A stretch of DNA of 64,000 nucleotides from Rhodococcus sp. 06-462-5 (GTDB lineage: Bacteria > Actinomycetota > Actinomycetes > Mycobacteriales > Mycobacteriaceae), in the NCBI RefSeq assembly GCF_002258315.1, contig NZ_NOYD01000046.1:73638-137637 (forward strand), in the 5' to 3' direction. How positions within the stretch are numbered: the first letter of the stretch is position 1; every line of letters begins with the position of its first letter. The notes below the pieces were generated by a model. It was given only the letters and a program-made list of their open reading frames with translations, made no database searches and was not told where the DNA came from. Made by a program: the position numbers and the translations under genes. Below are positions 1-64,000 of this stretch, piece after piece.

Positions 1-298
1 CGACGATGAACTCGGAGGATTCGTCGGCAGCGGCCCACATGTCGGAGTTCGATCGCGCCGCAGCTGATTTCTCCAGCTCGGTGAATCGGGCCGGGAATTC
101 GCGGCCGAAGGTGAGGCCGAAGTAGCCGTATTCGACGATCGCCAGGTGCTTGATCAGCCCCAGGAGATTCGTCCCAGTCGGCGTCATCGGCCGTCGTTTC
201 TGGTACTCGGTGAGGCCGTCGAGCTTCCACAGCATGTTCTCGCGGGCGATCCGCAGATACTGGTGCAGGTCGTCTTTCATGCTGGTCGGCTCGGCCAT
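1..298 (-). CDS. DinB / DUF664 family protein, partial (C-terminus off window)
   Basis: The reading frame runs without a stop from an ATG at 298 to the window edge, so about 99 N-terminal residues are present. The protein begins MAEPTSMKDDLHQYLRIAR and has the long amphipathic first helix with W-K-L-D-G-L, followed by L-I-K-H-L-A-I-V-E and Y-F-G-L-T-F-G. This pattern is typical of the DUF664/DinB-like four-helix bundle, a family of putative metal-dependent enzymes related to mycothiol- and bacillithiol-dependent proteins. The His in KHLAIVE would be a metal ligand in that family. It follows the CPBP gene on the same strand with 5 nt between them, so the two are probably co-transcribed. The substrate cannot be inferred from this fragment. 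Confidence 0.75.
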   Translation of the reverse strand, partial: MAEPTSMKDDLHQYLRIARENMLWKLDGLTEYQKRRPMTPTGTNLLGLIKHLAIVEYGYFGLTFGREFPARFTELEKSAAARSNSDMWAAADESSEFIV

Positions 299-303
299 AC
301 TCG

Positions 304-1047
304 TCAGCTCACCGACGCGTGCCAGACCAGAGCAGCGGCCAGCGCGCCGAGTCCGTTCAGCGACCAGTGCAGGGCGATGGGGGCGATCAAACTTCCGCTG
401 CGGCTGCGCAGCCACGTGAACACCACACCCGCCGCCGCAGTCGCCACGACGGCCAGCGCGATACCGACGATCTGCCCGAACAGTCCGCCGCCGAGAAACC
501 CGCTCAGCCCCACGTTGCCCGCCGTCAGCCCCAGCGACGACGCGATGTGCCACAGACCGAACAGCAGGGACCCTGCAGCGAACACGCCTCGAGCTCCGTA
601 GATGCGCCCCAGCGTGCCGTGCAGCACGCCGCGGAACGCGAGTTCTTCCGGGATGACGGTCTGCAGCGGAATGACGATCATCGATGCGACGATTGCGGCA
701 GAAACGGTTGCGTATCGGTCGGCCATGAAGAACGGACGAGTCAGCGGCAGCAACGCACCGATCGCGACGACGGTGAGGACGACCCCGACGGCTCCGAGTG
801 CGTACAGAGATCCGGTCTTCCACTGCTTCGGAGACAGTCCCAGTTCGGCCCACCCCAGACCGCGACGGTTCGCCAGGACTACCAGCAGAACCGCGGCGAT
901 CGGAACCGTCGCGATGCTGGCCCAGACCGTGGTGAAGTGCGCGATGAGGTTGGTGCCCACGAGTACGAGGACGACGATGGCGACGTCGAGGTAAGCGTGG
1001 AAGGCGCGTCGGGGTGCCACGCTCCCGGCCGGATTCACAGCAAGCAT
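304..1047 (-). CDS. CPBP family intramembrane glutamic endopeptidase
   Basis: A 247-residue polytopic membrane protein with the hallmark CPBP (Abi/CAAX protease) motifs: E134-E135 and R139 in IPEELAFRG, F-G-L-W-H167 in the next helix, and a later LHW. In characterised family members these Glu and His residues form the intramembrane metalloprotease-like site. Substrates are usually unknown in actinobacteria. The open frame extends upstream to 1140, but that would overlap the neighbouring gene by 74 nt. The Met at 1047 gives a 19-nt spacing and places the first membrane helix about 20 residues in, so I prefer it. It lies between the DUF3533 gene and the DinB-like gene on the same strand. Confidence 0.82.
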   Translation of the reverse strand: MLAVNPAGSVAPRRAFHAYLDVAIVVLVLVGTNLIAHFTTVWASIATVPIAAVLLVVLANRRGLGWAELGLSPKQWKTGSLYALGAVGVVLTVVAIGALLPLTRPFFMADRYATVSAAIVASMIVIPLQTVIPEELAFRGVLHGTLGRIYGARGVFAAGSLLFGLWHIASSLGLTAGNVGLSGFLGGGLFGQIVGIALAVVATAAAGVVFTWLRSRSGSLIAPIALHWSLNGLGALAAALVWHASVS

Positions 1048-1066
1048 TGGATCGAGTGTACTGGCG

Positions 1067-2365
1067 TCAGCTGTGAGCGCCCGGTGAATCGAGGCTTCGG
1101 TCGAGGCCTTTGCGGTCGTAGATGCGGGTGAACACCACACCGAACACGAGCCCGATGAGCAGTCCGAGAGACGTCATGCCCACCGAGTGCAGCAGCCCTG
1201 CGTCGAGTGAGGCGTTGAAGTACAGGATCGAGCGGGTGCCGAGGAAAATCTGGTGCATCGGCTCGAACTGCGCGAGCCAGGTGAAGAGCCGCGGGCTGGC
1301 TTCGAGGGGAATGGTGCCACCCGAGGACGGCAACGCCAGGATGATGAACACGATCAGATTGATCAGCAGTCCTGCGGTGCCGAACGCGGACATCACCGCC
1401 AATGCCGTGATGCCGACCGCGGTGATCGCGAACGCGCCGTACATCCACAGGGTCCAGGCGTGGGTGATCGGCATACCGAGCAGATGACTGATCAGCAGAT
1501 ACAGGGCAGACACCAGCATGGCCAGTACGACCATGACGAGCCACTTCACGAGCAGCGTCTGGAAGCGGTTGATCAGGGTCGGTCCCCGATGGATGTACTT
1601 GGGACCGATCTCTGTGGGTGTGAATCCGAGTAGGCCGTCGACGAGTGCGCTGACGATGGTCGCACCGGTGAAGCCCGCCAGGACGAGCAAGAGCGCGTAA
1701 TAGAAGGCGGACAGGCCACCGCCGGTGCCGTCGGGCAGAGGATCGTATTGCGCAACGATCACATCGATCGGCAGCGCGAGGGTGAGAGCACTTGCACCGG
1801 CGAGCTGAGTCTCGCCGAGCTGTTGGCGTACCTGTTCGGTGATCTGCTGTCCCACAGTTTCATTGACCGACTCGAACGCCGGTGTCGCCACTCCGGTCAC
1901 GAGTGACATTCCGAAACTGCCGGCACGTGGGTTGGTGTAGACCGTGATGATCGGCTTCTCGACGTCCCCGGGAATCACGCTCGCCTGGGCGAGGATTCCC
2001 ATTCTCTTGGTGAAATCGCTGGGGATGACGATGGAACCGTAGGCCTCGGCCGTCGACAGCAGCGATTGTGCCTGCGCCGGGCCGACTTCCCTGAAATCGA
2101 CCTTCTCCGGATCGACGTTCTGCAGCAGACCCTCGACGATGTCGTTGCCTATGTTGCGTTGCTCGCCCGCAAGGGTGTCGCCCTCGTCCTGGTTGACGAT
2201 CGCGATGGGAAGGTCGTGCAGATTGCCTCGCGGGTCGAGGACTCCGCCCAGATACAAGGCAGCCAGAAAGGACATCAGCGCCGAGACCACGAGGATCGGA
2301 GCGAGCCAGAAACGCGGCGAACGTAGGACGTCGGCCATCGACCGAGGGGTTCTGTCGGAGGTCAC
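1067..2365 (-). CDS. DUF3533 / YhgE-Pip-like membrane protein
   Basis: A 432-residue protein with one N-terminal membrane segment (about residues 19-41). A long extracytoplasmic domain follows, containing L-P-I-A-I-V-N-Q-D-E-G, the conserved opening strand of YhgE/Pip-type and DUF3533 proteins. A C-terminal block of several hydrophobic helices then resembles the ABC-2 permease fold. Related proteins act in phage adsorption, type VII-associated export or small-molecule resistance, but no single function can be assigned. The start ATG at 2365 is followed by a basic stretch before the first helix. The gene probably forms a short unit with the CPBP gene downstream; a strong hairpin at 2467-2493 separates it from msrA. 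Confidence 0.75.
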   Translation of the reverse strand: MTSDRTPRSMADVLRSPRFWLAPILVVSALMSFLAALYLGGVLDPRGNLHDLPIAIVNQDEGDTLAGEQRNIGNDIVEGLLQNVDPEKVDFREVGPAQAQSLLSTAEAYGSIVIPSDFTKRMGILAQASVIPGDVEKPIITVYTNPRAGSFGMSLVTGVATPAFESVNETVGQQITEQVRQQLGETQLAGASALTLALPIDVIVAQYDPLPDGTGGGLSAFYYALLLVLAGFTGATIVSALVDGLLGFTPTEIGPKYIHRGPTLINRFQTLLVKWLVMVVLAMLVSALYLLISHLLGMPITHAWTLWMYGAFAITAVGITALAVMSAFGTAGLLINLIVFIILALPSSGGTIPLEASPRLFTWLAQFEPMHQIFLGTRSILYFNASLDAGLLHSVGMTSLGLLIGLVFGVVFTRIYDRKGLDRSLDSPGAHS

Positions 2366-2466
2366 CGGATCAGTGTCGCAAGTTCGGCTCCCGAGTGCGC
2401 GGTAGTTCGACCGCTGCTACGCCACCCATGTGAACGGAACTTCGCAGCAGGCTACGAGACCGGAGA

Positions 2467-2493
2467 GGAGCCTGCGGAACGACCGCAGGCTCC
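2467..2493 (-). terminator. Factor-independent-type hairpin downstream of msrA
   Basis: A perfect 11-bp stem: GGAGCCTGCGG (2467-2477), a 5-nt loop and CCGCAGGCTCC (2483-2493). It begins 26 nt after the msrA stop and has no long T tract, as is common in high-GC actinobacteria. Confidence 0.7.
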
Positions 2494-2518
2494 CCGCGCA
2501 CGTGTGCGGCTCAGCCGC

Positions 2519-3031
2519 TCAGGCGTTTGCCCTACGCGGCAGCTTCCACTCCGGACGCACCCAGTGGCAGGTGTATCCCTCGGGGTACTTCTGCAGGTAG
2601 TCCTGGTGCTCGGGCTCGGCTTCCCAGAAATCTCCGGCCGCGGTGACCTCGGTGACGACCTTGCCCGGCCACAGTCCCGACGCGTCGACGTCTGCGATCG
2701 TGTCCTCGGCGACGCGCTTCTGCTCGTCGGTGAGGTAGAAGATCGCCGAGCGGTAGCTCGCGCCGATGTCGTTGCCCTGACGGTTCTTGGTGGTGGGGTC
2801 GTGGATCTGGAAGAAGAACTCGAGCAGATCCCGGTACGTCGTCTGGGTGGGGTCGTAGACGACCTCGAGTCCCTCGGCGTGATTGCCGTGGTTGCGGTAC
2901 GTGGCGTTCGGGACCTCGCCGCCGGTGTAGCCGACGCGGGTGGAGATCACGCCCGGGAGCTTGCGGACGAGCTCTTCGGCTCCCCAGAAGCACCCTCCGG
3001 CGAGAATGGCGGTTTCGGTGGCTGCAGACAT
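2519..3031 (-). CDS. msrA: Peptide-methionine (S)-S-oxide reductase MsrA
   Basis: A 170-residue cytoplasmic enzyme that reduces the S-epimer of methionine sulfoxide in proteins and free methionine using thioredoxin-type donors. The catalytic motif GGCFWGAEE carries the nucleophilic Cys14. The conserved block G-Y-T-G-G, the [12 protein letters not shown] stretch and FFQIHDPT follow in the usual MsrA order. Length matches the family. A second Cys lies near the C-terminus (YTCHW) and may serve as resolving cysteine. It appears to be a single-gene unit: the MDR reductase gene upstream is 57 nt away on the same strand and a hairpin follows the stop. Confidence 0.95.
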
Positions 3032-3088
3032 CGTTGCTCTCCTAGCTCTTTATCGATCGATACGTGTGGTTCAACGAACGAAGCGCGC

Positions 3089-4120
3089 TCATAATTCCGA
3101 ATCGTGGGTGCGTTCTCCGACCTCGAGGACCAGTTTGCCGGTGTTGGCACCGTCGAACAACAGGTTCAGTGTCGATCCGAAGGCGGGGACGCCGCCGATC
3201 TCGATCTGCTCCCGCGCGGTCATTTTGCCGCTGGTGAGCAGTTCGGACAGTGCGTCGATGCCCTCCTGGTAGCGGTCGAGGTAGTCGAAGATGATGAAGC
3301 CCGTCATCGATGCCCGATTGATCAACAGGGACAGGTAGTGCGCCGGGCCGGGCTGCGGATCCGTGGCGTTGTAGCCGGAGATGGCTCCGCACAACACCAC
3401 TCGCGCTCCCTTGCGCAGCCGCGAGAGGGCCGCGTCGAGGATTTCGCCGCCGACGTTGTCGAAATACACGTCGATGCCCTTGGGGGCAGCGGCCTTCAGG
3501 CCCTTGTACACCGACTCGTTCTTGTAGTCGATCGCCGCGTCGAAGCCCAGCTCTTCGGTGAGCCACGCACACTTCTCGGGTCCACCGGCAATGCCGATCA
3601 CAGTGGCTCCCTTGGCTTTTGCGATCTGACCCGCGATGCTGCCCACGGCTCCGGCGGCTCCGGAGATCACCACGGTGTCGCCCTCGGTGAGCTTGCCGAC
3701 GTCCATCAGGCCGAAGTACGCCGTCAGTCCGGGGAAGCCGAGGGCTCCCAGCCATGTGGGTGCGGGTGCGATGGATTCGTCGACCTTCTGTACGCCCGTG
3801 CCGTCCGACAGCGCATGCTCGGTGACGCCGAACGAGCCCGAAACGATCTCTCCGACAGCGTAATCAGGGTGATGCGATTCCAGCACCCGTCCTACGGCGT
3901 GTGCCCGCATCACCTCGCCGATCCCGACGGGCGGCACGTACGAGCGCGCATCGTTGAGCCAGCCGCGCATCGCCGGGTCGAGTGAGACGTAGTCGACGGT
4001 GACGACGAACTCGCCGTCGCCCGGAGTGGGAATCGGTTCCTCGGTGAGGTTCCACGTCGACTCGTCGGGACGTCCCACCGGGCGCTGAGCCAATCGGATC
4101 TGACGGTTCACAGATGTCAT
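3089..4120 (-). CDS. NADP-dependent oxidoreductase, zinc-independent MDR family (CurA / leukotriene B4 12-HD type)
   Basis: A 343-residue medium-chain dehydrogenase/reductase. The N-terminal GroES-like part has LAQRPVGRPDESTW and the substrate-domain D-P-A-M-R-G-W. The Rossmann part has the AxxGxxG-type nucleotide loop AAGAVGS and a G-I-A-G-G region after the second strand. No structural-zinc cysteine cluster is visible, which fits the 2-alkenal/prostaglandin reductase branch that reduces activated C=C bonds with NADPH. The preferred ATG at 4120 begins MTSVNRQIRLAQRPVG, the canonical family start. It is divergent from the HAD phosphatase gene across a 75-nt gap that must hold both promoters. 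The natural substrate is unknown. Confidence 0.88.
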   Translation of the reverse strand: MTSVNRQIRLAQRPVGRPDESTWNLTEEPIPTPGDGEFVVTVDYVSLDPAMRGWLNDARSYVPPVGIGEVMRAHAVGRVLESHHPDYAVGEIVSGSFGVTEHALSDGTGVQKVDESIAPAPTWLGALGFPGLTAYFGLMDVGKLTEGDTVVISGAAGAVGSIAGQIAKAKGATVIGIAGGPEKCAWLTEELGFDAAIDYKNESVYKGLKAAAPKGIDVYFDNVGGEILDAALSRLRKGARVVLCGAISGYNATDPQPGPAHYLSLLINRASMTGFIIFDYLDRYQEGIDALSELLTSGKMTAREQIEIGGVPAFGSTLNLLFDGANTGKLVLEVGERTHDSEL

Positions 4121-4195
4121 CTACCGTTCCTTCCACATCGAAGACGTGCATGTCGAAAACAGGGTGCTTCGACACTAGGGCAGAATGACGTCACG

Positions 4196-5032
4196 ATGAC
4201 CAACGCGCCGAACACCACCCGCCTCGCCCCCCGACTCGTTGCCAGCGATGTCGACGGCACCCTGCTCGACCAGCACGAGCGAGTCACCGAACGCACCAGG
4301 CGTGCCGTGTCGGCCGTCGTGGCCGACGGCGTCCCCTTCGTACTGTCCACCGGCCGGCCGCCGAGGTGGATCCACCCCGTCGTCGATCAGCTGGGATACG
4401 CGCCGATGTCGGTGTGCGCCAACGGCGCGGTGATCTACGACGCCGCCAACGATCGCGTGCTCAGCGCCGAGACGCTCTCGGTGCAGACACTGCAGTGGTT
4501 GGCCGACGTCGCCTACCGCGCGTTGCCCGGCTGCGGTCTGGCCGCCGAGCGAGTGGGCCGGACGGCACACGACTCGGCCACGCCGCAGTTCGTCAGCTCG
4601 CCCGGCTACGAGCACGCGTGGCTGAACCCCGACAACGTCGAGATGACCGAGGACGACGTGGTCGACGTTCCGGCCGTCAAGCTGTTGATCCGGCTGTCCG
4701 GTTCCACCAGTGGACACATGGCCGACGTCCTGTCCCCGCTGATCTCGGGTCGAGCCGACCTGACGTTCTCCACCGACAACGGACTCATCGAGCTCTCGGC
4801 CCCGGGCATCACCAAGGCGTCGGGCCTGGCCAAGGTCGCCGAGACGCTGTCGGTGGACGTGAAGGACATCGTGGCCTTCGGCGACATGCCCAACGACGTG
4901 CCGATGCTCTCGATGGTCGGACTGGGCGTCGCGATGGGTAACGCGCATCCCGCTGCCGTCGCGGCGGCGAACGAACAGACCGTCACCAACGCAGAAGACG
5001 GAGTGGCGCACGTCCTCGAACGCTGGTGGTGA
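4196..5032 (+). CDS. Cof-type HAD-IIB family hydrolase
   Basis: A 278-residue HAD phosphatase. Motif I is D18-V-D20-G-T-L-L-D, with the nucleophilic and general-acid aspartates. A motif II threonine follows in L-S-T-G-R-P. Motif IV is G-D-M-P-N-D near the C-terminus. A large C2 cap lies between motifs II and III, as in Cof/YidA sugar-phosphate phosphatases. The likely reaction is hydrolysis of a small phosphorylated metabolite, but the substrate is not predictable. It is a cytoplasmic protein. The gene is convergent with the LGFP amidase and the two share a strong hairpin in the 77-nt gap. Confidence 0.9.
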   Translation: MTNAPNTTRLAPRLVASDVDGTLLDQHERVTERTRRAVSAVVADGVPFVLSTGRPPRWIHPVVDQLGYAPMSVCANGAVIYDAANDRVLSAETLSVQTLQWLADVAYRALPGCGLAAERVGRTAHDSATPQFVSSPGYEHAWLNPDNVEMTEDDVVDVPAVKLLIRLSGSTSGHMADVLSPLISGRADLTFSTDNGLIELSAPGITKASGLAKVAETLSVDVKDIVAFGDMPNDVPMLSMVGLGVAMGNAHPAAVAAANEQTVTNAEDGVAHVLERWW

Positions 5033-5063
5033 TGCGTCGGTTCTGGGGCGTTTCGAACACGAG

Positions 5064-5095
5064 AAGGGCCGAGTCACCACGGTGACTCGGCCCTT
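5064..5095. terminator. Bidirectional terminator between HAD gene and amidase
   Basis: A perfect 15-bp inverted repeat: AAGGGCCGAGTCACC at 5064-5078, 2 nt, and its complement at 5081-5095. It lies between two convergent genes. The arms begin with AA and end with TT, so it can act on either strand. Confidence 0.85.
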
Positions 5096-5109
5096 GTCGC
5101 TGGTGAAGC

Positions 5110-7326
5110 TCAGCCCGCGGGTGCGGGCTCCGGTGCGGGAGCAGGCTCGGGCACAGGAGCCGGTTCCACCGGTGCTGCGACGGGGTTCTGCATCTCCGCG
5201 TTGTAGGTGTCGTTGTACGTCTTGATCACCGTGGTGACGATTCCGGTGAGCTCGTTGAAGATCAGCGAACCGTTCTCGAAGTCGGTCCGGAAGCCCTCCG
5301 GCACCCGGAACTCGTCGGTGAGCGGGAGACCCAGGACGCCGTCGACGCCACCCTGCTGCACGTACTGCTGGAAGATCTTGCCGATGACGGCCACAGCCTG
5401 GCCGGCCATGTTGGTGATGATCTCGCCGTTGGCGAACTGGGCCTTCTCGCGGCCGCCGCTCACCTGCACCAGACCGCTCACCGGTACGCCGAGCGCGCCG
5501 GTTTCGCCGCCCGAGGACAACCACTTCTGTGCAACAGGACTGGTCGACGCCAATCGCTGCAACTCGGCGACCAGGGCCGGGATGTTCTCGCCCAGAGTGG
5601 AACTGGCGTCGGTACCCGGACGTGCCGGAGTCGAATCGGTGACCGCAGAATCCGGAGTGGTGTCGGGCGCATCGGGCGATGCCGGAGTGGCATCTCCGCC
5701 GCCGCCGAGGTTTGCCGCAGCGATGTCGCGGATCTCCCCGAGCCGTGCGTATCCGGCGTCACCGGGGCATTCGGTGTTGCCGACGTCGCGGTGACCGAAG
5801 ATCACCGGCAGGTCGACGCTCTTGCCCTTGCCGACGAACGTGAAATCCGTTCCCTCCGAGGTCATCGTCGTGGTTCCCTTGGGGTCGAGACCGGCCTTGC
5901 CGAGTCGCCAACCGAGGAACTTGCCGACCGAGTCGATGGTCTCCTGCGAGGGATCGACGTTGGAGTAGTCGCCCATCATGGCGATGCCCATCGTGTTCTC
6001 GTTGAACCCGCCCGAGTGAGCGCCCTGAACCGGCTTGTCCAAGCCGCCTGCGCGACCCTCGAAGATCTGGCCGTACTTGTCGACGAGGACGTTGTAGCCG
6101 ATGTCGCACCAGCCGAGTGTCTGCGCGTGGTACGCGTAGATGGCGCGGACGATCTCCGCCGATTCGGACTTGGAGTAGTCGTTGCTACCTGCGGTGTGGT
6201 GCACAGTGGCACCGCCGAGGAAGTCGTCGATCGTCGGTGTGGCGCAACGGATCGACTCGTCGGCACCCCACTGCGCGCGGGTGATGACCTTGGGGCCTGC
6301 GTCACCGGCGACGGGAGTGGCGATGTCGCTCAGTGCCGAGTCGACCGGCGACGTGCCGGGCGTGATGAGCACGGCACTGATGTCGTTGACCGCCGCAGCC
6401 AACTGCTCTGCGGAACTCGCCTGGTCGGGATCCGCTGCCGGATCTGCCGGTGCAGGCTCGGCTGCGGCCGGATCCATTGCAGCCGGATCGAGTGGGGCGG
6501 GATCCTGTTGGCGCAGTGGCTTGCTCGATGACGCCGGCGTGTAGCCCAACGGCTGCTCCGCAGCAGCGGGAGCCTCGGCTGCGTCGGTGGCTGGCAGTTC
6601 GACGACCGGAACCTCGGGAACCGGTGCAGTCGCAAAGCTTTCGGGAGCTGCACTGCTCGTCATCGGCGTCAGCAGCACCTGCACGGCCTTGGTCAGTCCG
6701 ACGAAGATCGGCTCGGTGCCCTGCTTTTCCGGAGCGGGAACGGCGTCGCTCGCAGTGGTATCCACCGGCGCGGTTTCCAGCCACGGACCCCAGGATCCGT
6801 CCTCCAGTTGCCGGCGAACCTGTGCGGAAGCACCGTCGAGCTGTTCGGAGGCCAGGGCCACCATGCTGAACGGGGTGTCCTGCTTGATCTCCTTGACGGC
6901 GGCACCGAGCGGCGGACCGGTCGGATCGGCAGCTTCCGGATTGACCGGTGCTGCTGCGTCCACCCGAGGAATCGGGGCCTGTGCGGTCGCGTTGCCCGGG
7001 GCCGGCGTGGTGAGACCCGGGATGTCGGGAATCTCGATCGGCGGGATCACGATGGAATCCGGCAGCGGCAGGTACTTCAGATCGGAGAGCCGTAGATCGG
7101 GCAACGGCAGTCCGGTGAGCTCCTGCAGCGGGATCACGATGTCCGGTGCAGCGCTGAGCGCGGTCTCGACGATCTTGGTCGGCACAGTGACGGGGGTTGT
7201 CTCGTTGGCCGGTCGAACTCCGGTTGTCGTGCTGTCGGTGAGGCCTGCGACCGCAAAGGGGGTCGCGACGGCCAGCAGTGCGACAGCACCGAGAACGATC
7301 GACGGCTTCGTTCGACGGTTCGGCAA
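5110..7326 (-). CDS. Secreted N-acetylmuramoyl-L-alanine amidase with LGFP repeats (Rv3811/Csp-like)
   Basis: A 738-residue exported protein. A signal sequence (PSIVLGAVALLAVATPFAVAG) is followed by a long Ala/Pro-rich region. A PGRP/Amidase_2 domain sits in the middle, with the zinc-ligand motifs VHHTAG and FGHRD..TECPG. LGFP-type wall-binding repeats follow (G-A-L-G-V-P, G-V-L-G-L-P), then a Pro/Ala tail. It should cleave the lactyl-Ala bond of peptidoglycan at the wall. The start is TTG at 7326, supported by a GGGAG Shine-Dalgarno 7 nt upstream. Location next to glf matches Rv3811 beside Rv3809c in Mycobacterium tuberculosis, except that cobM-cobF intervene here. Confidence 0.9.
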   Translation of the reverse strand: MPNRRTKPSIVLGAVALLAVATPFAVAGLTDSTTTGVRPANETTPVTVPTKIVETALSAAPDIVIPLQELTGLPLPDLRLSDLKYLPLPDSIVIPPIEIPDIPGLTTPAPGNATAQAPIPRVDAAAPVNPEAADPTGPPLGAAVKEIKQDTPFSMVALASEQLDGASAQVRRQLEDGSWGPWLETAPVDTTASDAVPAPEKQGTEPIFVGLTKAVQVLLTPMTSSAAPESFATAPVPEVPVVELPATDAAEAPAAAEQPLGYTPASSSKPLRQQDPAPLDPAAMDPAAAEPAPADPAADPDQASSAEQLAAAVNDISAVLITPGTSPVDSALSDIATPVAGDAGPKVITRAQWGADESIRCATPTIDDFLGGATVHHTAGSNDYSKSESAEIVRAIYAYHAQTLGWCDIGYNVLVDKYGQIFEGRAGGLDKPVQGAHSGGFNENTMGIAMMGDYSNVDPSQETIDSVGKFLGWRLGKAGLDPKGTTTMTSEGTDFTFVGKGKSVDLPVIFGHRDVGNTECPGDAGYARLGEIRDIAAANLGGGGDATPASPDAPDTTPDSAVTDSTPARPGTDASSTLGENIPALVAELQRLASTSPVAQKWLSSGGETGALGVPVSGLVQVSGGREKAQFANGEIITNMAGQAVAVIGKIFQQYVQQGGVDGVLGLPLTDEFRVPEGFRTDFENGSLIFNELTGIVTTVIKTYNDTYNAEMQNPVAAPVEPAPVPEPAPAPEPAPAG

Positions 7327-7507
7327 GGCGGTACTCCCTGGTTGTTGGTAGGTACGCGTCGTAGGATCTCCAGTTGCTGAACAACATGCATCACATCAGC
7401 AACATGAGTCCCATCAGACACAAGGCTAAACCTTAGCTTGACAGTTAGCCACAGCCGGGAAGTCCAGTGGCGCGGCGCGTCGGGCGCGTCGCATACGCTT
7501 TTCAGCT

Positions 7508-8251
7508 GTGACTGTGCACTTCATCGGAGCCGGACCGGGCGCTGCCGACCTGCTCACGCTGCGGGCCGTCGGGTTTCTGCGATCGAGCCCGGTCTGCGTC
7601 TACGCCGGTACCTACATCGACCACGCGATCCTCGAACATTGCTCCGCTGGCACCCGACTGGTCGACACCGCGAAGCTCGACCTCGACGCCATCACCGCAG
7701 AGCTGGTCGCAGCCCACGAGCGCGGCGAGGACGTCGCCCGCCTGTGCTCGGGGGATCCGTCCCTCTACTCCGCGCTGGCGGAGATGTCCGCACGACTCGA
7801 CGCCGCAGGCGTGCCCTGGGACGTCACCCCTGGCGTTCCGGCGTACGCGGCTGCAGCCGCCGCACTGGGCGTCGAGCTGACGGTTCCCGAGGTGACGCAG
7901 TCGGTGGTGCTCACCCGCGCGCAGGCCCGCTCGACGGCGATGCCCGATACCGAGGCACTGAAGAACTTCGCCGCCACCCGGGCGACCTTGGCGCTGCACC
8001 TGGCGATCACGCGCACGCGCATCCTGACCGACGAACTGACGGAGTTCTACGGCCCGGAGTGCCCCGCCACCGTCGTCTTCCACGCCAGCAAGCCGGACGA
8101 GCTGATTCTGCGCGGCACGCTGGCCGACATCGCCGATCAGGTCGAGGCCGCGGACCTACGACAGGCCGCAGTCATTCTGGTGGGGCCCGCCCTGGCTCGA
8201 CGCGTCGTCACCGAATCCCATCTGTACGACGCGTGTCGGGACCGCTCGTGA
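7508..8251 (+). CDS. cobM: Precorrin-4 C(11)-methyltransferase CobM
   Basis: A 247-residue SAM-dependent tetrapyrrole methylase. It opens with the canonical MTVHFIGAGPGAADL glycine-rich loop and V-Y-A-G-T-Y, then has L-C-S-G-D-P-S-L-Y-S and the T-P-G-V-P substrate-loop block. CobM methylates C-11 of precorrin-4 in the aerobic cobalamin pathway. The GTG at 7508 is chosen because it gives the conserved N-terminus. It overlaps cobF by 4 nt (GTGA), so translation is probably coupled. The 181-nt gap upstream, shared with the divergent amidase gene, must contain the promoter; a TTGACA hexamer lies at 7439-7444, but no good -10 follows it. Confidence 0.95.
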   Translation: MTVHFIGAGPGAADLLTLRAVGFLRSSPVCVYAGTYIDHAILEHCSAGTRLVDTAKLDLDAITAELVAAHERGEDVARLCSGDPSLYSALAEMSARLDAAGVPWDVTPGVPAYAAAAAALGVELTVPEVTQSVVLTRAQARSTAMPDTEALKNFAATRATLALHLAITRTRILTDELTEFYGPECPATVVFHASKPDELILRGTLADIADQVEAADLRQAAVILVGPALARRVVTESHLYDACRDRS

Positions 8252-8997
8252 GGATCCATCTGATCGGCATCGGCGGCGGCCACCCGGATCAGGTGACCGT
8301 CCAGGCCGTCGAGAAACTGCGGGCCGTGGACGTGTTCATCGTGGCCGACAAGGGTGCGTCCGTCGGCGATCTCGCAGCAGCCAGGCAGGAGATACTCGAG
8401 CGCCACCACGGTGGCAGCTACCGGGTGATCGAGGTACCCGACCCGCCCCGCGACCGTTCGCCCCGGGAGTACGAGACCGCCGTCCTCGACTGGCACGACG
8501 CCCGCGCCCGCGCCTACGCCGATGTGCTCGACGGCCTCGCCGAAGGCACCGTCGTCGGATTCCTCGTCTGGGGAGACCCCGCGCTCTACGACAGCACTAT
8601 CCGCGTCGTCGAGCGGTTGGCTGCGTTGCGCGGCGACATCGAGTTCGATGTCACACCCGGTATCTCCAGCGTGTCGATGCTGGCGGCGAGTCATCGCCTC
8701 GTCCTCAACCGCATCGGCGGACCGATCGTCATCACCACCGGCAGGAACTTGGCGGGCGACGTCGCCGCCGGCCTCGACAACCTCGTGGTCATGCTCGACG
8801 GCAACCTGGCCTGCAGCGCGCTGACCGGCGCAGGATGGGGTATCCACTGGGGAGCCAATCTGGGGACGGCGGACGAGAAGCTGGTGGCGGGTCCGCTCGA
8901 CGACGTGCTGGGCGAGATCCGGCGCGCCCGCGAGGAGGTCAAGTCCCAGCACGGCTGGGTGATGGACACCTACCTGCTTCGACGTTCCTTGGAATGA
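8248..8997 (+). CDS. cobF: Precorrin-6A synthase (deacetylating) CobF
   Basis: A 249-residue tetrapyrrole methylase that methylates C-1 of precorrin-5 and releases the acetyl group, giving precorrin-6A in the oxygen-dependent B12 route. The N-terminus MRIHLIGIGGGHPDQVT is the CobF signature, with the extra Gly and the HPDQ segment. F-L-V-W-G-D-P-A-L-Y-D, DVTPGISSVSMLAA and LDGNLAC blocks follow, all typical of CobF rather than other methylases. The frame is open far upstream, but GTG at 8248 gives the right N-terminus and a 4-nt overlap with cobM. It is followed after 67 nt by glf. No other cobalamin-synthesis gene is in the window. Confidence 0.94.
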   Translation: MRIHLIGIGGGHPDQVTVQAVEKLRAVDVFIVADKGASVGDLAAARQEILERHHGGSYRVIEVPDPPRDRSPREYETAVLDWHDARARAYADVLDGLAEGTVVGFLVWGDPALYDSTIRVVERLAALRGDIEFDVTPGISSVSMLAASHRLVLNRIGGPIVITTGRNLAGDVAAGLDNLVVMLDGNLACSALTGAGWGIHWGANLGTADEKLVAGPLDDVLGEIRRAREEVKSQHGWVMDTYLLRRSLE

Positions 8998-9031
8998 CAC
9001 CGGGCCCGGCGATCGGCGCCTGGTGGGGTAG

Positions 9032-12175
<3,144 letters not shown>

Positions 12176-12198
<23 letters not shown>

Positions 12199-12712
12199 GG
12201 GACAGACCGAGGCTCCGACGGAAGTCAGGATCCTCGAGAAGGTGCAGAGCACCGTCGGCAGTGCCCCCGGCGCGATCACCGTCGCCCGCGGCATGTCGCA
12301 CTTCGGCGAACACGCACTCGGATGGGTCGCGATCGCCGGTATCGGAGCTGCACTGGACCGGCCGCGTCGGCGTCAGTGGGCCTCGGTGGCCGTCGGGGCA
12401 GTCGGTTCCCACGCCGCGTCGATCGTCATCAAGCGCATCGTGCGCCGGCCGCGGCCCCACGACCCGGCCGTGCGCATCAACGTCTCGACACCCAGCAAGC
12501 TGAGCTTCCCGTCCTCGCATGCGACGTCCACCACAGCCGCCGCGGTTCTCCTCGGCCGGGTGACCGGGCTACCGTTACCGGCGGTCCTCGTCCCACCCAT
12601 GCTGCTCTCGCGCTTGGTGCTCGGAGTCCATTACCCCACCGATGTGCTGGCCGGATCGGCACTCGGCGCGTTGACGGCTGCGGCCGTCGTGAAGTTCGAA
12701 GGAGACAAATGA
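12176..12712 (+). CDS. PAP2-family phosphatase, decaprenylphosphoryl-5-phosphoribose phosphatase candidate (Rv3807c-like)
   Basis: A 178-residue membrane phosphatase with the complete PAP2 signature: K-R-I-V-R-R-P-R-P, then P-S-S-H-A-T-S, then S-R-L-V-L-G-V-H-Y-P-T-D. The genes for the DPPR synthase (ubiA) and galactan polymerase flank it, as for Rv3807c. Rv3807c is proposed to dephosphorylate decaprenylphosphoryl-5-phosphoribose before DprE1/DprE2 act. The GTG at 12176 overlaps glfT2 by 23 nt and keeps the N-terminal basic segment; a later start cannot be excluded. The stop overlaps the ubiA start by 4 nt (ATGA). Confidence 0.88.
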
Positions 12713-13614
12713 GCGAGGATGCCGCACCCGTAGGCGCACCGCCGAAGAACCTGGCGGACGGCATCGTCAAGGCGCTTCGTCCGCGTCAGTGGGTCAAGAA
12801 CGTTCTGGTGCTGGCCGCACCGCTGGCGGCGGGCTCGGTCACCGACCCCGACGTTCTGCTGTCCGTCGCGCTCGCGTTCGTCGTGTTCTGCTTCGCCGCG
12901 TCCGGGGTCTACCTGGTCAACGACGCCATGGACGTCGAAGCCGACCGTGCGCACCCCACCAAGCGGTTCCGGCCGATCGCGGCGGGCGTACTGCCCGTCA
13001 ACATCGCCTACGCGATGGCGGTTGTCTCGCTCGGTCTCGCCATCGGCCTCTCGTTCATCGCGAACTGGAAGCTGGCGCTGGTCATCGGCGTCTACATCGC
13101 GATTCAGCTGGCGTACTGCTTCGGCCTCAAGCACCAGGCCGTGCTCGACATCTGCATCGTGTCCTCGGGCTTCCTGCTCCGTGCGATCGCCGGTGGGGTT
13201 GCTGCCTCGATCCCGCTGTCGCAGTGGTTCCTGCTGATCATGGCGTTCGGTTCGCTGTTCATGGCGGCCGGCAAGCGCTACGCCGAGCTCCAGCTGGCCG
13301 AACGCACCGGAGCGAAGATCCGTAAATCGCTCGAGAACTACACCACCACGTACCTGCGATTCGTCTGGACACTGTCCGCGACCGCTGTCGTCATCTGTTA
13401 CGGCCTGTGGGCGTTCCAGGAAGACGCGGGCACGGGTGCCAACTGGTTCGCCATCTCGATGATTCCGTTTACTATCGCAATCCTGCGATACGCAGTGGAT
13501 GTCGATGGCGGCGAGGCAGGCGAACCCGAAGAGATCGCGTTGGGAGACAGGGTTCTGCAGCTACTCGCCATAGCGTGGATCGGAGTGGTTGGTGTCGCTG
13601 TCTACCTCGCCTGA
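12709..13614 (+). CDS. ubiA: Decaprenyl-phosphate phosphoribosyltransferase (DPPR synthase, UbiA family)
   Basis: A 301-residue polytopic prenyltransferase that transfers 5-phosphoribose from PRPP to decaprenyl phosphate. This is the committed step toward decaprenyl-phosphoryl-arabinose. The first UbiA aspartate motif is N71-D72-A-M-D75-V-E-A-D79, followed by the R-A-H-P-T-K-R-F-R-P-I segment characteristic of the Rv3806c group. About nine hydrophobic helices follow. The frame is open well upstream, but ATG at 12709, overlapping the PAP2 stop, gives the family N-terminus. The aftB start lies inside the last 23 nt. Mutations in the M. tuberculosis orthologue affect ethambutol response. Confidence 0.95.
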   Translation: MSEDAAPVGAPPKNLADGIVKALRPRQWVKNVLVLAAPLAAGSVTDPDVLLSVALAFVVFCFAASGVYLVNDAMDVEADRAHPTKRFRPIAAGVLPVNIAYAMAVVSLGLAIGLSFIANWKLALVIGVYIAIQLAYCFGLKHQAVLDICIVSSGFLLRAIAGGVAASIPLSQWFLLIMAFGSLFMAAGKRYAELQLAERTGAKIRKSLENYTTTYLRFVWTLSATAVVICYGLWAFQEDAGTGANWFAISMIPFTIAILRYAVDVDGGEAGEPEEIALGDRVLQLLAIAWIGVVGVAVYLA

Positions 13615-15457
13615 CCAGCGAGACGCGCGAGAAGAGAACTCCGCTCGGGCATCGATCACCAGGCCCGTCTTCTGGATCGGGACCGTGGTCACCGGGGCGT
13701 TGTTCCTCTGGGGTGCGTGGGAGCGCCGCTGGATCGCCGACGACGGCCTGATCGTTCTGCGTACCGTCCGCAACCTGCTGGCAGGCAACGGACCGGTGTT
13801 CAACGCGGGCGAACGCGTGGAAACCAACACCAGCACCATTTGGACCTATCTCGTCTACGCGGGCAGCTGGCTGAGCGAGGGTCGGCTCGAGTACGTCGTC
13901 CTGACGATCGCACTGGTCCTGTCCACGGCGGCCGTCGTTCTGGCGATGATGGGCACCTTCGCGCTACGTGGGCGTACCGCGTCGCGGACTCTGTTCCTGC
14001 CCGCCGGTGTACTGGTCTACATCGCGGTTCCGCCCGCCCGCGACTTCGCCACGTCCGGCCTCGAGACCTGCCTGGTCATCTTCTGGTTGGCGATGCTGTG
14101 GGTGCTGATGGTCCGCTGGGGACAGCGCCGCTCCGGTGGCGTCGAGCTGCTCCTGCTGGCCTTCTTCGCCGGGCTCGGCCCGCTGGTGCGTCCGGAACTG
14201 TCCATCGTGGCGGTGCTGGCGCTGGCGATGATCTTCCTGGCCCCACAGAGTTGGTTGTCCAGGCTGCGAGTGTTCGCGTTCGCCGGAGCCGTGCCGGTGC
14301 TCTATCAGATCTGGCGCATGGGCTACTACGGCCTGCCGTACCCCAACACCGCGGTGTCGAAGGATGCTGGCGGAGCCAAGTGGTCGCAGGGGTTCGAGTA
14401 CCTGTCCAACCTCGTGGGCCCATACCTGCTGTGGCTCCCGCTCCTACTGCTCGTCGTCGGTGCCGCACTGTCGGCCTCACGAGTGCGGCTGTCCCTACCC
14501 CGTACCGTCGGCGGCTGGCTCGCAGCTCTGCGGACGCCGACCGCCGTGGTCGTTTTCGTGTTGATCAGTGGCCTTCTGCTGGCTTTGTACGCCATTCGCG
14601 TCGGCGGCGATTTCATGCACGGACGGACATTGTTGCCGGCATTGTTCACGCTTTTGTTGCCGATTTCGGTGCTACCGGTCGCCCTCCCGAAACGCTGGTC
14701 CGCAGACCGCGCGGCAGCGGTTTTCGTCGCCGATCTGTTCGTCTGGGGTGGCATCGTGGTCTGGGCCGTGGTGGCTGCCAATACGACGGGAATGCCGCAG
14801 GGCTCGATCGTCGGACGCAGTGGCATCGTCGACGAGCGGGCGTTCTACTCGCTCAACACCGGGCACGCCCATCCGATTCTGGCCTCGGACTACCTCGACT
14901 ACCCGCGGATGCGAGGGATGGTCGAGGCGATCGAGGACACTCCCGACGGCGGGTTGCTGTTGCCGTCGGCCCAGTTCACGTACTGGGATGTCGTGCCGCC
15001 ACCGCTGCCGATCCCCGAGGGTGGGTTCGGTCACACCGTCTTCTTCCTCAACCTGGGAATGACCAGCATGAACGTCGGGCTCGACGTGCGGGTCATCGAC
15101 CAGATGGGGCTGGCGTACCCGTTGGCGTCACACACCGAGCGGCTCGAGAACGGCCGGATCGGACACGACAAGAATCTGTATCCGGACTGGGTGGTGGCCG
15201 ATCTCGGACTCGTCGCCGTCCATCCGTACCTGCCCTGGTACATGGACGAGGACTGGGTCACCGAGGCTCAGGTGGCGTTGACCTGCCCCGACACCCAGGA
15301 GCTGCTCACCTCGTATCGGGCTCCGTTGACGAAGGATCTGTTCGTCCGGAACTTCAAGCGTTCGCTCTTCTACGCCGGATATCGGTTCGATCGGGTGCCG
15401 AAGTACGAAATACAACGATGTGATCTTCCGGCCCCGATATTGAAGGCGGACAATTAG
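13592..15457 (+). CDS. aftB: Terminal beta-(1,2)-arabinofuranosyltransferase AftB
   Basis: A 621-residue GT-C membrane enzyme that adds the terminal beta-1,2-arabinofuranose to arabinan using decaprenyl-phosphoryl-arabinose. The first extracytoplasmic loop has R-R-W-I-A-D-D-G-L-I, the GT-C aspartate motif. The conserved GNGPVFNAGERVETNTST and YIAVPPARDFATSGLE blocks match Rv3805c. Several hydrophobic helices precede a soluble C-terminal domain containing IGHDKNLYPDWV. GTG at 13592 is preferred over TTG at 13589. The gene overlaps ubiA by 23 nt and is the last of the galactan-donor operon. About 219 nt without a convincing gene separate it from the first mycolyltransferase. Confidence 0.95.
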   Translation: MSLSTSPDQRDAREENSARASITRPVFWIGTVVTGALFLWGAWERRWIADDGLIVLRTVRNLLAGNGPVFNAGERVETNTSTIWTYLVYAGSWLSEGRLEYVVLTIALVLSTAAVVLAMMGTFALRGRTASRTLFLPAGVLVYIAVPPARDFATSGLETCLVIFWLAMLWVLMVRWGQRRSGGVELLLLAFFAGLGPLVRPELSIVAVLALAMIFLAPQSWLSRLRVFAFAGAVPVLYQIWRMGYYGLPYPNTAVSKDAGGAKWSQGFEYLSNLVGPYLLWLPLLLLVVGAALSASRVRLSLPRTVGGWLAALRTPTAVVVFVLISGLLLALYAIRVGGDFMHGRTLLPALFTLLLPISVLPVALPKRWSADRAAAVFVADLFVWGGIVVWAVVAANTTGMPQGSIVGRSGIVDERAFYSLNTGHAHPILASDYLDYPRMRGMVEAIEDTPDGGLLLPSAQFTYWDVVPPPLPIPEGGFGHTVFFLNLGMTSMNVGLDVRVIDQMGLAYPLASHTERLENGRIGHDKNLYPDWVVADLGLVAVHPYLPWYMDEDWVTEAQVALTCPDTQELLTSYRAPLTKDLFVRNFKRSLFYAGYRFDRVPKYEIQRCDLPAPILKADN

Positions 15458-15676
15458 GTGTCCGAACACGAAAAGGTCACCGGGTTGCGCCGAAATGGTC
15501 TCGACGCCAAGATGAGCTATCTCGATCATGTAACGGGGGTCGTCCTTCGCGCGATAAGTGCGGAGGATGTGTATGCGTCCGACCTCTGTGGTCGGGCGGC
15601 AGACATGATGAACTTGCGAGATCAAGCGTTGATTGCGTAACCGATGTGACGATGAAGCAGCTGAGAGGTCGAGTGC

Positions 15677-16687
15677 ATGCTGGGTAGAAGGAAGAGCCGG
15701 TCCGAGGACAAGCGGGGTGGGTCCTGGGGACGGCGCGCCGCCACGTCCATGCTGATGGCGGTGGTCCTCCCACTGGGATTGGCTGTAGCCGGCGGTGGCG
15801 CAACTGCCAACGCAGCCTTCGACGGCAATGCCATCGACGTCTGGACGGACTCGAGCATGGGTCCGATCAAGAGTCGCGTCTGGCGCGCCGCGGACGGCAA
15901 CACCAACCGTGTCGTCTACCTCCTCGACGGGCTGCGGGCCACCACCGACATCTCCGGCTGGGAGCACGAGACCGACGCCGGTGCCGTACTGGCCGGGTAC
16001 AACATCAACGTCGTCCAGCCGGTCGGCGGACAGTCGAGCTTCTATTCCGACTGGTACGCACCGTCGAACTTCAACGGCCAGCAGACCACATACAAGTGGG
16101 AGACCTTCCTGACGCAGAACCTGCGTGAGAACCTGCGCGCCAACTGGGGCTTCAACCCCAACCGCAACGGTGTCATCGGTATCTCGATGGGTGGCTCGGC
16201 TGCTCTGACGCTCGCGGCCTACCACCCGGACCAGTTCAGCTACGCGGGCTCGCTGTCCGGCTACCTGAACATCTCCGCTCCCGGCATGCGTGAAGCGATG
16301 CGTCTGGCATTGCTCGACTCCGGTCGCTACAACATCGACGCGATGTGGGGACCGCCGTGGGATCCGGCATGGCTGCGCAACGACCCGTTCGTCTTCGCGC
16401 CTCGTCTGCGCGACAACGGAACCCGCGTGTGGGTGTTCGCAGGTAGCGGCTTGCCCGGCGGACTCGATCGCCCGCGGAGCTTCATCGACTACTACAACAC
16501 CGCCAACGGCATGGGCCTCGAGGCCATCGCACTGGCGAACAGTCGGGCGTTCCAGATCCGGATGGCCAGCATCGGTGCCAACAACGTCACCTATGCCTTC
16601 CCGGCCGTCGGTACCCACCAGTGGGGTTACTGGGGCGAGCAGATCCGCATCATGGCACCGGACCTGAGCGCCAACATCGGTAACTGA
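15677..16687 (+). CDS. Mycolyltransferase (antigen 85 family), first of three
   Basis: A 336-residue secreted esterase-fold enzyme that transfers mycoloyl groups from trehalose monomycolate to arabinogalactan or to another trehalose monomycolate. A basic N-terminus and hydrophobic signal (about residues 25-45, ending in A-N-A) are followed by the alpha/beta-hydrolase domain. The antigen 85 block VGGQSSFYSDWY is present, with nucleophile S170 in GISMGGSAA and a C-terminal catalytic His in GTHQWGYWG. Start ATG 15677 is preceded by AGAGG. It shares long identical blocks with the next gene, so the pair arose by duplication. The position after aftB equals that of fbpA/fbpD in M. tuberculosis. Confidence 0.94.
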   Translation: MLGRRKSRSEDKRGGSWGRRAATSMLMAVVLPLGLAVAGGGATANAAFDGNAIDVWTDSSMGPIKSRVWRAADGNTNRVVYLLDGLRATTDISGWEHETDAGAVLAGYNINVVQPVGGQSSFYSDWYAPSNFNGQQTTYKWETFLTQNLRENLRANWGFNPNRNGVIGISMGGSAALTLAAYHPDQFSYAGSLSGYLNISAPGMREAMRLALLDSGRYNIDAMWGPPWDPAWLRNDPFVFAPRLRDNGTRVWVFAGSGLPGGLDRPRSFIDYYNTANGMGLEAIALANSRAFQIRMASIGANNVTYAFPAVGTHQWGYWGEQIRIMAPDLSANIGN

Positions 16688-17016
16688 CCCGGTCACGGAT
16701 CATTTCGGTCGTTTCGCCCGCTTCTCGGCCCTTCGTGAAACTTCACGACTTTTCAGGGCTGTTCAGCGGGGACCGAGCAGGATAGTCTCCTGTTTCAGGG
16801 AAACGTCGAGGTGAAACTGGGACGCTGATCACAGTTTTGCCTTGGAACCGCTCGATGGAATAACCTCCATCGAGCGGTTCGCCTGTTTCACAGCAGAACC
16901 TCAGATTTTTCGGGACCACATCGTCCTTCGGCCCGGAGGGGCCACCAGGAAAGCCCTGTTCGATTGCCGGGGGCCGCATGTCGCGGAGACCGCGTAGATG
17001 AGAGAGAGCACGTTTC
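16688..17016 (+). terminator. Intergenic region with hairpin terminator (16846-16879)
   Basis: This 329-nt gap between the first two mycolyltransferase genes holds no credible gene. It contains a perfect 14-bp stem, AACCGCTCGATGGA at 16846-16859 and its complement at 16866-16879, with a 6-nt loop and no T tract. The hairpin probably ends transcription of the first gene. The remaining 137 nt should then contain the promoter of the second gene, though I see no confident -10/-35 pair. Confidence 0.7.
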
Positions 17017-18030
17017 ATGCGATTTGCCGGCCTCAGCAGAACACCGAAGGCGTCTTCACGCTGGCGTCAGCGCCTGCTCGGCGTCGGTGCTGCAGCACTC
17101 GTCCTTCCCCTCGCAGCCGGTGTCGTCGGTGGAGCAGTCGCTGTTGCAGCGCCCGCTCCCGTCGCGCACCAGGCCCCTGCCGGTGGCCGTGAAGACCTGA
17201 TCGTCCCGTCCGAGATGGGCCCCATCAAGGTTCAGGTCCAGTGGGCGGCCCGCGGCGGCAACGCGGCTCTCTACCTGCTCGACGGACTGCGCGCCCGCGA
17301 CGACCGCAACGCCTGGACGTTCGAGACCAACGCGCAGGATCAGTTCGCCAACGACGACGTGACCCTGGTCATGCCCGTCGGCGGTCAGTCGAGCTTCTAC
17401 AGCGACTGGTACACCTCGTCGAACTTCAACGGCCAGGAAGTCACCTACAAGTGGGAGACGTTCCTGACGCAGGAACTGCCTGCGTTCCTCGAGAACTACG
17501 GTGTCTCGCGCAGCAACAACGGTGTTCTCGGACTGTCGATGGGTGGTTCGGCAGCTCTGACGCTCGCCGCGTACCACCGCGATCAGTTCAAGTTCGCCGG
17601 TTCGCTCTCGGGCTACCTCAACATCTCGGCACCCGGCATGCGTGAAGCCATCCGCGTCGCAATGCTCGATGCCGGACGCTTCAACGTCGACTCCATGTGG
17701 GGACCGCCGTGGAACCCGGCGTGGCTGCGCAACGACCCGTTCGTCTTCGCGCCGCGACTCGAGGGCATGTCCCTGTACATCTCGGCGGCCAGCGGTCTGC
17801 CCGGCGAGTTCGATCGTCCGGCTGCGCCGATCGACTTCTACAACACCGCCAACGGCATGGCCCTCGAGGCACTCTCGCTCGCCAACACCCGTGCATTCCA
17901 GATCCGGATGAACACTCTTGGCATCCCGGCCACCTACAGCTTCCCGTCCAACGGCATCCACGCATGGCCGTACTGGGGAGCCGAGCTGTGGAAGGCTCGC
18001 GGCCAGATCCTGGACGCGCTGAACGCCTGA
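17017..18030 (+). CDS. Mycolyltransferase (antigen 85 family), second of three
   Basis: A 337-residue secreted mycolyltransferase. An N-terminal basic stretch and signal helix (about residues 22-48, ending A-V-A-A-P) lead to the same hydrolase core as its neighbour. The core has VGGQSSFYSDWYTSSNFNGQ, nucleophile S174 in GLSMGGSAA and a catalytic His in IHAWPYWG. Substantial identity to the preceding protein, including an identical LSGYLNISAPGMREA block, indicates tandem duplication. It acts in the cell envelope. The 329-nt leader and flanking hairpins on both sides suggest that it is transcribed on its own and may be regulated separately from its paralogues. Confidence 0.94.
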   Translation: MRFAGLSRTPKASSRWRQRLLGVGAAALVLPLAAGVVGGAVAVAAPAPVAHQAPAGGREDLIVPSEMGPIKVQVQWAARGGNAALYLLDGLRARDDRNAWTFETNAQDQFANDDVTLVMPVGGQSSFYSDWYTSSNFNGQEVTYKWETFLTQELPAFLENYGVSRSNNGVLGLSMGGSAALTLAAYHRDQFKFAGSLSGYLNISAPGMREAIRVAMLDAGRFNVDSMWGPPWNPAWLRNDPFVFAPRLEGMSLYISAASGLPGEFDRPAAPIDFYNTANGMALEALSLANTRAFQIRMNTLGIPATYSFPSNGIHAWPYWGAELWKARGQILDALNA

Positions 18031-18056
18031 CACCGATCGAGTAGTCGTTCTTCGAG

Positions 18057-18092
18057 AAATGCCGCCCCGCGTCTGTGCGCCGGGCGGCATTT
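18057..18092 (+). terminator. Rho-independent terminator after second mycolyltransferase
   Basis: A perfect 11-bp stem, AAATGCCGCCC at 18057-18067 and GGGCGGCATTT at 18082-18092, followed by two more T residues. It lies 27 nt after the stop codon. Confidence 0.85.
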
Positions 18093-18251
18093 TTCGGTCC
18101 GGCCATGGTCGTCATCGCCGACTCAGTTCACAATTGCACCACCAGTCACAGCGCGTCTGCTGCTCGTCGGCATCGGGCACGTGTAGAAAGACATACGAAG
18201 CATGTCTCGATAGGAGACCTTCGAAAGTCACGTCGAAAGAGAGTCACCATC

Positions 18252-20153
18252 ATGCGCACTGAGCTTGTTCGGTTCGGTCGGACTACATCGGCCGGCACAC
18301 GGGCTCGGCGAGCGGCAGCAGCACTGACCGTCGCTTCCGCGCTGATGATCCCCTTCGCGACGACGACCGTTGCCTCTGCTGCCCCCATCGCGCAGACGGC
18401 CCCTGTTGCGCTGGCCGGCCCCGCCTACACGCAGACGTCCGGTGCCACCGTCACGTCGGTGGACTGGCTCTCCGATCGTCGCGTCGCGCTGTGGATCCAG
18501 TCGCCCTCGATGGGAACGCCCATCCAGGTTCAGCTGCTGCTCGCGCGTGACTGGAACATCAACCCGCAGGCCACGTTCCCGCAGGTGTACATGCTCGACG
18601 GCCTGCGCGCGACCGATCAGGAGAACGGTTGGACGGCCGAGACCGACGCCGAGTCGTACTTCGCCGACAAGAACGTCAACGTGGTCCTTCCCATCGGCGG
18701 CCAGTCCAGCTTCTACTCCGACTGGCTCGATCAGGACAACGGCAAGAACTACCAGTGGGAGACGTTCCTGACCCAGGAGCTCCCACCGATTCTTGAGCGG
18801 GATTGGCGTAGCACCGACACCCGTGGAGTCGTCGGGTTGTCGATGGGCGGTACGTCCGCGATGTTCCTGGCCGCGCGCAACCCCGGCTTCTTCAAGTTCG
18901 CCGGATCGCTCTCGGGGATCCTGACCACCACCTCGCTCGGCATGCCGCAGGCCATCCAGTACGCGATGACCGACGCGGGCGGCTACAGCTCCAGCGCCAT
19001 GTGGGGCTCGCCGTCCAACTCCCTGTGGGCACAGCACGATCCGTACCTGCTGGCCGACAAGCTGAAGGGCGTCAGCCTCTACATCTCCAGTGGCAACGGC
19101 TCGACCGGACCGTACGACCAGCCGTCGGGCATTCCGGGCGTGAGCACCAACTACGCAGGCATGGGGCTCGAGATTCTCTCCCGCCTGACCTCGCAGTCCT
19201 TCGCCACCAAGCTCAACCAGCTCGGCATCCCCGCTCAGGTCAACTACCGGCCGTCGGGCACGCACTCGTGGCCGTACTGGCAGTTCGAGCTGCATCAGCT
19301 GTGGCCGCAGCTCGCCACCGCACTCGGCGTCGAGGTCGACAAGCCCGCATGCAGCGTGGCCGGCCTGATCGGCAACGCGAGCGGTGCCAATTCGTGGCTC
19401 GGCCCGTGCTTGACCGCCGAGTACAACGTGGCCGGAGGTCGCGCTCAGGACTTCACGTTCGGCCGGGTCTTCTTCAGCCCCGATACCGGTGCGCAGGTCG
19501 TCGCCGGTGCCATCGGTGGCATCTACCAGGGCAACAGGGGCCCCGAGGGTGCGCTCGGATTCCCGACCACCGGCGAGATCGGAACTCCCGACGGTCGCGG
19601 ACGGTTCAACGCATTCCAGAACGGCATGGTCTACTTCACGCCGCAGACCGGCGCGCACGTGGTCAAGGGAGCTGTGCTCGACGAGTGGGCCGCTCAGGGT
19701 TACGAGGGCGGACCGCTGGGCTACCCGGTGCTCGACGAGGTCGAAACGCCGAACAAGCCCGGATCGGTACAGGGCTTCGAGATCGGTGCCATCTACACCT
19801 CGCCCGATGCCGGTGTGCATTCGGTGCAGGGCATGATCTTGGGCAAGTACGGCGAATTGGGTTGGGAGGGTGGAGCTCTCGGGTTCCCCAAGTCCAACGA
19901 GCTCGGCCCGATCAGGGACGGCGGACGCTTCAACCAGTTCGAGACGGGCAACATCTACTGGAGCCCGCTCAGCGGAGCGTGGTCCACCCCGTACGGTCCG
20001 ATCTTCGACGCATGGGGATCGGTCGGCTACGAGGGCGGCCGGTTGGGCTACCCCACCAGCGATCAGTTCGACATCGACGGTGGCGGCAAGCAGCAGAACT
20101 TCCAGTTCGGCATCATCACCGTCAAGGACGGCGTTGCCACGATCGCGCCGTAG
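18252..20153 (+). CDS. Mycolyltransferase with C-terminal LGFP repeats (PS1/Cop1-like), third of three
   Basis: A 633-residue secreted protein. A signal peptide (about residues 20-50, ending V-A-S-A-A-P) is followed by an antigen 85 domain with IGGQSSFYSDWLDQ, nucleophile S197 in GLSMGGTSA and catalytic His in GTHSWPYWQ. A C-terminal region then carries four clear LGFP-type repeats (ALGFPTTGE, PLGYPVLDE, ALGFPKSNE, RLGYPTSDQ). LGFP repeats are proposed to anchor proteins to the wall, and PS1 of Corynebacterium glutamicum has the same layout. The frame is open to 18075, but ATG 18252 directly precedes the signal sequence and follows AAAGAGAG. It is divergent in sequence from its two upstream paralogues. 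Confidence 0.93.
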   Translation: MRTELVRFGRTTSAGTRARRAAAALTVASALMIPFATTTVASAAPIAQTAPVALAGPAYTQTSGATVTSVDWLSDRRVALWIQSPSMGTPIQVQLLLARDWNINPQATFPQVYMLDGLRATDQENGWTAETDAESYFADKNVNVVLPIGGQSSFYSDWLDQDNGKNYQWETFLTQELPPILERDWRSTDTRGVVGLSMGGTSAMFLAARNPGFFKFAGSLSGILTTTSLGMPQAIQYAMTDAGGYSSSAMWGSPSNSLWAQHDPYLLADKLKGVSLYISSGNGSTGPYDQPSGIPGVSTNYAGMGLEILSRLTSQSFATKLNQLGIPAQVNYRPSGTHSWPYWQFELHQLWPQLATALGVEVDKPACSVAGLIGNASGANSWLGPCLTAEYNVAGGRAQDFTFGRVFFSPDTGAQVVAGAIGGIYQGNRGPEGALGFPTTGEIGTPDGRGRFNAFQNGMVYFTPQTGAHVVKGAVLDEWAAQGYEGGPLGYPVLDEVETPNKPGSVQGFEIGAIYTSPDAGVHSVQGMILGKYGELGWEGGALGFPKSNELGPIRDGGRFNQFETGNIYWSPLSGAWSTPYGPIFDAWGSVGYEGGRLGYPTSDQFDIDGGGKQQNFQFGIITVKDGVATIAP

Positions 20154-20233
20154 AGCGTGCATGACTCTTCAGAGTCCTCTCAGAGCGTGGCGGTACTCTC
20201 GCCTGCGACCCGACGACCGAAGGATTTCGATCG

Positions 20234-20782
20234 ATGATGCGTAATTCCCTCACCAGGACTCTGTCGCTCGGTGTGTTCGCCGTGGCGGCGAGTTCGATGC
20301 TGGTGGCCTGCGGGAGTGACGACTCGACGGCTACCGGAGCGCCGACGAGCACCACCTCGGCTGCCGAGACGACGACCGAGGCGAGTTCGACGACGTCGGC
20401 TGCCGAGACCACCACCACCGTTGCGCCGACCACGAGTCCGGGTGAGGCAGCCACCGCGCCGCCCGAGCAGCCGCAGCCCGTCCCGGACGATTTTCCGGGG
20501 CCGACGGAAAGCCAGATCGACGACCGCGGTACGAGTTTCCTGGACGAGCTGAGGAAGCAAGGCATCACCCCGGCGGGCAACGGCGACATCGCGGTGTCGA
20601 CGGCCAATTACATCTGCGCCGCGCAGGCGCAGGGCGTCACGGCGGAGGAGATCTCGACCTTCGTCACGGCGAACGTCGGCGTCGAGGCCAGCGCCTCCGG
20701 AACTCAGATGAGCGAGACGCAGGCTCAGCAGGCAGCCCAGACCTACATCGCCGCCGCGCAGGCGACGTACTGCAGGCCGTAG
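20234..20782 (+). CDS. DUF732 domain lipoprotein
   Basis: A 182-residue predicted lipoprotein. A signal helix ends in the lipobox L-V-A-C (Cys about residue 24), so it would be acylated and held at the outer face of the membrane. A low-complexity Thr/Ser/Ala/Glu linker (about residues 30-75) is followed by a DUF732 domain with FLDELRKQGI and two spaced cysteines (Y-I-C-A-A and T-Y-C) that likely form its disulfide. DUF732 proteins are common in mycolic-acid bacteria and have no settled function. ATG 20234 and the adjacent ATG 20237 are equivalent starts. The cutinase-like gene follows after 12 nt, suggesting an operon. Confidence 0.85.
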   Translation: MMRNSLTRTLSLGVFAVAASSMLVACGSDDSTATGAPTSTTSAAETTTEASSTTSAAETTTTVAPTTSPGEAATAPPEQPQPVPDDFPGPTESQIDDRGTSFLDELRKQGITPAGNGDIAVSTANYICAAQAQGVTAEEISTFVTANVGVEASASGTQMSETQAQQAAQTYIAAAQATYCRP

Positions 20783-20794
20783 AGATCCACGGTG

Positions 20795-21748
20795 ATGGCC
20801 AAGCGTAAGCGCAGAATCCTTCCGGTTGTTGCCGTTGCGGCGATCATCGGTCTGATCATCGTCGCTCTGTGGTACCTGCTTGCCGGACGGCTGCCGAAGG
20901 AACCGGGCATCCCGGTGCCTCCGGGACCCGAGGAGCCGACGTCGCAGCCGGCCGACTGCCCCGACGTCCAGGTCATCGCCATCCCCGGTACCTGGGAGTC
21001 GTCGGCCACCGATGATCCGTACAACCCGACGGCCAATCCGGCCTCGTTGATGCTCAACGTCACTCGCCCCTTGCAGGAGCAGTTCCCGGGATCGCGGGCC
21101 GACGTCTACACCGTGCCGTACGTGGCTCAGTTCTCGAATCCCATCGCGCTGCCGCCGGACGGCCAGCAGTCGTACAACAACAGCCGTACCGAAGGCAAAG
21201 CCGTCGCCGTACAGAAGATGACCGACGTCAGTGCACGTTGCCCGTTGACCAACTTCGTTCTCACCGGCTTCTCGCAGGGCGCTGTCATCTCCGGTGACAT
21301 CGCGGCCGACATCGGAGCAGGCAACGGTCCCATCTCCGCCGATCGCGTTCTCGGCGTCACCCTCATCGCCGACGGCCGACGCGACGGCGTCTCCGGTACC
21401 GATGTTCCGGGCCCGCTCGACGGCGTCGGTGCCGAGGTCGCTCTCGGCGGACTCGACCTGCCCGGCATCACGATGACGGGGCGCCGAGAAGGTGGCTTCG
21501 GTGCCCTCGACGACCGGACCAACCAGATCTGCGCACCCGGGGACCTGATCTGCTCGTCACCGTCGGATGGACTGTCGCTCCGCAACATTCCGCAGAGCAT
21601 CCAGATTCTGATCGGCGCTGCAGGCAACCCGGTACATGCGTCGTACAACAGTTTTGTCGTCGACGGATCCGGTACGACGGCTACTCAGTGGACCGCTGGG
21701 TGGGCCGCCGGACTGATCGAGAATGCCCCGACGCCCGCGCATTCGTGA
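20795..21748 (+). CDS. culp6: Cutinase-family envelope lipase Culp6 (Rv3802c-like)
   Basis: A 317-residue membrane-anchored serine esterase. A basic start and a single hydrophobic helix (about residues 8-30) are followed by a Pro-rich stretch. The cutinase fold follows with [16 protein letters not shown], nucleophile S160 in TGFSQGAV, and [14 protein letters not shown]. The block [19 protein letters not shown] carries the disulfide and active-site Asp. These blocks track Rv3802c, an essential phospholipase/thioesterase of the mycolate locus. ATG 20795 is chosen over GTG 20792. The oxidoreductase gene downstream is 205 nt away. Confidence 0.92.
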
Positions 21749-21953
21749 GCGACGACGCTTCATAACGGAAACGTCACAACGTCACGTGCAGCGATCTGGT
21801 GCCGGGCACAAACCTGAGCCGCGAAGCCCCCAGCCGGTGTGATCGGCTCGGGCCAGCGGCTAGAGTGGCGCCTTGGACCTGCGCAGATCGGCCCGACCGG
21901 GCTGCTCGCGTCACCCGAAACAAGACCGCTGCACACTCCGAGGAGAGCAATAG

Positions 21954-22952
21954 ATGAGTTCCGCCGAGGCCGCGACCGCAGGGCCGCGCAAATTCCGATT
22001 CGCTGCAGGCGGAGAGGGAAACGCCGAGGAGGGCGGGGCTCGGAAGTTCATCAAGCTGGCGCAACAGGCCGAGGAACTGGGCTACGACAGCTTCATGATC
22101 CCCGACCACCTGGGCAACCAGGTCGGTCCCATCGCAGCACTCGGAGCGCTCGCCGTCGCCACCGACAAGATTCGGCTCGGCACCGCTGTGTTGGCCAACG
22201 GCTTCCGGCATCCCGCAGTGCTGGCCAAGGATGCGGCCACCATCGATGTGCTCTCGGGTGGGCGGCTCGAACTCGGTCTCGGTGCGGGTTGGATGCGTGA
22301 GGAATACGACAAGGCGGGAATCACGTACGACCGCCCTGGCGTGCGCATCGAGAAGCTGGAGGAGACCCTCGAAATTCTCGACGTGTTGTTGCGCGGTCAG
22401 GAATGCAACTTCGAGGGCAAGCACTACACGATTGCAGGACTCAAGGGCAGTCCTCGGCCCCGCCAGGGACCGCGTCCTCCCATCTGCATCGGCGGTGGCG
22501 GTCCGAGGATGCTCGCCCTGGCGGCCAAGCACGCCGACATCATCTCCGTGGTGCCGAGCACCTCGAAGGAGGGCAAGCTGTTGCTCTCGGGCATGACCAT
22601 CGAGAAGACCCTCGAGCGTGTCGATCTCATTCGCGCGGCAGCGGGCGATCGGTTCGACGACATCGAACTGAACTGGGCCATCACCACGATCGTCGTCACC
22701 GACGATCGCGAGCAGATGGCCGAGATGGCGCTGGCGGCACTCGACAACGGCTACCCGCCGAACGTGGACGTCGACGTCAAGCTAACCGTCGAGGACATCC
22801 TGTCGTCTCCGTACCTCGCATTCGGGACATACGAGGAAATTGCCGATCAGATCCGTAACGTTCGCGCGCGAACGACGATGTCCTATGTCGGGGTTTTCCC
22901 TACTCAAATGGAAGCATTCGCGCCGGTTGTCGACTTGCTGAAAGGCGAGTGA
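21954..22952 (+). CDS. LLM-class F420-dependent oxidoreductase (TIGR03621-type)
   Basis: A 332-residue TIM-barrel oxidoreductase of the luciferase-like group. It begins with a G-P-R-K-F-R-F-A-A-G-G strand, then has D-S-F-M-I-P-D-H-L-G-N-Q and RLGTAVLANGFRHP. The flavin/F420-binding blocks GRLELGLGAGW and P-I-C-I-G-G-G-G follow. Family members use coenzyme F420 or FMN to transfer hydride; the substrate here is not known. AGGAG lies 8 nt before the ATG, giving a strong start. It stands alone between the Culp6 gene and fadD32, with a 205-nt leader and a hairpin-containing 181-nt gap behind it. It is not part of the classical mycolate pathway. Confidence 0.88.
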   Translation: MSSAEAATAGPRKFRFAAGGEGNAEEGGARKFIKLAQQAEELGYDSFMIPDHLGNQVGPIAALGALAVATDKIRLGTAVLANGFRHPAVLAKDAATIDVLSGGRLELGLGAGWMREEYDKAGITYDRPGVRIEKLEETLEILDVLLRGQECNFEGKHYTIAGLKGSPRPRQGPRPPICIGGGGPRMLALAAKHADIISVVPSTSKEGKLLLSGMTIEKTLERVDLIRAAAGDRFDDIELNWAITTIVVTDDREQMAEMALAALDNGYPPNVDVDVKLTVEDILSSPYLAFGTYEEIADQIRNVRARTTMSYVGVFPTQMEAFAPVVDLLKGE

Positions 22953-22961
22953 CGTAGGCGC

Positions 22962-23010
22962 GTGTCGGTACCATGTAGCTGGCCTTTCAAACCAGGTGCC
23001 AAACCGACAC
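22962..23010 (+). terminator. Possible stem-loop between LLM oxidoreductase and fadD32
   Basis: GTGTCGGT (22962-22969) and ACCGACAC (23003-23010) form an 8-bp inverted repeat with a long 33-nt loop, starting 10 nt after the upstream stop. It may be a weak terminator or an operator. The rest of the 181-nt gap should hold the fadD32 promoter, but no confident hexamers were found. Confidence 0.35.
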
Positions 23011-23133
23011 CATAAGAGCTACTAGTCAGTAACATAAAACGCTGTTCGGTGTCTGCATGCACGTAGCCGGTCGTGCGGGCCCAGGTCACGCAGGCTGTGT
23101 GGCAGCGGATTCGTGTCGGAGGAGATTGAAGTA

Positions 23134-25032
23134 ATGAGCCACACGTTCGATGAATTCATCGATGAGAACGGGCATATCACCATCGGCGAAGGGCAGACGC
23201 TCGTCCGCCACGTCGAGGTGAACGTGAAGGAGAATTCCGACACGCTCGCGTACCGGTTCGTCGATTACTCCAGGGAACGTGACGGCGAAGCTCACGAGCT
23301 GACCTGGGCCGAGTTCGGTACTCGCCTCAAAGCTGTCGCGGCTCGCCTGCAGCAGGTCACCCAGCCCGGTGATCGAGTGGCCATCCTGGCACCACAGGGC
23401 CTCGAGTACGTCATCGCCTTCTTCGGAGCGATCTACGCGGGCACCATCGCGGTACCCCTGTTCGATCCGGACGAGCCCGGTCACACCGATCGTCTGCATG
23501 CCGTCCTCGGCGACTGCAAGCCGAGCGCCATCCTCACCGCGAGCAACTCGGCAGCAGGCGTGCGTGCGTTCTTCCGCGCGCTGCCCGCCGCGGAGCGTCC
23601 CAGGATCATCGCCGTCGACGCGGTCCCGGACAGCGTCGGTGAAACATGGGTCGAGCCCGAGGCCGGGCTCGACGACATCGCTTACCTGCAGTACACGTCC
23701 GGTTCGACGCGGACCCCGGCCGGCGTCGAGATCACGCACCGCGCGGTCGGCGTCAACGCGCTGCAGATGGTCGACAGCATGGAGATCAACCACGACTCCC
23801 GCGGCGTCACCTGGCTGCCGATGTTCCACGACATGGGCCTGCTCACCGTCATCCTCCCGGCGCTCGGCGGCAAGTACATCACCATCATGAGCCCGCGCGC
23901 CTTCGTGCAGCGGCCCTGGCGCTGGATCAAGGAACTCGCCGCGGTCTCCGACGGCGCAGGCACCTTCGCAGCAGCACCGAACTTCGCGTTCGAGCACGCC
24001 GCCCAGCGTGGTCTGCCGAAGAACGGCGAGAGCCTCGACCTGTCCAACGTCATCGGTCTGATCAACGGCAGCGAGCCCGTGACCACGTCCTCGATGAAGA
24101 AGTTCAACGAGGCGTTCGGCCCCTACGGTCTGCCGAAGTCCGCGATCAAGCCGTCGTACGGCATGGCGGAGGCGACCCTGTTCGTCTCGACCAGCAAGCA
24201 CGCCGACGAGGCCAAGGTGGTCTACGTCGACCGCGTCGAGCTCAACGCGGGCAACTTCGTCGTCGTCGCCCCCGACGCCCCCGGCGCGATCCCGCAGGTG
24301 TCCACCGGAACCGTCGCCCGCAGCCAATGGGCCGCCATCGTCGATTCCGAGACCGCCACCGAAGTTGCCGACGAGCACGTCGGCGAGATCTGGTTGCACG
24401 GCGAGAACATCGGCAAGGGCTACTGGGGCCGCGAAACCGAGACCTCGGAGACCTTCCACAACAAGCTCGTCCACCGCAATCCCGAGGGCTCGCACGCAGA
24501 CGGCGCTCCCGAGGGCGGCAACTGGATGCGGACCGGCGACTTCGGCGTCTACCACGACGGCGAGCTCTACATCACCGGCCGCGTGAAGGACCTCGTCATC
24601 GTCGACGGCCGCAATCACTACCCGCAGGACCTCGAGTTCTCGGCCCAGGAAGCCAGCAAGGCATTGCGTCCCGGTTTCGTCGCGGCCTTCGCCGTCCCGC
24701 TCAACCAGCTCCCGGACATCGTGTTCGAGTTCAGTGGCGCAGCCCTGACCAAGGACTCCGACGACAGCTCCGAGCAGCTCGTCATCGTCGCCGAGCGCGC
24801 ACCCGGCTCCGGCAAGGCGGACCCGGCTCCGATCGCCGACGAGGTGCGTACCGCGGTCTCCGCACGACACGGCGTCACCGTTCGCGACGTGCTCCTCGTC
24901 CCGGCCGGTTCCATTCCGCGTACGTCGAGCGGCAAGATCGCTCGACGCGCTTGCAAGGCCGCGTACATCGAGGGCACGCTGCGTGGCGGCTACCAGCAGA
25001 CGGCCTTCCCGGACGCAGAACTGCCCGACTGA
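23134..25032 (+). CDS. fadD32: Long-chain fatty-acyl-AMP ligase FadD32 (FAAL32)
   Basis: A 632-residue adenylating enzyme that activates the meromycolic acid as acyl-AMP and loads it on the N-terminal ACP of Pks13. It has the AMP-binding P-loop [16 protein letters not shown], the F-H-D-M-G-L motif and the block [19 protein letters not shown]. The C-terminal hinge [16 protein letters not shown] and I-P-R-T-S-S-G-K-I lysine motif follow. The insertion typical of FAAL over CoA ligases is consistent with its length. ATG 23134 is preferred because GGAGGA lies 11 nt upstream; a GTG at 23113 would add seven residues. It heads the fadD32-pks13-accD4 operon. Confidence 0.97.
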
Positions 25033-25075
25033 CGGACGCACCCTCCGTTTTTCCTCCGACACGACTTGGTGAGTA

Positions 25076-28000
25076 ATGGCTGAACTAGAGACAGACAAAA
25101 TCGAGCGCGTGGACGGCGGAGACCTCACGGTTGCCCAGCTGCGGGACTGGCTGCGCAACTGGGTTGCGGACGCGACCGGGCAACCGGCGTCGGCCATCTC
25201 CGACGACCGCCCGATGGAGGAATTCGGTCTGTCCTCTCGCGATGCCGTCGCACTGAGCGGCGAGATCGAGGAGCTGGTGGGGGTCACCCTGACCGCCACC
25301 GTCGTCTATCAGCACCCCACCATTGCCTCGCTGGCCAAGATCATCATCGAGGGCGAGCCGGACGAGCCGGTCGGCACCGTCGACGATGCGTTCTACACCA
25401 GCGGCGGGCACTCGGGCGACGCACACGACGTCGCGATCGTCGGCCTGTCCTCCCGCTTCCCTGGCACCGGACAGACTCCGGAAGAGATGTGGTCGCTGCT
25501 GATCGAGGGTCGCGACGGCATCACCGATCTGCCCGACGGCCGCTGGCAGGAATTCACCTCCGATCCCGTCATCGCTGCTGCGGTGGCCGCAACGGTGACC
25601 AAGGGCGGTTACCTCGACGACGTCAAGACCTTCGACGCCGAGTTCTTCGCGATGTCGCCCAACGAGGTCGTCAACGTCGATCCGCAGCAGCGGCTCGCGC
25701 TCGAGCTGACCTGGGAAGCGTTGGAGCACGCGCACATTCCGGCCAGCTCGATCAAGGGCAGCCAGGTCGGCGTATTCATCGGCAGCTCCTCCAACGACTA
25801 CCAGCTCATCGCAGTCAGTGACCCGGCCGTGCACCCGTATGCGCTCACCGGTACGTCCACCGCCATCGTCGCCAACCGAGTGTCGTACTTCTACGACTTC
25901 CGCGGGCCGTCGATCGCCGTCGACACCGCGTGCTCGTCGTCGCTGGTCGCCGTGCACCAGGCAGTACGCAGTCTGCGTACCGGTGAATCCGATCTCGCCG
26001 TTGCCGGTGGCGTCAACATGCTGCTCGCCCCGCCCATCACCGTCGGATTCGGCCAGACGGGCGTGCTCGCGCCCGACGGCCGCATCAAGGCCTTCTCCTC
26101 CGACGCCAACGGCATGATCCGCTCCGAGGGCGGCGGACTCGTCGTGCTCAAGCGACTCGAGGACGCCGAACGCGACGGGGACGACATCCTCGCCGTCATC
26201 GCCGGATCCGCGATCAACCAGGACGGCCGCTCCAACGGTCTGCTCGCGCCGAACCCGGACGCACAGGCCGATGCACTGCGGTTCGCCTACCGCGACGCCG
26301 GTATCAACCCGTCGGGCGTGGACTACATCGAAGCGCACGGCACCGGAACCATTCTGGGCGATCCGATCGAGGCCGACGCTCTCGGTCGTGTGGTCGGTCG
26401 TGGCCGTGACGCGGACAAGCCGGCCCTGCTGGGATCGGCGAAGACCAACTTCGGGCACCTCGAATCTGCCGCAGGCGCAGCAGGTTTGATCAAGGTCGTC
26501 CTCGCGATGCAGGAGAACAAGCTTCCCGCGTCGCTGAACTACGTGGGCCCCAACCCGTACATCGACTTCGACAAGGCGCACCTGAAGGTGATCCCGGAGG
26601 CCACCGACTGGCCGCGGTACACCGGCAAGGCCGTCGCGGGCGTCTCCGGCTTCGGATTCGGTGGCACCAACGCCCACGTCGTCGTGCGCGAGTACGTCCC
26701 GGGCGAGACCGACGGCGCATTCGACCCCGCGGCCGTGGACCCGGAAGCCGTTCTCGTCGAGGGTCTCACCGACGTCTCCGGTGCCGAGCTGCCGATCGTG
26801 GCCGAGCCCGAGGCTGAATCTGCAGTCTCGGAGGTCGAGACCACCGATCCGGTAGCCGAGGCCGAGACGATTCTGTCCGATATTGAAAGCGGTTCGGAGA
26901 CGGTCATTCTCGCTGTGTCCGCGGCCCTTCCGTCGCGCCGTAAGCGAGCCGCCGGAGAGTTGGCCGACTGGCTCGAAACCGAAGAGGGCAGCACGACGCC
27001 TCTCGTCGACGTCGGCCGCACGTTGGCGCGCCGCAACCACGGGCGTTCGCGCGCAGTGGTTCTCGCATCCACCACGGCCGAGGCGATCGCGGGACTGCGC
27101 GCCATCGCCGCAGGCAAGCCGGGACCCGGTGTGTTCTCCGCGGATTCGCCCGCCTCCAACGGCGCAGTGTGGGTGTTCTCCGGCTTCGGCTCACAGCACC
27201 GCAAGATGGCGTCGCGGCTCTACCGCACCAACGCGGTGTTCGCCGCAGAGGTCGACAAGGTGGACGAGCTGCTCGTCGACGAGGCCGGCTACTCCATCCG
27301 CGAGATCATCCTCGACGACTCGCAGACCTACGAGTTCGAGAACTCCCAGGTGGGCATCTTCGTCATCCAGATCGCCTTGGCGGCAACGCTTCGCGCGCAC
27401 GGTGCCGAGCCGTCGGCCGTCATCGGGCACTCGATGGGTGAGGTCGCGGCCGCATACGTCGCCGGGGGTCTGAATCTCGAAGACGCAGTGCGCATCATCT
27501 ACGCCCGCTCGCGACTGCTGGCCGAGGGCCAGGAAGGACTCGGAGCCGCATCGCAGGGTGCCATGGCCCTCGTCGAATACACCCCGGACGAGGTCAAGAC
27601 GCTCACCGATCAGTTCCCCAACGTCGAACCCTGCGTCTACGCAGCACCGACGCACACCACCGTCGGCGGGCCACGCGCCGAGGTCGAGGCTCTCGTCGAG
27701 ATGGCCGAGGCCGCAGGCAAGATGGCCCGACTCCTCGACGTCAAGGGAGCCGGACACACCGCAGCCGTCGACGTGCTGCTCGGTGAGCTGGCCGCCGAAC
27801 TCGCCGGAATCGAACCCGGCAAACTCACTGCCGGGGTCTACTCGTCGGTCGATCGTGAGGCGCACTATCGCGTCGGGCATGCGGCGATCCACGGTGTCGA
27901 CTACTGGACCAAGGGAATGCGTCATCCGGTCTGGTTCACGCAGGCCGTCAATGTCGCTGTGGGAGACGGTCACACGACGTTCGTCGAGCTCGCTCCCAAC

Positions 28001-30169
28001 CCCGTCGCGTTGATGTCGGTTGCCGCCACGGCATGGGCTGCAGGCGTCGCCGATTCGACTCTGATCCCGACGCTCAAGCGCAAGGAGGACGAGTCCGAGA
28101 CGTTCCTCGCTGCCCTGGCGCAGCTCTATGTCCACGGTCACGCACTGGAACTGGCAACGCTGTTCGAGTCCGGCCCGTACGCCGACATCCCGCGAACTGC
28201 ATACCTGCGCAAGGAGTTCTGGCTCAACTCGCAGGTCAGCTCCAGCGGCAACGCGCGAGTTCCCGGTGCCCGCGTCGCATTGCCGGACGGCCGCCACGTG
28301 TGGGAGGTCCAGGCGTCGGCCGTCGCCGGTTTCGATGCACTGGTCACGGCTGCCGCATCGCAGGTGTTCTCCGATGTGGCCCTGGGTGTTTCGGTCTCCC
28401 ACGCCGCCGTGCCGAAGGCGGGCACGGTCGTCACCACGTTGACCTCGCACCTCGGTGGCGCGTCGGTGCAGGTGCACGCGCACGAGGGCTCGGCGTTCAC
28501 GCTGCTGCATGAGGCCGTCGTCACCTCCGGTGATGTGCGTCCGGAACCCGTTGTGGCCGTGGAACAGCAGAGCTCGTCACCGATGGAGGAGTTGCCGGAG
28601 GTCGTCGAGACGTTCGGGGATCGCTGGGATCCCAACGGCAACCAGAAGCTCGAAGATCGATTGGCCGTCATCGTCGCGGAGTCCATGGGCTACGCGCCCG
28701 AGGATCTGCCGCCCGAGGTTCCGCTGATCGAACTCGGTCTCGATTCGCTCAGCGCCGTGCGCATCAAGAACCGGGTCGAGTACGAATTCGATATCCCCAC
28801 AGTGCAATTGCAGGCCGTGCGCGACGCGAACCTGCGTGAGGTGGAGAAGTACCTGCGCTACGCGATCGAGAACCGCGACGAGGTGCAGGCACTGGCCGAC
28901 AAGCAGGCGGCGGAGAAGGCGGCCGAGCAGGCTGCCGAGAACGGCGCAGGTGCTCGTGAAGAAGCTCTGGACACTGCCATCGCAACGCCGGAAGCAACGG
29001 TTCCGAGCGCCGAGTATCAGCCTGCTCCGGCCGTAGCTGCCGCGGCGCAGACCGACCTGGGTGGCAAGGAAGCCTTCGCCGAGGCCGCCGGATCCGACGT
29101 GCCTCCGCGCGACAATGCCGAGCGGATGACGTTCGCGACATGGGCTGTGGTGACGAAGGAATCGGCCAAGGGCATCTTCAACACCCTGCCGATCCTCGAC
29201 GACGAGACGGCCGAGAAGCTGGCCGCTCGTCTGACCGAGCGGGCAGGCGGCGAGATCACCTTCGACGACGTCCTGGACTCGGAGACCATCGAGCAGCTCG
29301 CAGACAAGGTTCGCCCGCACCTCGAGGACGGTGAGATCGACGGCGTCGTACGCAATCTGCGTGCCCGCCCCGAAGGTTCCACCGCCACACCGGTGTTCGC
29401 GTTCCACTCGGCCGGTAGCTCCACCGTCGCCTACGAGCCGCTGCTCCGGAAGCTGCCTGCCGGCACTCCGATGTACGGACTCGAGCGCGTCGAAGGACCC
29501 ATCGCCGTGCGGGCTGCGGAGTACGTGCCGCTGATCAAGGCGATACAGCCCGAAGGACCGTACGTGTTCGTCGGCTGGTCGCTCGGCGGCATCCTCGCCT
29601 ACGAGGTGGCGCGTCAGATGGAGGAAGAGGGCATCGAGGTCGCCTATGTCGGGCTGCTCGACACCGTCATGCCCGGTACGCAGATCCCGGACACCAAGGA
29701 CGAGGTGCGCAAGCGCTGGGAGCGGTACGCGGCGTTCGCGAAGAAGACGTACAACGTCGACTATCCGATTCCCTACGACAAGCTGGTCGACTCGGACGAC
29801 GAGGGGCAGATCCGCATCATCACCGATCTGGTGAAGCTCAGCGGAGCCAAGATCCCCGGCGGCATCATCGAGCACCAGCGCACGTCGTGGCTCGACAATC
29901 GGGCCATCCAAACGGCCGAGCTCAAGAAGTACGGCGGCCACGTGACGCTGTACCTGGCCGACAAGTACCACGACGACGCGATCGCTCTCGAGCCCGCGTA
30001 CGCCACCCGCGAAGAGCACGGTGGTTGGGGACCGGTGGTCGAGGACCTCGAGATCGTCTACGTCGGAGGCGATCACCTCGCGGTGGTCGACGAGCCGTAC
30101 ATTGGAAAAATTGCGGCCCATTTGTCGAAGACGCTCGAGAACATCGAGTCTGCAAGAACCGGAGCGTAG
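25076..30169 (+). CDS. pks13: Polyketide synthase Pks13
   Basis: A 1,697-residue type I synthase that condenses meromycoloyl and carboxyacyl chains to the 3-oxo mycolate precursor. Domains in order: N-terminal ACP (phosphopantetheine site S54 in GLSSRDAV); ketosynthase from about residue 118 with C286 in DTACSSS and E-A-H-G-T-G-T; acyltransferase with S786 in GHSMGEVAA; C-terminal ACP with S1224 in LGLDSLSAV; a linker rich in Ala/Glu; and a thioesterase with S1502 in GWSLGG, which releases the product onto trehalose. Every catalytic residue checked is present. It is slightly shorter than the mycobacterial protein (about 1,733) through linker differences. It lies 43 nt after fadD32 and 3 nt before accD4. 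Confidence 0.98.
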   Translation: MAELETDKIERVDGGDLTVAQLRDWLRNWVADATGQPASAISDDRPMEEFGLSSRDAVALSGEIEELVGVTLTATVVYQHPTIASLAKIIIEGEPDEPVGTVDDAFYTSGGHSGDAHDVAIVGLSSRFPGTGQTPEEMWSLLIEGRDGITDLPDGRWQEFTSDPVIAAAVAATVTKGGYLDDVKTFDAEFFAMSPNEVVNVDPQQRLALELTWEALEHAHIPASSIKGSQVGVFIGSSSNDYQLIAVSDPAVHPYALTGTSTAIVANRVSYFYDFRGPSIAVDTACSSSLVAVHQAVRSLRTGESDLAVAGGVNMLLAPPITVGFGQTGVLAPDGRIKAFSSDANGMIRSEGGGLVVLKRLEDAERDGDDILAVIAGSAINQDGRSNGLLAPNPDAQADALRFAYRDAGINPSGVDYIEAHGTGTILGDPIEADALGRVVGRGRDADKPALLGSAKTNFGHLESAAGAAGLIKVVLAMQENKLPASLNYVGPNPYIDFDKAHLKVIPEATDWPRYTGKAVAGVSGFGFGGTNAHVVVREYVPGETDGAFDPAAVDPEAVLVEGLTDVSGAELPIVAEPEAESAVSEVETTDPVAEAETILSDIESGSETVILAVSAALPSRRKRAAGELADWLETEEGSTTPLVDVGRTLARRNHGRSRAVVLASTTAEAIAGLRAIAAGKPGPGVFSADSPASNGAVWVFSGFGSQHRKMASRLYRTNAVFAAEVDKVDELLVDEAGYSIREIILDDSQTYEFENSQVGIFVIQIALAATLRAHGAEPSAVIGHSMGEVAAAYVAGGLNLEDAVRIIYARSRLLAEGQEGLGAASQGAMALVEYTPDEVKTLTDQFPNVEPCVYAAPTHTTVGGPRAEVEALVEMAEAAGKMARLLDVKGAGHTAAVDVLLGELAAELAGIEPGKLTAGVYSSVDREAHYRVGHAAIHGVDYWTKGMRHPVWFTQAVNVAVGDGHTTFVELAPNPVALMSVAATAWAAGVADSTLIPTLKRKEDESETFLAALAQLYVHGHALELATLFESGPYADIPRTAYLRKEFWLNSQVSSSGNARVPGARVALPDGRHVWEVQASAVAGFDALVTAAASQVFSDVALGVSVSHAAVPKAGTVVTTLTSHLGGASVQVHAHEGSAFTLLHEAVVTSGDVRPEPVVAVEQQSSSPMEELPEVVETFGDRWDPNGNQKLEDRLAVIVAESMGYAPEDLPPEVPLIELGLDSLSAVRIKNRVEYEFDIPTVQLQAVRDANLREVEKYLRYAIENRDEVQALADKQAAEKAAEQAAENGAGAREEALDTAIATPEATVPSAEYQPAPAVAAAAQTDLGGKEAFAEAAGSDVPPRDNAERMTFATWAVVTKESAKGIFNTLPILDDETAEKLAARLTERAGGEITFDDVLDSETIEQLADKVRPHLEDGEIDGVVRNLRARPEGSTATPVFAFHSAGSSTVAYEPLLRKLPAGTPMYGLERVEGPIAVRAAEYVPLIKAIQPEGPYVFVGWSLGGILAYEVARQMEEEGIEVAYVGLLDTVMPGTQIPDTKDEVRKRWERYAAFAKKTYNVDYPIPYDKLVDSDDEGQIRIITDLVKLSGAKIPGGIIEHQRTSWLDNRAIQTAELKKYGGHVTLYLADKYHDDAIALEPAYATREEHGGWGPVVEDLEIVYVGGDHLAVVDEPYIGKIAAHLSKTLENIESARTGA

Positions 30170-30172
30170 ATC

Positions 30173-31717
30173 TTGAGTGGCACCACTGCGGAGAAGCTGG
30201 CCGAACTACGGACGAAGCTCGAACAGGCCAAGGAACCGGCCGGCGAGATCGGCGTAGCGAAGCGGGCGAAGAAGGGCATCCCCAGTGCCCGCGATCGCGT
30301 CAAGTCGCTGCTCGATCCCGGTAGCTTCGTCGAGATCGGCGCACTGGTGAAGGCCCCGAACGACCCGGCCGCCCTCTACAGCGACGGCGTCGTCACCGGC
30401 CACGGAACCGTCGACGGTCGTCCGATCGCGGTGTTCTCACACGATCAGACGGTGTTCGGCGGGACCGTCGGCGAGATGTTCGGCCGCAAGGTCGCCGGAA
30501 TCATGGACTTCGCGATCAAGATGGGTTGCCCGGTCGTCGGCATCAACGACTCCGGTGGAGCTCGTGTGCAGGACGCGGTGACGTCCCTGGCCTGGTACGC
30601 CGAGCTGGGTCGACGCCACGAGGCGCTGTCCGGTCTGTGCCCGCAGATCTCCCTGATCCTCGGCAAGTGTGCCGGTGGAGCGGTGTACGCCCCGATCAAC
30701 ACCGACATCGTGGTCGCCACCGAAGAGGCGTACATGTTCGTCACCGGTCCGGACGTCATCAAGTCCGTCACCGGCGAGGACGTCAGCCTCGACGAACTGG
30801 GTAGTGCCCGCGTCCAGGCCATCAACGGCAACGTGCACCATGTGGCCGCCGACGAGAAGGCCGCTTTCGAGTGGATCCGGAACTACCTGAGCTACATGCC
30901 GTCGAGCTGCCAGGAAGAGTCGCCGGTGATCAACCCGGGGCTCGAGCCGGAGATCACCGAATCCGATCGCAAGCTCGATTCGTTCATGCCCGACGCCGAC
31001 AACGCCGGCTACGACATGCACGACATCATCCTGCGCATCTTCGACGACGGTGAATTCCACGAACTGTCGGGCCAGACGGCACCGAACGTCATCACCGGCT
31101 TCGCCCGCGTCGACGGCCGGCCGGTGGGCATCGTCGGCAATCAGCCGATGCACCTTTCCGGGGCTCTCGACGCCAAGGCCGCGGACAAATGCGCCCGGTT
31201 CATCCGCCTCAGCGATGCGTACAACATTCCGATCATCTTCCTAGTCGACACGCCTGGCTTCCTGCCCGGCGTCGACCAGGAGACCCTCGGCGTCATCCAT
31301 CGCGGTGGCCGCTTCATCTTCTCGTTCGTCGAGGCGACGGTGCCGAAACTGACCGTGGTGATTCGTAAGTCGTACGGCGGTGGATACGCGGTGATGGGCT
31401 CGAAGCAGCTCGGATCCGACATCAATCTCGCCTGGCCGACCGCTCGCATCGCCGTCATGGGTGCCGAAGGTGCCATCAACATCATGAGTCGTAAACAACT
31501 CGCCGAGGCCGGCGAGAACGCACCGGCTCTGCGCAAGCAGCTCATCAACTTCTACAACGAGCATGTGGCAACGCCCTGGATCGCCGCCGAACGTGGTTAC
31601 ATCGACGCGGTCATCGAGCCCTCACAAACGCGCCTCGAAATTCGTAAGGCCCTGCACATACTCAGGGACAAAGAAGTGCACAAGAGTCCGCGCAAACACT
31701 CGTTGCTCCCGATCTAG
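30173..31717 (+). CDS. accD4: Acyl-CoA carboxylase carboxyltransferase subunit AccD4
   Basis: A 514-residue biotin-dependent carboxyltransferase beta subunit. Together with AccA3/AccD5/AccE in mycobacteria it makes the alpha-carboxyacyl-CoA extender used by Pks13. Visible motifs are [22 protein letters not shown], the first oxyanion loop [22 protein letters not shown], and the second site FLPGVDQE with [11 protein letters not shown]. The start is a TTG at 30173, 3 nt after the pks13 stop, with GGAG 8 nt upstream. It is the last gene of the operon; a pair of palindromic repeats begins 56 nt after its stop and may terminate transcription. Confidence 0.95.
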
Positions 31718-31772
31718 TCAGAGCTAGGTGGGCGGTCCGTCGTATTCGGGGGTCGCTCCGCTCCCGTTCGCG

Positions 31773-31884
31773 TCAATGGACCACTGCACCGGTCAGACGT
31801 ATGCAATGGTCCATTCACGCATCAGCCGCGGCTGTTTCAATGGACCACTGCACCGGTCAGATGTGTTCGATGGTCCATTCACGC
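31773..31884. repeat. Palindromic repeat pair A (two 48-bp units, 64-bp period)
   Basis: Two 48-bp units at 31773-31820 and 31837-31884 match at 44 of 48 positions by hand count and are separated by 16 nt. Each has inverted arms, AATGGACCA near the 5' end and TGGTCCATT near the 3' end, around a shared core reading GGTCAGA(C/T)GT. The spacer contains the perfect 12-bp palindrome CAGCCGCGGCTG. The pair lies between accD4 and the convergent AbiEi-like gene, whose stop codon falls inside the second unit. Related units occur at 33043-33154. Confidence 0.85.
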
Positions 31885-32841
31885 GGTCGACTCGCGCGGA
31901 ACCATCACCACATCCGGTCGAGGCCTTGCCAGAGCATGGTGGTAATTCATCCTCAAGTCGTCGAGCACCTGTGTCGGCCGATCGCGGATGTCTTGCGGTG
32001 AATGGGATACGACGATCAGTCCGTGGGCCCGCATTCGGTTGCGTCGGGCCTGTGTCCGCTGGTAGTCGGCCGGTGACAGATGATGGGTTACGGAATCGAT
32101 TTCACGTGCCAGCGCCACGGTGTCGATCCAACCGTCGGTATTGGCGATGAACTCTCCGCTGCGGGCGTAGATGTCGCAGTTGTGCGTCATCGCAGGCAGT
32201 CCGCTTGTTCGGTACAGGCGTTGGTCTTCGAGTTCTGCCACCGAGTGCGCGTTGTCCCGTAACTCGAGAAGTACACGGCGGGTGAGCGCGCTGTAGCGAC
32301 GCGGCCCTTCGGCCAATTCGGTGGCGATCTGGTCGATGGTCACGCCGTCTCGTTGGAGCACCTCGGTCAGCAGGGCGACGCACCGTGCCTCGGATTTCGC
32401 GGCTCGCGTGGCGTCGACCAGTGAACGCACCAGAGGAGCAACTCGGATGCTGCCCTTCGTGACCGGCTTGGGAAGACGCCACGTCCGCTCTGCGCGGACG
32501 AAAGACACCGATGCCCGACGCATCTCCGCGGGTAACAGCAGATGGACGTCCCCGGCGGATCCGTTGGTCCCGTATCCGAACGAATCGAGTCCGACGCAGC
32601 CGGTGATCATGCTCGTCGCTCCGCCGTATGCGAGCGCCGCGGCTGAGCGCTCGAGCGTCGACGGATGTCCGTTGCGCAGCAGTACGACGCCCGGTAGCAA
32701 CCGCTGCCACGGACCGCCGGCCGCGCACCTGCCGTCGATCGCTGCATCACTCACGCCCGCCTCGCGAAGCTGCCTGCGCGTCACGACGCCAGTCGAGCTC
32801 AGGTCGAACAATGAACCCGCATTCCACAGTCGTCTTTTCAT
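31879..32841 (-). CDS. AbiEi-type winged-helix protein with degenerate DUF559/Vsr-like C-terminus
   Basis: A 320-residue protein. The N-terminus (about residues 10-60) reads SSTGVVTRRQLREAGVS followed by I-D-G-R and WQRLLPGVVLL. This is the winged-helix start of AbiEi-like antitoxin domains, common in actinobacteria. The C-terminal part has G-W-I-D240-T-V-A-L-A-R-E247-I-D249, then THHLSPADYQRT, recalling the Vsr/DUF559 endonuclease fold, though the last catalytic Lys/Asp spacing is not standard. No AbiEii toxin gene lies beside it. ATG 32841 is used; the open frame extends to 33534 through non-coding repeats and into emb. It is probably DNA-binding; function is unknown. Both flanks carry the 48-bp palindromes. 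Confidence 0.7.
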   Translation of the reverse strand: MKRRLWNAGSLFDLSSTGVVTRRQLREAGVSDAAIDGRCAAGGPWQRLLPGVVLLRNGHPSTLERSAAALAYGGATSMITGCVGLDSFGYGTNGSAGDVHLLLPAEMRRASVSFVRAERTWRLPKPVTKGSIRVAPLVRSLVDATRAAKSEARCVALLTEVLQRDGVTIDQIATELAEGPRRYSALTRRVLLELRDNAHSVAELEDQRLYRTSGLPAMTHNCDIYARSGEFIANTDGWIDTVALAREIDSVTHHLSPADYQRTQARRNRMRAHGLIVVSHSPQDIRDRPTQVLDDLRMNYHHALARPRPDVVMVPRESTA

Positions 32842-33042
32842 GCCCGAAGAGTGGAATTTCGCACCGACACGTTTGTCGCGTTCAGGCGCTGTCGCGGGTT
32901 GTCTGTGGATAGCCGACCAGGCTGTGAATGGATTGGTTGAGGCCGGTCGTGAGCCGGACGACGCTGTCGGAGTCGGATGATAGGGCCGGCCAGTGGAGTC
33001 GGATGGCGCGATGGCGTCCGCGGTCCCTGCCCCACCGGAAGG
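32842..33042. other. Upstream region of the AbiEi-like gene
   Basis: This is the first part of a 328-nt gene-free gap between the AbiEi-like start and the emb stop. It should contain the AbiEi-like gene promoter. I see no confident hexamers, and no conserved protein in any frame. The rest of the gap is repeat pair B plus 15 nt. Confidence 0.5.
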
Positions 33043-33154
33043 TGAATGGACCATTGACGCGCTCAGACGTATGCAAAGGTCCATTGACCCACAACAGGCC
33101 GAAACGTGAATGGACCCTTGCACGGTCGAGACGTGTGCAAGGGTCCATTGACGC
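33043..33154. repeat. Palindromic repeat pair B (two 48-bp units, 64-bp period)
   Basis: Two units at 33043-33090 and 33107-33154 are related to pair A and again separated by 16 nt. The second has perfect 15-bp arms, AATGGACCCTTGCAC at 33109-33123 and its complement at 33135-33149, with an 11-nt loop containing GAGACGT. The first keeps AATGGACC/GGTCCATT arms and the core CTCAGACGTATG. Pair B ends 15 nt from the emb stop codon, so it could also terminate the emb transcript. Confidence 0.85.
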
Positions 33155-33169
33155 AAAGCGGGCGGGCGG

Positions 33170-36100
33170 TCAGTCCTCGAATACTCGCAGTTGTCCGTCT
33201 TTGTAGAAGCCCGATCGGGTGACGTCTGCGGTTTCGAGTTCAGCGGGCACGGCGCTCGGGTAGTACTGCTCGTAGCGCTCCAACGAACCCCAGTCCCTGG
33301 CCCAGTCGTTGTCGAGGTAGGTGGGGACGGTGACGGGCTTGGCGAGTAGTTCGGACCAGCCCAGGGGGCCGCCGTTCTCGCCGGACTGCCAGGTGTCGGT
33401 GGAGCTGACGGCGAGTGGGCGGTCGGGGAGGATGCGGTATCCGGGTACCTCGGCGACGCCGTTTCGGTGGTCGAAGGGGCGTTGGCACGGGAATTGCAGT
33501 CCGACGGCCCAGTCGAGCAGCACGGGCTGCTCACTGCCGATCATGGTGTTCAGGTTTTCCATCACCGGAACTCGCGGCGGGGTGAATGCGAGCCATTGGT
33601 CGCCGGTGAGGTTGGGGTCGTTGGCGACGATGCGGACGGCGTCGGCGTCGGGTGCGATGTTCGCCAACGGGATTCGGAGGTTGCGCCACGAGGGTGCGGG
33701 TCCGATGTCGCGCGGAAGGTAGGTGCCCTGAGCCTGGACGCTACCGTCGGGCTGACGCTTGCCGTATTCGAGCAGTAGCGACTGTCCGTAGGTGAGGGCT
33801 CCGGTGTCGTCGTAGGACCAGATGCGTCCGGCTGCGGAGAAGACGACCAGGGGAGCGTCGTCGCTGCGGGCGGGTAGTTGGTACCAGCTCGAGGTGGCAG
33901 ACGCGGGCTCCTGGACGCCTTCCTGGTAGGAGCCGAGGACGGGGGTGGTGGCCGGGTCGAGACCGAAGGGCAGGGCGGCGGACGAGCCGTTGACGCCCAC
34001 TTCGCCGGTGCCTCCCGCGGTACCCGAACTCTGGCCTTCCTCGAAGGCGGGTCCGACGGCTTGCTGGTCGGTATTGCCTTGTCCTGGTTTGACTTCCACG
34101 GCGTCGGCGCTGAGGTCGCTGGGAACGCCGTTGGCGGTGAAGTTGCGCAGTGTGCTGCTCGATCCGCCGAGGGGTCCTGCGACGGGGTCGAACTCCTCGG
34201 GCAGCGGGCTCAGCACGCCTGCGTTGGGGTTCGATTCGACGAGGACATCGTTGGCGAGTCCGCACGAATTACCCAGTACCGATTGCACATTCGAGCGGGC
34301 CAACGAATAGGCGGGGTATTGCGAGACGGCTCCCTTGACGAGCGAGAGAATCTCGAAGAGCACCATGATTCCGGCGATGACGGTCAGTGGTGCGGCAGCG
34401 AACTTACGGATGCGTTTGCCGCGCGCGGATGTCGGTTTCGGTTGTGGGGGAGCGTATCCCTCACGTAGGTACTGGAATGCGGCTACGGCGAGGACGAGTC
34501 CGAAGAGGATGAGGAACAGGGTGCCGGATTCGTTGCCGCCCAGCGACACCGTCTTGTCGAACCACGGCACGCCGTAGCTCGAGACGTACCAGTAGCCGTT
34601 GATACCCGAGAAGGACAGTGCGAGAACGAACATCAGTCCGGCGGTGAACAGCGATCGGTTTCGCCGCGAGCGCAGGGCACTGGCCGACACGGCGACGGCC
34701 GTCAGCGCGGCCAGGCCACCGGCGATGCCGGCGTAGGAACCGAAGTGGTGAGTCCACTTGGTGGGGTTGAACATCATGAAGAAGATGGTGCCGAGCACGA
34801 CGCCGAGCAGACGCCAGGCCGGCCCGTTCGCGATGCCGGGGATGCGTCGGCGACGCAGCAGCACGAACAGTGTGGTGAACAGGCACAGGATCATCGTCAG
34901 GAATGCGAAGCGGCGTGCGACCGAGCCGTCGACGGTCTGGACGAAGAGGTAGTAGTAGCGCAGGAAGTCCTGGTACCACGCCTCGTTGGGGCCGATGATG
35001 GTGCGGACTCGGGTGGATTCGATGACCGTCGCGTACGTCTGGTCGGCGAAGACGACGACGAGGACCAGTACGCCGGCTGCGGCCAACGGTGCCAGCATCG
35101 CGAGGGTGCCGACCTGGCGGTGGCGTCGGACGACGATGCGCGCGATGGGCCGGGCCCCGGCGAGAAGCGCTGCCACACACATCAATCCGGTCGGCGCTGC
35201 GGCGAGGGTGAAGGCTCCGATGAGACATGCTGCGGCGGCGGGGAGCAGTCGGCCGGTGGCGATGGATCGTTCCACCGAGCACCAGGTGAGGAGCGCTCCG
35301 AGGGCGACGATCGGTTCGGGGCGCAGACCGTTGTTGTACGGCAGCCAGAACGCGAGGAACACCAGTCCGCCGGTCCACAGGGCGACGTTGGACTTGCGGA
35401 CGGCGCGGCCGAGGCGTGGCACCACCTCACGGCTGATCACCATCCAGCACAGGACGCCTGCGATGAGGGCGGGCAGGCGCATCCACGGGCTGGCGGTCGA
35501 GATCTTGGCGAAGACGGCGAGTACGTCGTAGTACCAGCCGAACGGGGCCTCGGGGACGCCGAACCAACGGAAGTAGTTGGCCATGTAGCCGGAGTGATCG
35601 GCGGCGCGGGCCATCGTGAGCAGATAGCCGTCGTCGGAGGTGTTCGCGCCGACGAAGTGCCAACCGACCAGAGCACCGAGGACGGTGACGTCGACGCCGG
35701 TGAACTTCCACCAGTGCGAGGGGAAGAAGCGGCGATGCGCGCGACCGTCGGTGCCGTCGAGCCGACCGAGTGCGCCGATGGCCAACAAGGTGCAGGCGAT
35801 CGCGAGGATCATGATCAGAGACTTCAGGAGCGTCGGCGACGACGAGAAGCGCGAGTCGACGTCGACGGTGACCGACATGTCGGCCGGGGCCGCGCCGCTG
35901 AGATCGCTGAAGATGCCGACGACCTGGGGACGTAGGTCGCCGTCGAGACGGCCCTGGATCGGTTGGCCGTCGTCATCGGTCAGTCCGGTGAATGCCGCGG
36001 AGGTGTACTGGTCGTTCGAGGTGATCTCGATGGTCGCGCAGCGCGTGCTCTCGACGTCGGCGCGAGGTGCCGTCGCGACGACCACGTTGCGGTCGAGAAC

Positions 36101-36487
36101 GTCGACGTTCGATTCGCCGACGCGAACGAACAGACTGTTCAGTGCCGCGCCTTCACCCTGCGGGGGCGCCGTCGCCAGCAGTAGCCCGCCCGACGCGGGG
36201 AGTGCTGCGACGGCAGAGCACGGGAGGGTCGCGGTGAGGCTCAGGGGTGCCTGGGACACCAGCGGGGCGTCCACGTCCTGCAGGAGGCCGTTCTGCGGCC
36301 ACGCGATGGTGGCGGTGGTCTGAGTGACGGGTGCGAACGGAGTGATCAGCGCGAACAGCACACCGAGAACGCCGGCCACCATGGCGATCAGCCGGGGAAT
36401 TCGTACCTGAGCACGAAGTTCGTCCGAGGCTCGCAGTGGAGCGGGAACGGGTGGACCAGCTGATGAATCTGTCACGACGTCGGGCAC
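33170..36487 (-). CDS. Arabinosyltransferase of the EmbA/EmbB type
   Basis: A 1,105-residue GT-C membrane protein of the ethambutol-target family, which extends arabinan from decaprenyl-phosphoryl-arabinose. An N-terminal jelly-roll ectodomain is followed by the GT-C loop with D285-D286 in NTSDDGYLLTMAR. Many membrane helices follow, then MMFNPTKWTHHFGSYAG and a large C-terminal carbohydrate-binding domain ending near DWARDWGSLERY. It mixes features of mycobacterial EmbB (FADQTYATVIESTRVR, GPAWRLLGVVLGT) and EmbA (RIWSYDDTGALTYGQSL), so I do not force a symbol. It starts with GTG at 36487. It is the last gene of the dprE1-emb unit, 76 nt after the preceding emb. Confidence 0.93.
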   Translation of the reverse strand: MPDVVTDSSAGPPVPAPLRASDELRAQVRIPRLIAMVAGVLGVLFALITPFAPVTQTTATIAWPQNGLLQDVDAPLVSQAPLSLTATLPCSAVAALPASGGLLLATAPPQGEGAALNSLFVRVGESNVDVLDRNVVVATAPRADVESTRCATIEITSNDQYTSAAFTGLTDDDGQPIQGRLDGDLRPQVVGIFSDLSGAAPADMSVTVDVDSRFSSSPTLLKSLIMILAIACTLLAIGALGRLDGTDGRAHRRFFPSHWWKFTGVDVTVLGALVGWHFVGANTSDDGYLLTMARAADHSGYMANYFRWFGVPEAPFGWYYDVLAVFAKISTASPWMRLPALIAGVLCWMVISREVVPRLGRAVRKSNVALWTGGLVFLAFWLPYNNGLRPEPIVALGALLTWCSVERSIATGRLLPAAAACLIGAFTLAAAPTGLMCVAALLAGARPIARIVVRRHRQVGTLAMLAPLAAAGVLVLVVVFADQTYATVIESTRVRTIIGPNEAWYQDFLRYYYLFVQTVDGSVARRFAFLTMILCLFTTLFVLLRRRRIPGIANGPAWRLLGVVLGTIFFMMFNPTKWTHHFGSYAGIAGGLAALTAVAVSASALRSRRNRSLFTAGLMFVLALSFSGINGYWYVSSYGVPWFDKTVSLGGNESGTLFLILFGLVLAVAAFQYLREGYAPPQPKPTSARGKRIRKFAAAPLTVIAGIMVLFEILSLVKGAVSQYPAYSLARSNVQSVLGNSCGLANDVLVESNPNAGVLSPLPEEFDPVAGPLGGSSSTLRNFTANGVPSDLSADAVEVKPGQGNTDQQAVGPAFEEGQSSGTAGGTGEVGVNGSSAALPFGLDPATTPVLGSYQEGVQEPASATSSWYQLPARSDDAPLVVFSAAGRIWSYDDTGALTYGQSLLLEYGKRQPDGSVQAQGTYLPRDIGPAPSWRNLRIPLANIAPDADAVRIVANDPNLTGDQWLAFTPPRVPVMENLNTMIGSEQPVLLDWAVGLQFPCQRPFDHRNGVAEVPGYRILPDRPLAVSSTDTWQSGENGGPLGWSELLAKPVTVPTYLDNDWARDWGSLERYEQYYPSAVPAELETADVTRSGFYKDGQLRVFED

Positions 36488-36563
36488 GAGAGTCGATGTT
36501 ATGCGAGCGTGACGAAGAGGTCACACAGGCACCGTCCCCGGGAATAATTACAGAACCAGGGAA

Positions 36564-39500
36564 TCAGTCGGTTTTCATCGGTCCGTCGCTGGCCAATCCG
36601 GACCGAGACCGCTGCTCGACGTCGATCTCGGCCGCCGCCGCGTCAGGATCGAGTGGCATGTATCTCTCGATCGATCCCCAGTCTCGGGAGTAGTCGTCGG
36701 CGAGGTACGACGGCAGTGTCTCCGCTCCGAGGAGCAGTTCGGTCCAGCCGAGCGGGCCGCCGCCGATCGAGTCCTGCCAGGCATTGGTGGATTCGGCCCC
36801 GGTGCGGTCGGGCAGGATGCGGTACTTCGGTACCTCGGCGACGCCGTCGCGATGATCGAACGGTCGCTGGCACGGAAACGCAAGTCCGACGGCCCAGTCC
36901 AGCAACACCGGATCGGTCGATCCGACCAGTGAGTTCAGCGTCTGGGTGTTCGGGACGCGCGGCGGGGTCACGGCAAGCCATTGATCGCCGGCCAGGTCGT
37001 TGTCCTCGGCCACGATGCGCACGACGTCTGCCTCGGCCGGTAGATCGCTCATCGGGACCCGCAGGTTGCGCCAGGACGGCGACGGGCCGATATCGAGGGG
37101 GGTGACGCGGCCCAGTGCCTGGACGTCGCTACCGTCGCGGCGCCCGTATTCCAGTTCGACGCGTTGGCCCGGGGTGACGACGCCGTCCTTGTCCACCGAG
37201 CGGATACGGCCGGCGGCGGCGATGGCGATCAGGTCGCCTTCCCCCGGCAATGCGTACCAACCGGAGGTCAGCGACGCAGGCTCGGTGGCTCCGAAGCTGC
37301 CCAGCACCGGAGTGGTTGCAGGATTCAGACCGAACGGCAGAGCGACTGTGCTGCCGTTGATTCCGACATTCTCGTTGGTTCCGCCGGAGGTGCCCGCAGA
37401 GTTCGACGAGGTGGCCGCCGCACTCTGTTCGGAGTCCTCGGGTCGGATGGAGTTGGCGCTGCCTTGAGCGGTGTCCTCGGAGTCTGCGGTCAGGTCCTGG
37501 GCGACGCCGTCGGGGGTGAAGCCGGTACTCCCTCCGGCACCCAGTGCGTCGGCTGCGGGATCGAGCGGTTGCAGGACCGAGCCGTTGACGTCGGTCTCCA
37601 CCTGCACGTCGCCGGCGAGTCCGCACGAGTTTCCGGCGAGGGCGGAGAAGTTCGATCGGGCAATGGAGTACGCCGGGTATTGCGCCACAGCGCCTTTGAC
37701 GAACGAGAGCACCTCGAAGGCGACGACCCCGCCGGCGACGATGGTCAGCGCGGACGGCGCGAAGCGTCGACGCGTGGTGGGTTCTTCTCTGCGATAGGGC
37801 AATCGGACGTGCTGATAGGCGGCGTAGAGCAGCGTCAGAACCGTCAGGCCGAGCAGGATCGTCGAAAAGCCCTTTCCGGCAATGGACGGCGGCTTGTCGA
37901 ACCACGGAATGCCGTAGCTCGAGACGTACCACCACCCGTTCGAGCTGGTGAACGCCACCGCCGTCAGGAACAGTACGGCGGCGGTGAACAGTGTTCTGTT
38001 GCGCGGGGATCGGACGGTCGCCGCAGTGACGGCAACGGCTGCCAGCGCGGCCAACGATGCCGCGAGACCGGCGTACACCCCGAAGTGGTGGGTCCACTTG
38101 GTGGGGGTGAACATCATCAGAGCCAGTGCGCCCAGGATGATTCCGAGGATCCGACGCGACGGCCCGGTGGCGGTCCCGGGGATGCGTCCGTTCTTGCGGA
38201 GCATCACCGCGATGCACACGACGATGCAGAGCAGCATGGCGAACATGCCGAATCGTCGGGCGAGCGAGCCGTCGGGCGAGATGGTCATCAACGCGTCCCA
38301 GCGGACGCGTTCTTCGAACCACGGCACGTTCGGTCCGATGGCCGAGCGCACCCGGGTCGCCTCGAGGACGGTGCTCAGAGTCTGGTCGGCGAAGATCGCG
38401 ATCAGCACCGCCAGTCCCGACGCGACCAGCGGCGCGAGAACGGCGAGCAGTCCCACCTGGCGAGCCCGCTTGACCACAATCATCACCAGCGGGCGGAGGC
38501 CTGCGAGCAGGGCGGCGACGGCGATCAATCCGGTGGGTCCGGCGGCGAGGGAGAACGCGGCGATCAGGGTGCCGATGGCGGCGGGCAGCAGTCGTCCGGT
38601 GGCGATGGCGCGTTCGATCGAGCACCACGTGAGCAGTGCGCCGAGGGCGATGATCGGTTCGGGGCGCAGTCCGTTGTCGTAGGGCAGCCAGAAGGCGAGA
38701 AACACGAAGCCCGCGGTCCACAGTGCGACACGGTTGGTCAGTACCGCCCGACCGAGGCGGGGGATCACCTCGCGGCTGATCACCAGCCAACACAGCAGCG
38801 CCGCGATGGTGGCGGGCAGGCGCATCCAGATGCTGGCCGTGCTGACCTTGGCGAGAGCGGCGAGCATGTCGTAGTAGGGCATGCCGAACGGCGCTTCCGG
38901 GACGCCGAACCAGCGGAAGTAGTTGGCCATGTAGCCGGCGTTCTCGGAGACGCGGGCCATGTTGAGCAGGTAGCCGTCGTCGGAGGTGTTGGCGCCGATG
39001 AAGTGCCACAGCACCAGCACGCCGACCACGACGGCGTCGACGCCGGTGATCGACTTCCAGCGCGAGGGCAGGAATCGGCGGTGGCGTCGACCGTCCATGC
39101 TGTCGAGGCGATGGAGCGCGAACAGCGATGCGATGACCGCGAGTGCGCCGACGATCATGGCCAGCAACTTGAATGTGGTGGGGCTCGAGGAGTAACGCGA
39201 GTCGATGTCCGCGCGCACGTTCAGGCCGTCGACCGGTGCGGTGAGGTCGGTGTAGATGCCGACGACCTGCGGGCGGATGTCACCGTCCACCGTAATCGCC
39301 TCGCCGTCCAGGTCGACGACGGTGCTGGTGGCGTTCGACGTAACCGTCAGGGCGCAGTTCTCGGACAGCTCTGCGACGGGAGCCTCGGCGAGGACGCGCT
39401 CACGCAGCAGAACCTGCAGTCGGCCGTCGTCGACCCGCACGATCAGTGCCTTCTGCTCGGTCTTCGCAGCCGCGATGGGTGCGGTGGAGATCAGCGTGCC

Positions 39501-39734
39501 GCCGTCGGTGAGAGCACTGGCCGCGCTGCACGGAACGGTCGCCTCGAAGTCGACGGGCGAGTAGCTCACCAGCGGGGCGTTGACGCTGCCGAACGAGCTC
39601 TGCGGCCACGAGAGGGTGGCAACGTCCTGCTGAACCGGCAGCAGGGGAGTCGCGATGGCGAGAATCGCACCGATGATGCCGGTGACGATCGCTATCAGCC
39701 GGGAGGTCTTGAGGTTCGGAGCGGTCTCGGGCAC
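36564..39734 (-). CDS. embC: Arabinosyltransferase, EmbC-like
   Basis: A 1,056-residue member of the Emb family. N-terminal membrane helix L-I-A-I-V-T-G-I-I-G and ATPLLPVQQ are followed by the ectodomain. The catalytic aspartates are D252-D253 in NTSDDGYLLNMAR, and TGPSRRILGIILG and MMFTPTKWTHHFGVYAGLA follow, closest in my recollection to EmbC. The C-terminal domain ends with DYSRDWGSIERY. EmbC builds the arabinan of lipoarabinomannan in mycobacteria; whether that role holds here is inference. The frame is open to 39806, but GTG 39734 leaves 10 nt after the upstream stop and gives the family N-terminus VPETAPNLKTSRLIAIV. A tandem paralogue follows. Confidence 0.9.
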   Translation of the reverse strand: MPETAPNLKTSRLIAIVTGIIGAILAIATPLLPVQQDVATLSWPQSSFGSVNAPLVSYSPVDFEATVPCSAASALTDGGTLISTAPIAAAKTEQKALIVRVDDGRLQVLLRERVLAEAPVAELSENCALTVTSNATSTVVDLDGEAITVDGDIRPQVVGIYTDLTAPVDGLNVRADIDSRYSSSPTTFKLLAMIVGALAVIASLFALHRLDSMDGRRHRRFLPSRWKSITGVDAVVVGVLVLWHFIGANTSDDGYLLNMARVSENAGYMANYFRWFGVPEAPFGMPYYDMLAALAKVSTASIWMRLPATIAALLCWLVISREVIPRLGRAVLTNRVALWTAGFVFLAFWLPYDNGLRPEPIIALGALLTWCSIERAIATGRLLPAAIGTLIAAFSLAAGPTGLIAVAALLAGLRPLVMIVVKRARQVGLLAVLAPLVASGLAVLIAIFADQTLSTVLEATRVRSAIGPNVPWFEERVRWDALMTISPDGSLARRFGMFAMLLCIVVCIAVMLRKNGRIPGTATGPSRRILGIILGALALMMFTPTKWTHHFGVYAGLAASLAALAAVAVTAATVRSPRNRTLFTAAVLFLTAVAFTSSNGWWYVSSYGIPWFDKPPSIAGKGFSTILLGLTVLTLLYAAYQHVRLPYRREEPTTRRRFAPSALTIVAGGVVAFEVLSFVKGAVAQYPAYSIARSNFSALAGNSCGLAGDVQVETDVNGSVLQPLDPAADALGAGGSTGFTPDGVAQDLTADSEDTAQGSANSIRPEDSEQSAAATSSNSAGTSGGTNENVGINGSTVALPFGLNPATTPVLGSFGATEPASLTSGWYALPGEGDLIAIAAAGRIRSVDKDGVVTPGQRVELEYGRRDGSDVQALGRVTPLDIGPSPSWRNLRVPMSDLPAEADVVRIVAEDNDLAGDQWLAVTPPRVPNTQTLNSLVGSTDPVLLDWAVGLAFPCQRPFDHRDGVAEVPKYRILPDRTGAESTNAWQDSIGGGPLGWTELLLGAETLPSYLADDYSRDWGSIERYMPLDPDAAAAEIDVEQRSRSGLASDGPMKTD

Positions 39735-39744
39735 GCCGACGATG

Positions 39745-41514
39745 CTATGGGACGAGCGTCCGCACATCCCACACCCACACGCCACCGGTGTATCGAGGCT
39801 CGACACCGACGAGGTCGGTCACGGTGGTGCGTAGGGCGATGGTGTTCTTGCTCGGCGGCAGCACCACGACGTCGGCCTCCCAGAACGCCATGTCCTGCGC
39901 TGCCTGACTGCGCTGATCGTCGGTGATCTCGGGAACGGTGCCCGAGTCGTAGACCGAGCCGAGCAGCAGTGCGGTGGGCCGGTCGACGGCTCCGTACTTG
40001 GCGACCTTGTCTTCTTTGTCGCTCGGTCCGACGAAGTATCCGGCGGCGAGCTTGAAGCCCATGTCGGCGTCCATCTGCCAGCGCAGCGGGCGCGCGTCCT
40101 CGGGCCGCGGGAGGGGAACGGTGACGACGGAACCGTCGTCGACGTAGTTCTCCCACTCACCGTCGGCGAAGAACTCCGGGGTCGGAGACTTGTCGACGGT
40201 GACCAGCGGCGTCGGGATCAGGGGCACGAGCGCGAGGGCGAGTCCGGCGATCCAGAACGCAGGCAACGGGCGAAGTCCGTTGCGAACCGTGCGATCGGTG
40301 GCCAGGACGAGCAGCAGGGCGAGAGCAGGTACCGCACCCAACGCGAACCGGGTCTCGAGCACGGATTCGACGAGGGGGTATTCGGCGAGCTTCGTCCACG
40401 GCAGCGTGATGCCGGTGTCGTCCTTGCCGATCACCAGAGTCGCGCCGAGCGAGAGCACGCTCATGACGATCGCGGTGGCAGCGGCGGCACGGGCGCACGC
40501 GACTCGCCACATCCACACCGCGGCAACCAGGCACAGCACCAGTAGCGGCCAGCCGAAGTAAGCGTTCTCCTCGGTGGCGTTGATGCGGACGTTCTGCCCC
40601 GGCGTCGCCTCGCCGCCGAGGGATTGCGTCGGGAATTGGAACAGCGCTTTGGCGTCGTTGCCCATCGGCCCGTGTTCGAGGAACGAGTACGACTGCGGGC
40701 CGAAGAACTGCCACCACAGCGGAAACGCCACGAGCGTCAACGCGATGCCGGCCGATACGGCGAGTCGGGGCACGGCATTGCGGACGGCGGGCCACAGCGA
40801 ACGCGGCCGCGACATGTAGTAGACGACGGCGAAGATGCCGAACGACATCGCGAAAATCAGCAGCGGCTCTTCGCCGAGCAGGATCTGCAGCGCGACGATC
40901 AGGCCGAGTCCGACGGTGTTCTTGGTGGTTCCGCCGCCGCGTGCGATGCGGGTGACCAGCATGGCGATGACGGGAAGCAGAAACAGCACCACGAAGTTGG
41001 GGTGGCCGTTGGCGTGCGATATCGCGCCGGGCGCGAAGCCGCACAGCGCACCGCCCATGGCCGCGGCACCCTTGGATGAGTTGAGCTGGCGGGAGAACAG
41101 CCAGAACCACGCGAACGATGTGCCGGCGAGGCCGATGGTGAGGGCAATTGCCCAGGTCACGGTCGGGCCGAAGAGCAACGTGATCGGGGCCAGCGGGATC
41201 GAGATGCCGAACATTGCCGTGTTCGCCATCAGATTGACCCCGAGCGGGTAATTCTGCAGGTCACTCGCCAGCGGGTTGCTCAGCGAAGCAACCGAATGCG
41301 CGGCAACGGAGAAGAACCACTCCCACATCGTCTGGTCCTGGCCGCTGTTGTAGAGGTAGCCGCCACCCAGATTGCGCCATTGACCCTGCAGAACGTAGAC
41401 CGCAGCGATAAGAAATCCGACCGCCGCAACGACGTCACCACGTCCGACGCCGGAGTGTCGAGCCGGTGCCGTAGTCGGCTGCCGCTCGAGAACTCTCTGG
41501 TCGTGGGTGGTCAT
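39745..41514 (-). CDS. Unassigned polytopic membrane protein of the arabinan locus (GT-C-like)
   Basis: A 589-residue integral membrane protein. About ten or more hydrophobic helices (residues about 25-440) are followed by a roughly 140-residue extracytoplasmic C-terminal domain. The first loop carries S-G-Q-D-Q-T-M-W-E-W-F, a position where GT-C enzymes keep a catalytic acid. The layout (acidic first loop, many helices, soluble tail) resembles GT-C and YfhO-like glycan enzymes, but I do not recognise a named family. It sits 60 nt after aftA and 10 nt before the embC-type gene, on the same strand, so a role in arabinan or lipoglycan assembly is a contextual inference. C. glutamicum, as I recall it, has aftA and emb adjacent without this gene. 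Confidence 0.8.
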   Translation of the reverse strand: MTTHDQRVLERQPTTAPARHSGVGRGDVVAAVGFLIAAVYVLQGQWRNLGGGYLYNSGQDQTMWEWFFSVAAHSVASLSNPLASDLQNYPLGVNLMANTAMFGISIPLAPITLLFGPTVTWAIALTIGLAGTSFAWFWLFSRQLNSSKGAAAMGGALCGFAPGAISHANGHPNFVVLFLLPVIAMLVTRIARGGGTTKNTVGLGLIVALQILLGEEPLLIFAMSFGIFAVVYYMSRPRSLWPAVRNAVPRLAVSAGIALTLVAFPLWWQFFGPQSYSFLEHGPMGNDAKALFQFPTQSLGGEATPGQNVRINATEENAYFGWPLLVLCLVAAVWMWRVACARAAAATAIVMSVLSLGATLVIGKDDTGITLPWTKLAEYPLVESVLETRFALGAVPALALLLVLATDRTVRNGLRPLPAFWIAGLALALVPLIPTPLVTVDKSPTPEFFADGEWENYVDDGSVVTVPLPRPEDARPLRWQMDADMGFKLAAGYFVGPSDKEDKVAKYGAVDRPTALLLGSVYDSGTVPEITDDQRSQAAQDMAFWEADVVVLPPSKNTIALRTTVTDLVGVEPRYTGGVWVWDVRTLVP

Positions 41515-41574
41515 CGCGTCGAGGTTACAGAAAGATCACGGTGGGCGGAAACTCGAACGACCTGGGTCACACAG

Positions 41575-43464
41575 CTACGACGTGCGCACTACCAGCGCGA
41601 AGGGTCCGATGTCGGTGACGGTGAAGCGTGGATCCTCGAACAACGACTCCGGGAAGGTGACGGTGTAGCGGCGCACATTCGGGTCGTTCGGGTAGACGTC
41701 CTCGGCCAGGCGCAGGGTGTAGCCGTCGGCTCCGCGGCGGAACAGGAACGCGTCCGGTGCACGCCACTGGCTGGTGTTCAGCGCGTCGACCAACTGATCG
41801 GGAGTCTCGAGTTCGGTCCACTGCTCGATGGCCTCGGCTCGTTGATCGAACTGTGCCAGCGGGTTGGCGTAGTGCGAGGTCAATCCCTGAAATCCGAAGT
41901 ACGGGTAGTAGCTGAGGAACGAGGTGTCCGCGGTCAGTACGACGGTCTCGTCGCGCGGACGCTGCGTCTGCTCGGTCAAGGCGGCGTCGACTTCGCGGTA
42001 GTACGAGACCGCGCTCGGCGGACGCATGTCGGCGCGGTTGCCGTCACCGTCGGTGTCGGAGTACGCGACGGTGATCTCGGTCTGCAGTACCTGGGGGATG
42101 TTCTGCGCGTAGGTCATGGCACCGATGGCCGCCACGACGACGGCCGCGATGCGGAACTTGGGTGGCTCGTTGATGGCCTGGTAGATCGCGTGACTGCCTT
42201 CGAGGAAGCCGAAAACGCCTGCGCTGCCGAGCAATACGATCAGCACCGCTTCGAGGCGGAACGAGAGCAGGGTGGTGCCCGCGGCAGTGGCGGCCATGGA
42301 GAGCAGCGTCCACAGATAGATGGAGACGACGCCGACGCCGAGTGCCTGCGCCCGGCGTGAGGACGAGAACCGCACCGCGACCCACACCGTGCCGATGAGG
42401 CACAGCACGCCCATCAGGGAGAACTCGAACATCGGGAAGGGAAGCGTCGCACCGGCTTCGGGCAGGTAATGCAACGCTGTGCCGGATGTGGACGGTGCGC
42501 CGCGCAGGAAGTCGATCAGATACGGCAGCCACACGGTTGCGGCGATGAGGCCCGAGATCGCGGCGATCGAGGCGACCTTGATCGCGATGGGAACCAGCAC
42601 GTTCCAGGACTTTCGCTCGCGATAGGCGAGGACGGCTGCGAACAGCGCCATGAGTACGACGGTGAAAGCAGCCAAACCGAGATACAGGGTGTAGAACGTT
42701 GCGGCCAGACCGAGGAAGAGTCCGGTGCCGATCACCGCTCCCCACCCGCCTGATGCACTTCGGTGCAGCGCACCCCACGCGAGGACGAGTGCCGGAGCGA
42801 AGAGCATCACGATCACGGCGCTGTACGCCTCGGGGGAGGCATGGGCGACGACGAGTGCGGTGGTGACGGCGCTGACGGCGACGGCCCAGTCGGCACGGAT
42901 CAGCGCCTTCCACAGCACGAACGACACGACGGCGGTGACGGCGAGCAGCCCGATTGCGTAGGGCTTGAACACTTCCCAGCCGTCCATGCCCAGGATGTTG
43001 CCGACTCGTCCGCCGAGCCAGAACCAGCCTGCGGGGTAGAACGGCGGGATGTCGGCATAGGTCATGTCGCGCAACGACGCCGAATCCGTCAGTCGCGTCA
43101 GGTATTCGGTACGAAACTCCTGGTCGACGGAGATGCCGAACAGATACAGCTTGGTTGCAGCCAGCGGCATCCCGAGGGTGACGGTGACGAATCCGCTCAG
43201 CCCGATCCATGCCGCGAGCCGAGCGACCCACGGCCACTTGTGAATCCGGTACAGGTAGATCGATGCGGCGAACAGCGCTGCCGCAACCACCTGGCCGAGC
43301 GTCGTGATGGCGCGGGTGACGTTGGACGAGTTGAACGCAGGCCACTGAACCAGTGAGAAGGCGTACAACCCGACCGTCGCCACCACGACTGCGACGAGCA
43401 CACCGGCAGCGATCTCGCCGACGGCAGAGGCGGTTCTGCGAGCCGGTGCAACCCCGATTGTCAT
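41575..43464 (-). CDS. aftA: Galactan 5-O-arabinofuranosyltransferase AftA
   Basis: A 629-residue GT-C membrane enzyme that attaches the first arabinofuranose to galactan. It has the family blocks VTLGMPLAATKLYLFGISVDQEFRTEYLTR (start shown in part), S-L-R-D-M-T-Y-A-D-I-P-P-F-Y-P-A-G-W-F-W and L-S-M-A-A-T. The soluble C-terminal domain contains VVLTADTSFLSYYPYFGFQG and ends TVTDIGPFALVVRTS. These track Rv3792 closely. The Asp and Glu of VDQEFRTEY are the likely GT-C catalytic residues. ATG 43464 lies 5 nt after the dprE2 stop; the longer frame to 43536 would overlap dprE2. Confidence 0.95.
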   Translation of the reverse strand: MTIGVAPARRTASAVGEIAAGVLVAVVVATVGLYAFSLVQWPAFNSSNVTRAITTLGQVVAAALFAASIYLYRIHKWPWVARLAAWIGLSGFVTVTLGMPLAATKLYLFGISVDQEFRTEYLTRLTDSASLRDMTYADIPPFYPAGWFWLGGRVGNILGMDGWEVFKPYAIGLLAVTAVVSFVLWKALIRADWAVAVSAVTTALVVAHASPEAYSAVIVMLFAPALVLAWGALHRSASGGWGAVIGTGLFLGLAATFYTLYLGLAAFTVVLMALFAAVLAYRERKSWNVLVPIAIKVASIAAISGLIAATVWLPYLIDFLRGAPSTSGTALHYLPEAGATLPFPMFEFSLMGVLCLIGTVWVAVRFSSSRRAQALGVGVVSIYLWTLLSMAATAAGTTLLSFRLEAVLIVLLGSAGVFGFLEGSHAIYQAINEPPKFRIAAVVVAAIGAMTYAQNIPQVLQTEITVAYSDTDGDGNRADMRPPSAVSYYREVDAALTEQTQRPRDETVVLTADTSFLSYYPYFGFQGLTSHYANPLAQFDQRAEAIEQWTELETPDQLVDALNTSQWRAPDAFLFRRGADGYTLRLAEDVYPNDPNVRRYTVTFPESLFEDPRFTVTDIGPFALVVRTS

Positions 43465-43469
43465 CGAAA

Positions 43470-44234
43470 TCAGATGGGCAGCTTGCGGAAGATCGGCCGC
43501 GGTACGTGCCGCAGCACCATCATCACCAGACGCCACGGAGCGGGAGTCCAGATGAGCGGGGTGCCCTTGCGCGACGCGTTCACCGCGAGCTTGGCGATGA
43601 CCTCCTTGTCGACGGTCATCGGGGCTTCCTTGACGTGCGCGCTGAACTTGGTGCGCACCATGCCCGGGCGAACGACGGTAACCCGAGGTCCGAACTCGCG
43701 CAACGCTTCTCCGAGCCCGAGGTAGAACCCGTCGAGGCCGGCCTTGGTGGAGCCGTAGACGAAGTTGGAGCGACGTACCCGCTCGCCTGCCACCGAGGAC
43801 ATGACGATGATGCGGCCGTAGGCCTGCGCCTTCATCTTCTCGCCCAGCAGCACGCCGACCGAGACGGAGGCGGTGTAGTTGATGTTCGCGGCGAGGACGG
43901 CCTTGCGCTGGTCCTGCCAGAGCTGCTCGGCATCGAAGTCGACGGCGAAGGCCACGATGGCGACGTCGACGTCACCCTTGGCCCATGCCGCGTCGATCAC
44001 CTTGGGATGCGAGGCGGTGTCGAGTGCATCGAAGTCGATGACGTCGACGGACTTCGCGCCCTTGGCGTTCAATTGTGCGACGGCGCTCTCGCGAAGCGGA
44101 TCGTTCGGCAGCGCAGCGAGGATGACACGTGCCGGTGACTTCGACAGGTACTCCTCGGTGATCGCGAGACCGATCTCGCTGGTGCCACCCAGAACCAGAA
44201 TCGTCTGGGGGTTACCGACGGCATCTATCGTCAC
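43470..44234 (-). CDS. dprE2: Decaprenylphosphoryl-2-keto-beta-D-erythro-pentose reductase DprE2
   Basis: A 254-residue short-chain dehydrogenase, the same length as the M. tuberculosis enzyme. It reduces the 2-keto intermediate made by DprE1, completing epimerisation of decaprenyl-phosphoryl-ribose to the arabinose donor. The Rossmann loop is V-L-G-G-T-S-E-I-G. The catalytic dyad lies in FVYGSTKAG (Tyr-x-x-x-Lys) with an upstream V-M-S-S-V-A-G serine. The C-terminus has a hydrophobic tail. GTG 44234 overlaps the dprE1 stop by 4 nt, so the two subunits are translationally coupled; the longer open frame upstream is ignored for this reason. Confidence 0.96.
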
Positions 44235-45682
44235 AGCAGTTCCAACCTTCTTGCCATATCGGAGGCGAAAACGCCTGTGGGGTCGACGGATCGGCGAACC
44301 TTGATCCATTCGTCGATTCGCGGGTACATCGAGTGGAACGTCTCGGCGGTGGTCCGCGAGTCCTTCGCGGTGTAGAGACGACCACCGAATTCGAGAACGC
44401 GCTTGTCGAGCTCGCGCACGAATTCGTTGAGACCCGGCTTGATGGGGAAGTCGACGCAGATGTTCCAACCGGGAATCGGAAAGCTCAGTGGCGCTTTGTT
44501 GCCCGGCCCGAACAGCTTGAACACGTTGAGGAACGAGTAGTGACCCGACCGCTGGATGTCGACGATGATCTTCTTGAACTCGTCGACGGCCTCCGGCGGC
44601 ACCACGAACTGGTACTGGAGGAAGCCCTTGGAGCCGTAGGCGCGGTTCCATTCACCGAACATGTCCAGCGGGTGATAGAACGCCGTCAGGGACTGAACCT
44701 TGTTCCGGTAGTTGCCGGCCTTGCGGTACCAGACCTCGCCGACGGCGGAGAACGTGTACTTGTTCGCCAGACCGTTCGGGAAGATGTCCGGGAACGTCAC
44801 GAGCGGCTTCGCGTTGAACCGCAGCGGATCCTTCTGCAACTTCTCCGGCAGCTGGTCGAGCCGGGCCAACGATCCACGGGAGAGGGCTGCGCGGCCGAGC
44901 TTGGGCGGCGGCGCAACCGCGTCGAACCATGCGCTCGAGTAGTCGTAGTTGTTCTCGCTGCCATCGCTGTGCAGCGCGATGGTTTCGTCGAGGGTGCTGG
45001 TGACGTCGCCGTCGGCGATGAAGTAGGCCGTTTCCGTCGGCGTCATCTCGATGGTCGCGCGCAGGATGATGCCGGTGAGGCCGTTGCCCCCGACCGTCGC
45101 CCAGAAGAGTTTGGCGTTCTTGCCCGACGGCGTCAGGTGGCGGATCTGTCCGTCTGCGGTCAGCAGTTCCATCGAGCGGACGTGGTTGCCGAAGCTACCC
45201 GCGCTGTGATGGTTCTTGCCGTGGATGTCCGTGCCGATCGCCCCACCGATGGTGACCTGGCGCGTACCCGGCAGCACCGGTACCCACAGACCGAACGGCA
45301 GCGCGGCGCGCATCAGCTGATCGAGGTTGACGCCACCGTCGACATCGACGATGCGAGTGGACGCGTCGATGCTGTGAATGCCGTTCAGCGCATTCATGTC
45401 GATGACCAGGCCGCCGGAGTTCTGCGCGTTGTCACCGTAGGAGCGGCCGAGGCCGCGGGCGATGACGCCGCGTCGGAGATAGGCCGGCTTGGAGTCGTTC
45501 TGCTCGGCGACCTGCTTGACCGCGTTCGCGATGAGCTCGGGGTCGGAGGTCGAGAGCACCTCTCCAGTGGAGGGCGCAGTGCGGCCCCAACCGGTGAGTG
45601 TGCGGGTCTGCGTGGGTAGCGGCGCAGTGTTCCCGGCCTGTGGTTCCAGGGGGAAGAGTGCGTCGTCGGCTGTCGTGGACAT
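44231..45682 (-). CDS. dprE1: Decaprenylphosphoryl-beta-D-ribose 2'-oxidase DprE1
   Basis: A 483-residue FAD-dependent oxidase of the VAO/PCMH family. It oxidises C2 of decaprenyl-phosphoryl-ribose. The FAD-binding region has [11 protein letters not shown] and [22 protein letters not shown]. The active-site segment P-I-P-G-W-N-I-C409-V-D-F-P-I-K keeps the cysteine that covalently binds benzothiazinones in mycobacteria (C387 there). It has about 20 extra N-terminal residues relative to Rv3790. It starts the minus-strand arabinan operon and is divergent from a GtrA gene across only 47 nt, which must contain both promoters. Confidence 0.97.
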
Positions 45683-45729
45683 CGCTCAAGAGGGTACCCG
45701 CACTGCAGCAGCGGCTAGTGTCAGTCCTC

Positions 45730-46248
45730 GTGTCCACCCCCGACCGCTCCGCAGAAGAAGGCTCGACGGACGACGACTGGTCGCCCGAGGACGAAGAGTT
45801 GCAGCATCACGTCCCGCTACCCGTCGAGCTGCCGCTGACCGAGAACATCGCCGACGCAGCCCTCGATCTCAAGACGCAGGTGCTGCGTTTCCTGGCGACG
45901 GGTGTGCTGTCGGCGATCGTCGACCAGGGCGTCAACCTGATCCTGCATTTCGTGTTCGGCGTCGGTGTGACCCTGGCCAAGGCCATCGGCTTCGTTCTCG
46001 GAACGACGACGGCCTACCTGATCAACCGGCGCTGGACGTTCAACGCAGCTCCGTCACGGGCCAGGTTCTTCGCCGTAGTCGCGCTGTACGGCGTCACCTT
46101 CGCCGTCCAGGTGGGCATCTACACCTGGCTCTACCAGGCTCTTCCCGACGGCTTCTGGTACGCCAACGTGGCCTTCGTCATCGCGCAGGGCACGGCGACG
46201 GTCATCAACTTCCTCGTTCAGCGATTCGTGATCTTCAAGATTCGCTGA
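45730..46248 (+). CDS. GtrA family membrane protein (Rv3789-like)
   Basis: A 172-residue protein. A soluble acidic N-terminus (about 60 residues) is followed by four hydrophobic helices of the GtrA fold, with FLATGVLSAIVDQGVNL and TTAYLINRRWTF, and the C-terminal V-Q-R-F-V-I-F-K. Rv3789, next to dprE1 in M. tuberculosis, was proposed to flip decaprenyl-phosphoryl-arabinose or to anchor other arabinan proteins; the role is not settled. Here the gene is divergent from dprE1 rather than co-directional. GTG 45730 is preferred because an earlier start would run into the dprE1 leader; GTG 45718 is an alternative. Confidence 0.87.
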   Translation: MSTPDRSAEEGSTDDDWSPEDEELQHHVPLPVELPLTENIADAALDLKTQVLRFLATGVLSAIVDQGVNLILHFVFGVGVTLAKAIGFVLGTTTAYLINRRWTFNAAPSRARFFAVVALYGVTFAVQVGIYTWLYQALPDGFWYANVAFVIAQGTATVINFLVQRFVIFKIR

Positions 46249-46254
46249 GTTCCC

Positions 46255-46310
46255 GGGCTCGCCCCCGGCGGTTCGCAGACGCGGGTTCGCCCCCGGGGGT
46301 TCGCGAACGC
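46255..46310. repeat. Tandem 28-bp GC-rich direct repeat
   Basis: Two adjacent 28-bp units, 46255-46282 and 46283-46310, agree at 24 of 28 positions by hand count. Each has the form GGG(C/T)TCGCCCCCGG. A further 19-bp near-repeat (GAACGCGCGCGC followed by TTTGCC or CTTGCC) occurs at 46305-46323 and 46375-46393. They fill the 175-nt gap between the convergent GtrA and rmlC genes. Confidence 0.75.
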
Positions 46311-46339
46311 GCGCGCACTTGCCAGACGCGTGCATTCTC

Positions 46340-46369
46340 GCGCGCGGTCACGGACGATTCTCCGCGCGC
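46340..46369. terminator. GC-rich hairpin between convergent GtrA and rmlC genes
   Basis: GCGCGCGG (46340-46347) and CCGCGCGC (46362-46369) form an 8-bp stem with a 14-nt loop. Its position between convergent genes fits a bidirectional terminator; there is no T tract. Confidence 0.45.
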
Positions 46370-46423
46370 CTGACGAACGCGCGCGCGTTTGCCCGATCTG
46401 GCGTCGCCGCCTCGTCCCGCCGC

Positions 46424-47004
46424 TCACGACAAGCCCGGCAGGTCTCCGCGTTCGAGGGCTTGGGCGAGGGTGGGGGCGGCTGTGTCCTTGTCGGAGAGTT
46501 CGTAGGTCAACGGCGATCCGTCGCGGGCGGTGGTGGGCCAGTCGATGCCCAGGGCCGGGTCGAGGGGGTTGATGTCGCGGTCCAGCGCCGGGGTGTACTC
46601 CAGTGAGCACAGGTACATGACGGTCGAGTTGTCCTCCAACGACAAGATCGCGTGCCCGAGGCCTTCGGAGAGGAACACCGCTTTGCGGTCGATGTCGTCG
46701 ATCAGCACCGAATCCCACTGCCCGAAGGTCGGTGACCCGACGCGGAGGTCGACGATCACGTCGAGGAAGGCTCCGCGGGCGCAGGTGACGTATTTGGCTT
46801 GCCCGGGCGGGTTGGTGGTGAAGTGGATCCCGCGCAGCACGCCTGCGGCGGAGACCGAGCAGTTCGCCTGCAGCAGGTCCAACGACCGCCCGGTGGATTC
46901 CTCGAAGAGGCTGGCTTTGAACCATTCGAAGAACACACCGCGATCGTCACCGAACTGGCGTGGGGTGTACTCGTAGGCACCGGCAATGCTCAACTCACGA
47001 AAGG

Positions 47005-47008
<4 letters not shown>
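46424..47008 (-). CDS. rmlC: dTDP-4-dehydrorhamnose 3,5-epimerase RmlC
   Basis: A 194-residue cupin enzyme that epimerises C3 and C5 of dTDP-4-keto-6-deoxyglucose toward dTDP-L-rhamnose, the linker sugar of arabinogalactan. It has [22 protein letters not shown], the catalytic-base block LRGIH62[12 protein letters not shown] and [26 protein letters not shown] closes the active site. ATG 47008 overlaps the rmlA stop by 4 nt (ATGA); the frame upstream of it is not used. It is the last gene of a minus-strand run beginning at 50278. Confidence 0.96.
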
Positions 47009-47877
<869 letters not shown>

Positions 47878-47928
47878 GACCGCGAAGTCTTCCAGACCCT
47901 CCGATCACCCGCTCGATTGTGTCGTCAC

Positions 47929-48300
47929 TCACTCCCAGGGGATTCGATACGGATGGGAGCCGATGTCGGATTCGGCGATCGGCGTCGGCCAGTGTTCCGG
48001 CCACTCGACTCGCGGGTCGGCTTTGAGTTCCTCGACTTCCGGTGGCACCGGGTCCGCGTCCACCTCGATGCGTTCCCAGCTGCATTCACCCGACGCGACC
48101 CGGCCTGCATAGTGGATCAGGTCGGCCGACGCCCGCGGTGACGACGCCAGGCGAGCCAGCAATTCTGCGGTGACTCGGTGGGTCGCTGTTGTCTTCAGAT
48201 CGGTGTCGAGGGCCCGCGCACGCGCGGCTTCGAGCTCACCGCAGGATGCCATCAGACGGTCGTACGCGTCGCGGACGTGCGGAGGCAGAAACTCGATCAT
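47929..48300 (-). CDS. Hypothetical 123-aa protein of the type VII-like operon
   Basis: A 123-residue acidic cytoplasmic-looking protein with no signal or membrane segment. It begins MIEFLPPHVRDAYDRLM, has a helical first half with SCGELEAARARALDTDLK, and ends with a Trp/Pro-rich tail including VEWPEHWPTPIAESDIG. I do not recognise the family. The Met at 48300 gives a 4-nt ATGA overlap with the WXG gene upstream, which makes it preferable to the Met four codons earlier. Tight coupling to a predicted secreted protein suggests a partner, chaperone or immunity role, but nothing in the sequence proves it. rmlA starts 51 nt downstream. Confidence 0.7.
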   Translation of the reverse strand: MIEFLPPHVRDAYDRLMASCGELEAARARALDTDLKTTATHRVTAELLARLASSPRASADLIHYAGRVASGECSWERIEVDADPVPPEVEELKADPRVEWPEHWPTPIAESDIGSHPYRIPWE

Positions 48301-49501
48301 GCATCCCGCCATGGTTCGTCGCCGGTGCCGACGGAGAAGTCCTCGTCCGGAGTCTCGAGTACCGGTCGGATATCCGCCGTTTTGCCTGCTTCGACTGCCT
48401 GCTTGCCGTAGTCGAGGAAGTCGTTAAGGGGGCGCAACGTGTCGTCGATCTTCTTGCCCACCTGGCCTTCGGGATCGCCGATCGCGTCGAGGAACGCGCC
48501 GAAGTCGTCGACCACCTGCTCGATCTGCGCGATGAGTTCCTTGGTCAGATCCATTGCGGTCCAGCATATTTCGATGATGCTCTCGACCTGCCAGGCTGTG
48601 CCCACCACCGGTACCTTCTTGATCACGACCTTCAATGCACCGCGGGCGTTGTCGACCTCGACCTCCGATTCCAGAAGCTCGACGATCTTGCGGACCACTG
48701 CCGATGCGGCCTCGCGAAGCTGGTCGGATATCACCGCACATACCGCGGATATGGTTCGTCCGGCGGGCCCTTCCCATCGCATTGCGGCCAGTTGTCGGTC
48801 GGCATAGTCGGCGAATGCCTGTGCGGCAGCGCCGTTCCAGTAGTTGTCGACGCGGCGCACTCCTGCCGAGAAGGACTCTGCGGCAGCTTCCATGGCGTCG
48901 CCTGCAATCTGGTACGCCTGGCCGATTCTCCTGATTTCGTTCCAGTTGCCGGTGATCGGAATGGTCGCCTCGTTCAGGGGGCTCCACCCGGAGAGCTCGA
49001 AGATCGTTCGATCGATCTCTCCGAGCCAGCCGGCCGCTTCGTTGACTACCTCGCGGAGATCGTCGACGGCGGGATTCGTTGGTGGGTAGTCGATCCCGTG
49101 TGGCCGGCCGTAGTCGGCTGCCCCGTCGAATTCATCCACGTGCCCAACGGCGGCACGATCCGAACTGCCACGATCGAAGCCCGGAATCAGGGGTCCGCTT
49201 GTGTGAGCGTTGAGCAGGTCGTAGTTTCGCTGATCCTGATCGGCATACAGCCACGCCGCCTTGTTGAGTTCGGCACCTATTTCCCCGCAATTTGCAGACA
49301 GGTGAACCTGCCGAGAGCGTGTCATCTCCTGGAAGCGAGCGAGATACGGCTGGAGTCGCTGCAGGATCTGCCCAACCACGTTCTCGCTGAGACCAGCATT
49401 GTCGAGCAGATAGCGACGGCTGGCCAGTGTTTCGACGCTGATGCGATCGAGAAGATTGCCGAGACCGGCTATTTCCGAGGAATTAGCATAAAGAGGTTCG
49501 G

Positions 49502-49505
<4 letters not shown>
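48297..49505 (-). CDS. Type VII secretion substrate-like protein (EspC/DUF2580-like + WXG100-like)
   Basis: A 402-residue protein without a Sec signal. Residues 1-100 are helical with S-S-E-I-A-G-L-G-N-L-L-D-R and end in ELNKAAWLYADQDQRN. The latter contains a Y87-x-x-x-D91 motif, as in type VII export signals and EspC/DUF2580 proteins. Residues about 145-245 form a second helical hairpin with the W223-N-G225 turn (NYWNGAAAQAFADY), typical of WXG100 domains. The C-terminal 150 residues are helical with V-P-V-V-G-T-A-W and match no toxin I know. ATG 49505 overlaps the upstream stop by 4 nt; downstream overlap is also 4 nt. Probably exported by an ESX system encoded elsewhere. Confidence 0.68.
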
Positions 49506-51376
<1,871 letters not shown>

Positions 51377-51404
51377 CCGATATGTGAGGCGCGCTCACGC
51401 GGGT

Positions 51405-51565
51405 TCGACACGGTGATGCATACTGCGAGGCGAACACAAGCAAGCCAGTCGCAATGGGGGAAGCCGGTCGAAATCCGGCGCTGACCCGCAACGGTGGGCC
51501 ACCGACGAAGGTGGCGAGCCCGATTACCCAGCGGCTGGTGTGCGACACACCTATTCGTCGTGGTC
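51405..51565 (+). promoter_or_regulatory. Cobalamin (adenosylcobalamin-type) riboswitch
   Basis: The conserved B12-riboswitch core is visible. GCCGGT-CGAA-ATCCGGC (51463-51479) is followed by GCTGACCCGCAACGGT (51480-51495) and a GCCACC/GGTGGC hairpin at 51498-51515. G-rich AATGGGGGAA precedes the core. It lies 85 nt or more before the start of a BtuF-like gene. The outer boundaries are approximate. It should repress the downstream importer operon when cobalamin is plentiful, by hiding the ribosome site or terminating transcription. Confidence 0.88.
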
Positions 51566-51649
51566 TACGAATCGGCAGTCCTGCGCGTGGCCGCTTCGTG
51601 CTGCGCACCCGACTCTCATTTCGTGGCTCTGAGCTCCAGCGAGGTTCTC

Positions 51650-52621
51650 ATGTCACGCTCCGCCCCCATCGCCGTTCTCGCCGCGGCCGTCCTGTTCGCG
51701 GGCTGCTCCCGCGGTGATGCCCCTGCCGATGCTGCCCCGACAGCGCCGTTCGATCAACCCGTCGAGGTGACGAACTGCGACATCGTGCAGCGGTTCGACG
51801 CCCCACCTCAGCGCATTGTTTCGATGAACGACCACGTCACGGAGGTCCTCATCGAGATGGGCGTGGCGGATCGGATCGTCGGGATGGGTTATCGCAATGC
51901 CGTTCCGACGCCGGAGACGGCCGACGAGTTCGCGTCGATAGACGGCCTCGCCGACGAGTATCCGACCAAGGAGCAGATCCTCGACCTGGACCCGGATCTC
52001 GTCGTAGGCGGAATGCGGAGCGCGTTCGACGACAAGGAAGGTCGCTCGCGCGTGTCGTTCGCCGAACTCGACATCCCGACGTTCCTGTTCTCCGAATATT
52101 GCGGCGCAGGTCTCGCGGATATCGGGATGTTGGAGACGGATTACGCCCAACTGGGCGACCTCCTGGGCGTGGCCGACGCTGCGCGGGAAGTCACCGACGG
52201 TGTGGTCAGCGGGCTCGACGAGATCGACGATGCGCTCGCCGGCGTCGCCCCCACGCCCACGTTCTTCTACGACTCGGGCGAGAGCGAGCCCACCACGATC
52301 GGAGGCGTTGGCGTCGGGCAACTCATCGCCGATCACGCCGGAGCCGAGAACATCTTCGTAGAGGGAGACCGGCCGTACCTGGGTACGACGTGGGAACTCG
52401 TCGGCGAACGGGCCCCGGAGGCCATCGTGGTCCTCGACTACGGCGACACGTCCGCCGAGGGCAAGATCGACTTCTTGAAGAGCCAGCCGATCATGGCGAC
52501 GACGCCTGCCGTGCAGCAAGACGCATTCGTCATCGTTCCGCTCGACGACTTCTTCCAGAGTCCGCGGCTCGTCGGAAGCGCCGATACCATCGCGCGCTCG
52601 CTGCATCCTGATCGCTTCTGA
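51650..52621 (+). CDS. ABC transporter substrate-binding lipoprotein, cobalamin type (BtuF-like)
   Basis: A 323-residue solute-binding lipoprotein. The signal ends in the lipobox L-F-A-G-C (Cys about residue 20). The class III fold follows, with PPQRIVSMNDHVTEVLIEMGVADRIVGMGY, LDLDPDLVVGG and I-A-D-H-A-G-A-E-N-I-F. ERAPEAIVVLDYGD lies near the C-terminus. The family includes B12, haem and ferric-siderophore binders. The upstream cobalamin riboswitch points to a corrinoid. ATG 51650 follows GAGG by 5 nt; the open frame extends upstream through the riboswitch and is not coding. The stop overlaps the permease start by 1 nt. Confidence 0.9.
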   Translation: MSRSAPIAVLAAAVLFAGCSRGDAPADAAPTAPFDQPVEVTNCDIVQRFDAPPQRIVSMNDHVTEVLIEMGVADRIVGMGYRNAVPTPETADEFASIDGLADEYPTKEQILDLDPDLVVGGMRSAFDDKEGRSRVSFAELDIPTFLFSEYCGAGLADIGMLETDYAQLGDLLGVADAAREVTDGVVSGLDEIDDALAGVAPTPTFFYDSGESEPTTIGGVGVGQLIADHAGAENIFVEGDRPYLGTTWELVGERAPEAIVVLDYGDTSAEGKIDFLKSQPIMATTPAVQQDAFVIVPLDDFFQSPRLVGSADTIARSLHPDRF

Positions 52622-53703
52622 TGAGCGCAGTGCTGGACAAGCCTGCCATCTCCGCCACTCAGGGCACACGATCGTCGCGTACCGGCTTCGGCTTGATCCT
52701 CCTCGTTTCGGCGGCAGCGTTGCTGGCGTCCATTGCAGCGGCCGTGTCGTTCGGGTCGGTGCGAATCCCCATGGGCGACGTGTGGGCCATCGTCGCGCAC
52801 CGGCTCGCCCCAGGCGTGTTCGAGTCGTGGTGGACCGAGGCGCGTGCAGCGATCGTCGTCGATTCGCGGCTTCCGCGGTCGTTGACCGCCGCGGTGGTCG
52901 GTGCGTCCCTCGCACTCGCCGGCGGTGTTGCACAGGCGGTCACGCGAAACCCGCTGGCCGATCCGTACCTGCTCGGCGTGTCCTCGGGTGCCGGTTTCGG
53001 TGTGGTGATGGTGATGACGCTCGGCATCGGCGCGGGTGCACTCGGCGCGTTCACCGTGCCTGCGGCCGCGTTCGTCGGTGCGCTGATCCCGCTGTTCCTG
53101 GCGCTCGCGATCGGCGGTCGATACCCACACTCGACGGCGATCGTTCTCGTCGGTGTCGCAGTGGGCAGCGTCTTCACCGCTCTCATCACCTTGACGCTGC
53201 TCGTGTTCGCGGACGAGCGAAGTCTGAGCGGTGTATTGCATTGGCTCGCGGGTGGTTTCGGTGATGCCCGCTGGTCGACTCTCGTGTTCCCCGTGCTGGC
53301 GTTGGTCGGCGTGGGACTGCTCGTATCGATCAGCGCGCCCAGGATGGACCTGCTCAAAACAGGTGACGACGGTGCGGCCGCGCTGGGGATGAACGTACGC
53401 CGGTTCCGAATGATGCAACTGCTGGCCATCTCCTTGTTGGCGGGTGCAGCGGTATCGGTCAGTGGTGGAATCGGATTCGTCGGGCTACTGGTGCCGCATC
53501 TCGCCGGATACGTCGTCGGCTCCCGTGCTGTCAGGCTGCTGCCCGTGGCGGCGTTGTTCGGTGCGATAGCCCTCGTCGGTGCCGACACGCTCGCGCGCTC
53601 GATCACGCAGAGCACCGAGGTCCCGGTGGGAGTGATCACCGCGCTCGTCGGCGCACCGATCTTCGTGTTCATGCTGTATCGCCGCTACGCACGGGAGATC
53701 TGA
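52621..53703 (+). CDS. ABC transporter permease, FecCD/BtuC family
   Basis: A 360-residue permease with about ten membrane helices. It has FecCD landmarks R-L-P-R-S-L-T-A-A-V-V-G-A-S-L-A-L-A-G, T-R-N-P-L-A-D-P-Y-L-L-G-V-S-S-G-A and the ATPase-coupling loop A-A-L-G-M-N-V. GFVGLLVPHLAG precedes the last helices. It forms the homodimeric channel of the importer. ATG 52621 shares one base with the preceding stop (TGATG), and its own stop is in the same arrangement with the ATPase gene. Substrate is inferred to be cobalamin or a cobinamide precursor from the riboswitch, not from the permease itself. Confidence 0.93.
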   Translation: MSAVLDKPAISATQGTRSSRTGFGLILLVSAAALLASIAAAVSFGSVRIPMGDVWAIVAHRLAPGVFESWWTEARAAIVVDSRLPRSLTAAVVGASLALAGGVAQAVTRNPLADPYLLGVSSGAGFGVVMVMTLGIGAGALGAFTVPAAAFVGALIPLFLALAIGGRYPHSTAIVLVGVAVGSVFTALITLTLLVFADERSLSGVLHWLAGGFGDARWSTLVFPVLALVGVGLLVSISAPRMDLLKTGDDGAAALGMNVRRFRMMQLLAISLLAGAAVSVSGGIGFVGLLVPHLAGYVVGSRAVRLLPVAALFGAIALVGADTLARSITQSTEVPVGVITALVGAPIFVFMLYRRYAREI

Positions 53704-54470
53704 TGCGGCTGTCCGTGCGTGAGTTGTCCACGCGACTCGGGTCGCGAGAGGTGCTGCGCAGCGTTGACTTCGACGTTGCTGCCGGTGAGGTGCTCGGTCT
53801 CGTCGGGCCGAACGGGTCCGGGAAGACGACAGCACTGCGGTGTTGCTATCGAGCTCTGACTCCCTCTGCCGGAACGGTTCTCGTCGACGGTGCCGATGTG
53901 CACACCATGAAGCGATCGGAGCTGTCGCGGACGATCGGCGTCGGAACCCAGGAGCCGCAGGCATCGGTGGGTCTGACCGTCCGGGAATCCGTAGCGCTCG
54001 GCCGCGTGCCACATCGCGGTTGGTTCGACCGCCCCACCTCGTCCGACGACGACATCGTCACCGCGTGTATGGACCGCGTCGATCTTCTCGCGTTGGAGAA
54101 TCGCGACGTCGGGTCGCTCTCCGGCGGCGAGCGGCAGCGGGTGTCCATCGCGCGCGCCCTGGCGCAACAGCCGCAGATCCTGCTGCTGGACGAGCCGACC
54201 AACCATCTCGATCTGCGGCAGCAGTTGATCGTGATGAATGCGGTTCGCGACCTGGCCGCAGACGGGCTGGCCATCGTCGTGACCGTGCACGATCTGCGGC
54301 TGGCTGTGGAGTACTGCCACAGTCTCGCCGTGCTCGACGGCGGGGCCGTGGTGGCGTCGGGACCGACCACCGATGTTCTCGACGATCGGTTGCTCGCCGA
54401 CGTGTTCGGTATTCGCGCGACCGTCCGGACGGGACCGCAGCCCACCATCGACATTCACGGGTTGGCATGA
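53703..54470 (+). CDS. ABC transporter ATP-binding protein, FecE/BtuD family
   Basis: A 255-residue ATPase that powers the importer. The Walker A motif is GPNGSGKT at residues 35-42. A Q-loop (G-T-Q-E-P-Q), the signature L-S-G-G-E-R-Q-R-V, Walker B L-L-L-D-E-P-T-N-H-L-D and switch V-H-D-L-R-L-A follow in order. It is a cytoplasmic peripheral membrane protein. ATG 53703 overlaps the permease stop by 1 nt, and its stop overlaps the FhuF-like start by 4 nt. All four genes from 51650 to 55159 therefore form one coupled operon under the riboswitch. Confidence 0.94.
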   Translation: MRLSVRELSTRLGSREVLRSVDFDVAAGEVLGLVGPNGSGKTTALRCCYRALTPSAGTVLVDGADVHTMKRSELSRTIGVGTQEPQASVGLTVRESVALGRVPHRGWFDRPTSSDDDIVTACMDRVDLLALENRDVGSLSGGERQRVSIARALAQQPQILLLDEPTNHLDLRQQLIVMNAVRDLAADGLAIVVTVHDLRLAVEYCHSLAVLDGGAVVASGPTTDVLDDRLLADVFGIRATVRTGPQPTIDIHGLA

Positions 54471-55159
54471 ACGTCTACGCGCTTGCAGCGCAGCGAGTTC
54501 CGAGTCTGCAGCAGTACATCGACGGGCCGTTCGATCTCTGTGCGACGGTCATGCTCGACGGCGAGTGGTTGCGGGCGCGGGTCGACGACACCGGCCGCCG
54601 GTGGCAGTGCACCGATGCGCGAGTCGACGGAACACTGTGGTGGTATTCGGCCAGCTCGACGATCGCGTTCGTTGCCGTCGCCGCGGCGATGGTGACGGGT
54701 GAGGCAGCAGATCCACGGCTGGACGGTGCGCGTTGCTTCCTGCGGCCGGACGGATATCTGGGCGGAACGGTATCGGACAGAGTTCTCGAGGTCTCGGCTC
54801 TGCCTGAGGCACTGACCGAGACGTTCACCGGCATCGTCGACGCGTTGGCGGCGGCGTCGGGGGCGCGCAGGCAAGCGCTGTGGGCAATCGCGTCGGATTC
54901 GATCGCCAATCGAAGCTTGGATGTGGCTGTGGCCCTCGGTGATCAGACACTCGGCAGCGACTTCGCAGCGTGGCTGATCGGGGAGATGGCCGCGACGCTT
55001 CCGAAGCCGCGCTTCGTCGACGTCGGTGGACGACGTTTCACGCAGCGCTGCTCCTGCTGCCTGCTCTACGAGACGGGTGGAGCGGACAAGTGCACCAGCT
55101 GTCCACGTCGATCGCCGTCGGACAGGTTGCGGGGTCTGGAGGCCGCCGCGCGATACTAG
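54467..55159 (+). CDS. FhuF-type (2Fe-2S)-binding protein, candidate reductase in a B12-controlled operon
   Basis: A 230-residue protein. A FhuF-like N-terminal region (about residues 15-180) has GEWLRARVDDTGRRWQC. The C-terminal 2Fe-2S domain carries C195-S-C197-C198, then C209-x2-C212, the unusual cluster pattern of FhuF. FhuF reduces iron in imported siderophores. Here the gene is the fourth in an operon behind a cobalamin riboswitch, so reduction of an imported corrinoid is a reasonable but untested idea. The ATG at 54467 overlaps the ATPase gene by 4 nt; the longer frame upstream is discarded. The stop codon shares CTAG with the stop of the convergent GT2 gene. Confidence 0.82.
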   Translation: MNVYALAAQRVPSLQQYIDGPFDLCATVMLDGEWLRARVDDTGRRWQCTDARVDGTLWWYSASSTIAFVAVAAAMVTGEAADPRLDGARCFLRPDGYLGGTVSDRVLEVSALPEALTETFTGIVDALAAASGARRQALWAIASDSIANRSLDVAVALGDQTLGSDFAAWLIGEMAATLPKPRFVDVGGRRFTQRCSCCLLYETGGADKCTSCPRRSPSDRLRGLEAAARY

Positions 55160-55992
55160 CTGCTGCGCGACATTCGGTGGCGCAGCAGCAGATACACCGC
55201 GCGACGCATGAACGAGGTCATCAGCGCCTTGGCGTTGCCGATGCGAACGTCGCTGTCGGACAACAGGGTCGGGTCGCTGGCCTGCAGTGAGCGGTGGAAG
55301 TCAGCGGCCTGACGTGCCTGCTGTGTTGCCAGTTCCACGCTCCACTGCCCGGAGTTGATGCGGAACGACGCCAATGGCTCTGGGATGGCCACGATATCGC
55401 CGCGAAGTGCGACAGCGATGAAGGTGGCCTGGTCGATCAGGTAGGGATGGCTGTTGTCCCACAGTCCGATGTCGCGGAGCTCCGCGAGCTTCATCATGAC
55501 GCCGCCGGGTTCGCCGAAGATGTTGGCGCCGGCTCGAACTGCGGTTCGGGCGGCAACTCGGCCCGAGACCGTTCCGTGCAGTCCGCCGAGCCCGCGGGCG
55601 GCGATGACGGTCTTGCCGTAGGCGTCGATCAGCGTCCGCTGCGAGGCGACCAGAACGGCGGACGGGTTGTCGTCGAATGCCTGTACCTGGATGGCCAACG
55701 CGGTGGGCGCGATGGTGTCGTCGCCGCAGACGAGTTTGATCAATTCTCCCGTGGCCTCTTCGGTCACGCGATTCCAGTTGGCCTGCGCGCCGCCACCGGT
55801 CGGGGTGGTCATGAGGCGAATCCGTGGGTCGTCGAACTTCTGCGCGACGGCGAGGGTGTCGTCGGTCGACGAATGATCGGCGATGACCAGTTCGAAGTCG
55901 GTGAACGTCTGGGCGAGGATCGAATCGATGGTCTCTGCGAGGTATTCGGCGTTGTTGTATGCCGGGACGACGACGGATACACGGGGTGTCAT
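55156..55992 (-). CDS. GT2 family glycosyltransferase
   Basis: A 278-residue GT-A enzyme. The N-terminus is TPRVSVVVPAYNNAEYLAETI, followed by VIADHSSTDDTL and the metal/nucleotide motif C-G-D-D-T-I-A-P. IFGEPGGVMMK and a C-terminal helical stretch ending RHRMSRSS follow. It lacks membrane helices and should act at the cytoplasmic face on a lipid-linked acceptor. Donor sugar is unknown. ATG 55992 overlaps the GtrA gene by 4 nt. It is the last gene of a five-gene minus-strand operon and ends tail to tail with the FhuF gene. Confidence 0.87.
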   Translation of the reverse strand: MTPRVSVVVPAYNNAEYLAETIDSILAQTFTDFELVIADHSSTDDTLAVAQKFDDPRIRLMTTPTGGGAQANWNRVTEEATGELIKLVCGDDTIAPTALAIQVQAFDDNPSAVLVASQRTLIDAYGKTVIAARGLGGLHGTVSGRVAARTAVRAGANIFGEPGGVMMKLAELRDIGLWDNSHPYLIDQATFIAVALRGDIVAIPEPLASFRINSGQWSVELATQQARQAADFHRSLQASDPTLLSDSDVRIGNAKALMTSFMRRAVYLLLRHRMSRSS

Positions 55993-56456
55993 GGTGTGGG
56001 AGCCTGGCTCTTTCTGCGGAACGAGAAGTCGCGGTAGCCGAAGAAGCTGACGACTGCCATCACTGCTGTGACGACCAATTGTGAAGGGATGGGCGGGAAG
56101 TGGAAGACGGACACTGCGATCGTCATCAGGGAGATGTTGGCGACGAACGCGCCGAAGTTCACGACGAAGAACCGGAGCAGATCGCGTAGGAAGTGACCCC
56201 GCACGCGGAACACCAGGTAGCGGTACATCGCGAACGCGCACAGCACATTGCAGAGGTAGCCGAGCACGATCGCGGCGTGGTATCCGTACTGCTCACCGAT
56301 CAGCAACTGCCACAGGATGAACCACGCGGTACCCAATGCGGTGTTGACGCCACCGACGAGCAGGAACGCGATCTTCTGATTCTTGACGATGCGCATCAGC
56401 GGCCCCGGTGCGCCGTTCATACCGGCCGGGGGAGCAGGGGTCTGTGGTTCGGTCAT
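55989..56456 (-). CDS. GtrA family membrane protein
   Basis: A 155-residue protein with a short Pro-rich N-terminus and four membrane helices. FLLVGGVNTALGTAWFILW and CAFAMYRYLVFRVRG are characteristic of GtrA, the putative flippase of polyprenyl-phosphate-linked sugars. V-S-F-F-G-Y-R-D-F-S-F-R closes the last helix. It overlaps both neighbours by 4 nt (ATGA at each end). With the GtrB-like GT2 and large polytopic protein of the same operon it forms the three parts of a Gtr-like glycan-modifying system. ATG 56456 is the first plausible start after the epimerase gene. Confidence 0.88.
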   Translation of the reverse strand: MTEPQTPAPPAGMNGAPGPLMRIVKNQKIAFLLVGGVNTALGTAWFILWQLLIGEQYGYHAAIVLGYLCNVLCAFAMYRYLVFRVRGHFLRDLLRFFVVNFGAFVANISLMTIAVSVFHFPPIPSQLVVTAVMAVVSFFGYRDFSFRRKSQAPTP

Positions 56457-57394
56457 CGACCGACCCCCAATGCCTGACGCGTCGCGAACAGGGTGGAGGC
56501 GATGCCTGCGGGCAACGTTCGGTGCGTTCGGCGATCGATCTGCGGCCAGACCGTCGAACGCAGCCGCAGATCGCGACCTTGGAACACCGCGAGCGGGGAC
56601 GCCGCCAGCACCACGTTCGGTCGGCGGCGGAACACCGTCCGGCATGCTCCGAGTATCGAGCCGATGGTGACGGCCTCACCGGAGGCGAAGATCTTGATCG
56701 TCGGCGAGAGTCGTTGCGTGGCCGACATGGCGAGGGTGTCGGCGACCATCTCGGCCGCGTCGGACACGTAGAGGTAGTCGCGCAACGTGTCCATCGGCAC
56801 GTAGATGGAGACGGGGGAGGCCATGAGGTATCCGCGGCACAGGTGCGAGATGAGGCCCTGCGGTTTCGCGAGGTTCTGCCCCGGCCCGTAGAGGTTCGCG
56901 AACCGACCGATGACCACGTTGATGCCGGTGTGTTCACCGAACTCGGTCGCGATGGCCTCGGACTGCAGCTTCGCGAAGCCGTAGTCGCCCAACGGAACCG
57001 GGGTCGTTCCTTCGTGATGCGGGGCTCCGGTCGCGCCGGCATAGACGCCACCGGCGGACGAGGCGAGGAACACGGTTCCGGTGCCCGCGCGGTCGGCGGC
57101 GACAGCTTCGATGCGCGCCAGGACGGTGCGGATCAGACCGTTCTCTTCGGCGAATTGTGCTGCGCTGGTTCCGTTCACGCCCGCGCCCGCGGCCCAGATC
57201 ACGTTCCACGTACCGATGGCGAAGGAATCGAAGAACTCCGAGCAGCGCTGCAGCAGTGCCTGTTCAGCGGACTCTCTGTCCGACCACGGGATGGTGCTGG
57301 TGTGCACCCGATGGCCGCGACGCTCGGCCTCGCGGGTCACCGCTGCGCCGAGTAGTCCGCCGCTACCGACGATCCACGTGTGCGTCGCGGTCAC
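56453..57394 (-). CDS. NAD-dependent epimerase/dehydratase family protein
   Basis: A 313-residue extended SDR. The nucleotide loop is W-I-V-G-S-G-G-L-L-G-A-A-V. F-L-A-S-S-A-G-G-V-Y and the Y-G-F-A-K pair give Ser and Tyr-x-x-x-Lys. RFANLYGPGQNLAKPQGLI and D-T-L-R-D-Y-L-Y-V-S-D match sugar-nucleotide epimerases. The reaction is probably epimerisation or dehydration of a nucleotide sugar used by the neighbouring transferases; which sugar is unknown. GTG 57394 overlaps the GT2 gene stop by 4 nt (GTGA), preferred over the longer frame. Cytoplasmic. Confidence 0.88.
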   Translation of the reverse strand: MTATHTWIVGSGGLLGAAVTREAERRGHRVHTSTIPWSDRESAEQALLQRCSEFFDSFAIGTWNVIWAAGAGVNGTSAAQFAEENGLIRTVLARIEAVAADRAGTGTVFLASSAGGVYAGATGAPHHEGTTPVPLGDYGFAKLQSEAIATEFGEHTGINVVIGRFANLYGPGQNLAKPQGLISHLCRGYLMASPVSIYVPMDTLRDYLYVSDAAEMVADTLAMSATQRLSPTIKIFASGEAVTIGSILGACRTVFRRRPNVVLAASPLAVFQGRDLRLRSTVWPQIDRRTHRTLPAGIASTLFATRQALGVGR

Positions 57395-58419
57395 GCCGGC
57401 GGCGAAGGTTCGGTCGATGGCGCAGTGCGTCCGAGCGGCCCGTTTCCCGGATCGGTGACGATCAGGTACGGCGGCTTGCCCATGGCGGTCTTGACGTTGA
57501 CGCCCACGTACTCGGCCACCACACCGAGGGAGAACAGAGTTGCTCCGAAGCCGAACAACAGAATGACCATCGTCGATGCCCAGCCTCGCACCTCGGCACC
57601 GGAATCGAAGACGAAGTACGACACCAGTACGTAGGCCACCAGAATCAGGCCGAGTACCGCGAAGGCGATGCCGATGAAGCTGACCAGCCGCAGACCCTTG
57701 GTGCCGCTCGAGAGCACCATCCGCCAGAAGTGCGAGAGCAAGGTACGCAGTCGGTAGCCCGATCGGCGGTCCACCTCTTCGCGCAGCGCCACCGGGCTGG
57801 TCGTGACGTCGCCTGCTATCCATCCGAGTGCGATGTCCAGGTACGCCTCGGAGCCGGCGTAGGCGGCGACGGAGCGGCCGACCTCACCGAGCACCAGGCG
57901 GTAGCTCTGATAGTCGACGGTGTTGTCCCCGGCAAGGGCTTTGGCGATCAACCATTTCGCGCCGCGAGAGGCGGTGTTGCGCCACAGTCCGTGCGGTGCG
58001 ACGTTGGTCGGTTTGGCGTAGACGACGGTGGACTGCTGGTCGAGGGCGGTGTCGAGCATTCCGCCGATGGCCGCCGGGTCGTGCTGGCCGTCCTCGTCCA
58101 TCGTGACGATCCATTCGCCGCCGCTCGACGCCATGCCGGCGAGGGTGGCGGGGTGCTGACCGAAATTGCGACTCAGCCACACCCCACGAACGAACGTGTG
58201 CGCAGCGGTCAGCCGCCTGATCACCGCGGCGGAGTCGTCGGGTCCGTGATCGAAGACGAGCAGAACTTCCTCGACGATCATCGGACGCCCGACGGGGGTG
58301 TGAGTCACCTGCGTCAACGGAAGGATCTCGTCCATCAGCGCACTGAGCGTCCGTTCACCCTGGTAGACCGGCACCACGATGGAAATGCGGTGCGGATCAG
58401 CAGCAGAATCGTCGGACAT
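57391..58419 (-). CDS. GtrB/DPM1-like polyprenyl-phosphate glycosyltransferase
   Basis: A 342-residue GT2 enzyme. The catalytic domain has ISIVVPVYQGERTL, R-N-F-G-Q-H-P-A-T-L-A-G and V-T-M-D-E-D-G-Q-H-D-P, the family's metal-binding acidic motif. Two membrane helices near residues 235-310 follow, as in GtrB, ArnC and DPM-type enzymes that load a sugar onto polyprenyl phosphate. The tail is Pro-rich. ATG 58419 is chosen; a GTG one codon earlier is equal. It follows the large membrane protein by 14 nt and overlaps the epimerase gene by 4 nt. It likely provides the lipid-linked donor for the polytopic transferase upstream. Confidence 0.88.
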   Translation of the reverse strand: MSDDSAADPHRISIVVPVYQGERTLSALMDEILPLTQVTHTPVGRPMIVEEVLLVFDHGPDDSAAVIRRLTAAHTFVRGVWLSRNFGQHPATLAGMASSGGEWIVTMDEDGQHDPAAIGGMLDTALDQQSTVVYAKPTNVAPHGLWRNTASRGAKWLIAKALAGDNTVDYQSYRLVLGEVGRSVAAYAGSEAYLDIALGWIAGDVTTSPVALREEVDRRSGYRLRTLLSHFWRMVLSSGTKGLRLVSFIGIAFAVLGLILVAYVLVSYFVFDSGAEVRGWASTMVILLFGFGATLFSLGVVAEYVGVNVKTAMGKPPYLIVTDPGNGPLGRTAPSTEPSPPA

Positions 58420-58433
58420 CACGAGGGCCTACC

Positions 58434-60686
58434 CTATCCGTTCCCGCTGTCACCATCGAACTCCGGCGCGGCAGGGCTTCTGCGTCGCCGCACATCGAGT
58501 ACCACCAGACCGACCAGCAGCAGCACCCCGCCTGCCATCGCGGCCAGTCCGAGACGTTCGCCGGGCGGCCTGAAGGTGATGTGCAGGTCCGCGTTCTCGG
58601 TGCCGGGCGGCAGGTCGACGTAGAGGAAGATGTCGGCCAACCCCTTCGTCTGCAGCTCTTCACCGTTCAGGGTCGCGGTGTAGCCGGGCCAGGCCAGACG
58701 CGAGAACACGACGCTGCCGCCGTTCGGAGCGCTGACGTCGACGTGTTCCGAGTCCGCATCGGACGATCGAGGTTCTGCTGTGGCGTTCACGGTCGCGACG
58801 ACGCGTCCCGTCGACGCGGGAATCAACCCGTCGACGCGTTCGAGGACGTAGATCTGGCGAGCGGACTCGGGCGTGGGAGCGGTCACCCACCTCCAGCCTG
58901 CGGGCGCGGGCCGGGAGTCGGCGAGTGGATACTGGTTCTTCTGCAGCACGATTCGATCGAGTTGCATCAGGTCGGCGTAGGTCTTGCCGGTGTACGGCTC
59001 GATCTCGAACACGCGCCGGAAGGCGTCCTTGCAGGTCGATCCCTCGTGCTCGAAGCACAGGAGATTGGCGAAGTCGAGGTAGCCGACGGGGGTGTAGGCG
59101 TTGGCGTAGTCCAGGCCCATGATCTTGGCGGAGTTGCCGTACACCTGGGAGTGCCAGGGCAGCTGCGGGTCGTCGGGTCCGTCGGCTTCGGTCTCGGTGA
59201 GTGCGCGACTGCCGAGTTGCAGGGTTGCGCCCTGCCACTGCGGAAATTCGGCCTTGGCCTCGGACTGTGACGCCGGCAGCCACCACTTGGCGAACGGCGG
59301 GTCGTAGGTGGCCACCTGGTACATCGCGACCGGTGCGATGGTCACGAGTAGCAGCGCCGCCGTCGCTCGGGTGGAGAAGCGGTGGGCCAGCAGCAGAGCC
59401 AGTGCTCCGACCAGCAGGATCACCAGCGCAGCGAGGGCGTGGCGGCCGAAGAACTCCGGTCCCGACGAGCCGGCGCGCAGCAGCAGCACCAGGGTCAACA
59501 GGCCGGCCGCGAGCAGCCGTGGCCGCAGTCGGTCGAGAGTTCCGTACCGGCTGATCAGGGTGACCACGAGAATCAGCGCGACGAGGGCGACGAACGGCAG
59601 AATGCGGGCGGGCCAGCGGATCGGTCCGATGTCGCTGGGGCCTGCGGTGAAGATCAGGGCGAACGCCAGCATGATCAGCGGGGCTGCCAGCTCGCGCAGA
59701 GCCGCGGGTACCCGACGCCAGGCGATGAAGGCCAGCGCGGGCACCACGAACCAGGCGATGTAGGTGACCGGCGATTCGGTGGTCTCGCCCGCCCAGGATT
59801 CGATGCTCGTCACGGCGGTCGGGATGCTCGCGGTCAGCGATTCCGACCACGGTGCCGTCAGGAAGTTGTCGTTGAACGTGCCTTCGTCGCCGCTACGCCA
59901 GGTGACTGCGGAGGTGAGGACACCGGGCAGGAACGTGACGGCCCCGCAGGCCGCGGCAGCGATGCCCACCGCGCACACCTTCAGCGCCGGACGCCACAGT
60001 CGCTGGAACAGTCGTTCGCCGATCGCGACGGATCCGATCATCACTCCGGCCATCACCGCGGCGTGGACGTATCCCACGCTGATGGCGAGGTAGAGGAAGA
60101 CGAACGGCACGATCGGGCCGCTGCGGCCGCGGGCGTAGGACACCGAGCTCGCCCACGCGTTCATGATCCACGCGGTGCCCATCAGCGCGGTCACCCACGA
60201 GGTGTTCTCGAAGAACAGCGTGAAGCCGACGAACGGTGCGCTCGCACCCGCCACCGCAGCCCAGTTCGCCCGCGCCCCGTAGGCGAGAGCGACACGAAAA
60301 ACACCCCAGGCCAACAGAATCGAGAAGCCGAGTTTGACGACCGTGGCCAGCAGCACCAGGTTGTCGATCGACGGCGAGATGTAGTTGATCGCCATCTGCA
60401 CGGGATTCCACAGGCCGCCCTGGCCCTCGACCGGGTAATTGCCTGCCATCCACTGATCGAGCACCAGCGAGGGGAAATGCCCGTCGCGCATGATGCGTCC
60501 GAGCTGGAGCCAGTTGGGTACGGCCCCCGATTCGGTGTCGTCGATGTAGAAGAAGCGGGGATCGACGCTGAGCACCAGGAGATAACCGAGGACGACGACT
60601 GCAGCGACCGCTGCTCCCCACGCGAGGCGCTCTCTCCTGCTGTCGGGCAGGGCGGCGCGCGCGATCTGTGTATCCGTGGGGGTCAA
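58434..60686 (-). CDS. Large polytopic membrane protein, YfhO/GT-C-like
   Basis: A 750-residue membrane protein with roughly a dozen helices between residues 20 and 460. A soluble extracytoplasmic domain and one last helix near the C-terminus follow. The first loop contains F-F-Y-I-D-D-T-E-S-G, an acidic pair placed as in GT-C enzymes, and the second half has YfhO-like blocks (GLDYANAYTPVGYLDF, RLAWPGYTATLNGEEL). It would use a lipid-linked sugar to modify an outer glycan; the acceptor is unknown. The start is TTG at 60686, the first codon giving a basic N-terminus before helix 1. First gene of the operon, divergent from the amidohydrolase gene over 149 nt. Confidence 0.8.
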   Translation of the reverse strand: MTPTDTQIARAALPDSRRERLAWGAAVAAVVVLGYLLVLSVDPRFFYIDDTESGAVPNWLQLGRIMRDGHFPSLVLDQWMAGNYPVEGQGGLWNPVQMAINYISPSIDNLVLLATVVKLGFSILLAWGVFRVALAYGARANWAAVAGASAPFVGFTLFFENTSWVTALMGTAWIMNAWASSVSYARGRSGPIVPFVFLYLAISVGYVHAAVMAGVMIGSVAIGERLFQRLWRPALKVCAVGIAAAACGAVTFLPGVLTSAVTWRSGDEGTFNDNFLTAPWSESLTASIPTAVTSIESWAGETTESPVTYIAWFVVPALAFIAWRRVPAALRELAAPLIMLAFALIFTAGPSDIGPIRWPARILPFVALVALILVVTLISRYGTLDRLRPRLLAAGLLTLVLLLRAGSSGPEFFGRHALAALVILLVGALALLLAHRFSTRATAALLLVTIAPVAMYQVATYDPPFAKWWLPASQSEAKAEFPQWQGATLQLGSRALTETEADGPDDPQLPWHSQVYGNSAKIMGLDYANAYTPVGYLDFANLLCFEHEGSTCKDAFRRVFEIEPYTGKTYADLMQLDRIVLQKNQYPLADSRPAPAGWRWVTAPTPESARQIYVLERVDGLIPASTGRVVATVNATAEPRSSDADSEHVDVSAPNGGSVVFSRLAWPGYTATLNGEELQTKGLADIFLYVDLPPGTENADLHITFRPPGERLGLAAMAGGVLLLVGLVVLDVRRRRSPAAPEFDGDSGNG

Positions 60687-60795
60687 GGGTCAACTCCGTG
60701 AGTTCGGGCAAAGACACTCGACTGTATCTCTCGAGGTGTCCGGGAACCGAAACGTCGACGCGTGTGACCCGCAGGTGTTGGTGGGAAACAAACTA

Positions 60796-60824
60796 TTGCG
60801 AGTGACCACTCTCTAAGTTAGATT
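60796..60824 (+). promoter_or_regulatory. Candidate sigma-70-type promoter for the amidohydrolase operon
   Basis: TTGCGA (60796-60801), a 17-nt spacer and TAGATT (60819-60824). A start of transcription near 60831 would make the ATG at 60836 almost leaderless. Prediction by eye only. Confidence 0.45.
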
Positions 60825-60835
60825 GGCCTGACACT

Positions 60836-62638
60836 ATGACGGAGGTCACATTGAACTCGAACATTTCTTTCGACGTCGTCATCACCGGCGGCACCGTCTA
60901 CGACGGGTCCGGCGGTCCCGGAGTTCGAGCCGATGTGGGCATCGTCGACGGTGTGGTGCGGGCCGTGTCCTCCGCGCCGCTCGAGGCGGGCCCGGCGACC
61001 GAGGTGGTCGACGCCACCGGCAAGTGGGTCACGCCGGGCTTCGTGGACGTCCATACCCATTACGACGCAGAGGTGCTCGTCGGTCCGGGCCTCGAAGAGT
61101 CCGTCCGGCACGGGGTCACGACGGTTCTGCTGGGGAACTGTTCGTTGTCGACGCTCTACTCCACTCCGGTCGACATCGCGGATCTTTTCAGTCGGGTCGA
61201 GGCGTTGCCGCGAGATCATGTGCTCAAAGCCGTCGATACGCACAAGACGTGGACCACGCCCGACGAATACATCGCTGCGCTCGAGCGCCTGCCTCTCGGT
61301 CCCAATATCGCTGCTCTGGTTGGACATTCGGATCTTCGGGCGCACGTGATGGGATTGGATCGATCGACCGATCGCAGTCAGAGGCCCACCCGCGAGGAGT
61401 GGCGCGCCATGTCGGACGCGCTTGAGCAGGCACTGGACGCCGGACTGCTCGGAATGTCGACCATGACCAATCCGTGGGACAAGCTGGACGGCGATCGGTA
61501 CCGGTCTCGGTCGTTGCCGTCTTCGTACGCACGGTGGAGCGAATTCCGTGCGCTGCACAAGATCTTGCGTCGACGCGGCCGTCTGCTGCAGAGCATTCCG
61601 AACCTGAACACCAAGTACGACATGCTGTTCTTCCTCGCCTCGGCCACCGGCATCGGCCGCATTCCACTCAAGATCTCGCTGCTCGCCGCGGCGGATGCGA
61701 AGGCGTCGCCCTGGATTCATCGCGTCTTCGGCCCGCTCGCTCGCATGGTCAACGGGCCGGGCAAGGGCCAGTTCCGTTGGCAGCACCTGCCCACCACGTT
61801 CGACGTCTACTCCGACGGCATCGACCTGGTGGTGTTCGAGGAGTTCGGCTCGGGCCGAGCCGCTCTTCATCTACGAGAAGAATTGGGACGCAACGAGTTG
61901 CTCTCGGACGAGGCGTACCGCCGTTGGTTCCGCGCCGATTTCGAGAAGAAGTTCAGCTCACGCGTCTGGCATCGAGACTTCGCCGACGCCCAGATCACCG
62001 AGTGCCCCGACGCGTCGGTCGTCGGCAAGAACGTCGCCGAGGTCGCCGCCGAACGAGGTGTGCACGTGGTGGACGCGTTCCTCGATCTGGTGGTCGAACA
62101 CGGCCGGAAGCTGCGCTGGCACACGACGGTCGCGAATCATCGCAAGCGTCAGATGGACAAGCTGATCAACCAGCCCGGGGTCACCGTGGGTTTCTCCGAC
62201 GCCGGCGCGCATCTGCGCAACATGGCGTTCTACAACTTCGGCATCCGGTTGCTGCACCGCGTGCACGACGCGCGTCACGATCGCCGACCGTTCATGACGG
62301 TGGAGAAGGCAGTGCACAAGCTCAGCGGCGAGCCGGCCGATTTCTACGGCGTCGACGCCGGACACGTGCGGGTGGGTGATCGTGCCGACATCGTGGTAAT
62401 CGATCCGGAAGGGCTGGACGAGGAGGTTCTGGCCTACCGGGAGGAGACCATGCCGGAGTTCGGTGGTCTGAGCCGGATGGTCAACCGCAACGATCGCGCT
62501 GTCGCCGCCACCCTGGTCGCGGGCCGAGTGGTGTTCTCCGGCGGCGTCTTCGCTCCGTGGTTCGGGGTGTCGGAGCGGGCCGGTAGCTTCCTGCGGGCAG
62601 GCACTCCAACCGCTCCGCGTCGCCGGGAGCGTGTGTGA
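60836..62638 (+). CDS. N-acyl-D-amino-acid deacylase family amidohydrolase
   Basis: A 600-residue metal-dependent hydrolase of the D-aminoacylase group. The N-terminal beta-sandwich has VVITGGTVYDGSGGPGVRADV. The metal motif is D71-V-H73-T-H75-Y-D. L-L-G-N-C-S, GHSDLRAHVMG and the late V-G-F-S-D-A-G-A-H aspartate region fit the family. D-R-A-D-I-V-V-I-D-P closes the C-terminal sandwich. The true substrate may be any N-acyl or cyclic amide. Start: ATG 60836 fits the near-leaderless promoter, but an in-frame TTG at 60851 has GGAGG 5 nt upstream and is a serious alternative. The TetR gene overlaps the stop by 4 nt. Confidence 0.88.
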   Translation: MTEVTLNSNISFDVVITGGTVYDGSGGPGVRADVGIVDGVVRAVSSAPLEAGPATEVVDATGKWVTPGFVDVHTHYDAEVLVGPGLEESVRHGVTTVLLGNCSLSTLYSTPVDIADLFSRVEALPRDHVLKAVDTHKTWTTPDEYIAALERLPLGPNIAALVGHSDLRAHVMGLDRSTDRSQRPTREEWRAMSDALEQALDAGLLGMSTMTNPWDKLDGDRYRSRSLPSSYARWSEFRALHKILRRRGRLLQSIPNLNTKYDMLFFLASATGIGRIPLKISLLAAADAKASPWIHRVFGPLARMVNGPGKGQFRWQHLPTTFDVYSDGIDLVVFEEFGSGRAALHLREELGRNELLSDEAYRRWFRADFEKKFSSRVWHRDFADAQITECPDASVVGKNVAEVAAERGVHVVDAFLDLVVEHGRKLRWHTTVANHRKRQMDKLINQPGVTVGFSDAGAHLRNMAFYNFGIRLLHRVHDARHDRRPFMTVEKAVHKLSGEPADFYGVDAGHVRVGDRADIVVIDPEGLDEEVLAYREETMPEFGGLSRMVNRNDRAVAATLVAGRVVFSGGVFAPWFGVSERAGSFLRAGTPTAPRRRERV

Positions 62639-63240
62639 GCCCGAGTCAACAACAGCGTCGAACCGAGACGATCGGAAAACTGCTCGACGCGACGATCGCG
62701 TCGTTGTGCGAGAAGGGCTATGCCGCAACCAGTGTCAGCGAGATCGTCAGCCGCGCAGGGGTGTCGTCCGGTGCCATGTTCCGGCATTTCGACACCAGGC
62801 TCGACCTGATCGTCGCCGCGGCCGACGAGGTTCGCCGCCGCCAGTTCGTCGAGTTCCGTCATGGACTGTCCGGTTTCGGTAGCGCGTCGATCGAACACTG
62901 CCTCGAATTGCTCAGGGCTGCCTGCCGCGCCCCGATCAACGGTGCGTGGTACGAGCTACTGACCGCCGCCCGCAGTCACGATGAGCTGCGAGAAAGGCTG
63001 CAGCCCTTCACCGTTCGCTATCACGAGCAGATCGCCGAACTCGCTCGTACGCTACCGGTCGCAGGTGTGCTGGATCCACGGCATCTGGAGACGGTGATCT
63101 TCAGCGTGGTGCATCTACTCGACGGCGAGGCGTTGGCCGCCGTGGTGCATCCGCAACCCGAGCAGGAGGCCATGCGGCTGAAAATGATTGCGCACCTGTT
63201 GCGCGGTGGCACTCTGCACGCCCTGAGCGACGCAGGATGA
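62635..63240 (+). CDS. TetR family transcriptional regulator
   Basis: A 201-residue regulator. The N-terminal helix-turn-helix (about residues 10-58) reads TIGKLLDATIASLCEKGYAA, then T-S-V-S-E-I-V-S-R-A-G-V-S-S-G-A-M-F-R-H-F-D, a canonical TetR DNA-binding domain. The C-terminal ligand domain is helical and unassigned. GTG 62635 overlaps the amidohydrolase stop by 4 nt, and its own stop overlaps the next start by 4 nt. It therefore probably controls its own operon, with an operator expected near 60790-60835; no clear palindrome was found there. Confidence 0.93.
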   Translation: MSPSQQQRRTETIGKLLDATIASLCEKGYAATSVSEIVSRAGVSSGAMFRHFDTRLDLIVAAADEVRRRQFVEFRHGLSGFGSASIEHCLELLRAACRAPINGAWYELLTAARSHDELRERLQPFTVRYHEQIAELARTLPVAGVLDPRHLETVIFSVVHLLDGEALAAVVHPQPEQEAMRLKMIAHLLRGGTLHALSDAG

Positions 63241-64000
63241 GCAACTGGACTGTCTGCACGCCCGGCGCAGAACTTCCCGTCGTCGAGTACGGGAATCCGG
63301 AGGCGCGCTCGACGGTGCTGCTGGTGCACGGCTATCCCGACAACCGTCACGTGTTCGATCCGCTGATCGCCGAACTCGGCGATCAGGTTCGAGTGATCAC
63401 GTACGACACGCGAGGCAGCGGAGCGTCCGTGCTCGAGCCCGCAGCGGACGTGTCCATCGAACAACTGGCGCGCGACGCCTTTGCGGTGGTGGAGTCGATT
63501 CCTGGGCTCACCGGGAAGGTGCACGTCTTCGCTCACGATTGGGGGTCGGTCCAGATGTGGGAGGCGATGGCCTCGCCTCGCGCATCCACCGGGTTCGCGT
63601 CGTACACGTCGGTGTCCGGCCCGAGCCTGGACCACCTGCGGCAGGTGGCGCGGGCGCGGTTGGTGCGACCGCAGCGTTGGCCGTCGCTGCTCGGCCAGTT
63701 GGCGCGGTCCTGGTACGTCTTCGGGTTCCACGTGCCCGTGCTGGGCACCCGGGTTCCGGGATTGCTGGCGCGCCTGAATGCCGAGGGCGAGCCGACCCCG
63801 ACGGTGGCCGACCAGCAGCGCGGCATCGCCCTGTACCGCGCCAACGTGCTGAGGCGTCTGCTCGGCGGACCTGCCCCGCAGTGCGCCGTCCCGACCACCG
63901 TGGTCGTCCCGACTCGCGACCGCATGCTCTCGCCGAATCTCACCGACGGTCTGGATCGATGGATCCCCGACCTGCGCGTCGTTCGGGTCGATACGGGCCA
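63237..64000 (+). CDS. EphD-like alpha/beta hydrolase, partial (runs off window)
   Basis: About 254 residues are visible, with no stop before the window end. H31-G-Y-P begins the oxyanion region, and Y-D-T-R-G-S-G follows. The nucleophile elbow is A-H-D101-W-G-S, an Asp nucleophile as in epoxide hydrolases and haloalkane dehalogenases. The block ASYTSVSGPSLDHL closely matches mycobacterial EphD (Rv2214c). EphD has an epoxide-hydrolase N-half fused to a short-chain dehydrogenase C-half, so an SDR domain is expected beyond the window. ATG 63237 overlaps the TetR stop by 4 nt. Substrate is probably a lipophilic epoxide or ester. Confidence 0.82.
   Translation, partial: MSNWTVCTPGAELPVVEYGNPEARSTVLLVHGYPDNRHVFDPLIAELGDQVRVITYDTRGSGASVLEPAADVSIEQLARDAFAVVESIPGLTGKVHVFAHDWGSVQMWEAMASPRASTGFASYTSVSGPSLDHLRQVARARLVRPQRWPSLLGQLARSWYVFGFHVPVLGTRVPGLLARLNAEGEPTPTVADQQRGIALYRANVLRRLLGGPAPQCAVPTTVVVPTRDRMLSPNLTDGLDRWIPDLRVVRVDTG

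Follow-up and report, generated by a model that had tools for sequence, protein, structure and literature searches.

REPs are found at gene ends, mainly as inverted dimers with short stems, according to passages of a study in which GTAG REPs have a tyrosine transposase (RAYT) and CGTC REPs apparently have none (PMC3733652). A 2025 REP survey, one passage of which shows three Actinomycetota species, nowhere uses the word Rhodococcus (PMC12306157). The palindromes described here come from Rhodococcus sp. 06-462-5, where four of them lie in the window, i.e. the whole stretch of DNA that was analysed (64,000 nucleotides, contig NZ_NOYD01000046.1, positions 73,638 to 137,637). Like REPs, BIMEs and REPINs, they are multi-copy extragenic palindromes near the 3′ ends of convergent or co-directional genes, often paired and in some cases lineage-specific. 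A first-pass annotation of the window had suggested a REP-like family, which holds as to location. REP families of 20–100 units are known, and at least 41 units were counted here. Unlike REPs, with stems of 5–13 bp, the units are 51 nt long and have arms of 18–19 bp, paired ends and a 13-nt loop; unlike the inverted (HH/TT) dimers of REPs, their pairs are direct repeats with a two-valued spacing, at borders that are shared across sequence families. The letters CGTC occur here inside the GCGTC arm ends and are stem-paired, whereas the CGTC or GTAG tag of REPs is unpaired. The combination of short stem, unpaired tag and inverted dimers was not found in these units.

The DUS of Neisseriaceae form dyads at the 3′ ends of genes. 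A repeated sequence, the USS, does so in Haemophilus (PMC5217627, in excerpts), and DUS occur as species dialects distributed with the phylogeny (PMC3630211, in excerpts). The Rhodococcus palindromes resemble such uptake-sequence dialects in having subclade-specific variants (families I, III and IV) at many sites. Unlike uptake sequences, present in thousands of copies of two short words, they number dozens and consist of one 51-bp dyad. In Bradyrhizobium japonicum, the motif GAATCCAT-N23-ATGGATTC forms a spaced palindrome with 52 copies, nearly all of them near a 3′ end (PMC5217627, in excerpts). Its position as a spaced palindrome at 3′ ends is shared, its sequence is another one, and the passages compared mention neither pairing nor spacing classes nor a comparison between orthologous sites. 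I-shaped terminators, which have no U-tract, are treated in a mycobacterial review whose references include papers that, by their titles, contradict one another on the U-tract (PMC12288462, in excerpts). The palindromes resemble these terminators as stem-loops without a U-tract, tens of bp from a stop codon, and differ from them by a conserved sequence, a double unit with preferred spacing and a genome-wide dialect. In titles and abstract beginnings retrieved for Rhodococcus palindromic repeats, REPs, terminators and the arm words, a search that reached few subscription papers, the elements were not described.

The four palindromes and the gene between them

The four palindromes belong to family I. 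They are imperfect palindromes of 51 nt on the forward strand, located at 31770..31820 (unit 1, 84.8 bits with a position weight matrix), 31834..31884 (unit 2, 67.5 bits), 33040..33090 (unit 3, 70.2 bits) and 33104..33154 (unit 4, 70.8 bits). The matrix, trained on 19 copies including these four, gave them 67–85 bits and all other positions of the 64-kb window 5 bits or less; the reversed window, scanned as control, yielded no match above 5 bits. Unit 2 has the orientation of unit 1 and follows it at an offset of 64 bp, as unit 4 follows unit 3. The spacers of 13 nt are located at 31821..31833 and 33091..33103; in a comparison by eye, the spacer of pair 1 varied across species more than its units. 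The first-pass annotation had placed four units here with a period of 64 bp in both pairs, which is correct. Its unit length of 48 bp and gap of 16 nt are to be replaced by 51 and 13 nt, the natural unit as judged from the whole family being GCGTSAATGGACC...AGACGT...GGTCCATTSACGC. The conserved internal core that it had pointed out is right for family I: AGACG is present in 62 of 64 covariance-model units of the own genome (G000, 5.76 Mb) and genome G021. Hairpins of about −16 to −34 kcal/mol are predicted for the four units. Folded in silico, pair 2 forms two hairpins; in pair 1 the two outer arms pair with each other, as do the two inner ones. An Rfam scan of positions 31000–34000 gave no match up to E 1.

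Pair 1 sits between the convergent ends of an accD4-type carboxyltransferase gene (30173..31717, forward strand, Pfam PF01039) and the gene of an AbiEi-like protein of 320 aa (31879..32841, reverse strand), a neighbour outside the element. Unit 1 starts 52 bp downstream of the accD4 stop codon, and the right edge of unit 2 covers the final 6 bases, including the stop codon, of the AbiEi-like gene. Pair 2 is located between the start of the AbiEi-like gene, 198 bp away from unit 3, and the 3′ end of an emb arabinosyltransferase gene (33170..36487, reverse strand, Pfam PF04602/PF14896/PF17689), with unit 4 lying 15 bp downstream of the emb stop codon.

The AbiEi-like gene is a bystander. Its bracketing by two pairs is explained by the gene end that faces each side, at the accD4/abiEi and the abiEi/emb border. 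Of 58 emb loci compared, 42 came from Rhodococcus-type records and 16 from other genera; an AbiEi-like homologue was present in 31 of the former and in none of the latter. At 21 of these 31 loci, the family I matrix gave no unit above 18 bits. Within the own genome, 18 of 20 examined sites (of 27) have other neighbours, and two further AbiEi-like homologues, on contigs C17 and C37, have no unit among the matches listed. The idea of a site acted on by the enclosed gene product, put forward in the first pass, is contradicted by these counts. That the units serve as operator or target of the AbiEi-like protein is very improbable, even though the gene lies between the two pairs and its product matches AbiEi_4 weakly and below threshold (E 0.037; 14.6 bits versus a cut-off of 25): the homologues lack family I units at most loci, and the other unit sites and both paralogues are located elsewhere. 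No NCBIfam match was obtained for the protein. Homologues occupy the locus without these units, and on this ground a mobile unit bounded by the palindromes, with the AbiEi-like gene as its cargo, was rejected.

The codon-usage caller found a weak coding bias in the AbiEi-like gene. Beyond close relatives, the homologues at this locus are about 44–61% identical; a curated family match was not found. Records L205 and L207 gave no AbiEi-like hit and contain 2.6 and 3.1 kb, respectively, of other sequence between emb and accD4.

Copy number, pairing and spacing

The units are multi-copy, as the REP-like family proposed in the first pass would require. The exact pattern AATGGACC-N(22-32)-GGTCCATT gave 20 distinct palindromes in the own genome and none in the reversed control; a looser pattern gave 34 versus 22 in the reversed control. 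A covariance model built on 19 copies and applied to both strands yielded 81 rows, equivalent to at least 41 unit positions in 27 clusters, a lower bound since 150 of 1845 first-look candidates were scored. The clusters comprise 14 pairs (10 at 64 bp, three at 74–75 bp, one at 94 bp) and 13 single units, four of them no more than 100 bp away from a contig end. Units unique to the window, or scattered singly without a fixed period, had been considered the case for a mere terminator. The genome presents another picture: 28 of the 41 units are paired, 26 of them at 64 or 74–75 bp. Multi-copy, often paired and set at preferred periods, the elements are more elaborate than a simple terminator, as had been supposed.

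Seven clusters of the own genome are located no more than 100 bp from a contig end (C4, C5, C20, C31, C33 twice, C35). These palindromes are thus frequent break points of the assembly, at which partner units may be missing and one or two of the clusters may stand for the same place. The pairs at the ends of C4 and C5 have identical sequences, although grouping by similarity kept their upstream flanks apart. Three members detected by the covariance model are 52-nt variants (G000:C12:9515, G000:C12:11456 and G000:C2:145933), the two on C12 being 1.9 kb apart.

The family I model matched in 22 of 41 genomes, i.e. the own and 40 relatives. The matches were confined to two of 17 genera, the second being represented by one genome with two rows. 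Rhodococcus chromosomes hold a few dozen copies, which leaves most gene ends without one, and many sites carry a single unit. In the single-contig genome G021 (contig C1, 5.34 Mb), a raw count places 21 of 23 unit loci no more than 1.52 Mb from dnaA (3.78 Mb).

Sites of six genomes were tabulated: G000 and G021 (family I), G020 and G051 (family IV), G003 and G049 (family III); G044 stands outside. They were found by covariance or sequence models in which spacing and orientation are unconstrained. The table took 20 of the 27 own-genome clusters, 19 of the 23 counted G021 loci and, from the other four genomes, some of the sites among the matches listed; it omits the own pair at 94 bp and a G021 pair at 120 bp. 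Orthologous sites are counted repeatedly among the resulting 109 sites and 67 spacings between adjacent units. Of the latter, 63 measure 63–65 or 74–75 bp, and the others 30 (probably an overlapping double call), 67, 93 and 96 bp. Of the 67 pairs of adjacent units, 65 have the same orientation. A larger collection comprised 65 pairs that differ from one another by sequence or by flank, with orthologues included and the C4/C5 sequence entered twice; it had the same orientation throughout and spacings of 64 bp (50 pairs), 74–76 bp (eleven) and 63, 65, 85 and 94 bp (one each). Thirty-two of these pairs stem from patterns that fix AGACG, parts of the arms, the same orientation and a period of 52–84, so their orientation, loop and spacing range are partly given by construction. 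The other 33 pairs showed 64 (22), 74 (five), 75 (two) and 63, 65, 85 and 94 bp (one each). A single orthologous group contained spacings of 74, 74, 74, 74, 76 and 85. Family III showed, among the matches listed in further genomes, also 84, 95, 97, 99, 100, 105, 109, 118 and 126 bp.

The two main spacing classes are about one turn of B-DNA apart. Seven borders carry pairs in at least two families; the spacing class differs at five of them and agrees at two. The accD4 border has 64 bp in family I versus 74 bp in families III and IV, the SHMT border 64 (I), 65 (IV) and 74 (III), and two further borders 64 (I) versus 74 (IV). At another border, 65 (IV) stands against 75 (III), where the second family III unit is weak and opposite. 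The agreeing borders have 74/74 and 64/65. At the emb border, the spacing is 64 in family I and 74 in records L209, L212 and L220 (IV) and L210 (III); family III also has 97, 99 and 290 there in L214, L215 and L235, respectively. A periodicity test on distinct spacing values, hand-read from ten genomes and with near-equal values being non-independent, gave p of about 0.0002 for 10.5 bp; periods of 9.5–11.5 bp fitted about equally. The longer family III spacings (93, 96, 97, 99, 100, 109, 118) do not all match whole helix turns. The spacing is consistent with helical phasing and falls short of proof. One old 10-bp indel could be the source of the two classes.

Gene ends and sequence families at shared borders

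Among the 109 sites, 59 lie between convergent, 37 between tandem and three between divergent genes, and 10 have an unknown context. A facing 3′ gene end is found within 130 bp at 98 sites. The median distance is 22 bp to facing 3′ ends (163 ends) and 206 bp to facing starts (45 starts), with genes called by an own codon-usage caller that is crude at locus ends. The window served as a small background: with the same caller it has 48 genes, whose borders are tandem in 38 cases, convergent in 4 and divergent in 5. Unit orientation relative to gene direction at tandem sites was the same in 23 cases and opposite in 13. A Pfam family was assigned to 28 of 29 scanned neighbour proteins of own-genome or G021 sites. 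They include EF-Tu, serine hydroxymethyltransferase, fumarase C, a ClpC-like ATPase, dihydroxy-acid dehydratase, 2-oxoglutarate dehydrogenase, a carboxyltransferase, a cold-shock protein, FtsK, an Mrp-like ATPase, a TatB-like protein and a fatty-acid desaturase. Several of the neighbours are housekeeping genes, a class that is generally highly expressed. Regulators of the LacI and TetR types, an MMPL protein, a Dyp peroxidase and proteins of unknown function occur as well. The 12 nt beside the element contain on average 1.1 and 1.15 T on its two sides (20 own-genome sites); the hairpin followed by a T-run of a canonical intrinsic terminator was not found. Flanks in all three families are C-rich before and G-rich after the element, and T is scarce, with a downstream fraction of 0.07–0.15.

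In other subclades, the two borders of the AbiEi-like gene are occupied by different families: family III (GCTTSAATGGTCC...TCAGATAGCTT...CATTCAAGC) and family IV (GCATGAATGGACC...CTAGACGGTTG...GGTCCATTCATGC). Families I, III and IV are 59–76% alike, and each is 51 nt long. Family II, recognized by eye in R. fascians NBRC 12155 and two other records (L200, L203), has another architecture. In L200, L202 and L203, family II has long inner inverted repeats with arms of 24–30 bp and, as judged by eye, oppositely oriented units. Less closely related Rhodococcus carry, at the emb–abiEi border, single palindromes that differ in sequence; those of L216 and L225 (R. jostii and R. tibetensis), located by a palindrome finder, are also 51 nt long. 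The family III model scored in 16 of 37 genomes of the genus and in none of the family I carriers G000, G007, G008, G009, G011, G012, G013, G016, G018, G021, G023, G024 and G042. Family IV scored best in G044, G051, G020 and G004; the model for this family recognises family I as well, with matches in 30 of the 37 genomes.

Different families occupy the same borders. In a comparison with four genomes, 11 of 20 own-genome sites share their place with another family (five with both flanks matched), as do 11 of 19 G021 sites (nine with both flanks matched); the remaining shared sites have in common the gene that ends there. At least two families are held by 15 of 26 both-flank orthologous groups, and three families by four groups, one of which depends on a doubtful label (a weak G049 unit). 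With G020, 10 shared places were found (five with both flanks) versus a chance expectation of 20 × 17 / 5000 = 0.07, in which the 5000 gene ends are a guess and which a preference for few gene ends would raise. Identities were calculated for the best unit pair per two sites, which favours two-unit sites. Orthologous units of G000 and G021 are 0.97 alike (n = 13), and distinct sites of one genome agree at 0.81–0.88 (own genome 0.85). Ongoing gene conversion was judged less likely because of these site-specific differences (0.97 vs 0.85). Across families, orthologous units of G000 and G020 agree at 0.75 (n = 5), unrelated sites at 0.74; for G000 and G003 the values are 0.63 (n = 3) and 0.59. The orthologous excess over unrelated sites amounts to 0.00–0.04 in eight comparisons of family I with III or IV, and between III and IV it is nil or just below zero. 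Relative to the genes, the units had the same orientation in 10 of the 15 cross-family groups, opposite orientations in four and mixed ones in one, which leaves room for re-colonisation as against change in place.

Arms and loop are conserved to different degrees. Among 25 family I pairs from G000 and G021, each of the two outer arm cores is intact in 24 pairs, compared with 15 and 18 pairs for the two inner ones. The same pattern appears in a larger set of 63 pairs, partly by construction. The loop is near-invariant in family I alone; AGACG occurs in 36 of 61 family IV units, and AGAT in 41 of 51 family III units. Within the arms of family I, compensating changes were no more frequent than in shuffles. 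A comparison of 38 sequences from families I and IV shows the dyad to be preserved by paired changes: 50 two-sided cells were counted versus 22.5 ± 6.2 in shuffles (reached in 0 of 500), a comparison in which related sequences can surpass shuffles even without structure. Slid controls gave 3–11 cells; 18 of the 50 cells represent a single family difference at columns 3/49. An outer-outer and inner-inner arm pairing as structure was rejected, as none of it exceeded the column make-up in 63 pairs (z −1.3 to 0.4). Pairing within units was likewise not above column make-up in this set.

Terminator, mobile repeat or element read in trans

To judge from sequence and position, the elements probably act as bidirectional terminators or insulators. 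In the simplest case, they would be plain U-less, I-shaped intrinsic terminators, in which the hairpin alone stops the polymerase and the sameness of sequence reflects a common origin. Strong hairpins near stop codons, mostly of convergent and rarely of divergent genes, agree with this, and passages of the mycobacterial review describe the I-shaped kind within 50 bp of stop codons, with termination by U-less hairpins being disputed (PMC12288462). The canonical form does not fit the 1.1 T per 12 nt at the 20 own-genome sites. A plain hairpin accounts for position and dyad, but not for length, spacing and dialect: the constant 51 nt across families 59–76% alike, the near-invariant loop of family I, the two-valued spacing and the genome-wide shared sequence are left unexplained, which makes plain terminators a rather doubtful explanation. 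A REP- or MITE-like mobile family may instead have colonised each subclade, favouring gene ends and perhaps older copies, with the pairs as the mobile form. It would fit the multi-copy, intergenic units at gene ends, the subclade-specific families and some of the orientation flips between families; the CGTC class of REPs is reportedly without a dedicated transposase (PMC3733652, in excerpts). A Y1 transposase (Y1_Tnp, PF01797) was matched in one of 13 genomes and had no match in the other 12, the own included, which counts against RAYT-driven REPs alone. A RAYT-mobilised REP was rejected for the own genome on this basis, a CGTC-type REP being unaffected. Colonisation is at odds with the own differences kept by G000 and G021 sites and with the direct repeats in 65 of 67 pairs, a pair type absent or rare in REPs according to passages of the same study (PMC3733652). 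It would need to hit the same borders anew in each subclade and is considered somewhat unlikely.

The preferred, still tentative reading, given a little less than an even chance, is an old Rhodococcus gene-end element. It would consist of paired dyads that terminate or insulate from both sides and are read in trans by a factor drifting together with them. Recognition in trans is suggested by the gene-end sites, the dyad across two families, the 51-nt length in three and the two spacings. The full form of such an element would be two 51-bp dyads in direct repeat on about one helix face. Placed just past the stop codons of mostly convergent genes, it would stop or insulate transcription from both sides. 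The trans factor would recognise arms and loop, probably as a dimeric DNA-binding protein on each dyad, two of which would cooperate; alternatively, it might read RNA hairpins. Helical phasing would be the cause of the spacing. Joint drift of factor and sites would give each subclade its own dialect, by change in place over re-colonisation. In a more specific form, a dedicated sequence-specific factor would bind two dyads on one face and co-evolve with its sites, halting polymerases that arrive from either side at a selection of genes, most of them housekeeping; this version taken by itself is rather unlikely.

It is a matter of dispute how transcription is terminated in high-GC actinobacteria when U-tracts are absent. 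If the dedicated factor were true, a few dozen sites would have changed their sequence together, and their spacing by one turn, at the same borders. High-GC actinobacteria would then possess a factor-dependent, DNA-encoded termination or insulation that is neither Rho-dependent nor intrinsic. A gene-end family with constant length, two spacings and dialects represents a set of ready-made constructs for separating the contributions of hairpin, sequence and bound protein. The different families at the same borders provide a bacterial case for testing the co-evolution of a reader against mobile replacement.
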